A program made the translations under genes and the position numbers. Shown here one piece after another: positions 1-56,366 of a stretch of 56,366 nucleotides of DNA; the first letter of the stretch is position 1, and each line of letters begins with the position of its first letter. Location: the IMG/VR virus record IMGVR_UViG_3300017781_000011, positions 1 to 56,366 of that record. One strand, given 5' to 3'. Source of the DNA: a virus. The notes under the pieces are model-generated. The model saw only the letters and a list, made by a program, of their open reading frames with translations. It was not told where the DNA came from and did no database searches.

Positions 1-34
1 AAGCCATCTATATAATAATAAAGATGGCTTTTTT
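1..34 (+). terminator. Rho-independent terminator of an upstream gene
   Basis: A 9-bp perfect stem (AAGCCATCT at 1-9 with AGATGGCTT at 22-30) is followed by a T run to position 34. The loop is A/T only. It presumably ends a transcript from outside the window; the next start codon is at 53. The stem may continue to the left of the window. Confidence 0.75.
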
Positions 35-52
35 AATACAAACTAAACAGAC

Positions 53-487
53 ATGCCAAAAACACCAATAGAATATACATATATGCAAGTTGCTTATCAA
101 TTTGCTAAATTAAGCTATGCTGAAAGAAGGCAAGTTGGATGTATTCTTGTTAAAAATGAACAAGTAATAAGTTTTGGCTATAATGGAACGCCAAGAGGAT
201 TTGATAACACTTGTGAATTAAATGACACTACTAAACCTGAAGTCCTACATGCAGAATCTAATGCTATTACTAAAGTTGCCCAATCTACGATGGGGAGCGG
301 CGGGGCGGAACTCTACACTACAACAGCCCCCTGTTTTAGTTGTTCAAAAATAATTATTCAATCTGGTATATCACGAGTATATTATTCAGAAACTTATAGA
401 GATATGTCAGGTATAGAACTATTAGAACAAGCCAATATAGAAGTAATAAGAATAGAACCAACAGAAATAAATGGATCAAGTAAATAA
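53..487 (+). CDS. cd: dCMP deaminase (T4 cd-like)
   Basis: Deoxycytidylate deaminase of 144 residues, converting dCMP to dUMP for phage dTTP synthesis in the cytosol. The zinc site is clear: HAE at residues 66-68 (H66 ligand, E68 proton shuttle) and PCxxC with C94 and C97. The substrate-loop motif GYNGTPRG lies at 42-49. The length is slightly shorter than T4 Cd (193 residues), and I do not see the second structural zinc insert of T4. The ATG at 53 is the first in frame after the terminator and has no Shine-Dalgarno. The gene overlaps the downstream helicase by 17 bases, so the two are probably co-transcribed. Confidence 0.9.
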   Translation: MPKTPIEYTYMQVAYQFAKLSYAERRQVGCILVKNEQVISFGYNGTPRGFDNTCELNDTTKPEVLHAESNAITKVAQSTMGSGGAELYTTTAPCFSCSKIIIQSGISRVYYSETYRDMSGIELLEQANIEVIRIEPTEINGSSK

Positions 488-2291
488 GATAATAGAACAA
501 GCCATACAGGAAAATAAATTTGGTAAAGACTTTAAGTTTAGACAATACCAACGTGAAACAATCACAGCAATCGTTAATCAATATATAGAAGACCCTGAGT
601 CTACAATTGTTATAGATGCCCCTACAGGTACTGGTAAATCAATTATTGCAATGTGGTCCTCATACATTCTCAAGGAACTAGGCAATCAAGGCTACATAGT
701 AACATCGGATAAAACACTACAAGAACAATACGAATATGACTTCTCACAGTATAATACAGGATGGCCCTCCATCCAAGGCATTGACAACTACAACTGTGAA
801 GTGAACGGCCTGCCGTTTAGCCTAGGTGAATGTAAGATGAGAGGCTACTCTTATGGCCAAGCCGAAAGGTTACAATGCGCCAGAATGTGCGACTATTTAA
901 ACACTCGTAAAAAGGCGATCGATTCGCCAGTTACCCTTGTTAATTATAGTTTCTGGTTGATACAGCAAAATTATGTTAATTATAGAATGGCTGTAAGACA
1001 AATGGAGAAAGAAGGACATAATACCCTTATTAATGATGTGTCCTCGGAACGATATGATGAAATTTTAGAATCATATGATAATTTTTTTCCTTTTAAGAAA
1101 CGGGACTTTGTTTTCTTTGATGAGGCGCACAAGGTAGATGAAATTGTTCAACAACATTTTTCTCCTTCTTTGAAAAAATTTTCCCTTTTTAAAACAGGGA
1201 CTTTGATTGACTTCATGATGCAACAAGGAGTTAGAGTCCCAGCAGTTTCTAAAAGTTTTATAGGAGATCTAATGGATGAAATTCTAATAGAAGAAAATAA
1301 GGAGAAACTTCTAATTAAACTAGCGAAAGTAAAAGGATTTTTATGGAGCATTTTAAAAGGTAGAGCAGAATTAAATCAGCGAGCAAAACAAAAGTTTGGA
1401 ATTGATGTCAATTCAAGTCTTCCAAAGAAATGGCAACGGGCATTTTCACAGCTTGACGGACTTAAAGATACTCATTGTAAAATTGAAGACTATTTAGAAA
1501 TTATAGAAACTACGGGCATTGAGTCTATGGTTTTTAATCAAAACTTACATGATGGTGAAATTAAATTAATGTGTTTGAGTGAGGCGCATCTAATTAAAAA
1601 GCATTTACACAAAAGAGCAGGCTTTAAAGTATTTATGTCAGCGACTATTGGAGAACCTAAAACTTATATGAAAGTAATGGGAATAGACAATGCTAAATTT
1701 ATTAGACTATCTAATGGATTTACATATGAAAAGTCTCCAATTGTATTTGTTGACCGATGGAAGATGTCAATGCAACATAAGCATAAAAGTTTACCTGAAG
1801 CTATCAAAATGTTAGATCAAATTTTAGAGAAACATAAAGGACACAGAGGGCTTATTCACACAGGAAGTTATGAATTTAGTCAATATATTAAAGGACACAC
1901 CTCACACATTAAGAGGATCATTGAGTACAATAAGAGTAGTGAAAAGAAAGAAGCATTAGTTAAATTTAAGAATACAATGAATGGAGTTATTATGGGTCCA
2001 TCAATTCTTGAAGGTTTAGATTTTAAAGATGACACTTGTAGGTTTCAAATATTTTTTAAAGTACCGTATCCTTCATTAGGAGATCCATTAACAAGTGCTA
2101 AAATAAAGAAATCACCAGGTTGGTATGATTGGAAAACTGGAATAACAATCCAACAAGGTGCAGGTAGAAGTATTAGAAACAAAGAAGATTGGGCAGTGAC
2201 TTATATCTTGGATGCATGCTTTGGAAATCTGATAAATAAATTAGAATACTTTCCAGATAACTTTAAAAATAGAATAAAAACGATAAAATGA
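471..2291 (+). CDS. DinG/XPD-like superfamily 2 helicase with probable Fe-S cluster
   Basis: A 606-residue ATP-dependent helicase. Motif I is APTGTGKS (residues 50-57), preceded by a Q-motif-like FRQYQRE (23-29). Between motifs I and II are exactly four cysteines in a cluster (C109, C121, C136, C140), spaced as in the 4Fe-4S domain of XPD/DinG/Rad3 helicases. Motif II is DEAH (217-220). Motif VI near the C-terminus reads QQGAGRSIRN, typical of DinG/XPD. Such enzymes unwind forked DNA or R-loops 5' to 3'. T4 Dda and UvsW are not of this type. The gene overlaps its neighbours on both sides (17 and 4 bases). Helicase is certain; the Fe-S cluster is inferred from cysteine spacing. Confidence 0.85.
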   Translation: MDQVNKIIEQAIQENKFGKDFKFRQYQRETITAIVNQYIEDPESTIVIDAPTGTGKSIIAMWSSYILKELGNQGYIVTSDKTLQEQYEYDFSQYNTGWPSIQGIDNYNCEVNGLPFSLGECKMRGYSYGQAERLQCARMCDYLNTRKKAIDSPVTLVNYSFWLIQQNYVNYRMAVRQMEKEGHNTLINDVSSERYDEILESYDNFFPFKKRDFVFFDEAHKVDEIVQQHFSPSLKKFSLFKTGTLIDFMMQQGVRVPAVSKSFIGDLMDEILIEENKEKLLIKLAKVKGFLWSILKGRAELNQRAKQKFGIDVNSSLPKKWQRAFSQLDGLKDTHCKIEDYLEIIETTGIESMVFNQNLHDGEIKLMCLSEAHLIKKHLHKRAGFKVFMSATIGEPKTYMKVMGIDNAKFIRLSNGFTYEKSPIVFVDRWKMSMQHKHKSLPEAIKMLDQILEKHKGHRGLIHTGSYEFSQYIKGHTSHIKRIIEYNKSSEKKEALVKFKNTMNGVIMGPSILEGLDFKDDTCRFQIFFKVPYPSLGDPLTSAKIKKSPGWYDWKTGITIQQGAGRSIRNKEDWAVTYILDACFGNLINKLEYFPDNFKNRIKTIK

Positions 2292-2476
2292 CATATATTA
2301 GAACACAACTACCAGAACCAGAAGAATTAAAAAGATTAATAGAAGAGCAAGGAGAAACCGCAATCTTTAAAAGATACAGAAAATATGGTAGTTTACAAGG
2401 CTGTTCTGAAAGTGTAAACATTGTAAATCAAATTCTATATAAAGGTTATAATAAGAGAAGAACTATAAAGCAATAA
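2288..2476 (+). CDS. Small hypothetical protein, possible helix-turn-helix
   Basis: A 62-residue basic protein starting in an ATGA overlap with the helicase stop, so it is probably translationally coupled. The middle (about residues 25-50, IFKRYRKYGSLQGCSESV then an isoleucine/valine-rich helix) reads like a small helix-turn-helix with a conserved-looking Gly-Ser turn, but this is a weak visual call. No signal peptide or membrane segment. No function assigned. Confidence 0.6.
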   Translation: MTYIRTQLPEPEELKRLIEEQGETAIFKRYRKYGSLQGCSESVNIVNQILYKGYNKRRTIKQ

Positions 2477-2495
2477 TTTCCAATTACTATATTCC

Positions 2496-3122
2496 ATGGG
2501 ATTATTTAATAAACTTTTCCGTAAAAAGGAATATAATATAAAAACCAAAAATATGTCAGAAGAAAAAACTGCCAATATCTATGTTTGGCAAAAGTCTGAA
2601 AGAATAGGTAAAATTGTTATTGAAAAAGAAATTAAAGACGGTTGGCTATACTTTACAGATGGTAGTAGAATTAATCCAAAACTAACAAGTGAATTTTTAA
2701 GTCAAGCTACTTCAATGGAAGAAGCTGAAGGTATTGCAAAAATATTAAGTCCAGTCGGTGGAGTTGCACAGGCAGGTGTTGAAGATCCAAATAAATTAGA
2801 CAATCAAGATTTAGAAGGAACAGAGTGGAAGGGAATGAAGTGGGTAACTAAAAAACCTGAGGTAGAAACAAAAACAAACACTGAAGATGGTATAGTAGTT
2901 GGTATTTTAGAAAAGCTAAGTAAAAAGAATAAAACTAATTTTGATATTAGTGTAGGTGTTAATATACCTGGAAAAACTATTTTTAAAGCTTTGCAAATGG
3001 ACATGGAAGAAGAAGAATTAAAAGAGGGTCTAGTGAAGCTTGTAAAAAAACAGATAAATAATCTAGAACAACAATTAAACAAAGAAGTAGAAACTTTTAT
3101 TCAAAATCAATACTATGAATAG
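2496..3122 (+). CDS. Hypothetical phage protein, charged C-terminal coiled coil
   Basis: A 208-residue protein I do not recognise. The N-terminus is short and basic (MGLFNKLFRKKEY), a pattern that could be an amphipathic membrane anchor. A second ATG at 2553 (residue 20, MSEEKTANIYVW) could be the true start and would remove this segment. Residues 25-60 look like a small beta domain (NIYVWQKSERIGKIVIEKEI then GWLYFTDGSRI). Residues 165-205 are a highly charged helix. It overlaps the next gene by 8 bases (ATGAATAG junction). Confidence 0.65.
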   Translation: MGLFNKLFRKKEYNIKTKNMSEEKTANIYVWQKSERIGKIVIEKEIKDGWLYFTDGSRINPKLTSEFLSQATSMEEAEGIAKILSPVGGVAQAGVEDPNKLDNQDLEGTEWKGMKWVTKKPEVETKTNTEDGIVVGILEKLSKKNKTNFDISVGVNIPGKTIFKALQMDMEEEELKEGLVKLVKKQINNLEQQLNKEVETFIQNQYYE

Positions 3123-3483
3123 GCAACAAAGAAGAAATGCATATAAGTCTATGGGAATTCTTAAAAACAAGAGCTCTAGGCAATTTAATGATCCAGTAAG
3201 AAATCAAATTACAGAACAACTTAGTAGAGAAGGTAAGGAAAAACATAAAGCAATGGTTGAAGCTAATGAAAGAAAATACCATGAAGAAATGGAACATAAG
3301 CTTGCTGAATATAAGAAGAATCTTGAAGTTACTGGATGGGAAGGTAAAGAAATTGAAAAATTAGCAGAGGCTTGGATGCTTAGAGCAGTTAAAGATAAAG
3401 ATAATTATCAACAAGATAAAAAAGATGCTAAAAGATTAACTAAAGAAGCAGAAGCTTTAAAAGCTAAGCGTGTTAATAAATGA
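3115..3483 (+). CDS. Hypothetical highly charged helical protein
   Basis: A 122-residue, Lys/Glu-rich, almost entirely helical protein (MNRQQRRNAYKSMG at the start), probably a long coiled coil from residue 35 onward. One Trp-containing segment (VTGWEGKEIEKLAEAWMLR) breaks the pattern near residue 72. It overlaps upstream by 8 bases and downstream by 4 bases (ATGA), so it belongs to a tightly coupled cluster of unknown genes. A nucleic-acid-binding or scaffold-like role is possible; nothing in the sequence fixes it. Confidence 0.6.
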   Translation: MNRQQRRNAYKSMGILKNKSSRQFNDPVRNQITEQLSREGKEKHKAMVEANERKYHEEMEHKLAEYKKNLEVTGWEGKEIEKLAEAWMLRAVKDKDNYQQDKKDAKRLTKEAEALKAKRVNK

Positions 3484-3818
3484 TAACGGTAGTATTAGAT
3501 ATAGCTGACAATGGTGTAGTTAAAATTATTGAAGACGATAACTACAATGGAAACGGTGAAATAAATGTCACCAAAACCCTCTATGTCTTTGATGAAGATC
3601 CAGATTATGAAAATAAAATAAAATTTTTAAAAGATCTTTGTTTAGATATTGGGTTAAGTATTGGAAATATAAATGACCAAAAAAGACTCAATATAAATCT
3701 CTATAAAAAACCAAAAGACATGTCACTAATGACAAAGAAAGAATTAGAGACAAGTATTATGGGAGCTGAAAGGCTATTAGAGAAGTATAAAAAAGAACTT
3801 AAAAAATATGAATCTTAA
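3480..3818 (+). CDS. Hypothetical acidic protein
   Basis: A 112-residue protein starting in an ATGA overlap. The N-terminal half is beta-rich and acidic (ITVVLDIADNGVVKIIEDDN). The C-terminal 35 residues form a charged helix beginning MSLMTKKELETSI. I do not recognise a family. It overlaps the next gene by 11 bases. Probably real, given its position in an unbroken chain of overlapping same-strand frames. Confidence 0.6.
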   Translation: MITVVLDIADNGVVKIIEDDNYNGNGEINVTKTLYVFDEDPDYENKIKFLKDLCLDIGLSIGNINDQKRLNINLYKKPKDMSLMTKKELETSIMGAERLLEKYKKELKKYES

Positions 3819-4257
3819 GGTAGAATGTATATGGTGTAAAACTAAAACTGATTTTAATAGATTTGCAAGAGAAACTAAAAAGTCAGAAGAATATGACAAG
3901 TTTAAAAACCAAATAATTTCTTATAATGAAATTGGAGATAGACTTTCTAAGAGTGATCCTTATGGAAATACTCCATCTGAAACTTTAGTTGCTTTGCATA
4001 TACAAAAATTAATACGAAATCTTGTTAATAAAAACAGGAGAGTAGAAGAAGAAGTTGAAGAAGATCAAACTGCAAAAGTTACATATCTTCTTAAAAACTT
4101 AAATCAAGAAAATGTACTAAATTTTAAAAACTTTATTAATGAAATTGCTGATGGAGTAGAATTTGACTTAGTAGTTATTAATAGAGAAGATAAATTAGAT
4201 CCTAAAGTATTGAGTAAATTCGATAACGTTAGAATTGTAGACAATGATAAGACATAA
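3808..4257 (+). CDS. Hypothetical protein with N-terminal CxxC
   Basis: A 149-residue protein. The first twelve residues contain CIWCKT, a single CxxC at residues 7-10 with no obvious second pair, so a complete zinc knuckle is not shown. The rest is mainly helical and charged (VEEEVEEDQ at about 78-86). It overlaps both neighbours (11 and 14 bases). Family unknown. Confidence 0.6.
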   Translation: MNLKVECIWCKTKTDFNRFARETKKSEEYDKFKNQIISYNEIGDRLSKSDPYGNTPSETLVALHIQKLIRNLVNKNRRVEEEVEEDQTAKVTYLLKNLNQENVLNFKNFINEIADGVEFDLVVINREDKLDPKVLSKFDNVRIVDNDKT

Positions 4258-4837
4258 GATATTTTCAAAAGGTGAAAGAATCCATGCTCTAATACATTCA
4301 ACAACAAATCCAAATATTTTATTTCCAGTTAGAGGCACGATTTATGATACTAAATTTGATGAGTACAATCCTCAATATCAAATTAAAGTAGATAAAATGT
4401 ATGATGATATTGCGTTCTTAAAGCGATATTTATTTAAAGGCCGAACTATCCGAAACTTTGATGGTAAAGATAGCAGATGGAAATTTACAAGAACAAGTTA
4501 TAAAACAACAGATGAGTTTGTACAGAAAGTTTTTAATGGTGATAATTGGGAAGGCTACTTAATTGTAGTTGATAGTGTTTATTGCTGTAGAACAAGAAAA
4601 GAACAAGTTGACTTCTTTAATAAGATACAAACGTTTATGATACAAAAGAATCTGAGAGAGCTATACGAGATGACTAGAAGGAAAGAATACAGATATGGTA
4701 GATTTTATTATCATACTAAAGATATGTTCAAGAGAGCACTTAAAAAGTTCTTTGGTGAACGATCACCTCAATCAGATAAATGGTGGAATGATTTTCTTGC
4801 ATCCACCGATATTAGAGATTTAGACAAACACGTCTAA
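4244..4837 (+). CDS. Hypothetical basic protein
   Basis: A 197-residue protein rich in aromatic and basic residues, ending the first unknown-gene cluster. The N-terminal 60 residues look beta-rich (HKIFSKGERIHALIH, then a GTIYDTKF turn). The C-terminal half contains repeated Arg/Tyr/Phe pairs (RRKEYRYGRFYYH at about residues 145-157). No family recognised. A late-type promoter follows within 10 bases of its stop, marking the boundary to the tail genes. Confidence 0.65.
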   Translation: MIRHKIFSKGERIHALIHSTTNPNILFPVRGTIYDTKFDEYNPQYQIKVDKMYDDIAFLKRYLFKGRTIRNFDGKDSRWKFTRTSYKTTDEFVQKVFNGDNWEGYLIVVDSVYCCRTRKEQVDFFNKIQTFMIQKNLRELYEMTRRKEYRYGRFYYHTKDMFKRALKKFFGERSPQSDKWWNDFLASTDIRDLDKHV

Positions 4838-4846
4838 ACTTTAAGT

Positions 4847-4858
4847 GATATATAAATA
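4847..4858 (+). promoter_or_regulatory. Late-promoter-like GATATATAAATA
   Basis: GATATATAAATA lies in the 36-base gap between two genes, 15 bases before the ATG at 4874. It contains the exact T4 late -10 element TATAAATA and the core GATATATAA that recurs upstream of nine other genes here. It would drive the first tail/baseplate operon. Confidence 0.6.
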
Positions 4859-4873
4859 AAAATAAAGTATTTT

Positions 4874-6601
4874 ATGCCAATTTTATTAGCAGCTTTACAG
4901 GCTGGACAATCCGCAGCCAATTATGCATATGAAGCAGTTACCGATACTGGTGATTTTGTTTACAAGAATTTAGAAACTGGTTTTAATGAAAATTTTAGTG
5001 GTAAAATATCAGGTGCTAAAAACAATCCATCTGATTCTAATTTAGAATCACAGTTAAGTGCTTTAGGTGCTTTATTTTCAGCACAAGGTAATAGTGATAT
5101 AGACGTTAAGAGCGATAAAGGATTATACACTGATAAAACTACATCTGCCAGATATAAGGGTAAAGATGGTAAAGAAAATATAGCCGGCGAAGCCGCAGTA
5201 AGAAGTAAACAAAACACTTGGTCTTTATTAAAATATAGAGGTGAAGGAAATAGTACTGACTATAACAAGGCGGTGTTAGGTGATAGTAGAGGAACTAATA
5301 ATCAATATTTAAATCCAACTGCAAATGTTTTAATTGAAAAATGTAATAAATCTGCTAGTTACACATATAACTATAAAGACTTTGTTTTTTCTAGATGGTA
5401 TGGTAAAATACCTAATAATTATATGTTAACTTTAAGAAGGTTTCCTTTTCCAGCTGAAGATAATATCATAAACCCAATGGTTTACAGTGCTAAAGAACAA
5501 GCTGAAATAGCAAATATTCAACCTGCCCTTGCACAGGCTGTAACATGGATGGGTGAAAGCGCTGGTAATAATTTAAATGATATATTAAAATTTAGTGTTG
5601 GTTTTAATTGGAAACAAGCAGATGCTAATCTTCAAGAAATAAATTCAAAGCCTAGAGATAAAGGGTTTGTAGGTGGTTTTTTAGATGGACTTCCAAAATC
5701 TCAACAAATTCAAGGGGGTTTAGCAGGAGAGAGTGCTGCACAAACAAAAAGAAGACTTGCACAAGGAGACAATTGGGATCCTTTGAAACAAACATATCCT
5801 AATCATACATTTGCCCCGCTTAATGTTATTAAAAGTATGCAAGTTAGAGATAGTGGCTTAACATTTGATCAAAGCTTTAGTATAGTTTTTGAATATAATT
5901 TAAAAGGCATTCCAAATACAAGTCCTAAGGTTGCATTCTTAGATGTACTTGCTAATTTATTATTATTAACTTATAACAATGCTCCTTTTTGGGGAGGCGG
6001 TTTAAGATATACAGGAGGCGGTAAACATATTGGAAAACCTTTTGGAAATATTGGACTATTGAAAAAAGGAGATTATAAAGGATTTTTTGGTAGTATAATG
6101 AAAGACATTGGAAAGGGCTTTGGTAATATTATGGATGATTTATCTAAAATGGGAGATAGTAAGGCTTTAAATAATGTTCTAGGAGGTGGTTTAATGGATT
6201 TATTTGGTGGACCACAAGGTGGACAAATTGCTCAAGCATTTTTAACTGGTGAATCTACTGGACAATGGCATTTAACAGTTGGAAATCCATTAAATCCTAT
6301 TGCTGTTATTGGAAATTTAGGTTGTACTAAAACTGACTTTCAATTTGACGGGCCTTTAGGTTATGAAGACTTTCCAACAAAACTAAAAGTAACAGTTCAA
6401 TTGCAACCGAATAGACCAAGAGATAAATCAGATATTGAATCAATGTTTAATGCTGGTAAAGGTAGATTATATTTACCAGAAAAAGGAGTAATAGATCCTA
6501 CTGAATCATTTGACGTAAGTGCTTATGGTAATAAAGATAATGGACAAAATGCTTCAGCAAAAGCCTTCTTTAACAAGGCTGCAAAATATGCAAATGGATA
6601 A
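4874..6601 (+). CDS. Virion (tail/baseplate) structural protein
   Basis: A 575-residue protein at the head of the baseplate block. The first 20 residues are Ala-rich (ILLAALQAGQSAANYAYE), a pattern seen in tail-tube-associated proteins. The centre has an aromatic beta stretch, FVFSRWYGKIPNNYMLTLRRF (about residues 169-189, given in part). The C-terminus contains GNPLNPIAVIGNLGC and GYEDFPTKLKVTVQLQP, which reads like the beta-sandwich of a tail tube or tube-cap protein. A gp48/gp54-like tube-initiator role is possible from context but not shown. A Gly-rich region lies at about 370-450. It ends one base into the next start (TAATG). Confidence 0.6.
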   Translation: MPILLAALQAGQSAANYAYEAVTDTGDFVYKNLETGFNENFSGKISGAKNNPSDSNLESQLSALGALFSAQGNSDIDVKSDKGLYTDKTTSARYKGKDGKENIAGEAAVRSKQNTWSLLKYRGEGNSTDYNKAVLGDSRGTNNQYLNPTANVLIEKCNKSASYTYNYKDFVFSRWYGKIPNNYMLTLRRFPFPAEDNIINPMVYSAKEQAEIANIQPALAQAVTWMGESAGNNLNDILKFSVGFNWKQADANLQEINSKPRDKGFVGGFLDGLPKSQQIQGGLAGESAAQTKRRLAQGDNWDPLKQTYPNHTFAPLNVIKSMQVRDSGLTFDQSFSIVFEYNLKGIPNTSPKVAFLDVLANLLLLTYNNAPFWGGGLRYTGGGKHIGKPFGNIGLLKKGDYKGFFGSIMKDIGKGFGNIMDDLSKMGDSKALNNVLGGGLMDLFGGPQGGQIAQAFLTGESTGQWHLTVGNPLNPIAVIGNLGCTKTDFQFDGPLGYEDFPTKLKVTVQLQPNRPRDKSDIESMFNAGKGRLYLPEKGVIDPTESFDVSAYGNKDNGQNASAKAFFNKAAKYANG

Positions 6602-7551
6602 TGAATTTTAAAACAGTTATAGATAAAATAGTAGAGGGTGGCAAATTAATATTAGCACAACCTACCTTTATTTTTAAAGATAAAGAAGAGGTACCATTTA
6701 CAGAGTACGAGGTTAGAGCAGAAGATGCTGGTAGAATTGATCTCATTGCGTTAGACCAATACGGTTCCGATGATGGACCTGACGTTGAATACATTCTAAA
6801 ATTTAATGGTATATCTGATCCATTTTCAATTAATGAAGGAGACATCTTAAAAATACCAGTTGAAAATTCTTTAATTGTAAAATTAGAAAGACCTGAAGGA
6901 GCAATTGATAATATAGTTAGACAATCCTTTGTAGGTGGTAAAAAATTAACTAAGAAAGATCAAAGAAGGCTTGACTTCCTTAAAAAGAAATATAAAATTA
7001 AAGAGGTTCTTCCACCTAACATGTTAAAATCTGGATTTAGCAATTCTGAAATAACTAAAAACCCAGACGGTACTACAACTACAAAAATGGGCATGGGTGT
7101 TGGAACTCCTGAATCTAATTTTTCAGCTAAGAAAAGCGAAACTAAAATATCTAAAGTAGAAGAGCAGTCAATTGCAGATTCTATTGTGAAGAAATTACAA
7201 AGTAATAAATCAGAACAATTAACAGATGCTGAAATTGCTAAAATAGAAAACAGTGGAATAAGTTCAAAGGTAGTTACAGACATTGCAGGCAGTTCAGGCA
7301 CTGTTAAATTAGCAACTACGTTTGACGGTACAGTAATAGGATCTGATGTTGTTTCATCTTCTAATTTTTCAACTAACATGTCAGAGGCAGTTGATGAAGA
7401 TGGTAATAAAATAGGAAATCAATCTGTAAATCAGTCTGAACAGATTGAAGGTGATAAGGTAACTAAAACAGTTACTAAAACTATTGTAAAACCAGATGGC
7501 TCTTCTGAAACAACTCAAACTGTTACATTTTCTAAATACGAAGGAAAATAA
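6601..7551 (+). CDS. 53: gp53-like baseplate wedge protein with LysM-like domain
   Basis: A 316-residue protein. Residues 35-90 resemble the LysM-like fold of T4 gp53: an EYEVRAEDAGRIDLIALDQYG segment (read in part), then YILKFNGISDPFSINEGDILKIP in pieces, that is, two short beta strands flanking helices with the typical N-G-I and G-D-x-L-x-I-P ending. The C-terminal 170 residues are low-complexity Ser/Thr/Lys-rich beta repeats not found in T4 gp53 (196 residues). gp53 joins baseplate wedges to the hub. The neighbours (tube-like and gp27-like genes) fit. The tail extension is unexplained. Confidence 0.55.
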   Translation: MNFKTVIDKIVEGGKLILAQPTFIFKDKEEVPFTEYEVRAEDAGRIDLIALDQYGSDDGPDVEYILKFNGISDPFSINEGDILKIPVENSLIVKLERPEGAIDNIVRQSFVGGKKLTKKDQRRLDFLKKKYKIKEVLPPNMLKSGFSNSEITKNPDGTTTTKMGMGVGTPESNFSAKKSETKISKVEEQSIADSIVKKLQSNKSEQLTDAEIAKIENSGISSKVVTDIAGSSGTVKLATTFDGTVIGSDVVSSSNFSTNMSEAVDEDGNKIGNQSVNQSEQIEGDKVTKTVTKTIVKPDGSSETTQTVTFSKYEGK

Positions 7552-7555
7552 TCAG

Positions 7556-7563
7556 GATAAATA
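7556..7563 (+). promoter_or_regulatory. GATAAATA four bases before a start codon
   Basis: GATAAATA, then four bases, then ATG at 7568. The octamer differs from the T4 late element TATAAATA by one base. The same octamer at the same 4-base spacing occurs before the genes at 15285, 34515 and 44901. It could be a promoter giving a leaderless transcript or an A-rich translation signal. Confidence 0.35.
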
Positions 7564-7567
7564 ATAT

Positions 7568-9085
7568 ATGGAGTTAAATAATAATATATTGTCTGTAATA
7601 GAGCCTACAATTAGGCCTACTGACGTTGAGTTAGAAGGTGGAAATGAAGGAGATGGTGGAGATAAAACAACTAAAGGCTTTGGTGCAAACGTTCCTAGAA
7701 TTATAATTAACGGTTATTTATTTGAAGAGTCAGACATATTATCATTTAAATTAACAGTTGGGATTAATAAAAAATATCCTACAATTTCAATTACAGTAAA
7801 AGATAGCCAAGGTTTCTTTGATATAGATCAATACCCAAGAGACGGTGATGTAATTACAGCCTATATTAATTCTAAAAATCAGGATACCTTTAAAAGTATC
7901 CATATGGATTTTAATATTACATCAATAATATCGCCGACAATAGGGTTACCTAGCAGTGAAAAAGAATATAGTTTTTCAGGTAATTGTAAAGTACCTGGGT
8001 TATTTAGCGAGGATTGTGTATTTTTTAGTGAAAATACAAGTTTAGGCCATCTTGAAGAAATAGCATCTAAATTAAAACTTGGCTTAGCAACAAACGTCGA
8101 TGCCACAACAGATAGTCAAAATAGAATTCAACCTTATGATACTTCTTTAACATATATAGGAGATGTTGTTAATTCTTCATACATCAATGAAGAAAGCTTT
8201 CAAACTTTTTACATAGATCAATATTATAATTTAAACTTTGTAGAGATGAATCGTATTTTTAATTCTGAAAATGTAAGTATTGAAAGTATGCAAGAAAACT
8301 TTACATCTCTTTCTAAAAGCTATAGTGAAGATGCTAATAGTGAAAATGAAGATGATATAAAAACAAAACTATTTTTAACTAATAATCTACAATTTGATAA
8401 AACTAATCTTAAAATATCTCAATTTGCATTAAAAAATAATTCAAGTAAAATATCATTATTAAATGGTTATAGGCGAGTATTACAGATGTGGGATGGATTA
8501 GAAGAAAGCAATCCAAATCAATGGGATGCTGAAAGACTTATAGAGTTTGATGTAGAATCTTTTACTAGTAAAAACATTAGAGATGTTGAAGAGCCATTAA
8601 AGGGTAGAAGAGGAGAAAGTGAATATGATAATCATTCAAAATATAAATGGGTAGGTAGAATGCAAGACTATGCATTAGAAGGAAATGTACATTTAAATAG
8701 AAAATACTCTATATTAAATAATTGGCAAAATTTACAAGAACTTGAAAAGATGAAACTTATTGTAGAACTTGATAGCTTTAACCCAAGTATTTATATGTGT
8801 CAAAAAATACCAGTAATGATGTATATTTATGAGGAAAGAAAGTCTCAAGTCATTGCTGCTAAAGAGGAAAAACTAAAGAAAAAAGGAGTAAAGGTAGATG
8901 ACAAGGCATTTGATAGTAAAAACGAAGTAGAAGCTGAAGAAGCTCCAGTTAAACAAGACGATTTTATTACTGGGCATTATATCGTAGGTGGAATAGAATA
9001 TATATACTCAGATGGTGATCAAGCCCTAACGCAGAGATTAACTCTATTAAGAAGAGAATGGCCAACAAGAGCAAATAATTTATAG
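7568..9085 (+). CDS. 27: gp27-like baseplate hub protein
   Basis: A 505-residue protein resembling the T4 gp27 / phage late-control D family that forms the trimeric ring around the spike. Residues 45-110 show the first tube-like barrel (PRIIINGYLFEESDILSFKL, then ISITVKDSQGFFD and DGDVITAYI). Residues 140-230 show the second, with LGHLEEIASKLKLGLATNV and FYIDQYYNLNFVEM, a pattern conserved in hub proteins. The C-terminus ends with a strand pair (GHYIVGGIEYIYSDGDQALTQRLTLLRREW in pieces) as in gpD/gp27. A charged linker lies at about 430-465. It is immediately followed by another structural gene and then the gp5-like spike, its expected partner. Confidence 0.65.
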   Translation: MELNNNILSVIEPTIRPTDVELEGGNEGDGGDKTTKGFGANVPRIIINGYLFEESDILSFKLTVGINKKYPTISITVKDSQGFFDIDQYPRDGDVITAYINSKNQDTFKSIHMDFNITSIISPTIGLPSSEKEYSFSGNCKVPGLFSEDCVFFSENTSLGHLEEIASKLKLGLATNVDATTDSQNRIQPYDTSLTYIGDVVNSSYINEESFQTFYIDQYYNLNFVEMNRIFNSENVSIESMQENFTSLSKSYSEDANSENEDDIKTKLFLTNNLQFDKTNLKISQFALKNNSSKISLLNGYRRVLQMWDGLEESNPNQWDAERLIEFDVESFTSKNIRDVEEPLKGRRGESEYDNHSKYKWVGRMQDYALEGNVHLNRKYSILNNWQNLQELEKMKLIVELDSFNPSIYMCQKIPVMMYIYEERKSQVIAAKEEKLKKKGVKVDDKAFDSKNEVEAEEAPVKQDDFITGHYIVGGIEYIYSDGDQALTQRLTLLRREWPTRANNL

Positions 9086-9086
9086 A

Positions 9087-10394
9087 ATGTTAAAAGGAAA
9101 TAAAAACAGATTTACAAAAGCTAGAGGAGGACACCCTTATGATGAGCCAACTTTTTTAAGTTTTTTCTTAATATTCGATTGGACTGGTTCTGGCTCTCCG
9201 TTGTTTAATGGTAAAGCTGCTGCCTTTTTAAGAGACGTTTATGGAGATGAGGCTAGAGCTAAAAAACTAGAACAGTTTGTAAAGTATTTAAAAAAGATTA
9301 ATTTAGAAATGCCATGGTTTTGGCAAAGTATTACAGGCCTAGAATCCGCACACTCTTACGGTGCAATGAAAGACCCTTATGGTTATGCAGATGCTAAAAT
9401 AGAAATAGATTGTTTAGACACTCTTGATTTTACAATTTCAGGTATATTTGATTTATATAGAAGCTGTGTTATAGACACTAATAGATATGTCGAAGTTTTA
9501 CCAGGTAATTTAAGAAAATTTAGGGTTTATGTGCATGTGCAAGAAATAAGAAACTTTGTACCATTTATTGGAGCTGATTCAAATGTAGATCAGGTTAAAA
9601 AATTAAAAGGAATGAGTGGAAAGGAAAGAAAAGAAGCGTTAGATCAATTAACTAATATTTCAGCAGCTGATGGTTATAAAGCCGTACAAGATAGATTAGA
9701 CTCAGATCTCTTAGATTGGAAAGCTAAGGGTATGGGTCCAAGATTTGTTACACGTTTAGATAATTGTAAATTTGATTGGGATAATGGTAGTAAAATGTTT
9801 AGTGAAATAAGCAATGTTGACATATCTACCCCTGTAAAACATAAAATGTGTTTTTATTATCAAGGTGCAAGTATATCTGAAGTAGAATATTTAAACGCCT
9901 TTAATTATAAAGACGCAGATCCATTAAGTACATTTGACAATGATATTTTAAATGATCTTGCAACTAAAGGTCTTGCAGCAGCAGTTGACGCAGGAAATCA
10001 ATTAGGTAATGCAGCGATTGGAGCAGCTGAAAGAACTTTAGATAATTTAAAAGGCAGACTTCTTTTAGGTAACGTATATGGTGCAAATACTCTATCAAAC
10101 CTACAAGATGTCTTTAATTCAGGTTCTATAAATGCTATTAAACCACTGTTAGGAAGAGACGATCAAAGAGAATTAGGAGGAGTAGGTGCAGATATTAATG
10201 ATAATCTTTTCCCAGCAACTAACCCTGAAGTTGCATTAAAAAGTACTAAAATATTTAATGATACTCCAGAAAAATCTCCGCTTAGATCAGATAATGTCTT
10301 TCCAGAAACTACTGAAGAATCTTCACTTAATTCTGATAACATATATCCTCAAAGAAGTAGTGAGAATGATGCTAACCTAGGAAATGTACGTTAG
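9087..10394 (+). CDS. Virion structural protein of the hub region
   Basis: A 435-residue protein starting one base after the upstream stop. The N-terminal half has strongly conserved-looking aromatic motifs (TFLSFFLIFDWTGSGSPLF at about 22-40; MPWFWQSITGLESAHSYG at about 73-90; LDTLDFTISGIFDLYRSC at about 109-126). The last 150 residues are Ala/Asn/Asp-rich and include a loosely repeated SDN(I/V)FPET-type motif (about residues 390-425). This resembles tube-initiator proteins in context (between gp27-like and gp5-like genes), but I cannot assign it to gp48 or gp54. Confidence 0.55.
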   Translation: MLKGNKNRFTKARGGHPYDEPTFLSFFLIFDWTGSGSPLFNGKAAAFLRDVYGDEARAKKLEQFVKYLKKINLEMPWFWQSITGLESAHSYGAMKDPYGYADAKIEIDCLDTLDFTISGIFDLYRSCVIDTNRYVEVLPGNLRKFRVYVHVQEIRNFVPFIGADSNVDQVKKLKGMSGKERKEALDQLTNISAADGYKAVQDRLDSDLLDWKAKGMGPRFVTRLDNCKFDWDNGSKMFSEISNVDISTPVKHKMCFYYQGASISEVEYLNAFNYKDADPLSTFDNDILNDLATKGLAAAVDAGNQLGNAAIGAAERTLDNLKGRLLLGNVYGANTLSNLQDVFNSGSINAIKPLLGRDDQRELGGVGADINDNLFPATNPEVALKSTKIFNDTPEKSPLRSDNVFPETTEESSLNSDNIYPQRSSENDANLGNVR

Positions 10395-10396
10395 AT

Positions 10397-10543
10397 ATGA
10401 ATCCTGAACACAGACTTAAAATAATAAATTTTGCTAAAAGAATCGTGTGCGGAGAAGTCATGGAGTCTCCTGAAGACATTCAATTTTATTTAAACTATAG
10501 AGTAGAAATAGAAGAAACTCTAAGAAATTGGTCAGAAGATTAA
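10397..10543 (+). CDS. Small protein, 48 residues
   Basis: A short frame between the hub structural gene and the gp5-like spike. It starts MNPEHRLKIINFAKRIV and ends LRNWSED. Composition is normal for the phage (acidic C-terminus, one Trp, helical). It starts three bases after the upstream stop and ends 15 bases before the next ATG, filling the gap exactly, which supports a real gene. It might be an assembly chaperone of the spike, by position only. Confidence 0.55.
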   Translation: MNPEHRLKIINFAKRIVCGEVMESPEDIQFYLNYRVEIEETLRNWSED

Positions 10544-10546
10544 CAG

Positions 10547-10554
10547 AATATATA
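10547..10554 (+). promoter_or_regulatory. AATATATA four bases before a start codon
   Basis: AATATATA, four bases, then ATG at 10559. It is a one-base variant of the GATATATA element and keeps the 4-base spacing seen at five other genes. Weak alone; listed because of the spacing. Confidence 0.25.
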
Positions 10555-10558
10555 ATAT

Positions 10559-11281
10559 ATGAAGGCTGAAGAATTATATAAAGATAATTTAAGGGACACT
10601 CATTGGTTGGGAAAGGTTGTTGATACTGCTGACCCTTTACTTGAGGGTAGATGTAGAGTAATGGTATATGGTAAGTTTGATAAAATACCAACTGAATCTA
10701 TTCCATGGGCAACATCTTCTAATAGTAATATGATAGGAACTTACTCTACCCCAAAGTTAGGAGATATTGTTTCTGTTAAATTTGATAATGGAGACATTTA
10801 CCACCCTGAATATACTTATACAATTAACAGCAATGATAGAAATACATTTAAAACAGAAATATTAGAAGCATTAGGTGCTGAGGAAGCTGTTAAAGCACAA
10901 TCAATTGTATATGATGTTGATAATAAATTTAGAATCTATTATGAACCAAATGAAGGTTTAATAGTTTCAATGGGTGATGGAATTAAAACAGAGCCTTTTA
11001 TAAATGTAAAACAAACCGGTGAAATACATATCCACACCGATCAAGAAGGTAAGGTTGAAGTATTTACAGATGGAGACGTAGAAGTTAAAGGTAAAAAAGT
11101 TCATGTTAATAGTCCAAAGGTTGAGCTTGGTGAAATAGCACTTGAACAAGTAATTAAAGGAAATACTTTTCAAGCGTTATTTAATACACATACACACCTT
11201 GGAAATCTAGGACTTCCTACAACACCACCGACCGTACCTCTATCAGGAACAGAATTAAGTAAAATTAGTAAAACAGAATAA
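10559..11281 (+). CDS. 5: gp5-like baseplate spike with OB fold, no lysozyme domain
   Basis: A 240-residue central spike protein. Residues 15-95 form the gp5/gpV OB fold: HWLGKVVDTADPLLEGRCRV, then VMVYGKFD, SIPWATSSN and the strand GDIVSVKFDNGDIYHPEY. Residues 120-200 are a run of short beta strands (GEIHIHTDQEGKVEVFTDGD in part) that should build the triple-stranded beta helix. The C-terminus FNTHTHLGNLGLPTTPP is a tip motif common in puncturing spikes. T4 gp5 (575 residues) has an internal lysozyme domain; here it is absent. It should trimerise below the gp27-like ring. Confidence 0.75.
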   Translation: MKAEELYKDNLRDTHWLGKVVDTADPLLEGRCRVMVYGKFDKIPTESIPWATSSNSNMIGTYSTPKLGDIVSVKFDNGDIYHPEYTYTINSNDRNTFKTEILEALGAEEAVKAQSIVYDVDNKFRIYYEPNEGLIVSMGDGIKTEPFINVKQTGEIHIHTDQEGKVEVFTDGDVEVKGKKVHVNSPKVELGEIALEQVIKGNTFQALFNTHTHLGNLGLPTTPPTVPLSGTELSKISKTE

Positions 11282-11282
11282 A

Positions 11283-11804
11283 ATGGCATTAGAAGACGAC
11301 GTATTAGAAAATAAATTAAAAACAGTATTCGGAAGTATTGTAAAAAGAGGACTGCTTAGAGAAAGATTAGAAGGAGGAAATCCATTAAATATTAGAAGAG
11401 ATGAGTTTTCACCAACTGATACTAAAATAGAATATGAGGCTGATCAATTAATAACTCCAATTGGAGGTATATACAGTGCATTAAAAAGCGTAGATGATCA
11501 TGTACTTGCAAATAGACCTGCACCTGGGGAAGATATGAATAAGGTTAAAAAAGAAATGTGGAGAGAGTTCTCAAGACAAATGTCAGCAGAAATTTCTAAA
11601 AATATAATAGACTGGTTAGAAAAAGATATTGTTGCAGATTTAGCCCATGAAATTAATGAACAGATTAAAAAAGCAGATATTACAATAACAGTACATCCTG
11701 GAGCAACATTAGATGAGGTAGTAACTGGAACCACTATAACATTTCAGCCGGCTGCTGCTAAATCTGGAACTGATATTCAACCAGGTGCAGTTAAAATAGA
11801 ATAA
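11283..11804 (+). CDS. Hypothetical protein of the spike operon
   Basis: A 173-residue protein beginning one base after the spike stop. Residues 1-120 are helical (RREKxxG-like basic segment early, then WREFSRQMSAEISKNIIDWLE at about 92-112). Residues 125-173 are a beta-type, Thr/Pro/Gly-rich tail (ITITVHPGATLDEVVTGTTI in part). The order helical head plus beta tail suggests a minor virion or spike-tip component. No family recognised. Confidence 0.55.
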   Translation: MALEDDVLENKLKTVFGSIVKRGLLRERLEGGNPLNIRRDEFSPTDTKIEYEADQLITPIGGIYSALKSVDDHVLANRPAPGEDMNKVKKEMWREFSRQMSAEISKNIIDWLEKDIVADLAHEINEQIKKADITITVHPGATLDEVVTGTTITFQPAAAKSGTDIQPGAVKIE

Positions 11805-11811
11805 TTAATTA

Positions 11812-11820
11812 GATATATAA
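11812..11820 (+). promoter_or_regulatory. Late-promoter-like GATATATAA
   Basis: GATATATAA in the 48-base gap, 32 bases before the ATG at 11853 of the S1-like gene. The leader between is A/T only and has no Shine-Dalgarno. Confidence 0.55.
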
Positions 11821-11852
11821 TTCATAAGTTTTAACCTTTAAAAAAATAAAAA

Positions 11853-13052
11853 ATGATAGAAAAACAAAATGCTGACTTTTTTGATAAAGATGGCAATTTC
11901 GATTGGGATGGATATGAGTCAACATGTCCAAAAGTTTTAAGAACCCCAAATCCACACATAAAAGTAGTAAGTGATAAACATAAAGTATACAGTAGAGAGC
12001 CATATGCTCAAGACATGTATAATAGGATGGTAGGCCATATTGAAGAAAATGATATTATTACTCATATTAAATATGGATCTGCGTATAAGGGTAGAGTGTT
12101 TGCAATTACTGAAGAAACCGCTAGCATAGACATTGGTTATAGACAGTTAGTTTATGTAAATCTTGCTAAAGAAGAAGGCGAATTCAAAAACATTCAACCT
12201 GGCGAAGAGGTAAGTGTAATAATTACTTCTCCGTTAAATGATGATAAAAAGCCAATAATGGGTAGTGTTAGTGAAGGAACTAAGAGAGCTACTTTCCAAG
12301 AAATGTTAGAAGCTATTGAAGATCAGAGTACTGCTTGGGTAGGAAAGGTTAAAAGAATGTTAGAAGATGCTGGTTATATGATTAGCGTTAATGGTATTGA
12401 CTGTTTTATGCCAGGTAGTTTAGCTGGTATTAATAAGCTTCATGATTTTGAAAGCGTTGTTGGTGAAGAAATATATGTTGTGCCTGTTAGTTTTTCTAAA
12501 GAAAGAAGAACAATGGTTGTTTCTCATAGAGCCTATCTTAAAACATTAATTCCAGATGCTATTGAAAATCTTAAAGAAGATTTAATGGAAGAAATAGTTG
12601 GAACTGTAACAGGCTCTGCTAAATATGGTGTTTTTTGTGAATTTTCAAGATGTTTAACTGGAATGATTCATGTAAATGATTTAGATGGAGACACTTTAGT
12701 TAGACACAAGAAAAGAGAAATTCAACCAGGTGAAGAAATTAAATTTAAGGTTAAAGATATTATTTCAAACTCTAAAATTACATTAACTCAAAGAGATGAT
12801 GTGGAAATGAATCCATGGTTAGAAATTAATAAAAAATATAAAGTACCTTCTGAGGTTGATGCTACTATAAAGACTTGTAAAGATTATGGGTTATTTGTTG
12901 AATTAGAAGCTGGTGTTGTAGGGCTATTACATGTTAGTGAAATAGGTGAAGACAAAATAAAAACATATAAGCCTAAACAAAGTATTAAGGTATTAATTAC
13001 AAAAATTGAAGAAGATACTAAAAAAATATTCTTAAAATTGCCTAAGGAATAA
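11853..13052 (+). CDS. Ribosomal protein S1-like RNA-binding protein, about four S1 domains
   Basis: A 399-residue protein made of S1-type OB folds. Domain 1 is at about residues 69-140 (GSAYKGRVFAITEETASIDI). Domain 2 is at about 150-235 and carries the S1-like FMPGSLAGI. Domain 3 is at about 245-315 (IVGTVTGSAKYGVFCEF, then GMIHVNDL). Domain 4 is at about 328-397 (YGLFVELEAGVVGLLHVSEI). No RNase or PNPase catalytic domain is attached, so this resembles bS1 rather than RNase R or PNPase. It has its own late-type promoter and sits among structural genes. A role in recruiting phage mRNAs, which lack Shine-Dalgarno, to the ribosome is inference; RNA binding is well supported. Confidence 0.8.
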   Translation: MIEKQNADFFDKDGNFDWDGYESTCPKVLRTPNPHIKVVSDKHKVYSREPYAQDMYNRMVGHIEENDIITHIKYGSAYKGRVFAITEETASIDIGYRQLVYVNLAKEEGEFKNIQPGEEVSVIITSPLNDDKKPIMGSVSEGTKRATFQEMLEAIEDQSTAWVGKVKRMLEDAGYMISVNGIDCFMPGSLAGINKLHDFESVVGEEIYVVPVSFSKERRTMVVSHRAYLKTLIPDAIENLKEDLMEEIVGTVTGSAKYGVFCEFSRCLTGMIHVNDLDGDTLVRHKKREIQPGEEIKFKVKDIISNSKITLTQRDDVEMNPWLEINKKYKVPSEVDATIKTCKDYGLFVELEAGVVGLLHVSEIGEDKIKTYKPKQSIKVLITKIEEDTKKIFLKLPKE

Positions 13053-13072
13053 GTTAGGTAATAAATAAATGT

Positions 13073-13084
13073 GATATATAAATA
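13073..13084 (+). promoter_or_regulatory. Late-promoter-like GATATATAAATA
   Basis: GATATATAAATA in the 51-base gap, 19 bases before the ATG at 13104. It matches the copy at 4847 over all 12 bases, and both are preceded by GT. Confidence 0.6.
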
Positions 13085-13103
13085 AATAATTATTTAATAT
13101 TGC

Positions 13104-14417
13104 ATGCTAACATATCAAATTACAAAACATAAAGGTAAAGAAGACATTTTACAAGACTCTCTTGTCGGAATAGAGTTTGAATTCTATTCTGACAAAGAGA
13201 TTGAAGATGTTAGAAGTGAAATTTCTACTCTATTAGGTAAAAAAATCAGATTAGAGAATAAAGCACATAGTGACTTTGTTCCAACTAAAGATGAATATAA
13301 ATTAGAACCTGATATGAGTGGAGGTAAAGGTCTTATAGAACTTATTACTGCTCCTATTTCATATAGTGTTGCAAGAAATACTATAATAAAAGTATTAGGC
13401 TGGATTCAAGAAAACGGCTATACTACTTCAAAAAGTTCAATTCACTTAAATTTAAGTTTTGATCCTAAAAAAACAGGTAGAAGTAATCTTATTTCTAAAA
13501 TGGATCCTCTTAAATTTATTTTAGGATTTAATGAGACTGAAGTCTATAAGTTATTTAGTAATAGAAAAGATAGTGTTTATGCGAAGTCTATAAAATGGAT
13601 TATGCCCAAAATTGACCATAATTATTATGAAGGTCAAAATATAAATCCACATGTGTTTCATTTTGCTGTTGAAAAATATTATGGTGTAAACTTTCAAAAA
13701 TTGCAACAAGGTTATTTAGAGTTTAGATATATTGGCGGAAAAGATTATGAAAAGAAAACAACAAATATTTTATATTTATTAGATCGCTTTGTTTTACAAA
13801 TGTGGGCAATTGCAAATCAAGAAAAATATACTGATTTAAACTTAATAGAATTAAAAAGAATTCTTAATAGGAATCACAAGTTTACTGAAATACTAAAAGA
13901 TTGGAGAAGATTAAAAGACTTTTATCCGGAAATTAATCTATATGTTGATCTAAAAGATAATGAAAAAATTATAGACATGTATTGGCCTAAAATATTAATG
14001 GAGGTATTAAGATTAATTAGCCATGGAGGTTTAGTAAAAGGAGACATAAATTATGATAGTGATTTAAGTAGAGTGCAAGTGAGAAATGGAAGTTTACCAT
14101 TTTGCTTTGAATTAAGCAATTATGATTTTGTAGATTGTGAACTTTCTGGTTCTTTAAGTTTTTGTGATATTTTTAGATGTCAAATAAAAACAGCAAGTTT
14201 AAAAAGATGTAATTTATATCAAGGTACAAGTGTTGAAGATTCTAAGGTAGAATCATGTTACACTAACCAAACATGTGAAGTTAAAAATAGCTATGTGTTT
14301 CAATGGGATTCTGTATTTAAAGGTAAAATGGTTGGAGGTATATTTAGACATGGTCAAATAAGTAAAGAGGCGGAATTTGATGGTACTGAAATAATAACAA
14401 GTAAAAAAATTAATTAA
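13104..14417 (+). CDS. Predicted amidoligase fused to pentapeptide-like beta helix
   Basis: A 437-residue protein. Residues 15-215 match the COOH-NH2 amidoligase family (glutamine-synthetase/glutamate-cysteine-ligase fold): GIEFEF at 22-27 (metal-binding glutamates), EPDMSGGKGLIELIT at 68-82, SIHLNLSF at 112-119 and YLEFRYIGG at 204-212. Such enzymes form amide or peptide bonds with ATP. Residues 335-430 contain Cys/Asp/Ser-spaced short repeats (YDFVDCELSGSLSFCDIFRC in part) that should fold as a right-handed pentapeptide-like helix. The placement between S1-like and neck genes, with a late-type promoter, suggests it acts late, perhaps on a virion or cell-wall component. The substrate is unknown. 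Confidence 0.65.
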   Translation: MLTYQITKHKGKEDILQDSLVGIEFEFYSDKEIEDVRSEISTLLGKKIRLENKAHSDFVPTKDEYKLEPDMSGGKGLIELITAPISYSVARNTIIKVLGWIQENGYTTSKSSIHLNLSFDPKKTGRSNLISKMDPLKFILGFNETEVYKLFSNRKDSVYAKSIKWIMPKIDHNYYEGQNINPHVFHFAVEKYYGVNFQKLQQGYLEFRYIGGKDYEKKTTNILYLLDRFVLQMWAIANQEKYTDLNLIELKRILNRNHKFTEILKDWRRLKDFYPEINLYVDLKDNEKIIDMYWPKILMEVLRLISHGGLVKGDINYDSDLSRVQVRNGSLPFCFELSNYDFVDCELSGSLSFCDIFRCQIKTASLKRCNLYQGTSVEDSKVESCYTNQTCEVKNSYVFQWDSVFKGKMVGGIFRHGQISKEAEFDGTEIITSKKIN

Positions 14418-14419
14418 AA

Positions 14420-15265
14420 ATGAGTGATATTAGAAGCGGCGATAATATAGATTTAAGTCAAGGTAGAGATTATGGCACAGACTGTTTAACTGAATTCTTA
14501 AATGAAATTGGTTCAGAAATAACAGGTGCATGTATGATACCTCTTAATTTGCCACAGGCTGAAATAATAAACGTTATAAAAAGAGCCGTTAAATGGTTCA
14601 GAAAAAATTACGAATATAGTCTTAGAGAAAACTATTTTCATGTACCTAATGGAGTTTTTAGTAGTCAAAGTTTTAAGACAACTAGAACTTTAAACTTTCC
14701 AAAGGAAAATGCAACATCAGGTGCTGGTGAAGTCTTTTCAATATATGGAGTGTATGACCTTGCTTCTGGTTGGAATACAGGTGGAAGTGGATTAGATTTA
14801 AGATTTGCAGGTGGAGCAGATTTTAATATTGAAAAAATGTTTTTTAGTAATTCATTTGCAGGAACGGGAGCAGCAGAATCTGCAGAAGAACTTCAATATT
14901 ATGTAATTAATCAAAGTTATTTTGATATGGCTCGTCAAATCCTAGAAAACCCTTTAAGTTTTCACTACTCACAATTAACAGGTCAACTTAAATTTATGGG
15001 AGATACTCCAAAGGGTGATGTAATTATTGAGTGTTATGAAAGCATTGAAAACTGCGCATTATATAATGATGAAATATTTTTTAGATATGTTGCAGCTAAA
15101 GTAAAACAGGCAGTTGGTGCTAAATTAGGAGTCTTTAAATTCTCTTTACCAGGTGGTGTAGAGATTGATTATGATGGCATTAAATCCATGGGAGATGAGG
15201 AAATGGAAAGAGTACTTGAAGAGATTAAAGGAGATGAAGGTGTAGATTGGATGATGCACTCATAA
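14420..15265 (+). CDS. 13: gp13-like neck protein (tentative)
   Basis: A 281-residue protein resembling T4 gp13-type neck/head-completion proteins. Residues 38-75 give the pattern IPLNLPQAEIINVIKRAVKW, then EYSLRENYFHV, matching the gp13 start (V-E-L-T-P-x-Q plus helix plus aromatic strand). Residues 225-265 give RYVAAKVKQAVGAKLGVFKF and SLPGGVEIDYDGI, like the gp13 helix plus L-P-G-G loop. A Gly/Asn-rich insertion lies between, at about 95-150. The C-terminus is acidic. The neck seals the filled head before tail joining. It starts two bases after the amidoligase stop. Confidence 0.5.
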   Translation: MSDIRSGDNIDLSQGRDYGTDCLTEFLNEIGSEITGACMIPLNLPQAEIINVIKRAVKWFRKNYEYSLRENYFHVPNGVFSSQSFKTTRTLNFPKENATSGAGEVFSIYGVYDLASGWNTGGSGLDLRFAGGADFNIEKMFFSNSFAGTGAAESAEELQYYVINQSYFDMARQILENPLSFHYSQLTGQLKFMGDTPKGDVIIECYESIENCALYNDEIFFRYVAAKVKQAVGAKLGVFKFSLPGGVEIDYDGIKSMGDEEMERVLEEIKGDEGVDWMMHS

Positions 15266-15272
15266 AAAAACA

Positions 15273-15280
15273 GATAAATA
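15273..15280 (+). promoter_or_regulatory. GATAAATA four bases before a start codon
   Basis: GATAAATA, four bases, then ATG at 15285 of the gp25-like gene. It lies in a 19-base gap and does not overlap a stop codon, so it is not a by-product of one. Confidence 0.35.
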
Positions 15281-15284
15281 ATTA

Positions 15285-15641
15285 ATGGAACTGTATATAA
15301 AAACAATAGGTGATCCAAACTTTGATGCAAAAGGAGTTGATGTTGAAAATGAATTAAGTCAACTTTTAATTCAGATTGAGACTCTTCTTTTTACAAATAA
15401 AGGAGATGTTTTAGGAAAGAGTGGATTTGGAGCAGACCTTGAAAAAATGATATACAGTTTTAATTTTAATGAATTTGAAGTTAAAAAAGCAATAGAAGAT
15501 CAAATAGAAATATATTGTCCACTTGCAAATAAATATGGCACTAAAGTCGATGTTGAATTTACAAGAGGAGAAGTTAGAGATATTGCTCAAATAAACATAG
15601 AAGTAGACACTAAATATTTAGTTGGTGTTTATGTAAATTAA
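15285..15641 (+). CDS. 25: gp25-like baseplate wedge protein
   Basis: A 118-residue protein of the gp25/W family, one of the most conserved sheath-initiating baseplate proteins. Diagnostic parts are DVENELSQLLIQIETLLFTNKG (residues 21-42, in part), then VLGKSGFGADLEKMIYS, the loop that shapes the domain, and the final strands VDVEFTRGEVRDIAQINIEV. The length is normal for the family (T4 gp25 is 132). The order gp25 then gp6 is the same as in many contractile tails. Confidence 0.85.
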   Translation: MELYIKTIGDPNFDAKGVDVENELSQLLIQIETLLFTNKGDVLGKSGFGADLEKMIYSFNFNEFEVKKAIEDQIEIYCPLANKYGTKVDVEFTRGEVRDIAQINIEVDTKYLVGVYVN

Positions 15642-15652
15642 AAGATTAAAGA

Positions 15653-17506
15653 ATGGCAGATTTTAAATTTTTAGATAAGGCTAGAGCTACTGCGGGAGAC
15701 ATTGTATCTGACACAAGGTCTTATTTAAGTAGAGTTTATAAGAAAGCCGGAAATTATTTTACAACGGCAAGTCCATTTTCTCAAATCCTTGAGGTAATGG
15801 CTGAAATGAATGAGATGCTCTTGTTCTATATAGAGGACTCTACTGTTGAACAGAATATTTATACAGCTCAACAGCCTGAATCAATTCATGGACTTGCAAG
15901 ACTTGCTGGGCATGACGCAACTAGAGGCTTCGCAGCAACTGGTGAAATCCGTTTTAGATGGAAGCCAGGCGCAGGTGACGATGTTGCAGGTGGTAATTTA
16001 ATTATTGATCCAAATACAGAAATAGCCTATGACAATAATGGTTTAACTTATTTTTTAAGAACAGATAAAGATGAGTTTTTATTATCAAAAAGCAGTAATG
16101 ACTGGGTTAGAGCTAATATTATACAAGGAACACTTGAGTTGCAAACTCTTACAAGTAATGGAGAAAGCATGCAAAGTTTTAACATTCAAACAAAAAGTAC
16201 TACAGATCATAATTTAGTAAAGGTTAGTGTTAATGGTGAACAATGGACTAAGTTTAATTCATTGTATGAGATGTTAGCAAGTGATAAAGGTTATTTAGTA
16301 AAGACTGGAATTAGTGGTGGTTTAGACATTTATTTTGGAACTGGTAATTTTGGAATTGTACCAGCAAATGGTGCTGCAATTGAGGTTGAATATATTAAAT
16401 GTGACGGAGCAGAAGGTAACTTAAATCAAGCTGGAGATCTTACATTTAAATGGATTGGTGAAGGTAAAGACTCAACAGGAGATACACATGATTTAAATGA
16501 ATTATTAGAGACTGAAACTTCAACGGCTCCTTTTATGGGTGCAAATCCTGAAACGCCTGAATTCACAAAGCTAATGGCGCCATTAGCAAGTAAAAGTTTT
16601 GTACTTGCAAATCCAGATGCTTATGAATATTTTTTAAGTAGATATGCACAATTCAGTTATTTAGATGCATATAATACTACAGATGATGGATATTTAGATG
16701 ATGACAATGTAATTTATATTTTTGCAATTCCAAATTTAGAGAAAAGATTATTAAGTGGAACTGACTATTTTTCAGTTGATGAAAGTGAGTTTTTCTTTGG
16801 AAAAGATGAGACTGATAGAATGCTTGGCGTAATTGAAGATAGTGGTCAGCAAATGGTCACAAGTGAAGCAATCTTTGTAGAGCCAGAAGCTGTTAAATAC
16901 AGAATGGATGTTTCTATTAGATGGTTTGAAGGATTTAAGCAACAAGATATTTTTAATGATGTTAGAGCGGCTATTTCAAAATATTTAATAAAAATTGTAC
17001 GTAGAGACAAACTACCTAAGAGTGATATTATTGCAATTATAGAAGGTATTGAAGGCGTAGATGCAGTAAATGTACAATTTGTATCGAGCATCGAAGAGCA
17101 AGCAAGAAAAGATGGATATTATACTTATAATCAAGTTACTGTAACACCATCAACTCCAGAATTAGAAGGAGCAGATGGAGATCAAAAAAGACTTGTATTT
17201 TTTAAGAGAACTGAAGAAACTAAGAAAGTAATATTGGATAATCCTGAATTATTAGTACCAGTAACTGGCGAACAGGCTATAAAAGATTGGTATAATAAAA
17301 TAGGACTTGATAAATATGGGGATATTATTTTAGATAAACAAGAAGTAGCAGTATTTAGAGGAGGATGGGAAGATAGAGATGGTGAACTAGTAAAAGATGA
17401 GCCAGCAATTGGAGAAATGGCTTCATTATCAGTTTACTTTGATAACCCTCCAGTGCCAAGAACGATTTATAGTAGAGTTCAAGCAGGAAATAGAAAAGCA
17501 AGATAA
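15653..17506 (+). CDS. 6: gp6-like baseplate wedge protein
   Basis: A 617-residue member of the gp6/J baseplate family that forms the iris-like wedge ring. The N-terminus has the family pattern: helix, then ASPFSQILEVMAEMNEMLLF (residues 39-58), an EDSTVEQNIYTAQQPESIHG stretch (in part) and LARLAGHDATRGFAATGEI. The C-terminal third carries the J-like dimer domain with VSIRWFEGFKQQDIFNDVRAAI and IIAIIEGIEGVDAVNVQFVS in pieces. The length is close to T4 gp6 (660). It follows gp25 by 11 bases and overlaps the next start by one base. Confidence 0.75.
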   Translation: MADFKFLDKARATAGDIVSDTRSYLSRVYKKAGNYFTTASPFSQILEVMAEMNEMLLFYIEDSTVEQNIYTAQQPESIHGLARLAGHDATRGFAATGEIRFRWKPGAGDDVAGGNLIIDPNTEIAYDNNGLTYFLRTDKDEFLLSKSSNDWVRANIIQGTLELQTLTSNGESMQSFNIQTKSTTDHNLVKVSVNGEQWTKFNSLYEMLASDKGYLVKTGISGGLDIYFGTGNFGIVPANGAAIEVEYIKCDGAEGNLNQAGDLTFKWIGEGKDSTGDTHDLNELLETETSTAPFMGANPETPEFTKLMAPLASKSFVLANPDAYEYFLSRYAQFSYLDAYNTTDDGYLDDDNVIYIFAIPNLEKRLLSGTDYFSVDESEFFFGKDETDRMLGVIEDSGQQMVTSEAIFVEPEAVKYRMDVSIRWFEGFKQQDIFNDVRAAISKYLIKIVRRDKLPKSDIIAIIEGIEGVDAVNVQFVSSIEEQARKDGYYTYNQVTVTPSTPELEGADGDQKRLVFFKRTEETKKVILDNPELLVPVTGEQAIKDWYNKIGLDKYGDIILDKQEVAVFRGGWEDRDGELVKDEPAIGEMASLSVYFDNPPVPRTIYSRVQAGNRKAR

Positions 17507-17775
17507 TGGGACTATACGACGATTTATATAGATATAAAAGAGTAAAAATCTACGATGCTAGAAAAACCGTAAAGGATAATAAAAAGCATTTAGGTTACAA
17601 TTATAAAAATGATTTAATAACAAATAGAGTTTCTAGGCATATTATTAGAAATCAAACGATGTCAGATTTTGTGCAATTTTGTACAGACTATTTTTACAAT
17701 ACAATCAAGCAAATTCGTGTAATGAAAAATTGGAAAAATTACACAACAAATAAAGATGATAAAAACATAAGATAA
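17506..17775 (+). CDS. Small basic hypothetical protein of the wedge operon
   Basis: An 89-residue, Lys/Arg/Tyr-rich protein overlapping both neighbours by one base (TAATG type junctions). The C-terminal half contains an aromatic helix (MSDFVQFCTDYFYNTIKQI at about 51-69). It is too short for gp8 or gp53. Position between gp6- and gp7-like genes suggests a wedge assembly role; family unknown. Confidence 0.6.
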   Translation: MGLYDDLYRYKRVKIYDARKTVKDNKKHLGYNYKNDLITNRVSRHIIRNQTMSDFVQFCTDYFYNTIKQIRVMKNWKNYTTNKDDKNIR

Positions 17776-20522
17776 TGTCAAAGTATTCATATTTAAGGTT
17801 TTTTAATGGAGTTGAGAATGAATTAAATCTCGACTATAATACTACTAATGAAAGATGGAGCGGTGTTGTATATTTACCTGAAGTATCAGTAGGCTTATAT
17901 GAGACTTTTAACTTATTTATATTAGAAGAGCTTGTAGATCCTACAGGTTATGTTGTATATGGTAGACCTGTTTCTGAAAATAGTAATGGTAGTAATTTTA
18001 AATTTAGTTGGAAAGCTGACAGATATTCAAGTGAAGATATTTTTATTTATGGAACACAATTAGAAGATAACGTTGTAAAAGTACAAAATTTAGATGGTTT
18101 AAATATTCAAGTCTTAGATCACACAGACGTTGTTTCAGTCGTTGCTGGTTTAAAAACAGTAAATGATTTTACAAACAATGCAATTCAAGCAAATATTGCT
18201 CTTTCATCTCAGTCTGAAAAAAGACACGAAAGAACATTAATAATTACAGATGATAGCGATGGCCATATAGTTGCTGAAATAATAATTTATGGAGAGACTG
18301 TAGGAGAAGACGAAAGAATGAGAGACCTACTACAAAATTTAGGTGCTACTCTTGATGATGGTGATTTTATAATTTTTAAAGAGCACGATATTAATGAGAT
18401 GGGAATCGATTGGATGCTCATGAATAAAAAGAGAAAGGAGCTACTTTTAGAATTACATAATATTAAACCTTTTGTTGGAACTTATAAAGCTGTATTAAAT
18501 GCAATTGATTTTTTCGGTTATAATAATATTACACTTAAAGAATATTGGCTAAATATAAACCAAGACAGCGATAGTTTTGGAAAGTTAAAAGCAGTTTCAG
18601 TTCCAGATAAAAATGCCGGCTTTAGTTATAAGAAAAGAAAGCAATTTAATTTGCCTTCGACTACAATGAAGAAAACAAGTCGTTTTTCTTTAGTCTACAA
18701 ATTAAACGAGCCTAACGGTACATTTGACTATTGGGATATTCCTAACGTTGATGAAGTATTTGACTTTACACCAGAAGAAATTTTAATTAAATTATATGGT
18801 CTTAAAAATAAACTTCAAAAGGAATATCTTCCACTTCAAGCTAAAATTGTAGATATTACAGGAGAAGGAAGTTATTTTGATCAGAAGAATTTAAACGTTT
18901 GGAATAATCAACAGCCTATTGTTTCGTTTAATGAAGGTAAAGATGTTGAATTTAAAGTATATCCTGAAAATAAACAACTTTATATTGAAGACTATGCACT
19001 TGTATCTAGCAATGGTATTATAATAAACAATGTAAATTTTGAGCCAATAGACTTAAGTGGATTTGGAGACTTAAATGAAACGGAATATGAAACGTTATTG
19101 TCTGACTTTGAAACATTTTATAATAATTACTATATAAATAAAAAGGAAACTTTTAACAACGATACTCCTGGAGAACATTCAGTTCCAGTTGGAGCTCCTA
19201 TAATTTTAGAATGTACATCTCTTCCACATGAATGGGAATTTGCTAATTTTACTTGGTTTGATGCAATTGATCCTACAATTACTTGGAATGAGTGGTGGAA
19301 GCAACATGTGTATGAATTGGAATGGGTAGTTACTGGGCCTAATAATTATTCGCAATCTTTTAGAGGCAGAATTGGTTACTATGAAGCTGATGGAACTTTT
19401 CACCCTGGATATTTAAGGTTTCCAATGATTGTTCCATTTGAAGGAAATTATAATGTAGAACTAAGAATGTATGACCTTCAAGGATTTATGAGCTTTAGAA
19501 AAGAATCAGAATTTTTTAATGTAAAGGTAAAACCTCTTGAAATATACGGAATATATCAATGGAAAGAAGATACTCAATGGAAAGACTGGAAGACTCAATG
19601 GAGTAAAAGTGGAGGCTATTGGGATGTTGCTTCTGAAAATTTACAAAAAGTACAAGATAGCTTTCAATCTTTATATCTTACAATGGATAGGGCTAATTAT
19701 ATTAATGATGATTCTCAAGGAAAGATATTTAGTACAGTAAGGAGATACATTGATACAGATTTATCTAATCCAACTGGCTATGCTGAAACTACAGGCCCTT
19801 ATAATTGGGATGAAATGGAAAATGTAAGATGGGTTGATGGAAAATATAATTGGTGGAACGCTACAAGGATTGGAATGGATTTAACTTCAAGTTTTAAAAT
19901 TGACGACATTCAACAAAATAGCGTTTTAACTATTACTCATAAAAGCACATCAACTAATTTAATTGAAACGGGAAATCACATGATAGTGGCTAATACTCCT
20001 ACTGGAAATACTGATATTGTAGGTTGGCAAGGAATAGCAGATGAGTTAAATGCATCTACTAATCCTATTATAAGTAAATTTAACTATAATCCTGTATTTG
20101 AAGATACAGATGACGATGGAACTAATGATGTATTTTTATTTATGTTATGTGTAGGTAAAGGTTATTCTAGAACATATAATTTTGAAACGGTTGAACTCAC
20201 AAATGGAAATGTTTTAGGAGAAGTACATTATGTAAATTATAATCCGACCTTTGATACTGTTAGGATAATTAACGGCAGCGCAGAAGTAGAAAGATCAACA
20301 CATGTTACATTTGCTTTAGATAAATCTCAAATGGCAGGTATTAAAAGACCTGTGTGGAAGATATATAAAGATAGTAGTCAAATAGAACGTGATATATATT
20401 ATGATAATATGTGGTTGACGTATATCTTTAAGGAAGCAGGTTCTTACAGAATTTCAGCTGAGGTTGAAGATACTAATGGCAATACTAATATTGTCGAAAG
20501 AAATATGATAATTGTAAAATAA
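17775..20522 (+). CDS. 7: gp7-like baseplate wedge protein (tentative)
   Basis: A 915-residue protein directly downstream of gp6, the place of gene 7 in T4 (gp7 is 1032 residues). Residues 205-255 contain ELLLELHNIKPFVGTYKAVL and AIDFFGYNNITLKEYW, which read like the helical core of gp7 / tail protein I that binds gp6. The C-terminal half is Trp-rich beta sandwich with PKD/Ig-like features (SEFFNVKVKPLEIYG; ITHKSTSTNLIETG; the final SYRISAEVEDTNGNTNIVER). The gp7 assignment combines position and this one motif. Confidence 0.5.
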   Translation: MSKYSYLRFFNGVENELNLDYNTTNERWSGVVYLPEVSVGLYETFNLFILEELVDPTGYVVYGRPVSENSNGSNFKFSWKADRYSSEDIFIYGTQLEDNVVKVQNLDGLNIQVLDHTDVVSVVAGLKTVNDFTNNAIQANIALSSQSEKRHERTLIITDDSDGHIVAEIIIYGETVGEDERMRDLLQNLGATLDDGDFIIFKEHDINEMGIDWMLMNKKRKELLLELHNIKPFVGTYKAVLNAIDFFGYNNITLKEYWLNINQDSDSFGKLKAVSVPDKNAGFSYKKRKQFNLPSTTMKKTSRFSLVYKLNEPNGTFDYWDIPNVDEVFDFTPEEILIKLYGLKNKLQKEYLPLQAKIVDITGEGSYFDQKNLNVWNNQQPIVSFNEGKDVEFKVYPENKQLYIEDYALVSSNGIIINNVNFEPIDLSGFGDLNETEYETLLSDFETFYNNYYINKKETFNNDTPGEHSVPVGAPIILECTSLPHEWEFANFTWFDAIDPTITWNEWWKQHVYELEWVVTGPNNYSQSFRGRIGYYEADGTFHPGYLRFPMIVPFEGNYNVELRMYDLQGFMSFRKESEFFNVKVKPLEIYGIYQWKEDTQWKDWKTQWSKSGGYWDVASENLQKVQDSFQSLYLTMDRANYINDDSQGKIFSTVRRYIDTDLSNPTGYAETTGPYNWDEMENVRWVDGKYNWWNATRIGMDLTSSFKIDDIQQNSVLTITHKSTSTNLIETGNHMIVANTPTGNTDIVGWQGIADELNASTNPIISKFNYNPVFEDTDDDGTNDVFLFMLCVGKGYSRTYNFETVELTNGNVLGEVHYVNYNPTFDTVRIINGSAEVERSTHVTFALDKSQMAGIKRPVWKIYKDSSQIERDIYYDNMWLTYIFKEAGSYRISAEVEDTNGNTNIVERNMIIVK

Positions 20523-20534
20523 AAAAATAAAACT

Positions 20535-21071
20535 ATGGCGGTTACAGAAATTTTAGGAACAGATTCTCTTTCTTCATCAAGAATTACTCTAAATGATAAT
20601 TTCACAACAATAGAAGATGAAATAACGAATTTAAAGGGATATTTGGATCCAACTGCTGCAACTCTTTCAGGAGTTACAGTAGCAACAAGTCAACTCACGG
20701 TTGGTGCAAGCGTTTTAAACGCTTCGTCTGCTACTATTGGAGTTGCAACTACTATTAGTGCTAATGTAACACTTGGTGCTAGTGTTATTAAATCAGGAAT
20801 TAGTGGAACAAGCTCTGCTGGTTTAACTACATTACCAGCTACATTAGCTCATTCAACTTATTTTGTTGATGCTACTGCACAAATTGCATTGGCAGCGGGT
20901 ACAATAGCTGGACAAGAAATAACATTAATAGCACAGGTGAGTGGAGATATTGAAGCAACAAATGTTGCAGGTGCAGCTTCAATTACTTTAGCACAAAACG
21001 GAACATTAACTTTAAGATCTGATGGTACTAGTTGGTACATTATTGGTTCTTATGGTGCAACTATTGCTTAA
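20535..21071 (+). CDS. Short beta-repeat virion protein
   Basis: A 178-residue protein. After an N-terminal helix (SSRITLNDNFTTIEDEITNL), residues 45-100 are Ala/Ser/Thr/Val repeats (VTVATSQLTVGASVLNASSA in part), and the C-terminus is a compact beta domain ending RSDGTSWYIIGSYG. That ending is common in small fibre-tip or decoration proteins. Unusually Ala-rich next to its neighbours. Probably a tail-associated protein or short fibre; which one is not clear. Confidence 0.5.
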   Translation: MAVTEILGTDSLSSSRITLNDNFTTIEDEITNLKGYLDPTAATLSGVTVATSQLTVGASVLNASSATIGVATTISANVTLGASVIKSGISGTSSAGLTTLPATLAHSTYFVDATAQIALAAGTIAGQEITLIAQVSGDIEATNVAGAASITLAQNGTLTLRSDGTSWYIIGSYGATIA

Positions 21072-21088
21072 AAATAAACTTATTATAA

Positions 21089-23035
21089 ATGGCTACACCA
21101 TTAGTTAGAACGCCGCAAATACAGGGAGGAACAATGTACGCTTTTGCAAGTGGTACAAGAGATTTGACTCGAGCTTTTCAAAATCCAGATATTAAATTTG
21201 AATTTAGTAAATATGCTTTATTAGACATTCCAAATTTTGAAGAGTCTGTAAATGGCAAAAATACAGTTGATTTTGATCAAATGTTAGACTATAGCAATGT
21301 AGCTTATTCTCCAGTTGGAAATGCTGGACATGACTTTGCAATTACATTTCAAAATTATGCTCTTAACTTAGAAGAAGAGCTATTACAAGATGATGACTTT
21401 GACAGTACATTGTATGGATCAGATGCTGAACAAATATTTTTTAAGTGGTTACATAAAATGGGTGCGATCAGATTTAAAACCGCCGATTCAACTGAAGCAA
21501 CCCTGTCAGGTTTAACTACTGAAGAATTAAATGCAACAGGCACTGGTACAGACTATGATAGAGTAGTTAAATACTTAGGAAGCATTGATGTTGGTAACGA
21601 TATTCAATATAAAGGCAACGCCTACCATGAAGTATACATTAACGTACCGTCATCCATTGGCTACACGCCAACAGTTTTATTTAATTCTAAAACATATAAC
21701 ACCACGGCTAACAAGGTTTATCCTGAGGCAACAATCAGTGGCAGAAACGGACAGACACATCCTGACGTTAACATGGATTTAGAAACTTTAGTTGATACAG
21801 TAGATACTTCTGATCCACAAAACTTAATTCCTTATTATGATATTGATATAAATTCAACTCCTAATTTTGGAATTGATTGGACAGCAGGTGACTATCATGC
21901 TATTGCAACTAATTCAGATCTTAATACTTTACAAGATTATGCTAAACAAGGTGGAGACTTTAGGTTTAATGCAATTCTCGTTTATTATGATTTATACAGT
22001 GAATCAGTACCTGCAAATAGAGAAACTAATCTATATGGTATATTAATATTAGATAATCCTCAAGATAATCCTGGAGCAGCAAACAGTTCTTACATTCCTG
22101 AACTTATTAAATATAAGCCAAATGAAATTACTGGCTTAAATGGAAATGCATTTGGTCTTAAATTAAATATTAAATTTAATTCATCTCTTGATAATGTTGG
22201 TGTTGAAGTAAATATCAATGACTTTACAACATTCTCAATGGATTTATTCATGGATACGACAAGTGCCTTAGAGAATGCTGGTAAATTATTATCGGATGCA
22301 AATGCTAGATATAGTAGAATTAAAGGTAGAGTTGATGAATTAGAAAACTTAGTAATGTCAATGGATTCAAGTACTGAATTACTTAGTAGAATAACTCAAT
22401 TAGAAACAGAATTTCAAAATACATCTGTTAATTTAGCAGATAGCAATAGTCTTTTACAATTAATCACAAATGCAAATCAAAGAATTAATCAACTCATAGA
22501 TGGTACTATCCCGTCAGAAGTACAATATAATGTTGATGTTCTTTTCAATGGACCTGGCATTATCGTTGATAAAACAGTTCCTAACAAAATTAAAATTAAA
22601 AATGATTTAAAAGCTTATGTATTTGGAAAGCCATTTTTATGGAATGAAAGTACATTAACCGTTTCTAATGAAATTACAAGTTCAAATCAATATGATCCAG
22701 CTAATGCAACTGGCTTTGGTGTTTGGACAAGACTTAAAGAATTTTCTAACCAACTGAGACTTGCAGGTAAAACTACTACTCAGGCGGCTGATAATAATAT
22801 TAATATATACATAGATGATAAACTTATAAAATGGCAAGATGGTCAAAGTTATAAGGTTGTTTTTGAAGCATTAGACTTAAATAGCAACAACATCAATATT
22901 TACACAAACTATTCCAATAGTTTTAATACACTTATTGGAAGTGTTTCAAGTGCATCGGTTGGAAGCAACCCATACTTTGAAATAGTTTGTACAAATGCGG
23001 CAACGTATGAATTTGAAATAGACATTATAAGATAA
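21089..23035 (+). CDS. Large baseplate/tail structural protein with coiled coil
   Basis: A 648-residue protein. The N-terminus (MATPLVRTPQIQGGTMYAFA, then RDLTRAFQNPDIKFEFSKYA) is a conserved-looking virion start. Residues 395-480 form a coiled coil (YSRIKGRVDELENLVMSMDS, then ELLSRITQLETEF), followed by a beta domain. The order, extended N-terminal arm, coiled coil and C-terminal domain, suits a trimeric baseplate fibre or connector such as T4 gp9, gp10 or gp11, but I see no specific match. About 60 bases on each side of the region 21600-21780 have clearly higher GC than the neighbours. Confidence 0.6.
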   Translation: MATPLVRTPQIQGGTMYAFASGTRDLTRAFQNPDIKFEFSKYALLDIPNFEESVNGKNTVDFDQMLDYSNVAYSPVGNAGHDFAITFQNYALNLEEELLQDDDFDSTLYGSDAEQIFFKWLHKMGAIRFKTADSTEATLSGLTTEELNATGTGTDYDRVVKYLGSIDVGNDIQYKGNAYHEVYINVPSSIGYTPTVLFNSKTYNTTANKVYPEATISGRNGQTHPDVNMDLETLVDTVDTSDPQNLIPYYDIDINSTPNFGIDWTAGDYHAIATNSDLNTLQDYAKQGGDFRFNAILVYYDLYSESVPANRETNLYGILILDNPQDNPGAANSSYIPELIKYKPNEITGLNGNAFGLKLNIKFNSSLDNVGVEVNINDFTTFSMDLFMDTTSALENAGKLLSDANARYSRIKGRVDELENLVMSMDSSTELLSRITQLETEFQNTSVNLADSNSLLQLITNANQRINQLIDGTIPSEVQYNVDVLFNGPGIIVDKTVPNKIKIKNDLKAYVFGKPFLWNESTLTVSNEITSSNQYDPANATGFGVWTRLKEFSNQLRLAGKTTTQAADNNINIYIDDKLIKWQDGQSYKVVFEALDLNSNNINIYTNYSNSFNTLIGSVSSASVGSNPYFEIVCTNAATYEFEIDIIR

Positions 23036-23038
23036 TAA

Positions 23039-26000
23039 ATGGACACACAAAACTCATTTTCTGGAATAATTAAGCAATTCACACAAATGAATGCCAATGC
23101 GTTAGAAACTTTCGAACGTATTAATGAGGCAATTACTAGTGAAAAGGATTCAATTACAGTTTCAGTAGACCTTTTTGGTACACCGGATGATGATGGTGTT
23201 ACTACAATTAAAACTTATCAAATACCATCATTTGGTTTTATTGATAGAGAAATAAAAAGATTAGAAAATAATATTAAAGCACTAAGTGGCGTTGGAACTG
23301 CAGATGCAACTGTTCAAATGCCAGATGGTAGTTTTAAAAAGATTATTTCAAGAAAACTTAAAACTCCAGCAAATGATTTAACTTCCCTTGCTCTTCCTAC
23401 AGAGTTTGAAACTACTGATAATGACTTCTTTGAAGATTATTTAAACCCGTTATTAACGGTTAAATTTGATGTTAGTGGTCAAATAGCCGCTGATACTGAG
23501 AGAGTTTTAGTAAAAAGATATATTTTCCAAACTAACGATGAATTTGCTGCAGCATATTTCGATGACAATTATAAAAACGTAGATGAAATAAACTATCAAA
23601 CGTTTGTTAATGATTTAGTAAGTAATGGAGCAAATGCAACAATTGATGAGCAGGTTAGAGACTTGCCATTTAAATCAACTCAATTTTATGGAGGTTTTGA
23701 TGTATTGGCAGTTGAAGATGCTGAGAGAGAATTCATAGTTGATGGAGAGCCAGTAATTAGATCAGTAAAATTATACACTTTAAATAAATTAACTTATACT
23801 GATGGAGAAAAAGCATTAAAAGATACTGAATTTATTTCAATCGGAGATGAGCTATTAGTAAACAGCGGAAACAATAACACAAGATATAGAGTTCAAAACG
23901 TATACAACGGAACTGGTCAAGTTGAATTAAGATTAACTGAAGGTTTTGATAGTATTAAAATAGGTTCTGATCAATTAAGAATTTATAAGGCATTAGAAAA
24001 TACAGTTGCACTAGGTATTAATGTTGGTTTTGATGAAAGACAAGTAGTATTCTTTAAATCAATTGATCCAGATTCTAAAATTATTGCAGAAAACTGGTCA
24101 CCTGGTGTAGGTTTTTACTCAAATGATTTAACGATTGAAAGTCAAACAGGAGGAACTCAAACATTATCTGCATTTTACAGAGACAGTGTTGCTGATTTTG
24201 GTCAATTTATTAAATCATTAAAAGAAGATTTTATTCCACCAGCAACTGTTGGTATTACTCCAGACCCAGTATTGTTAGATGCTACTAATTTTCAAGTAGT
24301 ACAAATTAATACTCACTTAACGGAGAATGACGCATTTGATAGCATAAAGAAATTAAACAGTGATAAAATTACAATTAGTGAAAGTATTAAGAAATTAGAT
24401 GACACTATTGTAAGTAAGAGGGGTGAGATAGCAACTAAGAAATATAAGTCTGAAATTGAAAAAAGTAAAGACAAAAATAACTTAAATACACTTATTGAAA
24501 AAAGAAGTGGAGAAGCACAATTATATTCTTCTGTTGTAAATCAAATCCAAAGTATTAGTTCAGATCAAAATGTAAAAGACATCAAGCCTAAATTTAGAGT
24601 TAGAGGTTTTTGGAAAATACCTGAAGCTAAAACGAACGCAGATACACTTCCACAAGAAATTATAAAATTTACTATTCAATATAGATATGTTTCTGCAAGT
24701 GGCAAAACAAGCAATATTGAACAAATTCCATTTACACAAGATAATAAAACAACAACTGCAAGTTTTTCAAACTGGAATCAATATGAGACTCCTACTAGAA
24801 AAAGACAAAGAGATGTAATTACTGGTAAATATATTTGGATAACTGAAAGCGTTGAAGATGGTCAAGAAGTAAATTTTAATCAATTAGATTTACCAATTAA
24901 TCTTGGAGAAAATGTTGAAATTAGAATGAAAGCAGTTTCAGAAGCTGGTTATCCTTCTAATCCTATAACTTCTGACTGGAGTGAAACTATTTTAGTTCAA
25001 TTTCCAGAAGGAATGTTAGATACTACTGACATTATTAATCTTGTAGATGAAAACAGTAAAGAAACTACTTATGTAAAACTTGTTGAGGAATTAGATTCTA
25101 AAGGAGTTTATACACACATTGCTGATAGTTTTAGTGCTAATGAAAAATATTTTGTACATGGTGCATCTGCAATTGCATCTGGATTTTTATCTTCTGAACA
25201 AGCTCCTATTAGTCTTTTTGATAAATTAATAGATTTACAAAGAGAAATAGAAAGCCTTAGAGAACAATTAGAAAATGCAGAAGGAGAATTAAAAGTAACT
25301 ATTGTAGATGAAGAAGGAAATACTACTGCAATTGATGCAAATTCAACTACAAGACTATTTGCTGGTTATTATGTAAATGAGGTTGCCGATCTAAATATTA
25401 AGAAAGGGCATATTGTAACTAAGACATTTAAACTATTATTAGAAAATAGTAAAGCGACTGATCTTGAATTAATCGCAAGAATGATAGGTAAAAGAGATGA
25501 GTCTGTACATCAATCATCTACTGTTGGAAACGAAGTTGATTTTGAAATGGGAACTCATAACTATAATACAGGAAGTATTGTATTAGCTGATAGAATTCAA
25601 AACGATACTTATTATACAGTTGAAGGTAAATATGATTTAGTTCCAATACAATATCAAAACATTTCGAGCGATGAATTAGCAGAATATCACAATGACGATG
25701 CTCCTTTTCAATCTGCTCAACAAAAAGGTCAATTTATTTATAGTAGATTTATGGATGTTGCTGGTGAAAAAGCAATGTATTCAACTTCTCCTCTTGATCT
25801 TTTAACTGGAACTACTAATAAGTCTGATTCAATTGCTGAAGGTACTCCTGCATTTGAATATTATGGACAAAAGGCCACAGGAACTGCAGGTTCTCTAACT
25901 AGTGATTTTATATGGGCAGGAGAACATGAAACAAATGGAGATCCTAAAGTAATTGTATTAGATACTACTCTTTCTAATCAAAAATTTGACGATGGGGAAA

Positions 26001-26662
26001 CTACAGTTTCACCTGATTACGATCAAAATATTTATGTACATAAAGATCACCCTAATATTGCAGCCGGATTTAATTCAAGTGATCCTACAAGCCCTACTTG
26101 GATAGCTAATTATACATCGATGGCTAAGTTTGCAACATTAAGATCAGATGGAAATCCATATTTTCAATTACAAACTCCATATAGAAAGGGTAGAGATTTT
26201 GGTAGAACAGTAAAAATGTCTTTTGAAGATAACGATCAATTTTTACTAGGTGGTAAGTCATGTGGTTCATACCTATTTTTATCTCCTACAAGAATTGGAA
26301 ATTTATCAGTTGATGGAGATAACAAATTTGGAAAAAGAACTATTGGTAAATTAGACAGTAAGCAAGTAAATTCTACGAGTAGTAAAGCACCTAGTATAGC
26401 AATAGACGTTGTATTCCAATACAGAATGACTGATTATTTTGGAGTTACTACAGCAGGTGTTGATACATCAGACGGTAGACTGGCTGGAATGAATACTACT
26501 AAAATAGCAAACTTAACTTACTCTAAGAAAATAGGTATCGATTTATTTGATTCTTTTGATAATCAGTTTTCATTTGATTTAGAAGTATTTGCAAAATACA
26601 AGCCTAGAGGATTTAACTTAAATAATACGAAAACAGTTAGACTTCAAAAGCCTATACCATAG
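23039..26662 (+). CDS. Very large tail/baseplate protein with fibronectin-like region
   Basis: A 1207-residue protein starting three bases after the upstream stop. Residues 1-30 resemble a helical attachment segment (GIIKQFTQMNANALETFERI). A coiled coil lies at about residues 430-500 (KLNSDKITISESIKKLDDTI, then EKSKDKNNLNTLIEKRSGE). Residues 520-670 look like a fibronectin type III-like sandwich (FTIQYRYVSASGKTSNIEQI, then PSNPITSDWSETILVQFPEG). A second coiled coil is at about 730-755 (LFDKLIDLQREIESLREQLE). The C-terminus is beta. Probably a baseplate hub-to-fibre component; no named homologue recognised. Confidence 0.6.
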   Translation: MDTQNSFSGIIKQFTQMNANALETFERINEAITSEKDSITVSVDLFGTPDDDGVTTIKTYQIPSFGFIDREIKRLENNIKALSGVGTADATVQMPDGSFKKIISRKLKTPANDLTSLALPTEFETTDNDFFEDYLNPLLTVKFDVSGQIAADTERVLVKRYIFQTNDEFAAAYFDDNYKNVDEINYQTFVNDLVSNGANATIDEQVRDLPFKSTQFYGGFDVLAVEDAEREFIVDGEPVIRSVKLYTLNKLTYTDGEKALKDTEFISIGDELLVNSGNNNTRYRVQNVYNGTGQVELRLTEGFDSIKIGSDQLRIYKALENTVALGINVGFDERQVVFFKSIDPDSKIIAENWSPGVGFYSNDLTIESQTGGTQTLSAFYRDSVADFGQFIKSLKEDFIPPATVGITPDPVLLDATNFQVVQINTHLTENDAFDSIKKLNSDKITISESIKKLDDTIVSKRGEIATKKYKSEIEKSKDKNNLNTLIEKRSGEAQLYSSVVNQIQSISSDQNVKDIKPKFRVRGFWKIPEAKTNADTLPQEIIKFTIQYRYVSASGKTSNIEQIPFTQDNKTTTASFSNWNQYETPTRKRQRDVITGKYIWITESVEDGQEVNFNQLDLPINLGENVEIRMKAVSEAGYPSNPITSDWSETILVQFPEGMLDTTDIINLVDENSKETTYVKLVEELDSKGVYTHIADSFSANEKYFVHGASAIASGFLSSEQAPISLFDKLIDLQREIESLREQLENAEGELKVTIVDEEGNTTAIDANSTTRLFAGYYVNEVADLNIKKGHIVTKTFKLLLENSKATDLELIARMIGKRDESVHQSSTVGNEVDFEMGTHNYNTGSIVLADRIQNDTYYTVEGKYDLVPIQYQNISSDELAEYHNDDAPFQSAQQKGQFIYSRFMDVAGEKAMYSTSPLDLLTGTTNKSDSIAEGTPAFEYYGQKATGTAGSLTSDFIWAGEHETNGDPKVIVLDTTLSNQKFDDGETTVSPDYDQNIYVHKDHPNIAAGFNSSDPTSPTWIANYTSMAKFATLRSDGNPYFQLQTPYRKGRDFGRTVKMSFEDNDQFLLGGKSCGSYLFLSPTRIGNLSVDGDNKFGKRTIGKLDSKQVNSTSSKAPSIAIDVVFQYRMTDYFGVTTAGVDTSDGRLAGMNTTKIANLTYSKKIGIDLFDSFDNQFSFDLEVFAKYKPRGFNLNNTKTVRLQKPIP

Positions 26663-26678
26663 TCCATGTATTAAAGGT

Positions 26679-26687
26679 GATATATAA
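26679..26687 (+). promoter_or_regulatory. Late-promoter-like GATATATAA
   Basis: GATATATAA in the 61-base gap before the 1581-residue gene. The flanks (AAGGT before, TT after) match the copy at 42588 closely. It lies 36 bases before the ATG at 26724. Confidence 0.6.
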
Positions 26688-26723
26688 TTTTAAGAAATTA
26701 TATGTTTAAAAATAAATAGATTA

Positions 26724-29700
26724 ATGGCTAGAAGTATTAGAACAGATATTGAGAATAATGGCAAGGTAGATCATGTGTCGAGGCCTATTCTTAGGACTAA
26801 TCCATCTCTTTCTACTAATGTTAAATTAATAGTTAGTGATGAGGAGATGTATCTTGAAAGTATTAATGCTTCAAGTCTTTTAGCTAATTCAAATTATAAA
26901 AAATATTTAATTAAAGATAGTGGATCATACTCATATGATCTTGCTAAATTTTGGAGGTTAAATTCTACTCCATTAGATTTAGCATTTAAAACTAAAAGAG
27001 ACTACTCTGATTTTTCAATACTTGACAGTTATGATAAGCAATATGAAGAGTCTTATTCCTATGGTACCTCATTAAACTACTCTAAATTATATGATTATAA
27101 TTATAGAATGTTTGCTCCAATTTGGTTAGATAAAAATATTCCTTCTAAATTTATTATTTATAGAGTGGAAGATCCTATTAACTCTGTTGATTTTGACAAT
27201 AATAATAATTTAAATAGAATTAATGAAATGCTTTCCAAAGCTACATTAATAAAAACAATAGACCTATCAAAAGATAGTAAAATTGGAAAATATCTAAGAA
27301 ATTATGTTAGTGATGATAACTTTCCAAAGTCTCCAATTACCGCTTCTTTTAATAAAGACGAGCAAACTTCTTATAATGGAATTGACTTAATAAAAGGTGG
27401 ATTTGCAAACAAAGGTGAATTCCAATATAAAGATACTATTGATGTAGATAAACCACTAATTGAGTATAATCAATTTATAACAGATGGCTTTTATAGAAAT
27501 TCTTTAGCATGTGCTAATTTAATTAATTTAGAATTTTTATTCGATGATGAAGAAAGTGCAGAGTTTTCTATAAACAGATATTTTGGAATTTATGTAGATG
27601 AACATAAAATAGGAGAAGGTGTTGTTGAAAGTATTAATAGAGATTTAGTTAAGTTTTCAAGCATATCACATGACTTAGACTTAAATGGAAGTGCTGATTA
27701 TCATTCTATTCCTAGTTCTGATTTATATAGTAGAACCCCTATGTTAGGTTGGGTAAAAAGTTTTTCAAACTATCACAATGTAAAAAATGGATCTAAATGG
27801 GACTATTCTAATTTAGAATTAAAAATAGACACAAATAATCAAAATTATAGTCTATTTACAGGAATTAAAAAGACAGAAAGATCGGTTGAACTAACTCAAA
27901 ATAAAGAGGCAGTTTCTGACTTTTTAAAAATAAAGGTAATTGACAATCCTATAGCAGGAGATGAATTTGGACTACATTCTTTAAAAAGACAAAGTTTTGT
28001 AATTTCAGTTGTAAAACATGTTTTTGTTAATTCAGTTATAATAGAAGATACGACTAACGGTTCTCAAATAGATGTATCAGTTGGGGCCGATGAAAAAGAA
28101 ACATTAGAAAATATAATAGATGATTGGAGCTTTAGTAAATATACTCCTACCTTAGAATTTATAGGTGGTAAATATCAAATAAACGTTAAAGAAAACGAAT
28201 ATTTCTTTGAAGAAGATCATAATTTTATTCCAATAAATACCCCTGGCGAAACTATTTTAAAAATAGAAAGAACGTACACTCCTATGAAAATTGTTGAAAA
28301 TACGTTTGTATGTGATAATTCAATTAGTAAAGGTAAATTTTCTAATAATAATTTTTCAGGAAATGGAAGTTTAAATAATGTGGCTAACTCAATTTCTAAC
28401 ATGATAGAATCTCAAACTAGATTTAAAACCGTTTTAGAAGAAAATGTTATTTATATAAAGTCTCCAATAAAAGGTTACAATAGAAAGTTAGTTGCCTTTT
28501 TATTAAAAGCAGGAAACAGTCAATTTTTAGAAATAGAAACTGGAGAAGATGTTTTAAATTCTTTAGATATTTCAAGTGCACACTTATTATCATATACCGC
28601 GTATGTTTTAAAAGGGGGAAGTAATTTAAATGAGTCTATTTACATTAAAGAAGACGATGTTAATCAAATAAACGTAGGCGAATATTTATTAGACATAGAT
28701 AATTCATTTAATAAAATAATAGATATTGTTGAAGATTCTAGAACTATTAATTCTGAATTTAATTTATTAATATTAGAAAATAAAAATAAAGCAATTAGTG
28801 GAGTTTTAAACGTTTATAGAGATTTTAAATTAGAATGGGGTATGTTTAGTGCGTATGACATTTATGATTTTAATTTTGATTTTTACGATACTTCTAATTC
28901 TAATTTAAAAGAGCTTGACTTAGAAGATGATATAGCATACCCTAACTCAAATACTAATCAAGGATTTACGCCAGCATATTCTGATATAGATTCGTTAAAT
29001 TCAGCTAGTTCTGATTATTTTTCAAACCTAGTTCCTATTTTAAATAATGAAACTACAGGTGAATCTATATTAGAAAAAATATATAGTGAATACGATAGAT
29101 TAAAAGAAAATTACACAACTGAATTTTCCACTATTTCTAGGGTTATACCAACAATAAATAAATGGTGTTTAATAGATTCTAAAAATGTTAGAGAAAATCC
29201 ATATTATTTAAATGTTAATGAAGCTTTTGGGGAGTCTAACTTTTCTCCTAATTTAGAAGTAGAAGGCAGGGATGTTAATAAAATGACACATGAATGGTTT
29301 TATATAGACAAGATACCAGGATACGTTGATGTTACAAATAGTAATAATTTATTTAGCTATATTAATTTAGCGAGAGATATTAACGTAAATATAAATGATT
29401 TAAAATCTGTTAATTTTGACTATTTTAAAGCTTATTTTTTAAACACTGGTCAGTTTGATATTTCTACAAACTCTACATTTAATAAACAAGAAGTTTCTAA
29501 AAAATATTCAATAATGGATGGGGGTAGCATACAAAGTTTTGCATCTACTATATTTAAAGGATTAAAGTTTACTCCTAAAATTAGAAAAGATTTAAATCAA
29601 AGTTTAACTAAAGAATTTATAAAGAATAAAGAGTTTAATGGGTATAGGTTTTCTACTTGTTTAATTACAAATTTTGATGCTAGTCTTCCAAATGACTTAA

Positions 29701-31469
29701 ACGTACATGCTATTGAAAATAAAAAATTTAAAACTATAAGTATTATTTTAGATTTAAATTTAAGTGAAAATCCTTCAACTTTTAAATTTTTAAATAGAAA
29801 ACTATTATATGAATTAGATCATAAAATAGATAATAATCAGTATGCAAACAGTATCTTGTCAGGTGCTTTAGATTTAAGTAACGCTAATTTAGGATCCGGT
29901 TTTACCAACGTTAATGGAATACAGGCGACTGATGGTTCTGAAACTAGGTTTACTACTCAAATTTTAAAAGATCCAATAACAGGTAATTATAATGACTTAA
30001 CTATAACGATAGGTACTTTAACATATTCTCTAAAGGTAGCAGACGTTATAAGCGATAATGAAATAAAAGTAAGTGGTGGTTTAAATATAGGGAATCCTCC
30101 AGTAGTTCAACCTTCTCAATATTATTCTTTAAACGATTATAAATCTGCGACTTATGAATACAATGCAGGTGGCGTATTTGCACATAAAGCTATATTAGAA
30201 TTATTATCCGCAAATAATATTGCTAATTTATTTAATAACACTGATAGCGTGAATTATGTTACTGTAGAAGAGGATGGTACAGAGGTAGTAAATAGATTTT
30301 CTATAAATATAGACGATGGTGTAGAAATTATAAAAACTTCTAATTTATATGCTGAGGTAGATACTAATAAGCCTAAATCATTTAAGCTTTCTAATCAGGT
30401 AATAGGGTATGATATACAAAATAGAAATGAATATTATGCATTTCTAGTTAGACAAAATGGCGGATACAGCGTTGACATGCGCCCTATTATTACTTTTAGT
30501 GAACCTTTTTCAATGCATAAAATAGAAACAGACTGGACATCTGAATATTATGATAGTTCTATTTATAATTATAATATAGGTGACGTTGATTTAAATAATT
30601 TAACATCTGCCCTTTATAAAAAATTAAACAACTGTGGTGTTTTGTTTAATGTTGGTGAAATTAAAGATCCTACCCATGATGGAAATTGGGGTATTATAAA
30701 AAATCATTTCTTTCATAAAGTAAATGAAATTAATACAGAAGGTGTTATTAAACTTTCAGAAGCTGATGATTTGCTACCTAAATATCAATTAATAAACGAA
30801 ATAGCTATTGATAAGAAAGATAAAAATGTATTCAAATCTAGGTGGGAAAAAGACTATTATATTAGAAGTTTAGATGGAGGTAAGTCTGATAATTTACCCG
30901 GTACCAAAAACATTATAGAAGAAAAAAGTTATATAGCGTCTAGTGTTATTAAAACTGGAAGTGCATATGATCTATTTAATTTTACTTCTGAAAAATTTAA
31001 GAACATAGAACAATTAAATGATATTAAATCTATAGGATTTTCAAAAAGTGAAATAAATTTTATAGAAACCGAAGATACAATCGTAATTGACTTTTACTTA
31101 GATAAAACACTAACTAGATTTTTAGATAATAGAGGAGTTAGAAATACTATAAAAAGATATGTAGGCGTTGAAGATAGTTTTGGAAGAGTAGATACATTAG
31201 AAGATGATATTGAAAGTTATATTGCAGAAAATATATTAAGTTTATATTCAATTTCCTCAATAGACTTATATGTTAAAGAATCTAAAAAAATTACAACTAA
31301 CGTAGAGTCTGCTAATAGTTTGTCAACGATAAATTCGGATGGATATGAAATTAATAATAATTATTCATTTAAATTAGATCCTACAAACCCTCTAAATTTT
31401 AGACTAATATATAATAAAAGATTAGGCTTCTCTTATGAGATCAGACCTTTAGTAAAAATAAAAGCATAA
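26724..31469 (+). CDS. Giant virion protein, 1581 residues
   Basis: The longest gene of the window. It is Asn/Ser/Asp/Tyr-rich and almost entirely beta by eye, with no Cys-rich or catalytic motif visible. The N-terminus is MARSIRTDIENNGKVDHVSR; aromatic segments such as NYRMFAPIWLDKNIPSKFII (about 130-149) look like a folded attachment domain. The C-terminus (RLIYNKRLGFSYEIRPLVKI) is a plausible trimer or tail-binding strand. Codon choice is even more A/T-rich than the neighbours. It has its own promoter and is directly followed by the S74 fibre. A long fibre shaft or peripheral baseplate protein is the best guess. Confidence 0.6.
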   Translation: MARSIRTDIENNGKVDHVSRPILRTNPSLSTNVKLIVSDEEMYLESINASSLLANSNYKKYLIKDSGSYSYDLAKFWRLNSTPLDLAFKTKRDYSDFSILDSYDKQYEESYSYGTSLNYSKLYDYNYRMFAPIWLDKNIPSKFIIYRVEDPINSVDFDNNNNLNRINEMLSKATLIKTIDLSKDSKIGKYLRNYVSDDNFPKSPITASFNKDEQTSYNGIDLIKGGFANKGEFQYKDTIDVDKPLIEYNQFITDGFYRNSLACANLINLEFLFDDEESAEFSINRYFGIYVDEHKIGEGVVESINRDLVKFSSISHDLDLNGSADYHSIPSSDLYSRTPMLGWVKSFSNYHNVKNGSKWDYSNLELKIDTNNQNYSLFTGIKKTERSVELTQNKEAVSDFLKIKVIDNPIAGDEFGLHSLKRQSFVISVVKHVFVNSVIIEDTTNGSQIDVSVGADEKETLENIIDDWSFSKYTPTLEFIGGKYQINVKENEYFFEEDHNFIPINTPGETILKIERTYTPMKIVENTFVCDNSISKGKFSNNNFSGNGSLNNVANSISNMIESQTRFKTVLEENVIYIKSPIKGYNRKLVAFLLKAGNSQFLEIETGEDVLNSLDISSAHLLSYTAYVLKGGSNLNESIYIKEDDVNQINVGEYLLDIDNSFNKIIDIVEDSRTINSEFNLLILENKNKAISGVLNVYRDFKLEWGMFSAYDIYDFNFDFYDTSNSNLKELDLEDDIAYPNSNTNQGFTPAYSDIDSLNSASSDYFSNLVPILNNETTGESILEKIYSEYDRLKENYTTEFSTISRVIPTINKWCLIDSKNVRENPYYLNVNEAFGESNFSPNLEVEGRDVNKMTHEWFYIDKIPGYVDVTNSNNLFSYINLARDINVNINDLKSVNFDYFKAYFLNTGQFDISTNSTFNKQEVSKKYSIMDGGSIQSFASTIFKGLKFTPKIRKDLNQSLTKEFIKNKEFNGYRFSTCLITNFDASLPNDLNVHAIENKKFKTISIILDLNLSENPSTFKFLNRKLLYELDHKIDNNQYANSILSGALDLSNANLGSGFTNVNGIQATDGSETRFTTQILKDPITGNYNDLTITIGTLTYSLKVADVISDNEIKVSGGLNIGNPPVVQPSQYYSLNDYKSATYEYNAGGVFAHKAILELLSANNIANLFNNTDSVNYVTVEEDGTEVVNRFSINIDDGVEIIKTSNLYAEVDTNKPKSFKLSNQVIGYDIQNRNEYYAFLVRQNGGYSVDMRPIITFSEPFSMHKIETDWTSEYYDSSIYNYNIGDVDLNNLTSALYKKLNNCGVLFNVGEIKDPTHDGNWGIIKNHFFHKVNEINTEGVIKLSEADDLLPKYQLINEIAIDKKDKNVFKSRWEKDYYIRSLDGGKSDNLPGTKNIIEEKSYIASSVIKTGSAYDLFNFTSEKFKNIEQLNDIKSIGFSKSEINFIETEDTIVIDFYLDKTLTRFLDNRGVRNTIKRYVGVEDSFGRVDTLEDDIESYIAENILSLYSISSIDLYVKESKKITTNVESANSLSTINSDGYEINNNYSFKLDPTNPLNFRLIYNKRLGFSYEIRPLVKIKA

Positions 31470-31471
31470 AA

Positions 31472-33721
31472 ATGGCAATTAATATAAAAGAATTATTTAA
31501 CGCAGATGCTGATAATATTAAAGTTGACAAAACAAATTACAACTTTGATCAGATTCTTGCAAACGGCGGTGGACCGATTGGTGCTAAAGGAGAGCAAGGC
31601 ACAACAGGTAATACTGGTACAAAAGGTCAAAAAGGAGAACTTGGAAATAAAGGTAATGAAGGAAGCAAAGGTGAACAGGGAACTAGTGCTAATTTATGGG
31701 ATAGTGATTCTTTAACAGTTGGTAACAATGATTTTACCGTATTAAGACCTTATAATTTAGAAGCAGATGGAGCTGACGCTTTTAGGACTAGAGTAATATT
31801 AGGACAAGCTACTCATGTTGATCCAAATAATCCAACGTTAGATACTACGCCTACTGAACCAACTTCTCTATTAACTCTCGAACTTCCACCCGCAGACAAT
31901 AACGATGTCACTGCTCAGTTAATATTTATTAATGATGAATCAGTTGGAAGTCCTAAAGAATTTAAAATGGCTACTTCTTATGAATCAGGTATTGGGAGTA
32001 CATTTACATTTAGTGCACTCGCTGGTATAATGGATGAAGAGACTAACTTGTCAATTCAAATGCCTAATAAAATAACACTAGATGCATCAGATCTTATAAG
32101 AATAGGAACTCAAAGCACATTAGACGTTTTTATCGAATCAGAAAGATTATTAGATTTGTTATCTGATGAAATGTTAGATATTACCGCAAATGATAGTATG
32201 ACGTTAACAGCAAATGGCGATTTTACATTAACCTCACCTGAAATTATTTTAAATGGAACAAACTCTTTTTTCAGAATTAGGACTAATGGTAATGCTGAAC
32301 TTACTACAAATGGAGGTGATATTAATATAAAGTCAGATAGTACAGCTTCTGGTGCTGTTATAATTAGATCAGATTTAAGTTATGATCCAGCAGCTGTTGT
32401 ATATGGAGTTAGAGTGGGTGATCAAACATTTGCTACTCAAGTAACAGGTAGGGCAAAGTTAAAACTTAGCAGTACTCAAACTAATAGTATTGTTGATATA
32501 AGCGCTGGAACTAGTGGAACAATATTAATGTCGGTTGGTAGTGTTAGTGCTTCTAAAGATAAATTAGAAGTTTCTGAAACCATAACTACACATCATCAAA
32601 CTTCACTATTTGATCAAGCTGCTACGGTTATAGATCAAACAACTGCAAGCACTACGCTTGACTCTGGAGAAGGTATTCAATTTATAGAGGGTGGTAATTT
32701 TGTTAGAAATGAATCAATGGGTCCAAGTGGTTTTAATGATTTTATTGGTTTTTATAAAGCTGGTAATTATGGATCAGCTGAAAGAGAAAGAACTTTATCC
32801 GATTATTTTCATAAAATAGATTTTGATCATTGGGTACTTAAAGCATTCGATACAACCTCTACAGATGGCTTTGGAGTTAATGCAGGTACTCGAGGTAATT
32901 TAGTTGCTGCGCCTACTGGCAGAACTCCAAGTACACAAATTACTCTAGGTAGTACTTCATTTAAGGAAGGTTCTTACATTAAAATAGGAGATAATGTACA
33001 AGGACATGGGGTGATAAAGGCCGGAACTGTTAGCACTAACGCTGCTTGGACACAAGACTTAAACGGAAGTTTATTAGGATATTCTTTATATATTGATTTA
33101 ACAACTGATATTAGTGATGGATATTTTAATGATAATGATAAATTTGTTTTCCCGTATTTAAATAGTAGTGCTGCGCCAGTTCAATGTGAAATAGCATTAA
33201 GTACTGAATCTAATAATTCATCATTAGGAGATTTTCCTATTTTAAAAGGTATAATCTATCCAGGTACTAGTAGAATATTCATATATAGAGGGTGGTATGA
33301 TAATAATAAGCTTTTTTGGAGACCTGTTTCACCTAAAGACATATATGGCAGTAATGGAACTACATTTACTTTATCTTTTAAATTTTCGTTTCAAACAAGG
33401 AATATTAATTCATATAATAGAAAATATTTAAATGAAATTTTTGTATTCCTGTTCCCTAGTGATAGAAGCCTTAAAACTAATTTAGTTAAGGTTGGAGAAT
33501 CTCCAAGCGGTTATAACATATATCAATTTAATTTTATTGATGATTTACCAGAATATTTAATTGAAGAGCTTGGAATAGATCCTACAGGTCATCTTTTCCA
33601 AGGTGTAATTGCAGATGAATTACCTAATGAATTTGTAATGAGACACCCTGATGAAGATTTTGATAGAGTAAACTATAATGAAATTGATGTAGAATTTAAA
33701 TTAATTAAAGAAAATGTTTAA
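31472..33721 (+). CDS. Tail fibre with collagen-like repeat and S74 self-cleaving chaperone
   Basis: A 749-residue fibre. Residues 33-71 are Gly-X-Y repeats (GAKGEQGTTGNTGTKGQKGE in part), a collagen-like trimer neck. The middle is beta-helical (repeats such as ITANDSMTLTANGDFTLTSP). The last 85 residues match the peptidase S74 / intramolecular chaperone: SDRSLKTNLVKVGESPSGYN with the Ser-Lys pair expected for autocleavage, then IYQFNF and LFQGVIADELP. In this family the chaperone trimerises the fibre and then cuts itself off. The remaining fibre probably binds the host surface. It overlaps the next gene by 8 bases. Confidence 0.75.
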   Translation: MAINIKELFNADADNIKVDKTNYNFDQILANGGGPIGAKGEQGTTGNTGTKGQKGELGNKGNEGSKGEQGTSANLWDSDSLTVGNNDFTVLRPYNLEADGADAFRTRVILGQATHVDPNNPTLDTTPTEPTSLLTLELPPADNNDVTAQLIFINDESVGSPKEFKMATSYESGIGSTFTFSALAGIMDEETNLSIQMPNKITLDASDLIRIGTQSTLDVFIESERLLDLLSDEMLDITANDSMTLTANGDFTLTSPEIILNGTNSFFRIRTNGNAELTTNGGDINIKSDSTASGAVIIRSDLSYDPAAVVYGVRVGDQTFATQVTGRAKLKLSSTQTNSIVDISAGTSGTILMSVGSVSASKDKLEVSETITTHHQTSLFDQAATVIDQTTASTTLDSGEGIQFIEGGNFVRNESMGPSGFNDFIGFYKAGNYGSAERERTLSDYFHKIDFDHWVLKAFDTTSTDGFGVNAGTRGNLVAAPTGRTPSTQITLGSTSFKEGSYIKIGDNVQGHGVIKAGTVSTNAAWTQDLNGSLLGYSLYIDLTTDISDGYFNDNDKFVFPYLNSSAAPVQCEIALSTESNNSSLGDFPILKGIIYPGTSRIFIYRGWYDNNKLFWRPVSPKDIYGSNGTTFTLSFKFSFQTRNINSYNRKYLNEIFVFLFPSDRSLKTNLVKVGESPSGYNIYQFNFIDDLPEYLIEELGIDPTGHLFQGVIADELPNEFVMRHPDEDFDRVNYNEIDVEFKLIKENV

Positions 33722-34511
33722 AAGTTTAGAAATAAAACCAATTCACTTTATATCGGTTATTTTAGTTCTTATTCTTTTGTTAATGCATCAATGTAACAGA
33801 ACTGCTAAAATAAAAGCTATAAATGGTGGTTTAGAGAAAAAGGTAGAAAGGGTTGAGGCTAATGTTATCGCAAGTCAAGATAGCATTAAGTACTATAAAA
33901 ATGAAAATGACTATTTAGTTAGTGAGATAAGCTCATATGAATTTACTGCTGAAGAATTAAAAAATGATGCAAATGATTTATATGCAAAATATGAAGCTGC
34001 TTTAGGAGATATTAAAAAACTTAAAAGAGTTAATCAGTTATTAAGTGCTGAAATCAGTATTAAAGAAACTGATACGGTTTATGCATTTATTGAAAGCGAT
34101 TCAGTTTTGTATTTTAATGATTCTACTGATTATGGAGATGGTAACTGGAGAAAGTGGAATAGTAAAATTAGCTTATTTGAAAAAGATAATAAATTAACAG
34201 GTGCTTTAAATAGTTTTAGCTATGAACAAGGAATTAAACTATACTCAAGTGTTGAGGAAATTGACGGAATTAAAAAAATTAATATCGCTACAAAATATCC
34301 TGGTTTAACTTTTAATAGTATTGAAGGTATTAGTCTTATTGAAGATGAGATAAATAAAGCAAAAGAAGAAAATAAAAGTAGAGTTAGATTAGGCTTAGGT
34401 GTAGGTTATGGTTTAACATTTACTACTGGCAATTTAGTATATCATGGACCACAAGTTGGAGTGTTTTTAACATATACACCGAAATTGTTTAATTTTAAAA
34501 GAGATAAATAA
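33714..34511 (+). CDS. Membrane-anchored coiled-coil protein, spanin-like (tentative)
   Basis: A 265-residue protein. An N-terminal membrane helix (HFISVILVLILLLMHQC, residues 11-27) is followed by a coiled coil (about 35-135) and a beta C-terminus with GLGVGYGLTF and GPQVGVFLTYTPKLF (about 225-258), the Gly/aromatic alternation of an outer-membrane strand pair. The layout, inner-membrane anchor, long periplasmic rod and outer-membrane-like end, would suit a spanin that fuses the two membranes at lysis. Cys27 after the helix could instead be a lipid site, but the hydrophobic stretch is long for a lipobox. No holin or endolysin is beside it. Confidence 0.4.
   Translation: MFKSLEIKPIHFISVILVLILLLMHQCNRTAKIKAINGGLEKKVERVEANVIASQDSIKYYKNENDYLVSEISSYEFTAEELKNDANDLYAKYEAALGDIKKLKRVNQLLSAEISIKETDTVYAFIESDSVLYFNDSTDYGDGNWRKWNSKISLFEKDNKLTGALNSFSYEQGIKLYSSVEEIDGIKKINIATKYPGLTFNSIEGISLIEDEINKAKEENKSRVRLGLGVGYGLTFTTGNLVYHGPQVGVFLTYTPKLFNFKRDK
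34503..34510 (+). promoter_or_regulatory. GATAAATA four bases before a start codon
   Basis: GATAAATA overlaps the last codons and stop of the upstream gene; four bases later is the ATG at 34515. Part of the match is forced by the stop codon TAA, so this copy is weaker evidence than the one at 15273. Confidence 0.3.
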
Positions 34512-34514
34512 ATT

Positions 34515-36506
34515 ATGGCAGAAAGTTCAAGATATTATAAAATTGATAATGATATACTCTTAGAGGTTATCTATCATGACCAATCTGATCCTTCTTCTTA
34601 TGAAATAGAAGTTGACGATAATGGTAGTGAGATAAAAATATTAGATACTGTTCAAGGAGATTCAACTCAATCAAGACATCTTATACATGAACTTGGCAGT
34701 TTAGTAGTAAACTTTGATGTAACCGAAGATGGTGCATATGTTGCCGTTGAAGGATTTGCCGCAAGAACTTTATTATTAGAAGCTGGTAAAACTTATAAAT
34801 TTAATTTAAGTGCACTTTCTACTCCATCGGATTTTTCAATTACAGGTACTAACAATGGCGCAGGTTTAGTTGGAACAACATTTGTTTATATACCTGCAAA
34901 TACAGGTAATTACGAATATAAATTAACTAATTATATAGGTGGTAAAGTAACTGTTGGTAATGTTGCAAATCCATTATTTGCAACGCCGGATGAAGAGACT
35001 GGAAATAGTATAGTAACAGGCTCTGGCAGTATTGAAAGATACCATGCTGTAAAAGTTAATGAAAATAAATACGCTCTTTTAGATAGTACAGACATATTTA
35101 TAGATAGTGTTGAATGGACAGGTTCTGATTCAGCAGATTTATTAGCTAACCAAACTAATGCGACTAATGTCGTTAATACTATTAAATATGATAAGGTAAG
35201 ACTTCATTTAAGAAGCGGCTTTAGTTTTGCAGCAAGAGGTTATGAAGGTTTTTTATTCGAAGTAAAAACTAATAGAACTTCAGGAGTTCAAAACTTTTTA
35301 ACACAAGCTGTTTATTTAAACACGTCGAGTTTTGAAATTAAAAATCCTAGACCTTTTATTTTAAGTGAAACTTTATATAGTAATTTTATAGAGATTAAAT
35401 TACCAACACTAAAGAGTCAATACAGCGATTTTGAAGATTTATTCTATGACAATGGAACAGGCGCTAGTGATTTAGATACTACTTCAAATTATGATATTTC
35501 TTTAAAGTTAATTGACAACATAGAAGATACAGCCGGTATTGATTATATTTACACCGGAGAAGAAACTAATTTTATAGTTGCTAAAGAAGATGAATTCCAA
35601 GATTTTACAGTTGTTGTAGAAGAGGCAACGGACGGGGACTACTTTGAAATATATGGTGAAAAAGACAATAGTGCTGCTGATTTTGAGGCTTATATTATTA
35701 ATAGAATAGCAACAAGTTCTGATGATATTTCAGTTATATTTGATATTATAGTAAATGAACAAATAGGTACAAGTTTTATAGAGACCTATGCGACTTCAAT
35801 TACACAGACTCAAGATTTTGAAGAGCCAATTCAATTTAGACCAATTATAAAAAATGCAAATAATGCTGCAAGTTTTATGATTGATGTGACAATGAGAATT
35901 TACAATCAAACGGATAATACTCAAATTGTAAAAAGAGGAAGTTTAATTGGTAACAACGCCCCTAAATACGGTAAGAGATTAATGAGAGTAAATATAGCAT
36001 CGAGTGCTAATTTAACTAGAGTTTACAATACTCTTCCAAATTTACAGGCTACAAGAAATGTTGCACAGGTAGTTAATTCTAGTTTACCTAAAGCTCAGGT
36101 AAAATATGCACCTGCATTTGTTGAAAGATTAAATGTTGTTGTAAATGTTGGTAATGTAACTATTGACGATGGCCAAATTACGTCTATTAACAATGATAAT
36201 GGTTTAGAAATATCTCCATTTGACACATATATTAAATTCAGTATTTCAAAAATAGATGGAGGAGAAAGAAAATCAGTTTCATTTACTAACTTAAAATGTG
36301 TTAAACTTAATTTTGCTGATGGAATTTACTTTAACAATATTACAAGTTTTAAAGATGTTGATTTATCTAAAGGTGAAGTATTATTTAAAATAGATAAAGC
36401 TAATGCTGCTAAATTACAAGGTTTAAATAATAAAAAATACTATATTTCAATAGATAACGGTAGCACTGAAACTATGGTATTTAAAGGTGAATACTCGGCA
36501 ATATGA
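34515..36506 (+). CDS. Virion structural protein
   Basis: A 663-residue, mostly beta protein rich in Asn, Ser and Thr, with no catalytic motif seen. The N-terminus (SSRYYKIDNDILLEVIYHDQ) and several strand-turn-strand units (for example YVAVEGFAARTLLLEAGKTY, about 76-95) suggest stacked sandwiches. No collagen or S74 domain. It lies between the spanin-like gene and a tail-tube-fold gene, and overlaps the latter by 4 bases (ATGA), so the pair may be made together. Function in the tail is likely; a precise one cannot be given. Confidence 0.6.
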   Translation: MAESSRYYKIDNDILLEVIYHDQSDPSSYEIEVDDNGSEIKILDTVQGDSTQSRHLIHELGSLVVNFDVTEDGAYVAVEGFAARTLLLEAGKTYKFNLSALSTPSDFSITGTNNGAGLVGTTFVYIPANTGNYEYKLTNYIGGKVTVGNVANPLFATPDEETGNSIVTGSGSIERYHAVKVNENKYALLDSTDIFIDSVEWTGSDSADLLANQTNATNVVNTIKYDKVRLHLRSGFSFAARGYEGFLFEVKTNRTSGVQNFLTQAVYLNTSSFEIKNPRPFILSETLYSNFIEIKLPTLKSQYSDFEDLFYDNGTGASDLDTTSNYDISLKLIDNIEDTAGIDYIYTGEETNFIVAKEDEFQDFTVVVEEATDGDYFEIYGEKDNSAADFEAYIINRIATSSDDISVIFDIIVNEQIGTSFIETYATSITQTQDFEEPIQFRPIIKNANNAASFMIDVTMRIYNQTDNTQIVKRGSLIGNNAPKYGKRLMRVNIASSANLTRVYNTLPNLQATRNVAQVVNSSLPKAQVKYAPAFVERLNVVVNVGNVTIDDGQITSINNDNGLEISPFDTYIKFSISKIDGGERKSVSFTNLKCVKLNFADGIYFNNITSFKDVDLSKGEVLFKIDKANAAKLQGLNNKKYYISIDNGSTETMVFKGEYSAI

Positions 36507-37054
36507 TTTTAGATAGTAGAAATAATTCATTTGATTTTAGGTTTCCTAGAAAATTTATACCGCAGGAAATTGTAGATAAGTATAAGCCTTATTTGAATAA
36601 AATCCCAGGTAACTTATTCGAAGACCCTATAGATTTTCTTAATTATGGAATTCAGTCTATTAATTTACCAGGAATTTCATATGATCCAGTAAGCCAAGCA
36701 GATAACGATGGGACTATTCGTTATTTTAGAGGAAAAGTACCAATTCAAAATACTATTGAAAGACAATTTACTGTAACTATGCAATTAATGGATGGCTATA
36801 TTAATTATTGGATGATGACAGATATTTTGTTATATTATTATGCGCCTACTACTAAACAGAAACATATTACTGATTTAAAATTAGGTATATTAGATGCTGA
36901 AGATTTAGTATTAGTAAACGTTACTCTTGAAAAGCCAATATTAAATCAAATAAGTGAATTAAATTTAAACATGGCAGAAAACGTTGCAGAGTTTAATACA
37001 TTTGACTTAAACTTTTACTATAATAAATTCCATATTAAAATTGACGTAGATTAA
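36503..37054 (+). CDS. Tail-tube-fold protein (gp19-like, tentative)
   Basis: A 183-residue protein. The pattern SINLPGISYDPV (about 52-63), VPIQNTIERQFTVTMQLMDG (about 79-98), YINYWMMTDILLYYYA and then SELNLNMAENVAEFNTFDLN (about 150-169) follows the strand order of the gp19/Hcp tube barrel: L-P-G, R-x-F-T-V-T, a helix, and S-E-L plus T-F-D-L strands. The length is near T4 gp19 (163). It could be the tube subunit or one of the gp48/gp54 tube-initiating proteins, which share the fold. It ends at a late-type promoter. Confidence 0.5.
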   Translation: MILDSRNNSFDFRFPRKFIPQEIVDKYKPYLNKIPGNLFEDPIDFLNYGIQSINLPGISYDPVSQADNDGTIRYFRGKVPIQNTIERQFTVTMQLMDGYINYWMMTDILLYYYAPTTKQKHITDLKLGILDAEDLVLVNVTLEKPILNQISELNLNMAENVAEFNTFDLNFYYNKFHIKIDVD

Positions 37055-37056
37055 AA

Positions 37057-37065
37057 GATATATAA
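37057..37065 (+). promoter_or_regulatory. Late-promoter-like GATATATAA directly before a start codon
   Basis: GATATATAA starts two bases after the upstream stop and is followed by CTT and the ATG at 37069. If it is a -10-type late element, transcription would begin at or next to the start codon, giving a leaderless mRNA. Confidence 0.55.
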
Positions 37066-37068
37066 CTT

Positions 37069-37437
37069 ATGAAAACATTTATAGAATATTTAGAAGAAAA
37101 TAGAGTTACAGTAAAAGAAATGGAACTTTTAACAGAGGGGCTTCAACAAGAATGGACTCCTGAATTAGAAGAAAAGGTAGACCAAGCGGTTGATTCTTTT
37201 TTAAATGAATATAGAGATGAAAATGGAGATTTAGACATTAATAGATTTAATAATGAAATGACTAATGAAGGTTTATTTGGCTCTATTGTTGGAGGACTTG
37301 CAGGTTTTGCTTTAGGAAAGTCTATGGGCAAAATGATAGCTAAAGTTTTAGGTGTTCAAAAAGGTATTCTATATGATTTATTAACTTCAAGACTTGTTGG
37401 AACAGCAATCGGTGCTTCAATGGGTAAAGGTTTTTAA
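37069..37437 (+). CDS. Capsid-targeting-tagged protein with glycine-zipper membrane segments
   Basis: A 122-residue protein. The N-terminus MKTFIEYLEE closely matches the T4 capsid-targeting sequence of internal proteins (MKTYQEFIAE). Prohead-protease-like sites follow: LTE before G24 and TNE before G68. The segment after G68 (GLFGSIVGGLAGFALGKSMG, then AKVLGVQKG and LVGTAIGASMGKGF) is glycine-zipper-like and hydrophobic, as in membrane-inserting peptides. Residues 24-67 are acidic and could mask it before cleavage. I infer a head-packaged protein that releases a membrane-active fragment after processing. A holin is the alternative, but the tag argues for packaging. Confidence 0.55.
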   Translation: MKTFIEYLEENRVTVKEMELLTEGLQQEWTPELEEKVDQAVDSFLNEYRDENGDLDINRFNNEMTNEGLFGSIVGGLAGFALGKSMGKMIAKVLGVQKGILYDLLTSRLVGTAIGASMGKGF

Positions 37438-37438
37438 T

Positions 37439-38095
37439 ATGAATTTTATCACGATTGATTTTTCTTTAAACTCTCCAGGTATTTGTGTATTTAATAGTAA
37501 CACAGAACAATATCATTTTATTTCTTATTTAAAAAGAACAGGTACAAAAAAGGCTATTAAAATGCAAGAAGACTTTGCCTTAATAGAAGGTGTCACTCTT
37601 GTTTTTCAGCCGGATTGGGAAACTCATGTTGATTATTCTAGTATTGAACTTGCTAAGATTAAACGTTATGATATTATGTCAAATGATATTATCGAACTAA
37701 TTACAAAACATATAGATAAAGAAGACTCATTTAAGATAGCATTTGAAGGGGTATCTTATGGTAGTTCTGCTGGGACTAATAATATTATTGATATGGCAGC
37801 TGCTGCATCTATTCTTAAGATTAAACTTCTCAAATACTTTAAGCCTGAAGATATTTTAACAATTGCTCCTTCAACAATTAAGAAACATGCGGGTAAAGGC
37901 AATATGAATAAGCTTGCTTTATGGGAAGTTTTTATAAATAATTCTACAGGTGAAAATTTTCTCGAGGAGACAAATTTCTGGAAGTTCGCTAAAACTGTTG
38001 AATTCGGTAAATCTATCCCAAAGCCCTTTGATGATCTTGTAGACGCTTTCTACTTAAACTCCTTAATGAGAACCTTAGAACCTAATCTTCCCTGA
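37439..38095 (+). CDS. RuvC-like Holliday junction resolvase / RNase H-fold nuclease
   Basis: A 218-residue protein. The RNase H-fold acidic set is visible: D7 in FITIDFSLNSPGICVF (3-18), E103 in IAFEGVSYGSS, and the C-terminal DDLVDAFYL with D199 and D202. A Gly/Lys loop (IKKHAGKGNMNK) precedes the last helix, as in RuvC-like phage resolvases. It would cut branched DNA before packaging, in place of T4 gp49, which has another fold. I chose the ATG at 37439, one base after the upstream stop; an in-frame ATG at 37394 would add 15 unrelated residues inside the previous gene. Confidence 0.7.
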   Translation: MNFITIDFSLNSPGICVFNSNTEQYHFISYLKRTGTKKAIKMQEDFALIEGVTLVFQPDWETHVDYSSIELAKIKRYDIMSNDIIELITKHIDKEDSFKIAFEGVSYGSSAGTNNIIDMAAAASILKIKLLKYFKPEDILTIAPSTIKKHAGKGNMNKLALWEVFINNSTGENFLEETNFWKFAKTVEFGKSIPKPFDDLVDAFYLNSLMRTLEPNLP

Positions 38096-38204
38096 GGCTT
38101 AAATACTTAAGTTATATAGCCCGTTCTCTCTTTTGTTTCAGAAAATATAAAAAAAAATTAAAAAAAGTTTTTTAGTCTATTTGGTTGAAACTATTCTAAA
38201 TAGA

Positions 38205-38213
38205 GATATATAA
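38205..38213 (+). promoter_or_regulatory. Late-promoter-like GATATATAA
   Basis: GATATATAA in the 126-base gap between the resolvase and a 43-residue frame; 8 bases separate it from the ATG at 38222. The upstream part of the gap (38140-38180) holds long A and T runs and no recognisable terminator. The unit downstream includes the gp32-like gene. Confidence 0.5.
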
Positions 38214-38221
38214 TATTGTAT

Positions 38222-38353
38222 ATGGAAAACGATAAACTAAGTTCATATTTGAACACTAATTATCGGACCCTGTCTGAAGCAAACATAGGTGCAATAGCAC
38301 AAACTAAGTCGGTTAGACGCGCAAACAAGGTTCATATTATGAAACTATTTTAA
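38222..38353 (+). CDS. Small protein, 43 residues, upstream of gp32
   Basis: A short frame starting MENDKLSSYLNTNYRTLSEA and ending HIMKLF, with a polar, basic C-terminal half. It lies 8 bases after a GATATATAA element. It could be a real small protein or a leader peptide for the SSB gene. Its codon use is somewhat less A/T-rich than the surrounding gap, which supports coding. No homologue recognised. Confidence 0.45.
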   Translation: MENDKLSSYLNTNYRTLSEANIGAIAQTKSVRRANKVHIMKLF

Positions 38354-38375
38354 AGTTGACTATATAATATTATAA

Positions 38376-38430
38376 GTTTAAAGTATAAACGGTAAATTAA
38401 AGTAAATTAAAGATTAAAAGTAAATTAAAG
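38376..38430 (+). promoter_or_regulatory. Probable autogenous translational operator of the gp32-like gene
   Basis: The leader before the SSB start at 38433 holds a small hairpin (GTTTA at 38376-38380 with TAAAC at 38386-38390), then three copies of GTAAATTAAA (38392-38401, 38402-38411, 38420-38429) and one GATTAAAA. T4 gene 32 mRNA has a pseudoknot followed by unstructured TTAAA repeats over the ribosome site, where gp32 binds cooperatively to repress itself. The repeats here look equivalent; I cannot show a full pseudoknot. Confidence 0.5.
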
Positions 38431-38432
38431 TT

Positions 38433-39359
38433 ATGGAAGATTTTAACATTTTTAGCATTGGTGTCGAAGACATCAACACACATGAACAAGAGGTAAATAC
38501 AACTGGAAACATGATGTATAAGCCTTCTGCCGATGACGGCAAAGACGGAACGTATAAAGCATTAATTAGATTCGTTCCTAATATTGAAAACCCAAGAAAT
38601 TCATTAATCAAAAAATATGTAAACTGGCTAACAGGACCAAATGGTGAGTCTAAGTTAGTTGATTCTCCAAGTACAATTGGTGAACACTGTCCAGTTTCTG
38701 ATGCATTTTTTAGATTAAGAAAATCAGAAAGCGCAGTTGATAGAAAAGCGTCTGATAAATTAAAAAGAAGAGAATCTTATGTTGCTCTTGTAAAAATTAT
38801 CAAAGACCCTCAACAACCTGAATTAGAAGGTACTTATAAAGTATTTAAGTTCGGTTACAAAATCAAAGAAAAAATTGATGCTGAATTAAAGCCTAATTTT
38901 GGTGAGCCAACTCAAGTATTTGATTTATTTGAAGGTAAAAACTTTGAGTTAGTAATTACAAGACAAAATGATTATAATAATTACGATACTTCTAAATTCT
39001 CATCTTCAACATCTGCTGTTACAATTAACGGTAAAGCGGCTGAAAGAACTAAAGAAGATATGGCAGCTATTAAAACTGAACTAGAAGGAGCACCTTCATT
39101 AGGAGCATTTGAATATAGACCATGGGATGAAGAAACAAGAAATTTCGTAAATAGCGTAATTAAAATGTATTTAAATCCTGGTGATGCAATGGATGCTGTA
39201 ACTAATCAGTTTGAAGCAAGCACTCCAGCTCCTAAAGCTGAAAAGCCTACTTCAACTCCTAAAGCTGAAAAGCCTACTTCAACTCCTAAAGCTGAAAAGG
39301 AAGCTACACCAGCTGGCGGTGATGATTTAGAATCTTTTTTGAATGATCTCGAACTCTAA
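38433..39359 (+). CDS. 32: gp32-like single-stranded DNA-binding protein
   Basis: A 308-residue replication SSB (T4 gp32 is 301). The core aligns with gp32: GTYKALIRFVPN (39-50), HCPVSD (85-90), KLKRRESYVALVKIIKDPQQ (109-128) and FKFGYKIKEKI (138-148). T4 binds zinc with H-x-CPxC and other cysteines; here the motif is HCPVS with a single Cys, so the zinc knuckle looks lost. Three copies of PKAEKPTST-like sequence precede an acidic tail DDLESFLNDLEL, the tail that in T4 recruits other replication proteins. It is followed by the primase with a 17-base overlap. Confidence 0.9.
   Translation: MEDFNIFSIGVEDINTHEQEVNTTGNMMYKPSADDGKDGTYKALIRFVPNIENPRNSLIKKYVNWLTGPNGESKLVDSPSTIGEHCPVSDAFFRLRKSESAVDRKASDKLKRRESYVALVKIIKDPQQPELEGTYKVFKFGYKIKEKIDAELKPNFGEPTQVFDLFEGKNFELVITRQNDYNNYDTSKFSSSTSAVTINGKAAERTKEDMAAIKTELEGAPSLGAFEYRPWDEETRNFVNSVIKMYLNPGDAMDAVTNQFEASTPAPKAEKPTSTPKAEKPTSTPKAEKEATPAGGDDLESFLNDLEL
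39231..39299 (+). repeat. 27-bp tandem repeat in the gp32 linker
   Basis: Two full copies and a 15-base partial copy of a 27-bp unit (starting CCTAAAGCTGAAAAG) at 39231-39257, 39258-39284 and 39285-39299. Copies are identical at DNA level, so the expansion is recent. In protein it lengthens the Pro/Lys/Thr linker before the acidic tail by nine residues per copy. Confidence 0.9.
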
Positions 39360-40425
39360 TACAAAAATAACATTAGAACTAAAGGAAAAGATTAAAGTAC
39401 TAGTAAAAGAAGTAGTAGTAAAATCTCATTCTAATCACAATAAACACATGATAAAGGATATGTCAGATAGATTAAATCTGGCATGTCCCTATTGTGGTGA
39501 TTCAAGCAGAGACGACTCTGCAAAAAGAGGTAACGTGTTTTGGAGCTCGCTGCAATATCATTGCTTTAACTGTGAATATCACACTAATGTTTATTATTTT
39601 TTAAAAGACTTTGGAGTAAGGTTACCAGATAAAATGGATGCCATTGCATTAATAGATTATGTCAAAAATAATAAAATAAACATAGATACCTCTGAAAAGT
39701 TTAAGCCTTTTGTATATGAAAAAATATTAGAACTATCAGTAAGTATAGAAGACTTTTCAAAAGCAACTGGAGCAAAACCAATTCAAATAGGAGATTGGAT
39801 ATGGTTTAAATTAAAAGAAAGACTCCTACATAAAAAATTAGATAGCTTTTTATTTAATCCTAAAGATAAAAGACTTTGGATATTAAATAAATCAATAGAT
39901 GGTAAGATAATAGGAGCACAGTGTAGAAGAATGCAAGGAAAAGGTTCAAGATATTTAACTTACGATTTAAGTAAAATACATGAAGCCTTATTAAATAAGC
40001 CATTTGAAATGGATGATGAAACTCGTCACCAATTTAATAACGTATCTACTTTGTTTGGTGCATTACGTGTAAATTTCCAAAACCCAGTTACAATATTCGA
40101 AGGCCCATTGGACGCAATGTTTATGAGAAACTCAATCGCATTATGTACAGTTGGAAGAGATACTACTAAATTAGACTATATTGATAGTAGTCGATATATG
40201 TTAGATAATGATGAAGCCGGCCTTAAAAAATCCATTGAAAAACTTAAATCAGGTAAAAAGGTATTTATGTGGACTAAATATCTAAAGGATAAAAAAATGG
40301 ATAAATATACTATAAAAGATTTAAACGACCTTGTAAAGGTTTGTTATAATGAAAAAATAAAAATATCTCTGTCAGAGTTAGACGATTATTTTACTAACGA
40401 TAAACTTGATATGAGATATGTTTGA
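39343..40425 (+). CDS. 61: DNA primase with zinc ribbon and TOPRIM domain
   Basis: A 360-residue replicative primase. The zinc-binding domain is CPYCGDS (C48, C51) with HCFNC (C74, C77). The TOPRIM motif is IFEGPLDAMFM (251-261, catalytic E253) with the second acidic motif DNDEAG (288-293). This matches T4 gp61 (342 residues), which makes the lagging-strand primers with the gp41 helicase. It begins 17 bases inside the SSB gene in another frame and ends 8 bases inside the next. The helicase partner gp41 is not in this window. Confidence 0.85.
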   Translation: MISNSNTKITLELKEKIKVLVKEVVVKSHSNHNKHMIKDMSDRLNLACPYCGDSSRDDSAKRGNVFWSSLQYHCFNCEYHTNVYYFLKDFGVRLPDKMDAIALIDYVKNNKINIDTSEKFKPFVYEKILELSVSIEDFSKATGAKPIQIGDWIWFKLKERLLHKKLDSFLFNPKDKRLWILNKSIDGKIIGAQCRRMQGKGSRYLTYDLSKIHEALLNKPFEMDDETRHQFNNVSTLFGALRVNFQNPVTIFEGPLDAMFMRNSIALCTVGRDTTKLDYIDSSRYMLDNDEAGLKKSIEKLKSGKKVFMWTKYLKDKKMDKYTIKDLNDLVKVCYNEKIKISLSELDDYFTNDKLDMRYV

Positions 40426-40618
40426 TATAGATATGGATGAGGAATTAGACAAGTTTTATAGAGATAAAAACAGGTTTAAAAATTTAAAGAAAATGTTAGA
40501 TTTTAAATTTAACAAAGAAGATTTTGAAGGTAAAGGTATTAAGATGAGTCAGCCTAAATTTAAAAAGAAATTGACTACGTCGAAGTTTATAAAAAGTAAT
40601 AAGAAAGGACTATTTTAA
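40418..40618 (+). CDS. Small basic hypothetical protein
   Basis: A 66-residue protein with an acidic start (MFDIDMDEELDKFYRDKNRF) and a very Lys-rich C-terminus, so nucleic-acid binding is possible. It overlaps the primase by 8 bases and the next gene by one base, in a replication operon. No family recognised. Confidence 0.6.
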   Translation: MFDIDMDEELDKFYRDKNRFKNLKKMLDFKFNKEDFEGKGIKMSQPKFKKKLTTSKFIKSNKKGLF

Positions 40619-41061
40619 TGGAACAACAAAAAGACACAAAGGCAAGCAAGATATTAAAGTTAGATGAAAAGTTAGGATTGCAGAGAGAAAGATGGACTAA
40701 AAAGATAACTGCACTTGCACATGGTATTAAGACATTAAGTGGAATGGAAATTGTTATCGGTGATATTTTACATACAAGACAATTAATGGTAGAACAGTTA
40801 ATGTATGTGCAGCTTAAAACAAAAGAGCAGAAAAAACAAGTTGACATTAAATGGAAAGAGGCCTGGATAAGATATTACAACTATGATTATAAATTAACTG
40901 ATAAAATAAAAGCACAATTTCTAGAAGCTGAATTAGCAGATGATAAAATGATTTTATCTCAGTTAGAAAATCAAGTTGAATTTTATAGAGAATCAATAAA
41001 GACTCTCGATAATATGGGATTTGCAGTACGTAATAGACTTGCAATTAAAGATCTCGTTTAA
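40618..41061 (+). CDS. uvsY: UvsY-like recombination mediator
   Basis: A 147-residue, all-helical protein beside UvsW. T4 UvsY (137 residues) loads UvsX recombinase onto gp32-coated DNA. Shared features are the central basic helix with paired tyrosines (KWKEAWIRYYNYDYKLTDKI, about 80-99), the acidic middle, and the ending LDNMGFAVRNRLAIKDL, which parallels the T4 ending (a short helix, then R-G-F-A-I-K and an acidic turn). The assignment rests on this ending, length and gene order; sequence similarity is low by nature for this family. Confidence 0.6.
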   Translation: MEQQKDTKASKILKLDEKLGLQRERWTKKITALAHGIKTLSGMEIVIGDILHTRQLMVEQLMYVQLKTKEQKKQVDIKWKEAWIRYYNYDYKLTDKIKAQFLEAELADDKMILSQLENQVEFYRESIKTLDNMGFAVRNRLAIKDLV

Positions 41062-41077
41062 AAATTATGTTGAATGA

Positions 41078-42577
41078 ATGGAGCTTACTCTCACAGAGAA
41101 TAAACAATATTTAAGAGTTGATGAAGCATCTGAGCTTGAACTTGAACAACTAAACATATCACTAACTAAAAGAATCGACAGCTGGAGATTTAATCCTCTA
41201 GTAAAAAAAGGAATATGGGATGGGTACATTTCATATTTTAAAGATAATAAGTGGATTCCGGCAGGTTTATGGAGATATGTTTATAATGTTTGTAAAGAAT
41301 ATAGATTTGAACTTAATATCAATGGCGTTAAAGAGCTGTTTGATAAGAATGTTACAGCATCTTATTTTGAGAAGTGGGCTTTGGCCTTCTTTGAAGGTTC
41401 AGAGATAACTCCTAGGGACTATCAAATCGAAGCTGCGTATAATATCCTTAAGTTTAGAAAGTGTCTTAGCGAACTTGCCACATCAGCAGGCAAGACATTA
41501 ATTAGTTTCCTTACGGTAGCTTATTTGTTAGAACAAGAGAAGGCAAAAAAGATTTTATTTATAGTACCTAATGTTTCATTGGTTGTTCAAGCAACTGAAG
41601 ATTTTTCAGACTATAATTATGCAAATAGAGTTAATATAAAAATTCAACAAATATTTAGTGGTAAAAAGATTAGAGATGGTAGAAATGTAGTGATAGGTAC
41701 ATATCAATCTCTCGTTAAAAAGAAGCAAGAATATTTTGATCAGTTCGATGCTGTTATAATTGATGAGTGTCACAAAATGAAAAGCCAATCTATTAAAACA
41801 ATCTTACAGAAATGTGTAAATGCAGAATATAGATATGGTCTTTCAGGTACAATTCCTAAAGACGGCACATTAGATCGTTTAACATTGATGGCTTATACAG
41901 GTCCACTAATCAGTGAGGTGAGTGCTAGTTTCTTACAACAAGAGGGGTATATAGCAAATTGTAAGGTTAAAGTAATTGAAATGGATTATGCACCTGAAAG
42001 TGCTAAGAATGCCTTTACAGAAATGGCTCAAAACAGATATGAAAACAAGGACTTATTTCAATTAGAACAAAACTACATAATTAATTCAGAACCAAGATTA
42101 AATTTTATATGTAAGGTTATTGGTAAAATACCAAGAAATAGTCTTGTACTTTTTCATAGGATTGAACATGGAAAAAAGGTTTATGAAAAACTTAGACAAG
42201 AAAGCGATAAAGCAGTCTATTATGTAGATGGCGGCACAGACAAAGATATTAGAGAAGAGTATAAGAAAAAGATGGAAGCAGGCGATGAGGTTGCAATTGT
42301 TGCAAGTTATGGTACATTCTCTACAGGTATATCAATTAAAAAAATTCACAATATTTTCTTTACGGAAAGTTTTAAGTCTGAGGTTATAATTAGACAGTCA
42401 ATCGGTAGAGGATTAAGACAACATCACTCTAAAAGCAGTGTTCTTATTATAGACTTTGTAGATGATTTGGCCACTACAGAATGGAGTAATTATTTAATGA
42501 AACACTCCAAGGCAAGGCAGTCAATATACAAAGAACAGCAATTCGAGTACAGTGTAAAGAAATTTCAATTTGAGTGA
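41078..42577 (+). CDS. uvsW: UvsW-like recombination helicase
   Basis: A 499-residue superfamily 2 helicase matching T4 UvsW (503 residues), which remodels stalled forks and removes R-loops. An N-terminal UvsW domain (residues 1-105, ending FFEGSEITPRDYQ) is followed by motif I ATSAGKT (134-140), motif Ia IVPNVSLV, the DECH box (229-232), LSGTIPKD as motif III, and motif VI RQSIGRGLRQ. Motif III and VI spacing is normal. It follows the UvsY-like gene by 16 bases and ends the replication block before a late promoter. Confidence 0.9.
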   Translation: MELTLTENKQYLRVDEASELELEQLNISLTKRIDSWRFNPLVKKGIWDGYISYFKDNKWIPAGLWRYVYNVCKEYRFELNINGVKELFDKNVTASYFEKWALAFFEGSEITPRDYQIEAAYNILKFRKCLSELATSAGKTLISFLTVAYLLEQEKAKKILFIVPNVSLVVQATEDFSDYNYANRVNIKIQQIFSGKKIRDGRNVVIGTYQSLVKKKQEYFDQFDAVIIDECHKMKSQSIKTILQKCVNAEYRYGLSGTIPKDGTLDRLTLMAYTGPLISEVSASFLQQEGYIANCKVKVIEMDYAPESAKNAFTEMAQNRYENKDLFQLEQNYIINSEPRLNFICKVIGKIPRNSLVLFHRIEHGKKVYEKLRQESDKAVYYVDGGTDKDIREEYKKKMEAGDEVAIVASYGTFSTGISIKKIHNIFFTESFKSEVIIRQSIGRGLRQHHSKSSVLIIDFVDDLATTEWSNYLMKHSKARQSIYKEQQFEYSVKKFQFE

Positions 42578-42587
42578 TATTTAAGGT

Positions 42588-42596
42588 GATATATAA
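42588..42596 (+). promoter_or_regulatory. Late-promoter-like GATATATAA
   Basis: GATATATAA in the 51-base gap after uvsW, 32 bases before the ATG at 42629. Nearly the same flanks as the copy at 26679 (AAGGT before). It would open the putative cargo operon. Confidence 0.6.
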
Positions 42597-42628
42597 TTAT
42601 AATATAGTAATAAAAAAATACAATAAAA

Positions 42629-43612
42629 ATGGAAACACAAATTCAATCATTTGCTACATTTTCTGAAACTAGAAAAGCAGCAATGGAAACTAAACTAAAA
42701 GAAGAAGCAACTACAAAGAGAACTTCTGAAGCTCAAAGATTTGCTGACTTATTAGCAGAGTATGAAGTATCTACCGTTGCTGAAATAGCTGAAGAACAAA
42801 GAACTGAGTTTTTTGCTAAATTAGTTGGAGAAACTGATGAGGTAGAAACTGAAGGTAATGCATTTGGAGCAGCTGTTAAAGATGCTAAAGAAAAAGGTGA
42901 AGATGAATTTACAGTAGGTGGAGAAACTTATAAAGTAAAAGAATCAGTTGAAGAAGGAGAATTAAACGAAGGAGTTCATCCTAAAATTAAAAAGGCTATG
43001 AAGGCTATTGAAAAAGGAGAAACTGTTTATGGTGAAAACGTAAGGTTTCCTGGTAGATTTAAAATTATCGAATTTACAATGGGAGGAGCTATGGCTCTTG
43101 TAGACTATGAAAATGATACTGAACCATACGAAATGGCTGCGATGAATATTGCACTTGATAAAATGAAATTCGAATCAGTGGTTATAGAAGAATCAACAGT
43201 TACTGAAGCTAGAGCTAAATATGTAAATACACAAAAAACAGTAGATGGTAATCCATTAATATCTTTTAATAGCTCCACTACTAGAGCTAAATGGATTGAT
43301 GAAAATAAATCAAATGTTATATCTGTACCTGATTCAACGGTTATTAATTCCGATCAAGGTAGAGTAGTAGGTTCTAGTAGAGGTCCTTATTACTTAATCG
43401 TAAAGGCAGATGTACTAGAAGAATCTAAAGTTGAAGAAGCTGAAGTTAAGTCTGATGAAGATTTTATGGAGATGGCTATGACAATGTATAAAAAAGCATT
43501 CGGTGATGATTTTGACGAGGCTAAAGCTAAAGAAGCTGCTGAAGGAATGTTAAAGAAAGCTGATGGAGACTATGGAGCTGCTGTAGGAATGTTACAATCA
43601 TCTTTAGGATAA
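42629..43612 (+). CDS. Probable internal head protein, multi-domain with protease-like sites
   Basis: A 327-residue acidic protein. The start METQIQSFATFSE resembles the FxxF-x-E tag of its neighbours. Prohead-protease-type sites separate three parts: LNE before G115 and VTE before A194, plus VEE before A271. The part 115-193 is a small beta domain (VRFPGRFKIIEFTMGGAMAL). The part 194-270 is a second (LISFNSSTTRAKWIDENKSN). The C-terminus is helical and ends with a UBA-like DYGAAVGMLQSSLG. Individual domains are not recognised. If cut, it would give three or four small products. Confidence 0.5.
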   Translation: METQIQSFATFSETRKAAMETKLKEEATTKRTSEAQRFADLLAEYEVSTVAEIAEEQRTEFFAKLVGETDEVETEGNAFGAAVKDAKEKGEDEFTVGGETYKVKESVEEGELNEGVHPKIKKAMKAIEKGETVYGENVRFPGRFKIIEFTMGGAMALVDYENDTEPYEMAAMNIALDKMKFESVVIEESTVTEARAKYVNTQKTVDGNPLISFNSSTTRAKWIDENKSNVISVPDSTVINSDQGRVVGSSRGPYYLIVKADVLEESKVEEAEVKSDEDFMEMAMTMYKKAFGDDFDEAKAKEAAEGMLKKADGDYGAAVGMLQSSLG

Positions 43613-43627
43613 AAATAAAATATAAAC

Positions 43628-44893
43628 ATGTTATTAACTTACGAACAATTTCTAGTCGAAAAGGCTCAGATAGTAGAGGGTAATTTGATTTTAGAAGGAG
43701 GAGCTGCAGGCCACATGCCTCATCCCTTTGACTATAATGATTTAACTTTCCAAGATTTTAAAACCATTGTTACAAATGCTCTACAAGGTGAAATACATTT
43801 TGAAGAAGGTCCTACTGAAAAAACAGATGGTCAAAACTTCTTTGTTACAGTAAGAGATGGTCAAGTTCTTTTCTCAAGAAATAAAGGACAACTACAAGCA
43901 CCAGTATCCTTAGATGGAGTTATTAAAATGTTCACGGGCCATGCATCAAAACTAGTTGAAGATACATTTATTCTTGCTGCAACAGATTTAGAAGCAGCAT
44001 TATTAAGTTTAAGCGATCATCATGAATTTAATAATGGTCAAAACTTTCTTAACATGGAGTTAATTTACTCTAAGAATCCAAATGTAATTAACTATGACAG
44101 AGATGTTATACAATTTCACGGCATGGCTGAAACAGACGGTAAAGGTAATATAGTTAATATGTCACAACAAACAGGCGCAAAGCTTGCAAGAATTATTAAA
44201 GGCATAGAGGCAGATGTACAAAAGACATTTACAATTATTCCTCCACAAATACTTAAACTTCAAAAAAACATAGATTTTGAAAAAAGACAAAGTTATTATC
44301 ATAGTAAATTAAATGACTTAAGAGATGAGTTTAATTTATCAGACGGTGACGAAGTTAAAATGTATCATGAAGCATGGTGGAGAAGAGAAATTGAAAAAGA
44401 TTTTGCAGATATTTCAAGTGATTTAAAAGAAGGTTTATTTTTAAGATGGGCATACAATGACAAGCAAACTATGAATATGGTTGCTATGAAAAAGATTGCT
44501 ACTCCTGAACAAATGAAAAAAATCAAAGAGTTTGATAAGATAAAAGGTAAAAAGTATAAGCAGAATATTTTACCATTTGAAAACTTATTTTTAGAGTTAG
44601 GAAAAGATGTATTATTAAATGCAAGTAATTTTGTTGCTGCAAATCCTGATTTAGAAAAGAAAAACTTACATGCTAAAATTAGAAAGGCAGCGGCTGACGT
44701 TAAACTTAACGGTGACTTAAAGCAAGTTGCTAAAATCGAAGCTGAATTAGAAAGATTAGAAAGTATTGGAGGTATCGAAGGTATTGTACCAACTGAGGGA
44801 ATAGTCTTTAAATATAAAGGTAAGATTATGAAACTTACAGGTACATTTGCTGCAATTAATCAGCTTATGGGCATCATAAAATACGGAAGATAA
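43628..44893 (+). CDS. Capsid-targeting-tagged nucleotidyltransferase, DNA/RNA ligase-like
   Basis: A 421-residue protein. The N-terminus MLLTYEQFLVEK is tag-like, with LVE, IVE and ILE sites before residues 12, 18 and 24. The ligase superfamily motifs are present in order: motif I EKTDG (64-68, K65 the expected adenylated lysine), a motif Ia-like SRNKG (83-87), motif III-like FLNMELIYS (about 140), motif IV TEGIVFKY (about 389-396) and motif V MKLTG (about 401-405). It lacks an obvious OB domain; a helical insertion of about 150 residues lies before motif IV. Probably a nucleic-acid ligase packaged in the head. Whether it seals DNA or RNA is not visible. Confidence 0.6.
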   Translation: MLLTYEQFLVEKAQIVEGNLILEGGAAGHMPHPFDYNDLTFQDFKTIVTNALQGEIHFEEGPTEKTDGQNFFVTVRDGQVLFSRNKGQLQAPVSLDGVIKMFTGHASKLVEDTFILAATDLEAALLSLSDHHEFNNGQNFLNMELIYSKNPNVINYDRDVIQFHGMAETDGKGNIVNMSQQTGAKLARIIKGIEADVQKTFTIIPPQILKLQKNIDFEKRQSYYHSKLNDLRDEFNLSDGDEVKMYHEAWWRREIEKDFADISSDLKEGLFLRWAYNDKQTMNMVAMKKIATPEQMKKIKEFDKIKGKKYKQNILPFENLFLELGKDVLLNASNFVAANPDLEKKNLHAKIRKAAADVKLNGDLKQVAKIEAELERLESIGGIEGIVPTEGIVFKYKGKIMKLTGTFAAINQLMGIIKYGR

Positions 44894-44896
44894 ATA
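44889..44896 (+). promoter_or_regulatory. GATAAATA four bases before a start codon
   Basis: GATAAATA overlaps the upstream stop codon; four bases later is the ATG at 44901. The match is partly forced by the stop codon, so it counts less than the free copy at 15273. Confidence 0.3.
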
Positions 44897-44900
44897 TATT

Positions 44901-45320
44901 ATGAAAAATATAAAACTATTTGAAGATTTTATTAATGAAGGACTATCTCATAGAAAGATAGAATCTATAATTAAAAAAGTATATCCACAAATAGTTAAAG
45001 ATTTAGGTGGTAAAGCTAAAAAGGTTGAAGTCTATGAAAATATATGGGATAGAATAGGAGCAGTTGCAGTTGAAGATTTAATTGAAGAGCAAGGAAATCC
45101 AAATGCACAATATGATCCAGATGCAGATATAATTTATATCTATTCAGATGTTACAAATACACCTGAACAAATAATCAGATCTCTTTTACATGAACATACT
45201 CACACCATTCAAGATCAAAAAGAATTTAAAAAATTATATGATGCAGGTTATGAATATTCAAACCACCCTTTTGAATTAGAAGCATTAGAAGCAGAGAAAA
45301 ATTGGAAAAACTATTTATAA
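44901..45320 (+). CDS. Capsid-targeting-tagged HExxH metallopeptidase-like protein
   Basis: A 139-residue protein with the tag MKNIKLFEDFINEG (cleavage expected after INE, before G14). Residues 88-101 read TPEQIIRSLLHEHT plus H101: the zinc motif HExxH is H97, E98 and H101. A candidate third ligand is a Glu in FELEALEAE (E125, E127 or E130), as in small gluzincin-type peptidases. A beta strand IIYIYSD before the active helix also fits. The mature domain is only about 125 residues. Candidate substrates are host proteins after injection. The fold is inferred from the motif; no known family was recognised. Confidence 0.5.
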   Translation: MKNIKLFEDFINEGLSHRKIESIIKKVYPQIVKDLGGKAKKVEVYENIWDRIGAVAVEDLIEEQGNPNAQYDPDADIIYIYSDVTNTPEQIIRSLLHEHTHTIQDQKEFKKLYDAGYEYSNHPFELEALEAEKNWKNYL

Positions 45321-45330
45321 AAAATAAGAC

Positions 45331-47169
45331 ATGGCATTACAAGATTTAAGAACATATTATGAGTCAGTTGAAAAAGAGGATTTTAATAATCTTTTAGCAC
45401 AGAAATGTTTAGTTACTGAAAAGATTCAAGCAAGTAGCCTACATGCGAGAAGAGAAGACAGACTCTTGCAGTTTTATAAATCAGGTAATAAGCAGCCACT
45501 TAATAAAATAGATAGAACAATAGTTTCTTACTATGAAAAAGGTATAGGCCACTTTAACGCATTATTAGATGAGACAATTCAACAAATGCCAAGTGATTGG
45601 AAATTTGGATTTGATTATATGGTTAGCGAAAAAACAGTAGACATTGAATATGATACACTTCCAAAAAATAGTCTTATACTGACACATATTCAAGTGTTAA
45701 ATGAAGATAGAACTCAGATTAAAAAAGTAATTAGAGATCCTAGAATTTTAGAAAAATGGGCAAACCTTTTAGAAGTTCAATCTCCTGAAGTTGTTTTTGA
45801 AGGCACATTATCAGACTATCAAAAAGAAAAACTAGTTAATATATTAAGTTTACAAGGAGAACAGGCAAAGATAGAACTACAAGACTTTGGTTTTTCTTAT
45901 AGAGCATTTACAACATTTAATGAGTCTATACATAAGTCAATGTTAAATAATGATATTCATAAAGACATTGATGGTTTAGTTGTAAGTTTCGTAGAAGGCA
46001 AATCATTAAAGAACTTTAAACTACAGAGTCCATTAAAAGAAATTAAAGAACAAGAAGAAAGAAAGAGTTCAGATGCATATCAAATTACAGTAGTAAAACT
46101 TATTGAATATTTTAATGCATTTGATTTTAGTGAAATACAACTTGAAAGTAAAGAAGTTGATGAGAGATATTTAGAATTAATGACAGCGGGTTTTAATTCA
46201 TTTATAAAAGACAATGGAGCAAGTTTTATTGGTATGAATTTTGATAGTGCAGAGTTTGCAAATAATGAAGAGTTTGATTTAAACCCAAAAATGATAACAA
46301 ATCAAGAAACTATTAGACTTGTTAATGAATCAAGAGAAGTTGCAGAATTATTAAAAATTACATTAGGTACTTTTAGAAAGAAAAGACAGAAAGAAAATGG
46401 AGTTTTAGCAGGAGATACATTTAATAGTCTAAATAGTATTATAGAAAAGATTGAAGCAAGAATTTACGAAAAAGTAGAGGAAGACGGTGTAATGGATTTT
46501 AAAACTTTTAAAATTAACGATACACTTAAAGGACAAACAAATCCAATTAACGAAGGTTTAAAAGTAAACCATCCTGAAAGAGGAGCTAAAGAAGTTAATA
46601 TGTTTGTTGGTAGGTTTCAGCCATTTACATTAGGACATGTTAAAGTTGTTGAACATTTACATAAACAAAATGGACTTCCAACTGTTATATTTTTAGTTAA
46701 AGCTAAAACAAAAAAGAAAGAAGACAGTTTTAAAAGACCATTTGATGAAACGATGCAGGTAAATATGATAAAACACGTGATGAAGGAATATCCTATTGAG
46801 ACAGTGTACGTTATAGATACTGCAGCAATTGACAAAATGTTTAATGCTATGAGACCTAAGTATGAACCTGTATTATGGGGAACAGGTAGTGATAGAATGA
46901 AAACATATGGCTATCAAGTTAATAACCCAAAATATAGAGGAGAATTAGGAGTTGAAGATAGCTTCAGATTAGAAGAAATTCCAAGGACAGACGATAACAT
47001 TAGTGCAACAAAGGTAAGAAACGCTTTATTAGATGGAGACGAAAAGACATATAAGTCCATGACTCCAAAATCTATGCACAAAATGTATAAATTATTAAAA
47101 CAAACAATGGAAGAAAGTGTTGAACTACAAGAACAAGTTTTAACATTTTCAGAATTTAAAAGCAAATAA
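45331..47169 (+). CDS. Ligase-like domain fused to nicotinamide/cytidylyl-type nucleotidylyltransferase
   Basis: A 612-residue fusion. The N-terminal domain (1-235) has ligase-like motifs: TEKIQASSLHAR (motif I, K31, but without the usual K-x-D-G), IDGLVVSF (213-220, motif IV) and KNFKLQSP (227-234, motif V). After an INE site (407-409) comes a second enzyme: GRFQPFTLGH (427-436, the nucleotidylyltransferase T/HxGH motif) and ISATKVR (557-563, the ISSTxxR motif), as in NadM-type NMN adenylyltransferases. The C-terminus ends with a tag-like TFSEFKSK. Two linked adenylyl chemistries could serve RNA repair and NAD synthesis. The motif I lysine should be tested, as the motif is degenerate. Confidence 0.6.
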   Translation: MALQDLRTYYESVEKEDFNNLLAQKCLVTEKIQASSLHARREDRLLQFYKSGNKQPLNKIDRTIVSYYEKGIGHFNALLDETIQQMPSDWKFGFDYMVSEKTVDIEYDTLPKNSLILTHIQVLNEDRTQIKKVIRDPRILEKWANLLEVQSPEVVFEGTLSDYQKEKLVNILSLQGEQAKIELQDFGFSYRAFTTFNESIHKSMLNNDIHKDIDGLVVSFVEGKSLKNFKLQSPLKEIKEQEERKSSDAYQITVVKLIEYFNAFDFSEIQLESKEVDERYLELMTAGFNSFIKDNGASFIGMNFDSAEFANNEEFDLNPKMITNQETIRLVNESREVAELLKITLGTFRKKRQKENGVLAGDTFNSLNSIIEKIEARIYEKVEEDGVMDFKTFKINDTLKGQTNPINEGLKVNHPERGAKEVNMFVGRFQPFTLGHVKVVEHLHKQNGLPTVIFLVKAKTKKKEDSFKRPFDETMQVNMIKHVMKEYPIETVYVIDTAAIDKMFNAMRPKYEPVLWGTGSDRMKTYGYQVNNPKYRGELGVEDSFRLEEIPRTDDNISATKVRNALLDGDEKTYKSMTPKSMHKMYKLLKQTMEESVELQEQVLTFSEFKSK

Positions 47170-47209
47170 AGTGAGCATCCGAACTAACTTTCAAATATTA
47201 TTGAATAAG
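47130..47209 (+). repeat. Junction repeat, copy 1
   Basis: An 80-base stretch covering the last 13 codons of one gene and the first 13 codons of the next. It matches 49022-49101 with about 85% identity by eye, the differences being mostly single substitutions. See the second copy. Confidence 0.85.
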
Positions 47210-49006
47210 ATAGAATCTGAAAAAAGGGCAGTTTTAAACGAACTTGACTTTGATGACAAAGAGGAATTTAAAGAATATGCAGACGACCACAAAATAAGAG
47301 ATACTACAAAGGTTACAATTGATGGTAAGAAAATGCAAGCTGGAGATGTTGATAAAGAAAAGAAGACATCAAGTCCAAAAATGGAAAAAACTCTTAATAG
47401 AGTAGAAGATGCCATTAAAGATATTAAAGACCCGGTCCAAAAAGAAAACGCAGAATCAGTACTACAGGCAATGGAGGTCTTTAATAATCCTGATTCTTCC
47501 ATGGAAAATAAATTAAAAGCAATAGAAGACCTAAATAGTAAAGGTCTCATTTTTATGAATAGTGCTACCGCTAAACAGAAAAAAATGTATTTAGATCCAT
47601 CTCTTACAGGCTTAGATAGAAAGGCCTTAGTAGACCCAAAACAAAAAGGGTCTCCAAAAGAAATGCAAAAAGCAATGGAAGAATATGGTTTTGATAAAAT
47701 AAAACCAGAAGGCGGAAAGATTAGTAGCGGAGATATGATGATAACTAAACTTTTTGAAAAAGATAAAATATCTAAAATAGAAACTAAAGTTACTAAAGAT
47801 GGAATGACACTTGGAAAAAGTAAAATAGAAAAATCAAAAATTCCATCAGATGAAGTACTTTTAAAAGCTTACGGAGGAGATAAAGAAAAAGCTAAACTTG
47901 CAAAAAAGACATTGCTTAGAAGAAACAAAATCATAGAAAAGGCCCAAGATGCATTTAAAGATGGAGGGCTAGAAATCGTTGAACCTGTTCCAGGAACACC
48001 ACCAAATACTCCAGAAAATAGAAAAAAACTAAAAGATGCAACTTCTGACAAAATTGCAGAAGGGTTTGAAGCTCAATTTAAAAAGACTGGTAGAAAACCG
48101 ACGCCGACTCAACAAAAGGTTATAGATGATTTAAAAGGTCTTAAAGATATTAAAGACCAAAAAGAATACGACAAAGAACTTCATAGAATTACTGAAGAAA
48201 TGTTTAAGGACCCATTTTATGATGGTGCTACAAAGAATGTAGTAGAAATGACAACATATATGAGTGAATTAAATAAAGGCAATGAGGTTTACATGCCTGC
48301 AAAATCAAACTATCCTCTAGGTGATGTAATATCAATTTCACCAGAAAAAATAGATTGGGAAAAAGATTCGCCAGAAGAAATACAGAAAAAACTACAACTT
48401 ATTAACCATGCAGTAGAGGCTAGGTCAATTAAAAAAGGAGCAGGAGGTGCTTCAGCTTCCGGTGTTAAAACAGATCAAAGCGAGTTTAAAGACATCACAA
48501 ATAAAAAAGGCAAAAAAATATTAGGTAAAGAACTTAAAGGAGATTTATCAGAATTATCAGATAAAAATAAAATTTACTCAGAAATATATGATGGAGATTC
48601 TTCAAAGGCTGAAAATTCTATAAGTGAAATTGCAGAAAAATATGATTTTGATTTAGATGACCCTAAATTAAAAGAGAGAAGAGAAAAATCCGTAGAAAGC
48701 GCATTAAATAATATTAAAAATTCTGGTAAATGTGATGATGATTTTAACGAAGCAGCTACAAAAAAGAATTTAGAAAATTATTATAATTTAGGAAATATGT
48801 ACCAAGATCTTTATAATGATAATGTAACAGAACAGCTTTTTGTTAATGAACAATATAAGTATACAAAAACAAATGGATTAGAAGTAAATAGAACAGATGG
48901 TATTTCAAAAATGGCTAAATTAAAATTTCAGTTCTCTTCTGGTGGTTGGAGCTGTGAAGGTAGACCAAGTAATACTATTCCTACTAAATTTGTTAATGAA
49001 AAATAA
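47171..49006 (+). CDS. Large hydrophilic putative internal head protein
   Basis: A 611-residue, Lys/Glu/Asp-rich protein starting with GTG directly after the upstream stop. The start MSIRTNFQILLNK is shared with the gene at 49063 (MSIRTDFQILLNK) and is followed by a cleavage-like LNE at 22-24. The body is mainly helical, with a Pro-rich linker (PVPGTPPNTPENR, about 273-285). No catalytic motif is seen. Given the shared start and operon I infer packaging in the head. The 49 kb copy of its 5' end shows that a unit of this kind was duplicated. Confidence 0.55.
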   Translation: MSIRTNFQILLNKIESEKRAVLNELDFDDKEEFKEYADDHKIRDTTKVTIDGKKMQAGDVDKEKKTSSPKMEKTLNRVEDAIKDIKDPVQKENAESVLQAMEVFNNPDSSMENKLKAIEDLNSKGLIFMNSATAKQKKMYLDPSLTGLDRKALVDPKQKGSPKEMQKAMEEYGFDKIKPEGGKISSGDMMITKLFEKDKISKIETKVTKDGMTLGKSKIEKSKIPSDEVLLKAYGGDKEKAKLAKKTLLRRNKIIEKAQDAFKDGGLEIVEPVPGTPPNTPENRKKLKDATSDKIAEGFEAQFKKTGRKPTPTQQKVIDDLKGLKDIKDQKEYDKELHRITEEMFKDPFYDGATKNVVEMTTYMSELNKGNEVYMPAKSNYPLGDVISISPEKIDWEKDSPEEIQKKLQLINHAVEARSIKKGAGGASASGVKTDQSEFKDITNKKGKKILGKELKGDLSELSDKNKIYSEIYDGDSSKAENSISEIAEKYDFDLDDPKLKERREKSVESALNNIKNSGKCDDDFNEAATKKNLENYYNLGNMYQDLYNDNVTEQLFVNEQYKYTKTNGLEVNRTDGISKMAKLKFQFSSGGWSCEGRPSNTIPTKFVNEK

Positions 49007-49015
49007 GATATATAA
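49007..49015 (+). promoter_or_regulatory. Late-promoter-like GATATATAA
   Basis: GATATATAA begins one base after the stop codon of the upstream gene; AAATA follows. It lies in front of the duplicated junction and 47 bases before the ATG at 49063. Confidence 0.5.
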
Positions 49016-49019
49016 AAAT

Positions 49020-49062
49020 AAAGAACAAGCTTTAGCATTTTCTGAATTTAAAAGCAAATAAG
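49020..49062 (+). pseudogene. Remnant 3' end of a cargo gene (FSEFKSK)
   Basis: The bases here encode KEQALAFSEFKSK plus a stop in one frame, almost the same as the C-terminus of the gene ending at 47169 (EQVLTFSEFKSK). No start codon is available, and the GATATATAA element lies just upstream. It is the leftover of a gene whose body is missing, so the sequence between the two copies was inserted or the body was lost. Confidence 0.7.
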
Positions 49063-49101
49063 ATGAGCATACGAACAGATTTTCAAATATTATTAAATAA
49101 A
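49022..49101 (+). repeat. Junction repeat, copy 2
   Basis: Second copy of the 80-base junction at 47130-47209. Here its first half is non-coding (a remnant) and its second half is the start of the nuclease-like gene. A recombination between two such junctions would add or remove exactly one cargo gene. Confidence 0.85.
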
Positions 49102-50073
49102 GCTATTAAAAGAGAAGATCTTTTAGTAGAAGGAAATATAGGTAAGTATCAATCACTAGGAAGTTTAAATAATTTAAAGGCAAAGCAACAAATGTTTGAC
49201 CTTATTAACAAAGATTATTTTAAAGGAAAATCTCCTTTTTCAAAGAGATTAACTTTAACAGAAATAGATGATTCTACAATGCAAGAAGTTTTTACATTAA
49301 TGAGTGAAGACATTAATGCAGCAAATACATTATTTAATTTAAAAAGAACAGGTATTGGCTCAGGTGAAATATTAATGGCATATCTTGTTGAAAACTTAGT
49401 AATAGGAGGAGGTAGTGCAGATGTAGACTTAAACTTATTCGATCCAAAGTCGGGTAAATTTTTAAGTGCTGGAATAGCAGAATTAAAAGAGGTTACAAGA
49501 ACAAATGATGGTTTTTTAAAAGGTTGGAGAACAGGCGCAAGGCACGCTGCAATTAGAGCACAGGCTATTGCGGATATTAGAAATTTATATTTAGCAGTTA
49601 GGGATTCTATTACTGAATTAGACCCTACTACAAAGGCTGGTCAAGCTGCAGCAATAAGTGCAGCAAAAGGAGAATATTCAGCACTACTTAAATATTTTGA
49701 AGACCTAGATGCAATACCAGCAGCAGCTGATAGAGATTTTAAACTTAAACAAGGTACAAAAGGTGAAATAATCGTAAAGTTTCAAGGGAATGTAATAGGT
49801 AATATTGGTGACGCAAAAACAATTTTAGAAATTAATAAGATTTTAAGTCAAGATGTTAATACGAATGTAAAAACTTATAGGCAAATCGAAGAAGAAGTGG
49901 CAAAAGGGTTTGGAGATATAGATGAAAAGTTTGTATTTATTAGAACTACAGGAAAATCTGAAAAGAAAAAGATACAAGGTATTTATTATAAGGAAAAATT
50001 ACCTGATAATACTAAAGAATTAAAAATAGCACAAGTCACTCAAAATACTATTAAAGTTAAAGTAAAAATTTGA
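49063..50073 (+). CDS. Predicted PD-(D/E)XK nuclease, head-packaged type
   Basis: A 336-residue protein. The N-terminus MSIRTDFQILLNK with LVE before G24 repeats the start of the previous gene. The nuclease signature is seen as GSGEILMAYL (99-108, E102 in the first helix), then SADVDLNLF (118-126, D120 or D122), and IAELKEV (138-144, E140-x-K142). This E...D...ExK order is typical of restriction-type folds that cut DNA with two metals. The C-terminal half is helical then beta and may bind DNA. If injected it could degrade host DNA or defence plasmids. The fold is inferred from motif order only. Confidence 0.5.
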   Translation: MSIRTDFQILLNKAIKREDLLVEGNIGKYQSLGSLNNLKAKQQMFDLINKDYFKGKSPFSKRLTLTEIDDSTMQEVFTLMSEDINAANTLFNLKRTGIGSGEILMAYLVENLVIGGGSADVDLNLFDPKSGKFLSAGIAELKEVTRTNDGFLKGWRTGARHAAIRAQAIADIRNLYLAVRDSITELDPTTKAGQAAAISAAKGEYSALLKYFEDLDAIPAAADRDFKLKQGTKGEIIVKFQGNVIGNIGDAKTILEINKILSQDVNTNVKTYRQIEEEVAKGFGDIDEKFVFIRTTGKSEKKKIQGIYYKEKLPDNTKELKIAQVTQNTIKVKVKI

Positions 50074-50080
50074 TATATAA
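50072..50080 (+). promoter_or_regulatory. Late-promoter-like GATATATAA
   Basis: GATATATAA overlaps the last two bases of the upstream stop codon and lies 27 bases before the ATG at 50108. It would give the polyprotein-like gene its own transcript. Confidence 0.5.
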
Positions 50081-50107
50081 TAAAATAGATAAAAATATAA
50101 AAAAATA

Positions 50108-52708
50108 ATGGCAACATTTAAAGAATTTTTAAACGAAAGAAATATAACTCTTAAAAGAAGATATACTGAAAATCACCCTGCCCAAACTGTAGGCAATTCA
50201 GCTAGAGTTAGAAATGCAATTATCGAAGCATTGAAGGATGGCAAAATAACAGTTGAAGAATTTAATAATATAGTTAGTCAACACTCTTCTGCTCCATCAA
50301 AATGGACAAGAGGTAATAAAAGATTTTTTAAAATAGAAGAAGATGGCGTAAGTCTTTCTAAATATGGAACTAAAATATTAAATAGTTTAGTTACAGAATC
50401 AGAAGTTAATGAAGGAACATATGACTCAAAAGATCATATAGGATCTACATCAGATGGACAAGGTTCTAACGCTGAGATTTATAAAAAAGGTAGAGGATAT
50501 TATGTAGTCGTTAGTGGACAGCATGATTATGACTTCGAGGCTAAGAACGATAAAGAACTAATAAATAAGTTAGAAGAATATGAATTCGATTCTTCTGATA
50601 TTTTAGAATCAGCTGTTAATGAAAAAATGAGTAATGCTGAACTTAAGAAAATATCAAAGACTAAAGAGTATGTAGAAATATCTCAAGCTATTAGAGCAGG
50701 TCAAAGTGATTATGAAGATATGTATGATATGATTGATCCTAAAATGTTTAAAGGTTTAGATTTAAAAAAATTCGAAGAAATATTAGATGATTGGTTTAAT
50801 GATGAAGGAATGACATATGATAGTTATGCTGATTTTGCTAGAAATGCATATTCTCATCATGTTGCAGAAATAACTAAGTTATTAATGCCTTATAATGAAT
50901 CAGTTTCAATAGATGAAGGTTTAAATAAGTCAGACGTTGCATATCAATTATCAATAGATTATACAGGTAGAACTAAGCCAAAAATTACTAAGCTTAATAA
51001 GAAAAGACTTGAAATTAAGTATGGTTATAAAATTAGCCCACAAAAAGTAATTGATTCTATTAAGAAGGTTCATCCAAAGGTAGAACTTAAACATGTTGAA
51101 TGGTCAGATAAAATGTCAGGTGGAGGTTTTCATATATTTGATATTTTAGAATCAGCAATTACTGAAGCTAGAGCAAGTGCAGAAAAATTATTAAAATCAA
51201 CTACTAAAGGAGAAACTAACGCAGTTGAAGGTATTAAACTTTCTAAAGAAATGGCAAGCTGCTTTTTAGACTGGTTAAAAGGCTCAACATATGGTAAGAA
51301 ATTTTCAGACCTTCCATTTGAAAAATTATTTATGGCATCTTTTAATTGGGGTCTTGATAGATACATTAAACCGGGCTGTAAAGACGAATTTAAAGAATTA
51401 AAAACAAAAGCAAAAGCGATGAAAGAATCAAAAATACATGAAAACTTCAGTGAGTTTATAAATGAATCAATTAACGAAGAATCTTACAAATTAGACGAAA
51501 GCTTTACTTCAAAACTAACAGGTATTGCAAGAAGAGCAAAAGACGTTAAGGACTTTGTAAAAATGGTGTTTAAACATGAAAAGTTTAAAGCATTCAATAC
51601 TCCAAAAACTCAACCAGATACATATGAAAACTTTTTAAAATTTATTAAAGGGCATTATGCGATGGTACAACAGTACGAATCAAATAAAATAGAAGAAAAA
51701 ATGATATACACAAGCTTTCAACAATTCGTTAATGAATCTGTAGAACTTAATGAAGCATTAAAGAGTTCTAAACTTAGAGGACTTCTTACTATGAAAAGAG
51801 GTAGTAAACAAATTTTAAAAGCAATTTACGGCTTTAGTAAAATAGAATTAGACAAAATAACAGATGATCAAATAATAGATATTGATCCTAAATTAGGTAA
51901 AAAAGCAGATGGCTTAGTTGTTTATTATACAACTCAAGAAAAAGACAACCCTTATGCTGATACTTCAAAATCTACATATAATTCTGCTGGTAAAATTCCA
52001 GCAAATACAATACTTGCATTAGGCATGGGAAAAGACGTCGCATATATTAAAAGAGATTATATTAAGAGAAAAATGACAATGTCTTTAACTCTAGATCCTA
52101 GAAAATCATCTAATGATATTGGAATTAATAAAGAGTATAGAGGCTGGGACGCATCCGGTATTTATAATGTAAAAAGAGTAATTGATGTTGCAGATGCTGC
52201 ATTTGTAATTAATACTAACGCTCTTCCAAATGCTAAAGGAAAAATTGAAGACAGAGTAAAAGCTAAAGAAGGTGCATTAGCGTTTAAATCTGATAAAGAA
52301 TTTAAAGATGCAAACATAGCAAGATATAGAGAAATTCTACAAAAGAGAGCAAGTGAATTACCAATAGATAAATTAGTAGAAGATGCAATTGATGATGCAA
52401 CTAAGGTTATGAAAGATGGTTTAAAAAATCAAGAAAAAAATAAGTACGGAGAACTTATTGCAGGCGTAGGAGCAGACGGTAGAGCTTATAAATTAAATGA
52501 CATTAGTAATTTTATAAATGGTTTAATTTCAGACTATGAAAGATGGTCAGGTTATATGGCAACAATTGAAGAGGCTGAAGCTAAATATGGTAAAGATTCT
52601 AAAGAATTTGAATGGGAAGCTAGATATTCTCAAAAAGAATCTGAGGAATATGCAAAGAGAATTAAAGATAAATTAGCTAAACTTAAGAAAAGAAACTTAG
52701 CTTGGTAA
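50108..52708 (+). CDS. Polyprotein-like head-packaged protein with repeated cleavage linkers
   Basis: An 866-residue protein. The tag MATFKEFLNE opens it. Six or more protease-type sites divide it into domains of about 70-100 residues: VNE before G103, VNE before K173, IDE before G271, ITE before A354, INE before S454 and E458, VNE before S544 and LNE before A550. Two linkers are near copies (DILESAVNE at 164-172 and DILESAITE at 345-353). Tag-like sequences recur inside (NFSEFINE at 446-453; YTSFQQFVNE at 534-543). The last 315 residues form a longer domain. No single domain is recognised. I infer a fused set of small effectors released by the prohead protease. Confidence 0.55.
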   Translation: MATFKEFLNERNITLKRRYTENHPAQTVGNSARVRNAIIEALKDGKITVEEFNNIVSQHSSAPSKWTRGNKRFFKIEEDGVSLSKYGTKILNSLVTESEVNEGTYDSKDHIGSTSDGQGSNAEIYKKGRGYYVVVSGQHDYDFEAKNDKELINKLEEYEFDSSDILESAVNEKMSNAELKKISKTKEYVEISQAIRAGQSDYEDMYDMIDPKMFKGLDLKKFEEILDDWFNDEGMTYDSYADFARNAYSHHVAEITKLLMPYNESVSIDEGLNKSDVAYQLSIDYTGRTKPKITKLNKKRLEIKYGYKISPQKVIDSIKKVHPKVELKHVEWSDKMSGGGFHIFDILESAITEARASAEKLLKSTTKGETNAVEGIKLSKEMASCFLDWLKGSTYGKKFSDLPFEKLFMASFNWGLDRYIKPGCKDEFKELKTKAKAMKESKIHENFSEFINESINEESYKLDESFTSKLTGIARRAKDVKDFVKMVFKHEKFKAFNTPKTQPDTYENFLKFIKGHYAMVQQYESNKIEEKMIYTSFQQFVNESVELNEALKSSKLRGLLTMKRGSKQILKAIYGFSKIELDKITDDQIIDIDPKLGKKADGLVVYYTTQEKDNPYADTSKSTYNSAGKIPANTILALGMGKDVAYIKRDYIKRKMTMSLTLDPRKSSNDIGINKEYRGWDASGIYNVKRVIDVADAAFVINTNALPNAKGKIEDRVKAKEGALAFKSDKEFKDANIARYREILQKRASELPIDKLVEDAIDDATKVMKDGLKNQEKNKYGELIAGVGADGRAYKLNDISNFINGLISDYERWSGYMATIEEAEAKYGKDSKEFEWEARYSQKESEEYAKRIKDKLAKLKKRNLAW

Positions 52709-53592
52709 TGAACGAAAACGTTACACCAGCAAATATTGGAGGTATGGGAAATCCTGCCTTTCCACAAGGTGGAGAAGTAGGAAGTGGAGATGTGCCAGCT
52801 GGTAAAGGAGATGCTAAGAAAGAGCAAAAGAAAAAGAAGAAAGAAAGAGAAGAATATCTTAAAAATAGAAAAGAAGAAATGGTACATACTACTTTTAGTG
52901 GATTTATAAATGAAGCAAATGCAAAAAACGCCAGAAAAAGTTTAGGCTATGTTGCTTTTCTTGAAGAAATGTCAGATCTAAATAACAGAGACATTCAAAA
53001 AGCATATGATGCTGCAATAGAAGTTTTACAAGATAAAGGCATGTCAGAAAAACAAGCACTTGGTTTTTTAAATTCTCCTCATGGAAAATATATGGGAGAA
53101 TATTTAACTCCAGGAATGGACTATTCACATGAGGCTTTCTTAGACAAATTAGAAGAATATTATAACGAAAGAATGTTGAAACAATATGCTAAAGATTATG
53201 TTGGTTTGGCTAAAGTAACTGAAGGATTTTTTTCAAGATTAAATGGAAAAGAAACAACAAGAGAAGAACAAGAAATCGATAAGATGATAGATCAAATTCA
53301 AAACACCGATGTTCAAGGTTTATTTGATAAAGCAATTGATAACTTAGATACTCTTGATAAGGTTATGGCAGCAATGGACGAGGCTGACCCAGATGACGTT
53401 GATAATGCATTTGCAAAATACAGAAAGAAAACTGCTAAATATAAAAAATTTATGCAAGTTCTAAAAAGCAGTAATAAAGAGCTGGAAAAAAAGTTTGGCA
53501 AAGAGGCATTAGATGATTTAGGATTGAAATCTAAAAACATGATGAATCAGTTTAGAGCTCAAGCTAATGACATAGCTAAAGATCAAAGTTAG
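52708..53592 (+). CDS. Putative internal/prohead core protein with internal targeting-like motif
   Basis: A 294-residue protein; I chose the ATG that overlaps the upstream stop by one base (TAATG) over a TTG six bases earlier. Residues 1-35 are Gly/Pro-rich (TPANIGGMGNPAFPQGGEVG), then a Lys/Glu stretch. At 58-70 a tag-like VHTTFSGFINE precedes A71, so the processed body may start there. VTE before G175 is a second site. Residues 75-170 look like a helical domain. The Lys-rich part resembles head-core proteins in composition. A scaffolding-core role is an alternative to an effector role. A strong terminator follows. Confidence 0.5.
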   Translation: MNENVTPANIGGMGNPAFPQGGEVGSGDVPAGKGDAKKEQKKKKKEREEYLKNRKEEMVHTTFSGFINEANAKNARKSLGYVAFLEEMSDLNNRDIQKAYDAAIEVLQDKGMSEKQALGFLNSPHGKYMGEYLTPGMDYSHEAFLDKLEEYYNERMLKQYAKDYVGLAKVTEGFFSRLNGKETTREEQEIDKMIDQIQNTDVQGLFDKAIDNLDTLDKVMAAMDEADPDDVDNAFAKYRKKTAKYKKFMQVLKSSNKELEKKFGKEALDDLGLKSKNMMNQFRAQANDIAKDQS

Positions 53593-53611
53593 AATAAAAA
53601 GTTATAATATT

Positions 53612-53642
53612 AAAAATCCAGGCAAGTCCTGGATTTTTTTTT
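53612..53642 (+). terminator. Rho-independent terminator
   Basis: An 11-bp stem (AAAATCCAGG at 53613-53622, five-base loop CAAGT, then CCTGGATTTT) runs into eight or more T. It ends the cargo operon. The 97 bases from 53643 to the next start hold A/T-rich sequence with a possible Bacteroidota-type promoter (TATATTTA near 53710), but nothing certain. Confidence 0.85.
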
Positions 53643-53739
53643 GCAAAATTGTTAATAACTATTGAAAAAAAGTTGCCTAAAAATTTTCACGGGTCACCGG
53701 AAATAGTTATATTTATATTATAATTAAAACTTAAACTAG

Positions 53740-54015
53740 ATGAGCTATACAAATTTTAACAGACATGAATCAATGAATTCAGAAACTAGAAAAGAAATCA
53801 TGAACTTAATTAATGATTTAATAAACTACGATGAACAAATAGATAAAAAATTAAGAAGATCTATTGAAAACAAACTATATGGTTTATTTGATGGTTATTT
53901 ATATGAGAAACTTCAATTGAATGCATTAGAATGTCCAAGTGATTTAGCAAGTAGAATTATGAAAATTTATCATAAATGTGCAATGTACCCAAAGTCAGAA
54001 ACAATTGTATTTTAA
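53740..54015 (+). CDS. Small helical hypothetical protein
   Basis: A 91-residue protein after the terminator, so it must have its own promoter. Helical: NSETRKEIMNLINDLINYDE (18-37), then KLRRSIENKLYGLFDGYLYE. It does not carry the tag or the x-E sites of the flanking genes. Family unknown. The gap upstream contains TATATTTA near 53710, similar to the Bacteroidota -7 box TAnnTTTG, so it may be an early or host-type transcribed gene. Confidence 0.6.
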   Translation: MSYTNFNRHESMNSETRKEIMNLINDLINYDEQIDKKLRRSIENKLYGLFDGYLYEKLQLNALECPSDLASRIMKIYHKCAMYPKSETIVF

Positions 54016-54018
54016 TTT

Positions 54019-54027
54019 GATATATAA
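54019..54027 (+). promoter_or_regulatory. Late-promoter-like GATATATAA
   Basis: GATATATAA three bases after the upstream stop and 26 bases before the ATG at 54054. It would restart late expression of two tagged genes. Confidence 0.55.
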
Positions 54028-54053
54028 TATAATATTAAAAATAAAATCACAAG

Positions 54054-54476
54054 ATGAACAATATTAAGAATTTTAACGACTTTATTAATGAGTCAAAAGA
54101 AATAAACGAAGGTACTCGTTCTCAATTTGGAAAAATTGATAAAAAAGGAAATATAACTTCAGTTTATATGCATTATGATGGTTATCCAGAAAACGTATTA
54201 CCTATTTTAAGAAAAGGTTATAAAGGTGGAAAAAATGTAGATTATGTACTTTCACAAGGAAGTGGTTCAGGTCTTGAAGTAAATCCTAAGAAAATTAACT
54301 TTTATAAAGATGATAGAGATTCTCAATCAACTGGTAATGTTGCAACAATTGCAAATTATTTATCAGATGTGGAAGATGATGGAGGTGCAGAATACGTTTA
54401 TTTATGGGATGAAAGATCAAAACAATGGATGATGGCTTCTTATGGTGAAAGAGACTTAAAGGTTGCAGAGGTTTAA
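54054..54476 (+). CDS. Capsid-targeting-tagged small protein
   Basis: A 140-residue protein. The tag MNNIKNFNDFINES is followed by a second site INE before G18. The mature part is a compact beta domain (GNITSVYMHYDGYPENVLPI, then AEYVYLWDERSKQWMMASYG). No catalytic residues identified. The tag places it with the head-packaged set, though it is separated from the main operon by a terminator and an untagged gene. Confidence 0.55.
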   Translation: MNNIKNFNDFINESKEINEGTRSQFGKIDKKGNITSVYMHYDGYPENVLPILRKGYKGGKNVDYVLSQGSGSGLEVNPKKINFYKDDRDSQSTGNVATIANYLSDVEDDGGAEYVYLWDERSKQWMMASYGERDLKVAEV

Positions 54477-54496
54477 AAAATTAAAAAAACAAAGTT

Positions 54497-54952
54497 ATGA
54501 AAAATATAAAATTATTCGAAGAATTTATCAATGAAAATGATATAATGGTTACAACGCCAGCAGAACTTAAAAAAATGGCTAAAAAATTTAAACAAACCCA
54601 TTATGACATGGCCTCCGGTGATTTTGAAGAAGAAGATATAGATGCAAACTTTAAATTTATAACAGACTTTCTTGGAACAGACCAAATAGTTGAAATAGTT
54701 GGAGGAGACCATTGGGCTAATCATCCTGCTGGAAAAGAATTAACAGACATTTATAATGATTTAATCGCTAAGATTAAAAACAAGAAAGACCATGAATTAG
54801 ATTCAGGAGCAGACTATGTTACAGGTACATTAAATGGAGCAAAGGTAGTTTGTCAATACGATGGTTACAGTACCCCTACTCATTTATCAATTATGATAAG
54901 CGTTAATGACATTAAAAAGTTTGACATTAAAACAACACCTTTTGTAGTTTAA
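54497..54952 (+). CDS. Capsid-targeting-tagged small protein
   Basis: A 151-residue protein. MKNIKLFEEFINEN is nearly identical to the tag of the metallopeptidase-like gene at 44901 (MKNIKLFEDFINEG), including at DNA level, although the bodies are unrelated. The site after INE is followed by N, not the usual small residue. Residues 20-75 are helical and acidic, residues 110-150 beta (GAKVVCQYDGYSTPTHLSIM). Function unknown. A terminator follows. Confidence 0.55.
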   Translation: MKNIKLFEEFINENDIMVTTPAELKKMAKKFKQTHYDMASGDFEEEDIDANFKFITDFLGTDQIVEIVGGDHWANHPAGKELTDIYNDLIAKIKNKKDHELDSGADYVTGTLNGAKVVCQYDGYSTPTHLSIMISVNDIKKFDIKTTPFVV

Positions 54953-54997
54953 TATTAGGAAGGTATCATTAAAAAGTTAATAACTAATTAGTAATTT

Positions 54998-55029
54998 AAA
55001 GGAGATTGTATGAAACAATCTCCTTTTTT
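54998..55029 (+). terminator. Rho-independent terminator
   Basis: A 12-bp perfect stem (AAAGGAGATTGT at 54998-55009 with ACAATCTCCTTT at 55015-55026) and a five-base loop, followed by TTT. It closes the tagged-gene region. Confidence 0.85.
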
Positions 55030-55054
55030 AGTATATAAGTTTTAAAATAACTAT

Positions 55055-55324
55055 ATGAAAAGTATACTAGAAGAAGCAGATCAAATTATCAATCATAGAA
55101 GCGAAGAAAAAGAAAGACAATATGGCCCTTTCAGTGAGGGTATGGATAGAGCAGCATCTATTTTCAATGGCATGACTGGCTTAGAAGTTACAGGCAGAGA
55201 AATGTACATTGCCTTAATCGCACTTAAATTTTCAAGAGAAAGTTACAATCATAAAAGAGATAACCTCCTAGATGCAGTCGCATATATTGGAGCATTAGAC
55301 AATTACTTAAACGAAAAAGAATGA
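55055..55324 (+). CDS. DUF6378-like small phage protein
   Basis: An 89-residue helical protein. The pattern ILEEADQIINHRSEEKERQYG (start), then MYIALIALKFSRE and DNLLDAVAYIGALDNYL, matches the small phage DUF6378 family (helix, R-x-x-x-Y-G, helix with K-x-x-R, final D-x-x-x-D-x-x-x-Y). The all-helical layout with spaced acidic residues is reminiscent of MazG-type nucleotide pyrophosphohydrolases, but the metal-binding set is not complete to my eye. It overlaps the next start by 4 bases (ATGA). Confidence 0.5.
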   Translation: MKSILEEADQIINHRSEEKERQYGPFSEGMDRAASIFNGMTGLEVTGREMYIALIALKFSRESYNHKRDNLLDAVAYIGALDNYLNEKE

Positions 55325-56366
55325 AAATATTATTTACAGGCTGTACGGCCAAACAAACAGACGATGAAGCTTGGAAAAGAGCTAGAGTTAAAAGAATAGA
55401 TGATAGTAGTATTATCTGTAATTCATTAAGAAAACAAGGTTACACAGTAGACAGAAAGAAAGTTAAATGGGGAGATGATCTTTCAGAATATGGACTTGCT
55501 ATTGTAGGCCTTGGTCAATTTGGTTCTAACAATTATTCAGGTGAAATCTTTAACGCATTATATGCAATTAATGAATGTGATAATGTTTTAGTTTTTCATG
55601 AAGATTGGAAAATTGACGGTACTATGAAATCATTTAAATCAATGTTAGATGATGAAACTTACGAAAAGACTATAGCAAAGAAATGGAGTGACGGGAGACA
55701 CTTTTATGGTGGAGTTGATAATCAACACTTTAATAAAGATGTTGCAAGACAGGTTATACAAGACATGGTAGATGCAAAATATGACGCCATTATACCGGCA
55801 TTCGATTGGGGTAATAAACAACTTGTTAGAGATATTATTGGTAGTAAAAATATTTATAATATAGACCTTACTCCTTATGTCCTAGAGAATTGGAATATTT
55901 CAACAACATATACTTCTCAAATTAAAGAAAGAAAACATATGTTGGCTTCTCTTGTAAATCATAAGCCATGGGTAAATAGAAATAAATTATCATGGCCTGT
56001 AGATTATTTCGGTGCAAAGAGTATTAAAGAGGCAAAGCAGTTAAAAACTGAAACTGATGTTTTTGAAGCTTGTGGAAAGTATTGGAGTATTTTATGTCCT
56101 GAATATCCTCATGCAGGAAGTGGCTGGTTTAGAATTAGATGGGTTTATGCTGCAATACAAAGGTCAGTATTACTTTCAAGTGAAAAAGATACAGAAGCAT
56201 TAGGTCTTCCTAAAGTTAAAGTAGAATCATTAAGTAATACAGAATTAGAAGATTATGCAAATCAACTTTCAGAAACTGTACTTAGTTATATGTGGACAAA
56301 AGATGTTTTCGACACAAGAATTAGAGAAATCGTAGAGGCAGTTGGAGAAAATCTTTCAATTAGTTC
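55321..56366 (+). CDS. Glycosyltransferase-like protein, cut by the window end
   Basis: A partial gene of at least 348 codons with no stop before the window ends. The N-terminus MKILFTGCTAKQ plus a helix, then YGLAIVGLGQFGS, looks like the first Rossmann half of a GT-B enzyme. Later GSGWFRIRWVYAAIQRSVLL (about residues 264-283) resembles the donor-binding half, where GT-B enzymes have G-x-x-x-R-x-x-E-A. Phage relatives such as T4 beta-glucosyltransferase modify DNA bases. A DNA-modifying role is inference. It is coupled to the small gene upstream. Confidence 0.4.
   Translation, partial: MKILFTGCTAKQTDDEAWKRARVKRIDDSSIICNSLRKQGYTVDRKKVKWGDDLSEYGLAIVGLGQFGSNNYSGEIFNALYAINECDNVLVFHEDWKIDGTMKSFKSMLDDETYEKTIAKKWSDGRHFYGGVDNQHFNKDVARQVIQDMVDAKYDAIIPAFDWGNKQLVRDIIGSKNIYNIDLTPYVLENWNISTTYTSQIKERKHMLASLVNHKPWVNRNKLSWPVDYFGAKSIKEAKQLKTETDVFEACGKYWSILCPEYPHAGSGWFRIRWVYAAIQRSVLLSSEKDTEALGLPKVKVESLSNTELEDYANQLSETVLSYMWTKDVFDTRIREIVEAVGENLSIS

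Follow-up and report, generated by a model that had tools for sequence, protein, structure and literature searches.

Amidoligases are common in phages, where annotations have named them for years; to our knowledge no role has been assigned to them. The question raised by the locus described here is what such an enzyme does among the neck and baseplate genes of a virus. In the window, by which we mean the whole 56,366-nucleotide stretch analysed (IMG/VR record IMGVR_UViG_3300017781_000011), an open reading frame present exactly as an earlier note gave it encodes a protein for which that note proposed an amidoligase fold, a pentapeptide-like helix marked by short C-terminal repeats, and a place inside the tail operon. 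The window protein is predicted to consist of an Amidoligase_2 domain (GS/GCS superfamily) followed by a C-terminal pentapeptide-like β-helix, and its enzyme class is well supported by profile comparison and structure prediction. The features of the locus are collected in Table 1.

Table 1. Features of the amidoligase locus and its neighbours (window coordinates; residue numbers refer to the amidoligase protein)
Feature	Position	Strand	Evidence or remark
Baseplate hub (gp5-like OB domain)	10559..11281	+	PF04717 E 6e-7, phrog_430 E 4.5e-12
S1-domain RNA-binding protein, upstream neighbour	11853..13052	+	PF00575 E 8.7e-23; own promoter-like element, no hairpin
Leader hairpin	13069..13105	+	5' arm contains promoter-like element and TATAAATA; 3' arm runs into AUG
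Promoter-like element GTGATATATAA	13071..13081	+	overlaps TATAAATA (T4 late-promoter consensus) at 13077-13084
Amidoligase ORF	13104..14417	+	437 aa, ATG start, TAA stop
N-terminal amidoligase (GS/GCS-type ligase) domain, residues 1-262	13104..13889	+	conservation, AF2, Foldseek, hhalign, PF12224 in relatives
Amidoligase domain motifs			GIE24FE26F, E68PD70..E79, SIH114LN116, K191YYGVN196, LE206FR208
Helical linker, ~residues 263-306	13890..14021	+	DSSP on AF2 model
C-terminal pentapeptide-repeat-like β-helix, residues ~313-426	14040..14381	+	Pentapeptide_4, PDB profile matches, periodicity, model strands
Neck / head-tail adaptor-like protein, 2 nt downstream	14420..15265	+	phrog_211 E 6.2e-14
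gp25-like baseplate-wedge candidate, 118 aa	15285..15641	+	named from size, position and gene order
gp6-like baseplate wedge subunit	15653..17506	+	phrog_219 E 9.1e-31

Taken alone, the window protein has no amidoligase match in Pfam and PHROG scans, and the case was therefore made through its relatives, using an alignment of 73 diverse sequences (relatives 28–87% identical to the window protein). PF12224 (Amidoligase_2) matches 19 of the 73 at E≤1, with a best value of 2.7e-6, and one relative, L091, reaches 22.1 bits against a gathering cut-off of 22, the window protein itself being without a direct match. Profile–profile comparison with hhalign aligns profile A4, over residues 19–256, with the Porphyromonas phage amidoligase DBA55455 (prob 94.4, E 9.2e-8), which is itself matched by PF12224 at E 3.9e-42. 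The alignment superposes GIEFEF on GIEIEA, EPDMSGGKGLIELITAP on VPDSSIRGRNPFELVSP, SIHLNLSF on GMHVHINA, RKDSVYAKSIK on RRNNYYCKGFS, KYYGVNF on RYRKINA and GYLEFRYIGG on GSIEFRQHGG. Profile A3 likewise aligns with the amidoligase AUZ94978.1 of the cultured jumbo phage Atu_ph07 (prob 98, E 1.2e-13, residues 31–240), a protein that scores over the PF12224 cut-off. The ordered motifs of Amidoligase_2, GxExE ... D(x8)E ... HxN ... ExR, are all present in the window protein, and the four motifs quoted in the earlier note, GIEFEF (residues 22–27), GLIELIT (76–82), SIHLNLSF (112–119) and YLEFRYIGG (204–212), are conserved and not chance resemblances.

The AlphaFold model of the full-length protein, computed with the 73 sequences, has a pLDDT of 89.8 and a pTM of 0.84, and that of the N-terminal domain a pLDDT of 90.2 and a pTM of 0.89. 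Profile searches of the PDB with full alignments (A1, then A3) returned pentapeptide proteins and chance matches, no ligases, so that a structure search was needed. Among the best 50 PDB matches listed by Foldseek for the N-terminal domain, 48 carry the name of a GS, a GCS or a bifunctional glutathione synthetase, the other two being a GS homologue (4hpp, rank 30) and an HMG-CoA reductase (7n7s_C, rank 49); global TM-scores to solved GS/GCS structures are modest, at ~0.45 with an rmsd of ~11 Å and ~10% identity. In a structure search of a viral library, most of the matches listed with names are amidoligases. The profile–profile E-values, the PF12224 matches and the GS/GCS structural matches together bear out the amidoligase fold, and the possibility that another fold would match better, which the earlier note had named as grounds against its reading, is settled in that reading's favour by PDB matches that are almost all GS/GCS.

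The fold is shared with Amidoligase_2 proteins of phages and bacteria (Atu_ph07 AUZ94978.1, Porphyromonas phage DBA55455, Pseudomonas phage tf), as are the ordered motifs GxExE, D..E, HxN, K/R-Y..N and ExR. In contrast to these, the window protein carries a C-terminal pentapeptide-like helix, which Pfam reports in none of the comparison amidoligases examined, and its gene lies 1–7 nt from a neck gene with no consistent GGCT/GATase partner. With the GS/GCS superfamily (GshA, GshF) it shares the fold and the type of metal-binding glutamates, whereas its ligase core is smaller (~262 aa).

Loss of the glutamates in relatives would likewise have spoken against an amidoligase; E24, E26, E79 and E206 are kept in 73/73 sequences. 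Also invariant in all 73 are G22, D70, S72, G74, N116, F119, R154, Y159, K191, Y192, G194, N196, R208, Y209, G211 and G212, and H114 is kept in 72 of 73. The invariant set thus includes the nine predicted catalytic or substrate positions (E24, E26, D70, E79, N116, K191, N196, E206 and R208). By analogy with GCS, E24, E26, D70, E79, H114 and E206 would engage Mg-ATP and R208 the substrate carboxylate. The amidoligase gene has a dN/dS of ~0.10–0.17, indicating purifying selection. By all predicted signs the enzyme would be a catalytically intact, metal- and ATP-dependent carboxylate-amine ligase, its ATP chemistry being that expected from family membership.

Relatives of the amidoligase are encoded on at least 571 IMG/VR stretches, as found by a protein-relative scan. 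Among phage records they occur in six uncultured huge-phage entries, LR756500–LR756504 and LR745206 (462–735 kb); genomes of 634, 636, 642 and 735 kb have been described as the largest complete phage genomes, in the Mahaphage clade (PMC7162821), and five of the six entries match that paper's largest complete genomes (634–735 kb) in length. The 642-kb phage genome LR756502.1 also encodes a second, divergent amidoligase-like protein (locus L204, 208756–209859, minus strand) with the motifs VSFEFEIET, TGLHINIGV and YVEFRYVGG. The relative L091 lies on a contig (JAJFLM010000187.1) binned to a deltaproteobacterial MAG and is likely to represent a phage contig or a mis-binning.

The C-terminal part of the window protein has no direct Pfam pentapeptide match of its own, and its character emerges from the family. 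Pentapeptide_4 matches 41 of the 73 aligned sequences at E≤1 (best 5.4e-6), and five-residue periodicity, scored as tandem five-residue repeats with a hydrophobic centre and a small i-2 residue, beats shuffled sequences at p≤0.01 in 64 of 73 (p=0.005 for the window protein). In the AF2 model, residues 313–426 form regular short β-strands with a pLDDT above 90; the C-terminal part finds QnrB1 as a structural match (prob 0.87), and profile searches find pentapeptide PDB chains. The short repeats reported earlier thus hold up as a pentapeptide-like helix on the strength of the family matches, the periodicity and the model strands. Periodicity, Pentapeptide_4 matches and PDB profile matches are shared with the pentapeptide-repeat proteins (MfpA, Qnr and McbG-like), from which the window helix differs in being short (~110 residues), Cys-containing and fused to an enzyme. 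The β-helix may act as a docking module.

The setting inside the tail operon was read correctly, because the neighbours are baseplate-hub, neck/adaptor and gp6-like genes. The best family match of the gp25-like candidate is weak (phrog_33571, E 0.012) and its gene order is conserved. The setting can also be sharpened. When loci of the window's clade were retrieved by the neck protein alone, a selection unbiased for the ligase, all those with enough sequence (77/77) had the amidoligase immediately upstream, the gap being 1–7 nt in 74 of the 77. Loci L298–L301, found with a distant neck protein, hold no ligase within the fetched sequence. In nine large genomes the gene order is reshuffled, but homologues of tail, neck or baseplate genes are for the most part found in the flanks fetched (20 kb per side), the linkage to neck and tail genes being weakest in W02. 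In Atu_ph07 the distant homologue AUZ94978.1 (gp196, as counted from portal gp198 and capsid gp215) lies two genes away from the portal gene and belongs to the CDS 170–215 cluster, the source of many virion proteins identified by mass spectrometry. A place in a tail operon does not by itself establish a virion substrate.

Several further observations concern the neighbouring genes. Neck proteins of the window's clade mostly have DEGVDW(M/F)xHS, or a sequence close to it, at their C-terminus, and the idea that this C-terminus is a ligase-acceptor signature, from inspection of the neighbours' C-termini, is only a lead. S1-family domains are present in all nine large relatives. Elsewhere in the window, positions 45331–47169 (plus strand) encode a 612-aa protein with a C-terminal cytidylyltransferase-like domain.

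The leader of the amidoligase gene bears on its expression, for the window's clade rather than for the distant relatives at ~30% identity. In loci of this clade, which were chosen around the amidoligase and in which same-site copies from related phages are counted, the coding strand carries 170 copies of TGATATATA and the opposite strand one. The element is carried by 50 of 60 unique amidoligase leaders, most often 28–37 nt before the gene, and by 49 of 67 leaders of the S1 gene, 36–39 nt upstream, whereas the leaders examined for the neck, gp25-like, gp6-like and 17506 genes, 256 in all, lack it. This distribution makes the element promoter-like and the amidoligase the apparent first gene of a unit that includes the neck, gp25-like, gp6-like and 17506 genes; from its placement, the element looks like a promoter. 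By itself, TATAAATA shows no excess in the window (19 observed against 16.9 expected), and the informative element is the longer, one-stranded one. Copies of a one-stranded (G/T)TGATATATAA / GATATATA element lie on the plus strand of the window at 4845, 11812, 13071, 26677, 37057, 42586, 49007, 50070 and 54017, mostly 12–56 nt before start codons, and represent a candidate promoter of the phage group.

Of the two genes preceded by the element, only the amidoligase has it as the 5' arm of a start-codon hairpin. The window hairpin folds at -9.0 kcal/mol (z -3.4). No consensus stem came out of a MAFFT alignment of the leaders analysed with RNAalifold, probably owing to variation in the lengths of stem and loop; the stem was instead assessed by folding each sequence against shuffles, with a control gene bearing the same motif, and by swapping arms. 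In up to 40 leaders of each gene, the mean z is -2.83 for the amidoligase, with 78% below -2, compared with +0.24 for the S1 gene. Amidoligase leaders fold better with their own arm (-10.1 kcal/mol) than with swapped arms (-7.2 kcal/mol), the own pairing beating the median in 43/52, whereas the control gene does not (own -3.7 vs swapped -4.2 kcal/mol); since related sequences are not independent, the arm-swap serves as support and not as a probability. The element before gene 4874 of the window forms no start-codon stem, and Rfam has no match within the window. In locus L131, upstream of 6001, a strong hairpin followed by a T run stands just before the amidoligase and looks like an intrinsic terminator rather than a leader hairpin.

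This arrangement resembles the leaders of T4 genes e, soc, 49 and I-TevI, in which a late-promoter-like element lies in the 5' strand of a start-codon stem (PMC3014915); it differs in the element itself (GTGATATATAA) and in the gene, here an amidoligase, and the likeness is one of sequence layout. In T4 gene e, early read-through transcripts are poorly translated, and late ones, begun after the 5' arm, are translated (PMC3014915). The late layout of the amidoligase leader is well supported, and this layout suggests that the amidoligase may be produced only late.

What would a late-made ligase act on? For a ligase apparently made late, in a neck–baseplate unit and without consistent partners, the best explanation is that it modifies a virion protein: a helix-docked, ATP-dependent ligase that forms amide bonds on a neck or baseplate protein, a reading to which we give about an even chance. 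The amidoligase gene would open the transcription unit common to the neck and baseplate genes, and in longer read-through transcripts the leader hairpin would shut the start codon, whereas transcripts begun at the element inside the hairpin 5' arm would escape the hairpin, as in the T4 gene e scheme. During assembly, the ligase would form an acyl phosphate on a carboxylate, either of a side chain or of a C-terminus, and link it to an amine supplied by a free amino acid or by a lysine in an adjacent subunit; the target would be a neck or baseplate protein, on which the β-helix would place the ligase. What the data show directly are the domain identity, the conserved predicted active site, the operon position, the promoter-like element and the hairpin, whereas the ATP chemistry, the late-only translation, the docking role and the virion-protein substrate are inferred.

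The absence or scarcity of partner genes bears on the alternative that the enzyme makes a small molecule, a γ-glutamyl or similar dipeptide or metabolite that a cyclotransferase breaks or recycles, the role to be expected where phage amidoligases neighbour GGCT/GATase genes. A Christensenellales phage does encode an amidoligase near a γ-glutamyl cyclotransferase gene, and a GGACT protein occurs somewhere in four of the nine huge genomes. It is never adjacent to the amidoligase, however, and has no match in W01 or G004, the large genomes that share the window's gene order, while a GATase_6 partner is found in 0/9; a stand-alone protein modifier is therefore favoured over a small-molecule pathway, which is also disfavoured by the way the amidoligase invariably accompanies a neck gene in the window's clade, and we regard the latter as improbable. 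Cell-wall enzymes are frequent in tail operons, and the ligase could be a late host-envelope or lysis enzyme whose targets are peptidoglycan stem peptides, or another envelope amine or carboxylate, to which it would add an amino acid or on which it would exchange one; it might act inside the cell at lysis time or be carried on the tail. The leader layout, which is that of the T4 lysozyme gene e, a late lysis gene (PMC3014915), fits such a role. Pfam and PHROG scans, though, give no wall-binding or export domain, and a tail-borne enzyme outside the cell would presumably lack ATP. We also know of no pentapeptide helix that serves as a wall-binding module, and consider this role unlikely.

The S1-domain gene directly upstream (gap ~45–58 nt in most loci), together with the S1-family domains in 9/9 large genomes, invites a further reading in which the two proteins take over translation by modifying the host ribosome or a phage S1-like protein, much as RimK tails ribosomal protein S6. 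The S1-family and amidoligase genes are nevertheless far apart in W02, W04 and W05, and within the window's clade each has its own promoter-like element; a leader of late type also speaks against a takeover early in infection, and this reading seems very unlikely. Within the window's clade the gene is strictly coupled to the neck gene, and conservation extends over the full length; both would suit a structural or assembly protein, the fold having been reused as a neck or baseplate scaffold with vestigial catalysis; a scaffold would have no need of predicted catalytic residues that are invariant down to ~28–30% identity, and we hold little belief in it. Among these readings, modification of a virion protein is the one we prefer.

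What is new here is the fusion to the helix, the coupling to the neck gene and the late-type leader. In those parts of the literature that our search covered, we found no description of an amidoligase that carries pentapeptide repeats or works on virions, and no phage virion with an enzymatic amide modification of this kind. The broader proposition, that huge phages use a tail-operon ligase made only late to introduce amide-linked residues or subunit cross-links into the neck or baseplate, is offered tentatively and may well prove wrong. One phage amidoligase family now has a link to virion genes and, as far as the window's clade is concerned, also to a late-expression leader, which turns the question of what phage amidoligases act on into a search for amide additions on neck and baseplate proteins. 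For this uncultured phage group the leader provides a first candidate promoter motif and a candidate switch of late translation like that of T4; if the proposed role is true, enzymatic amide bonding would join the known ways of building a virion.
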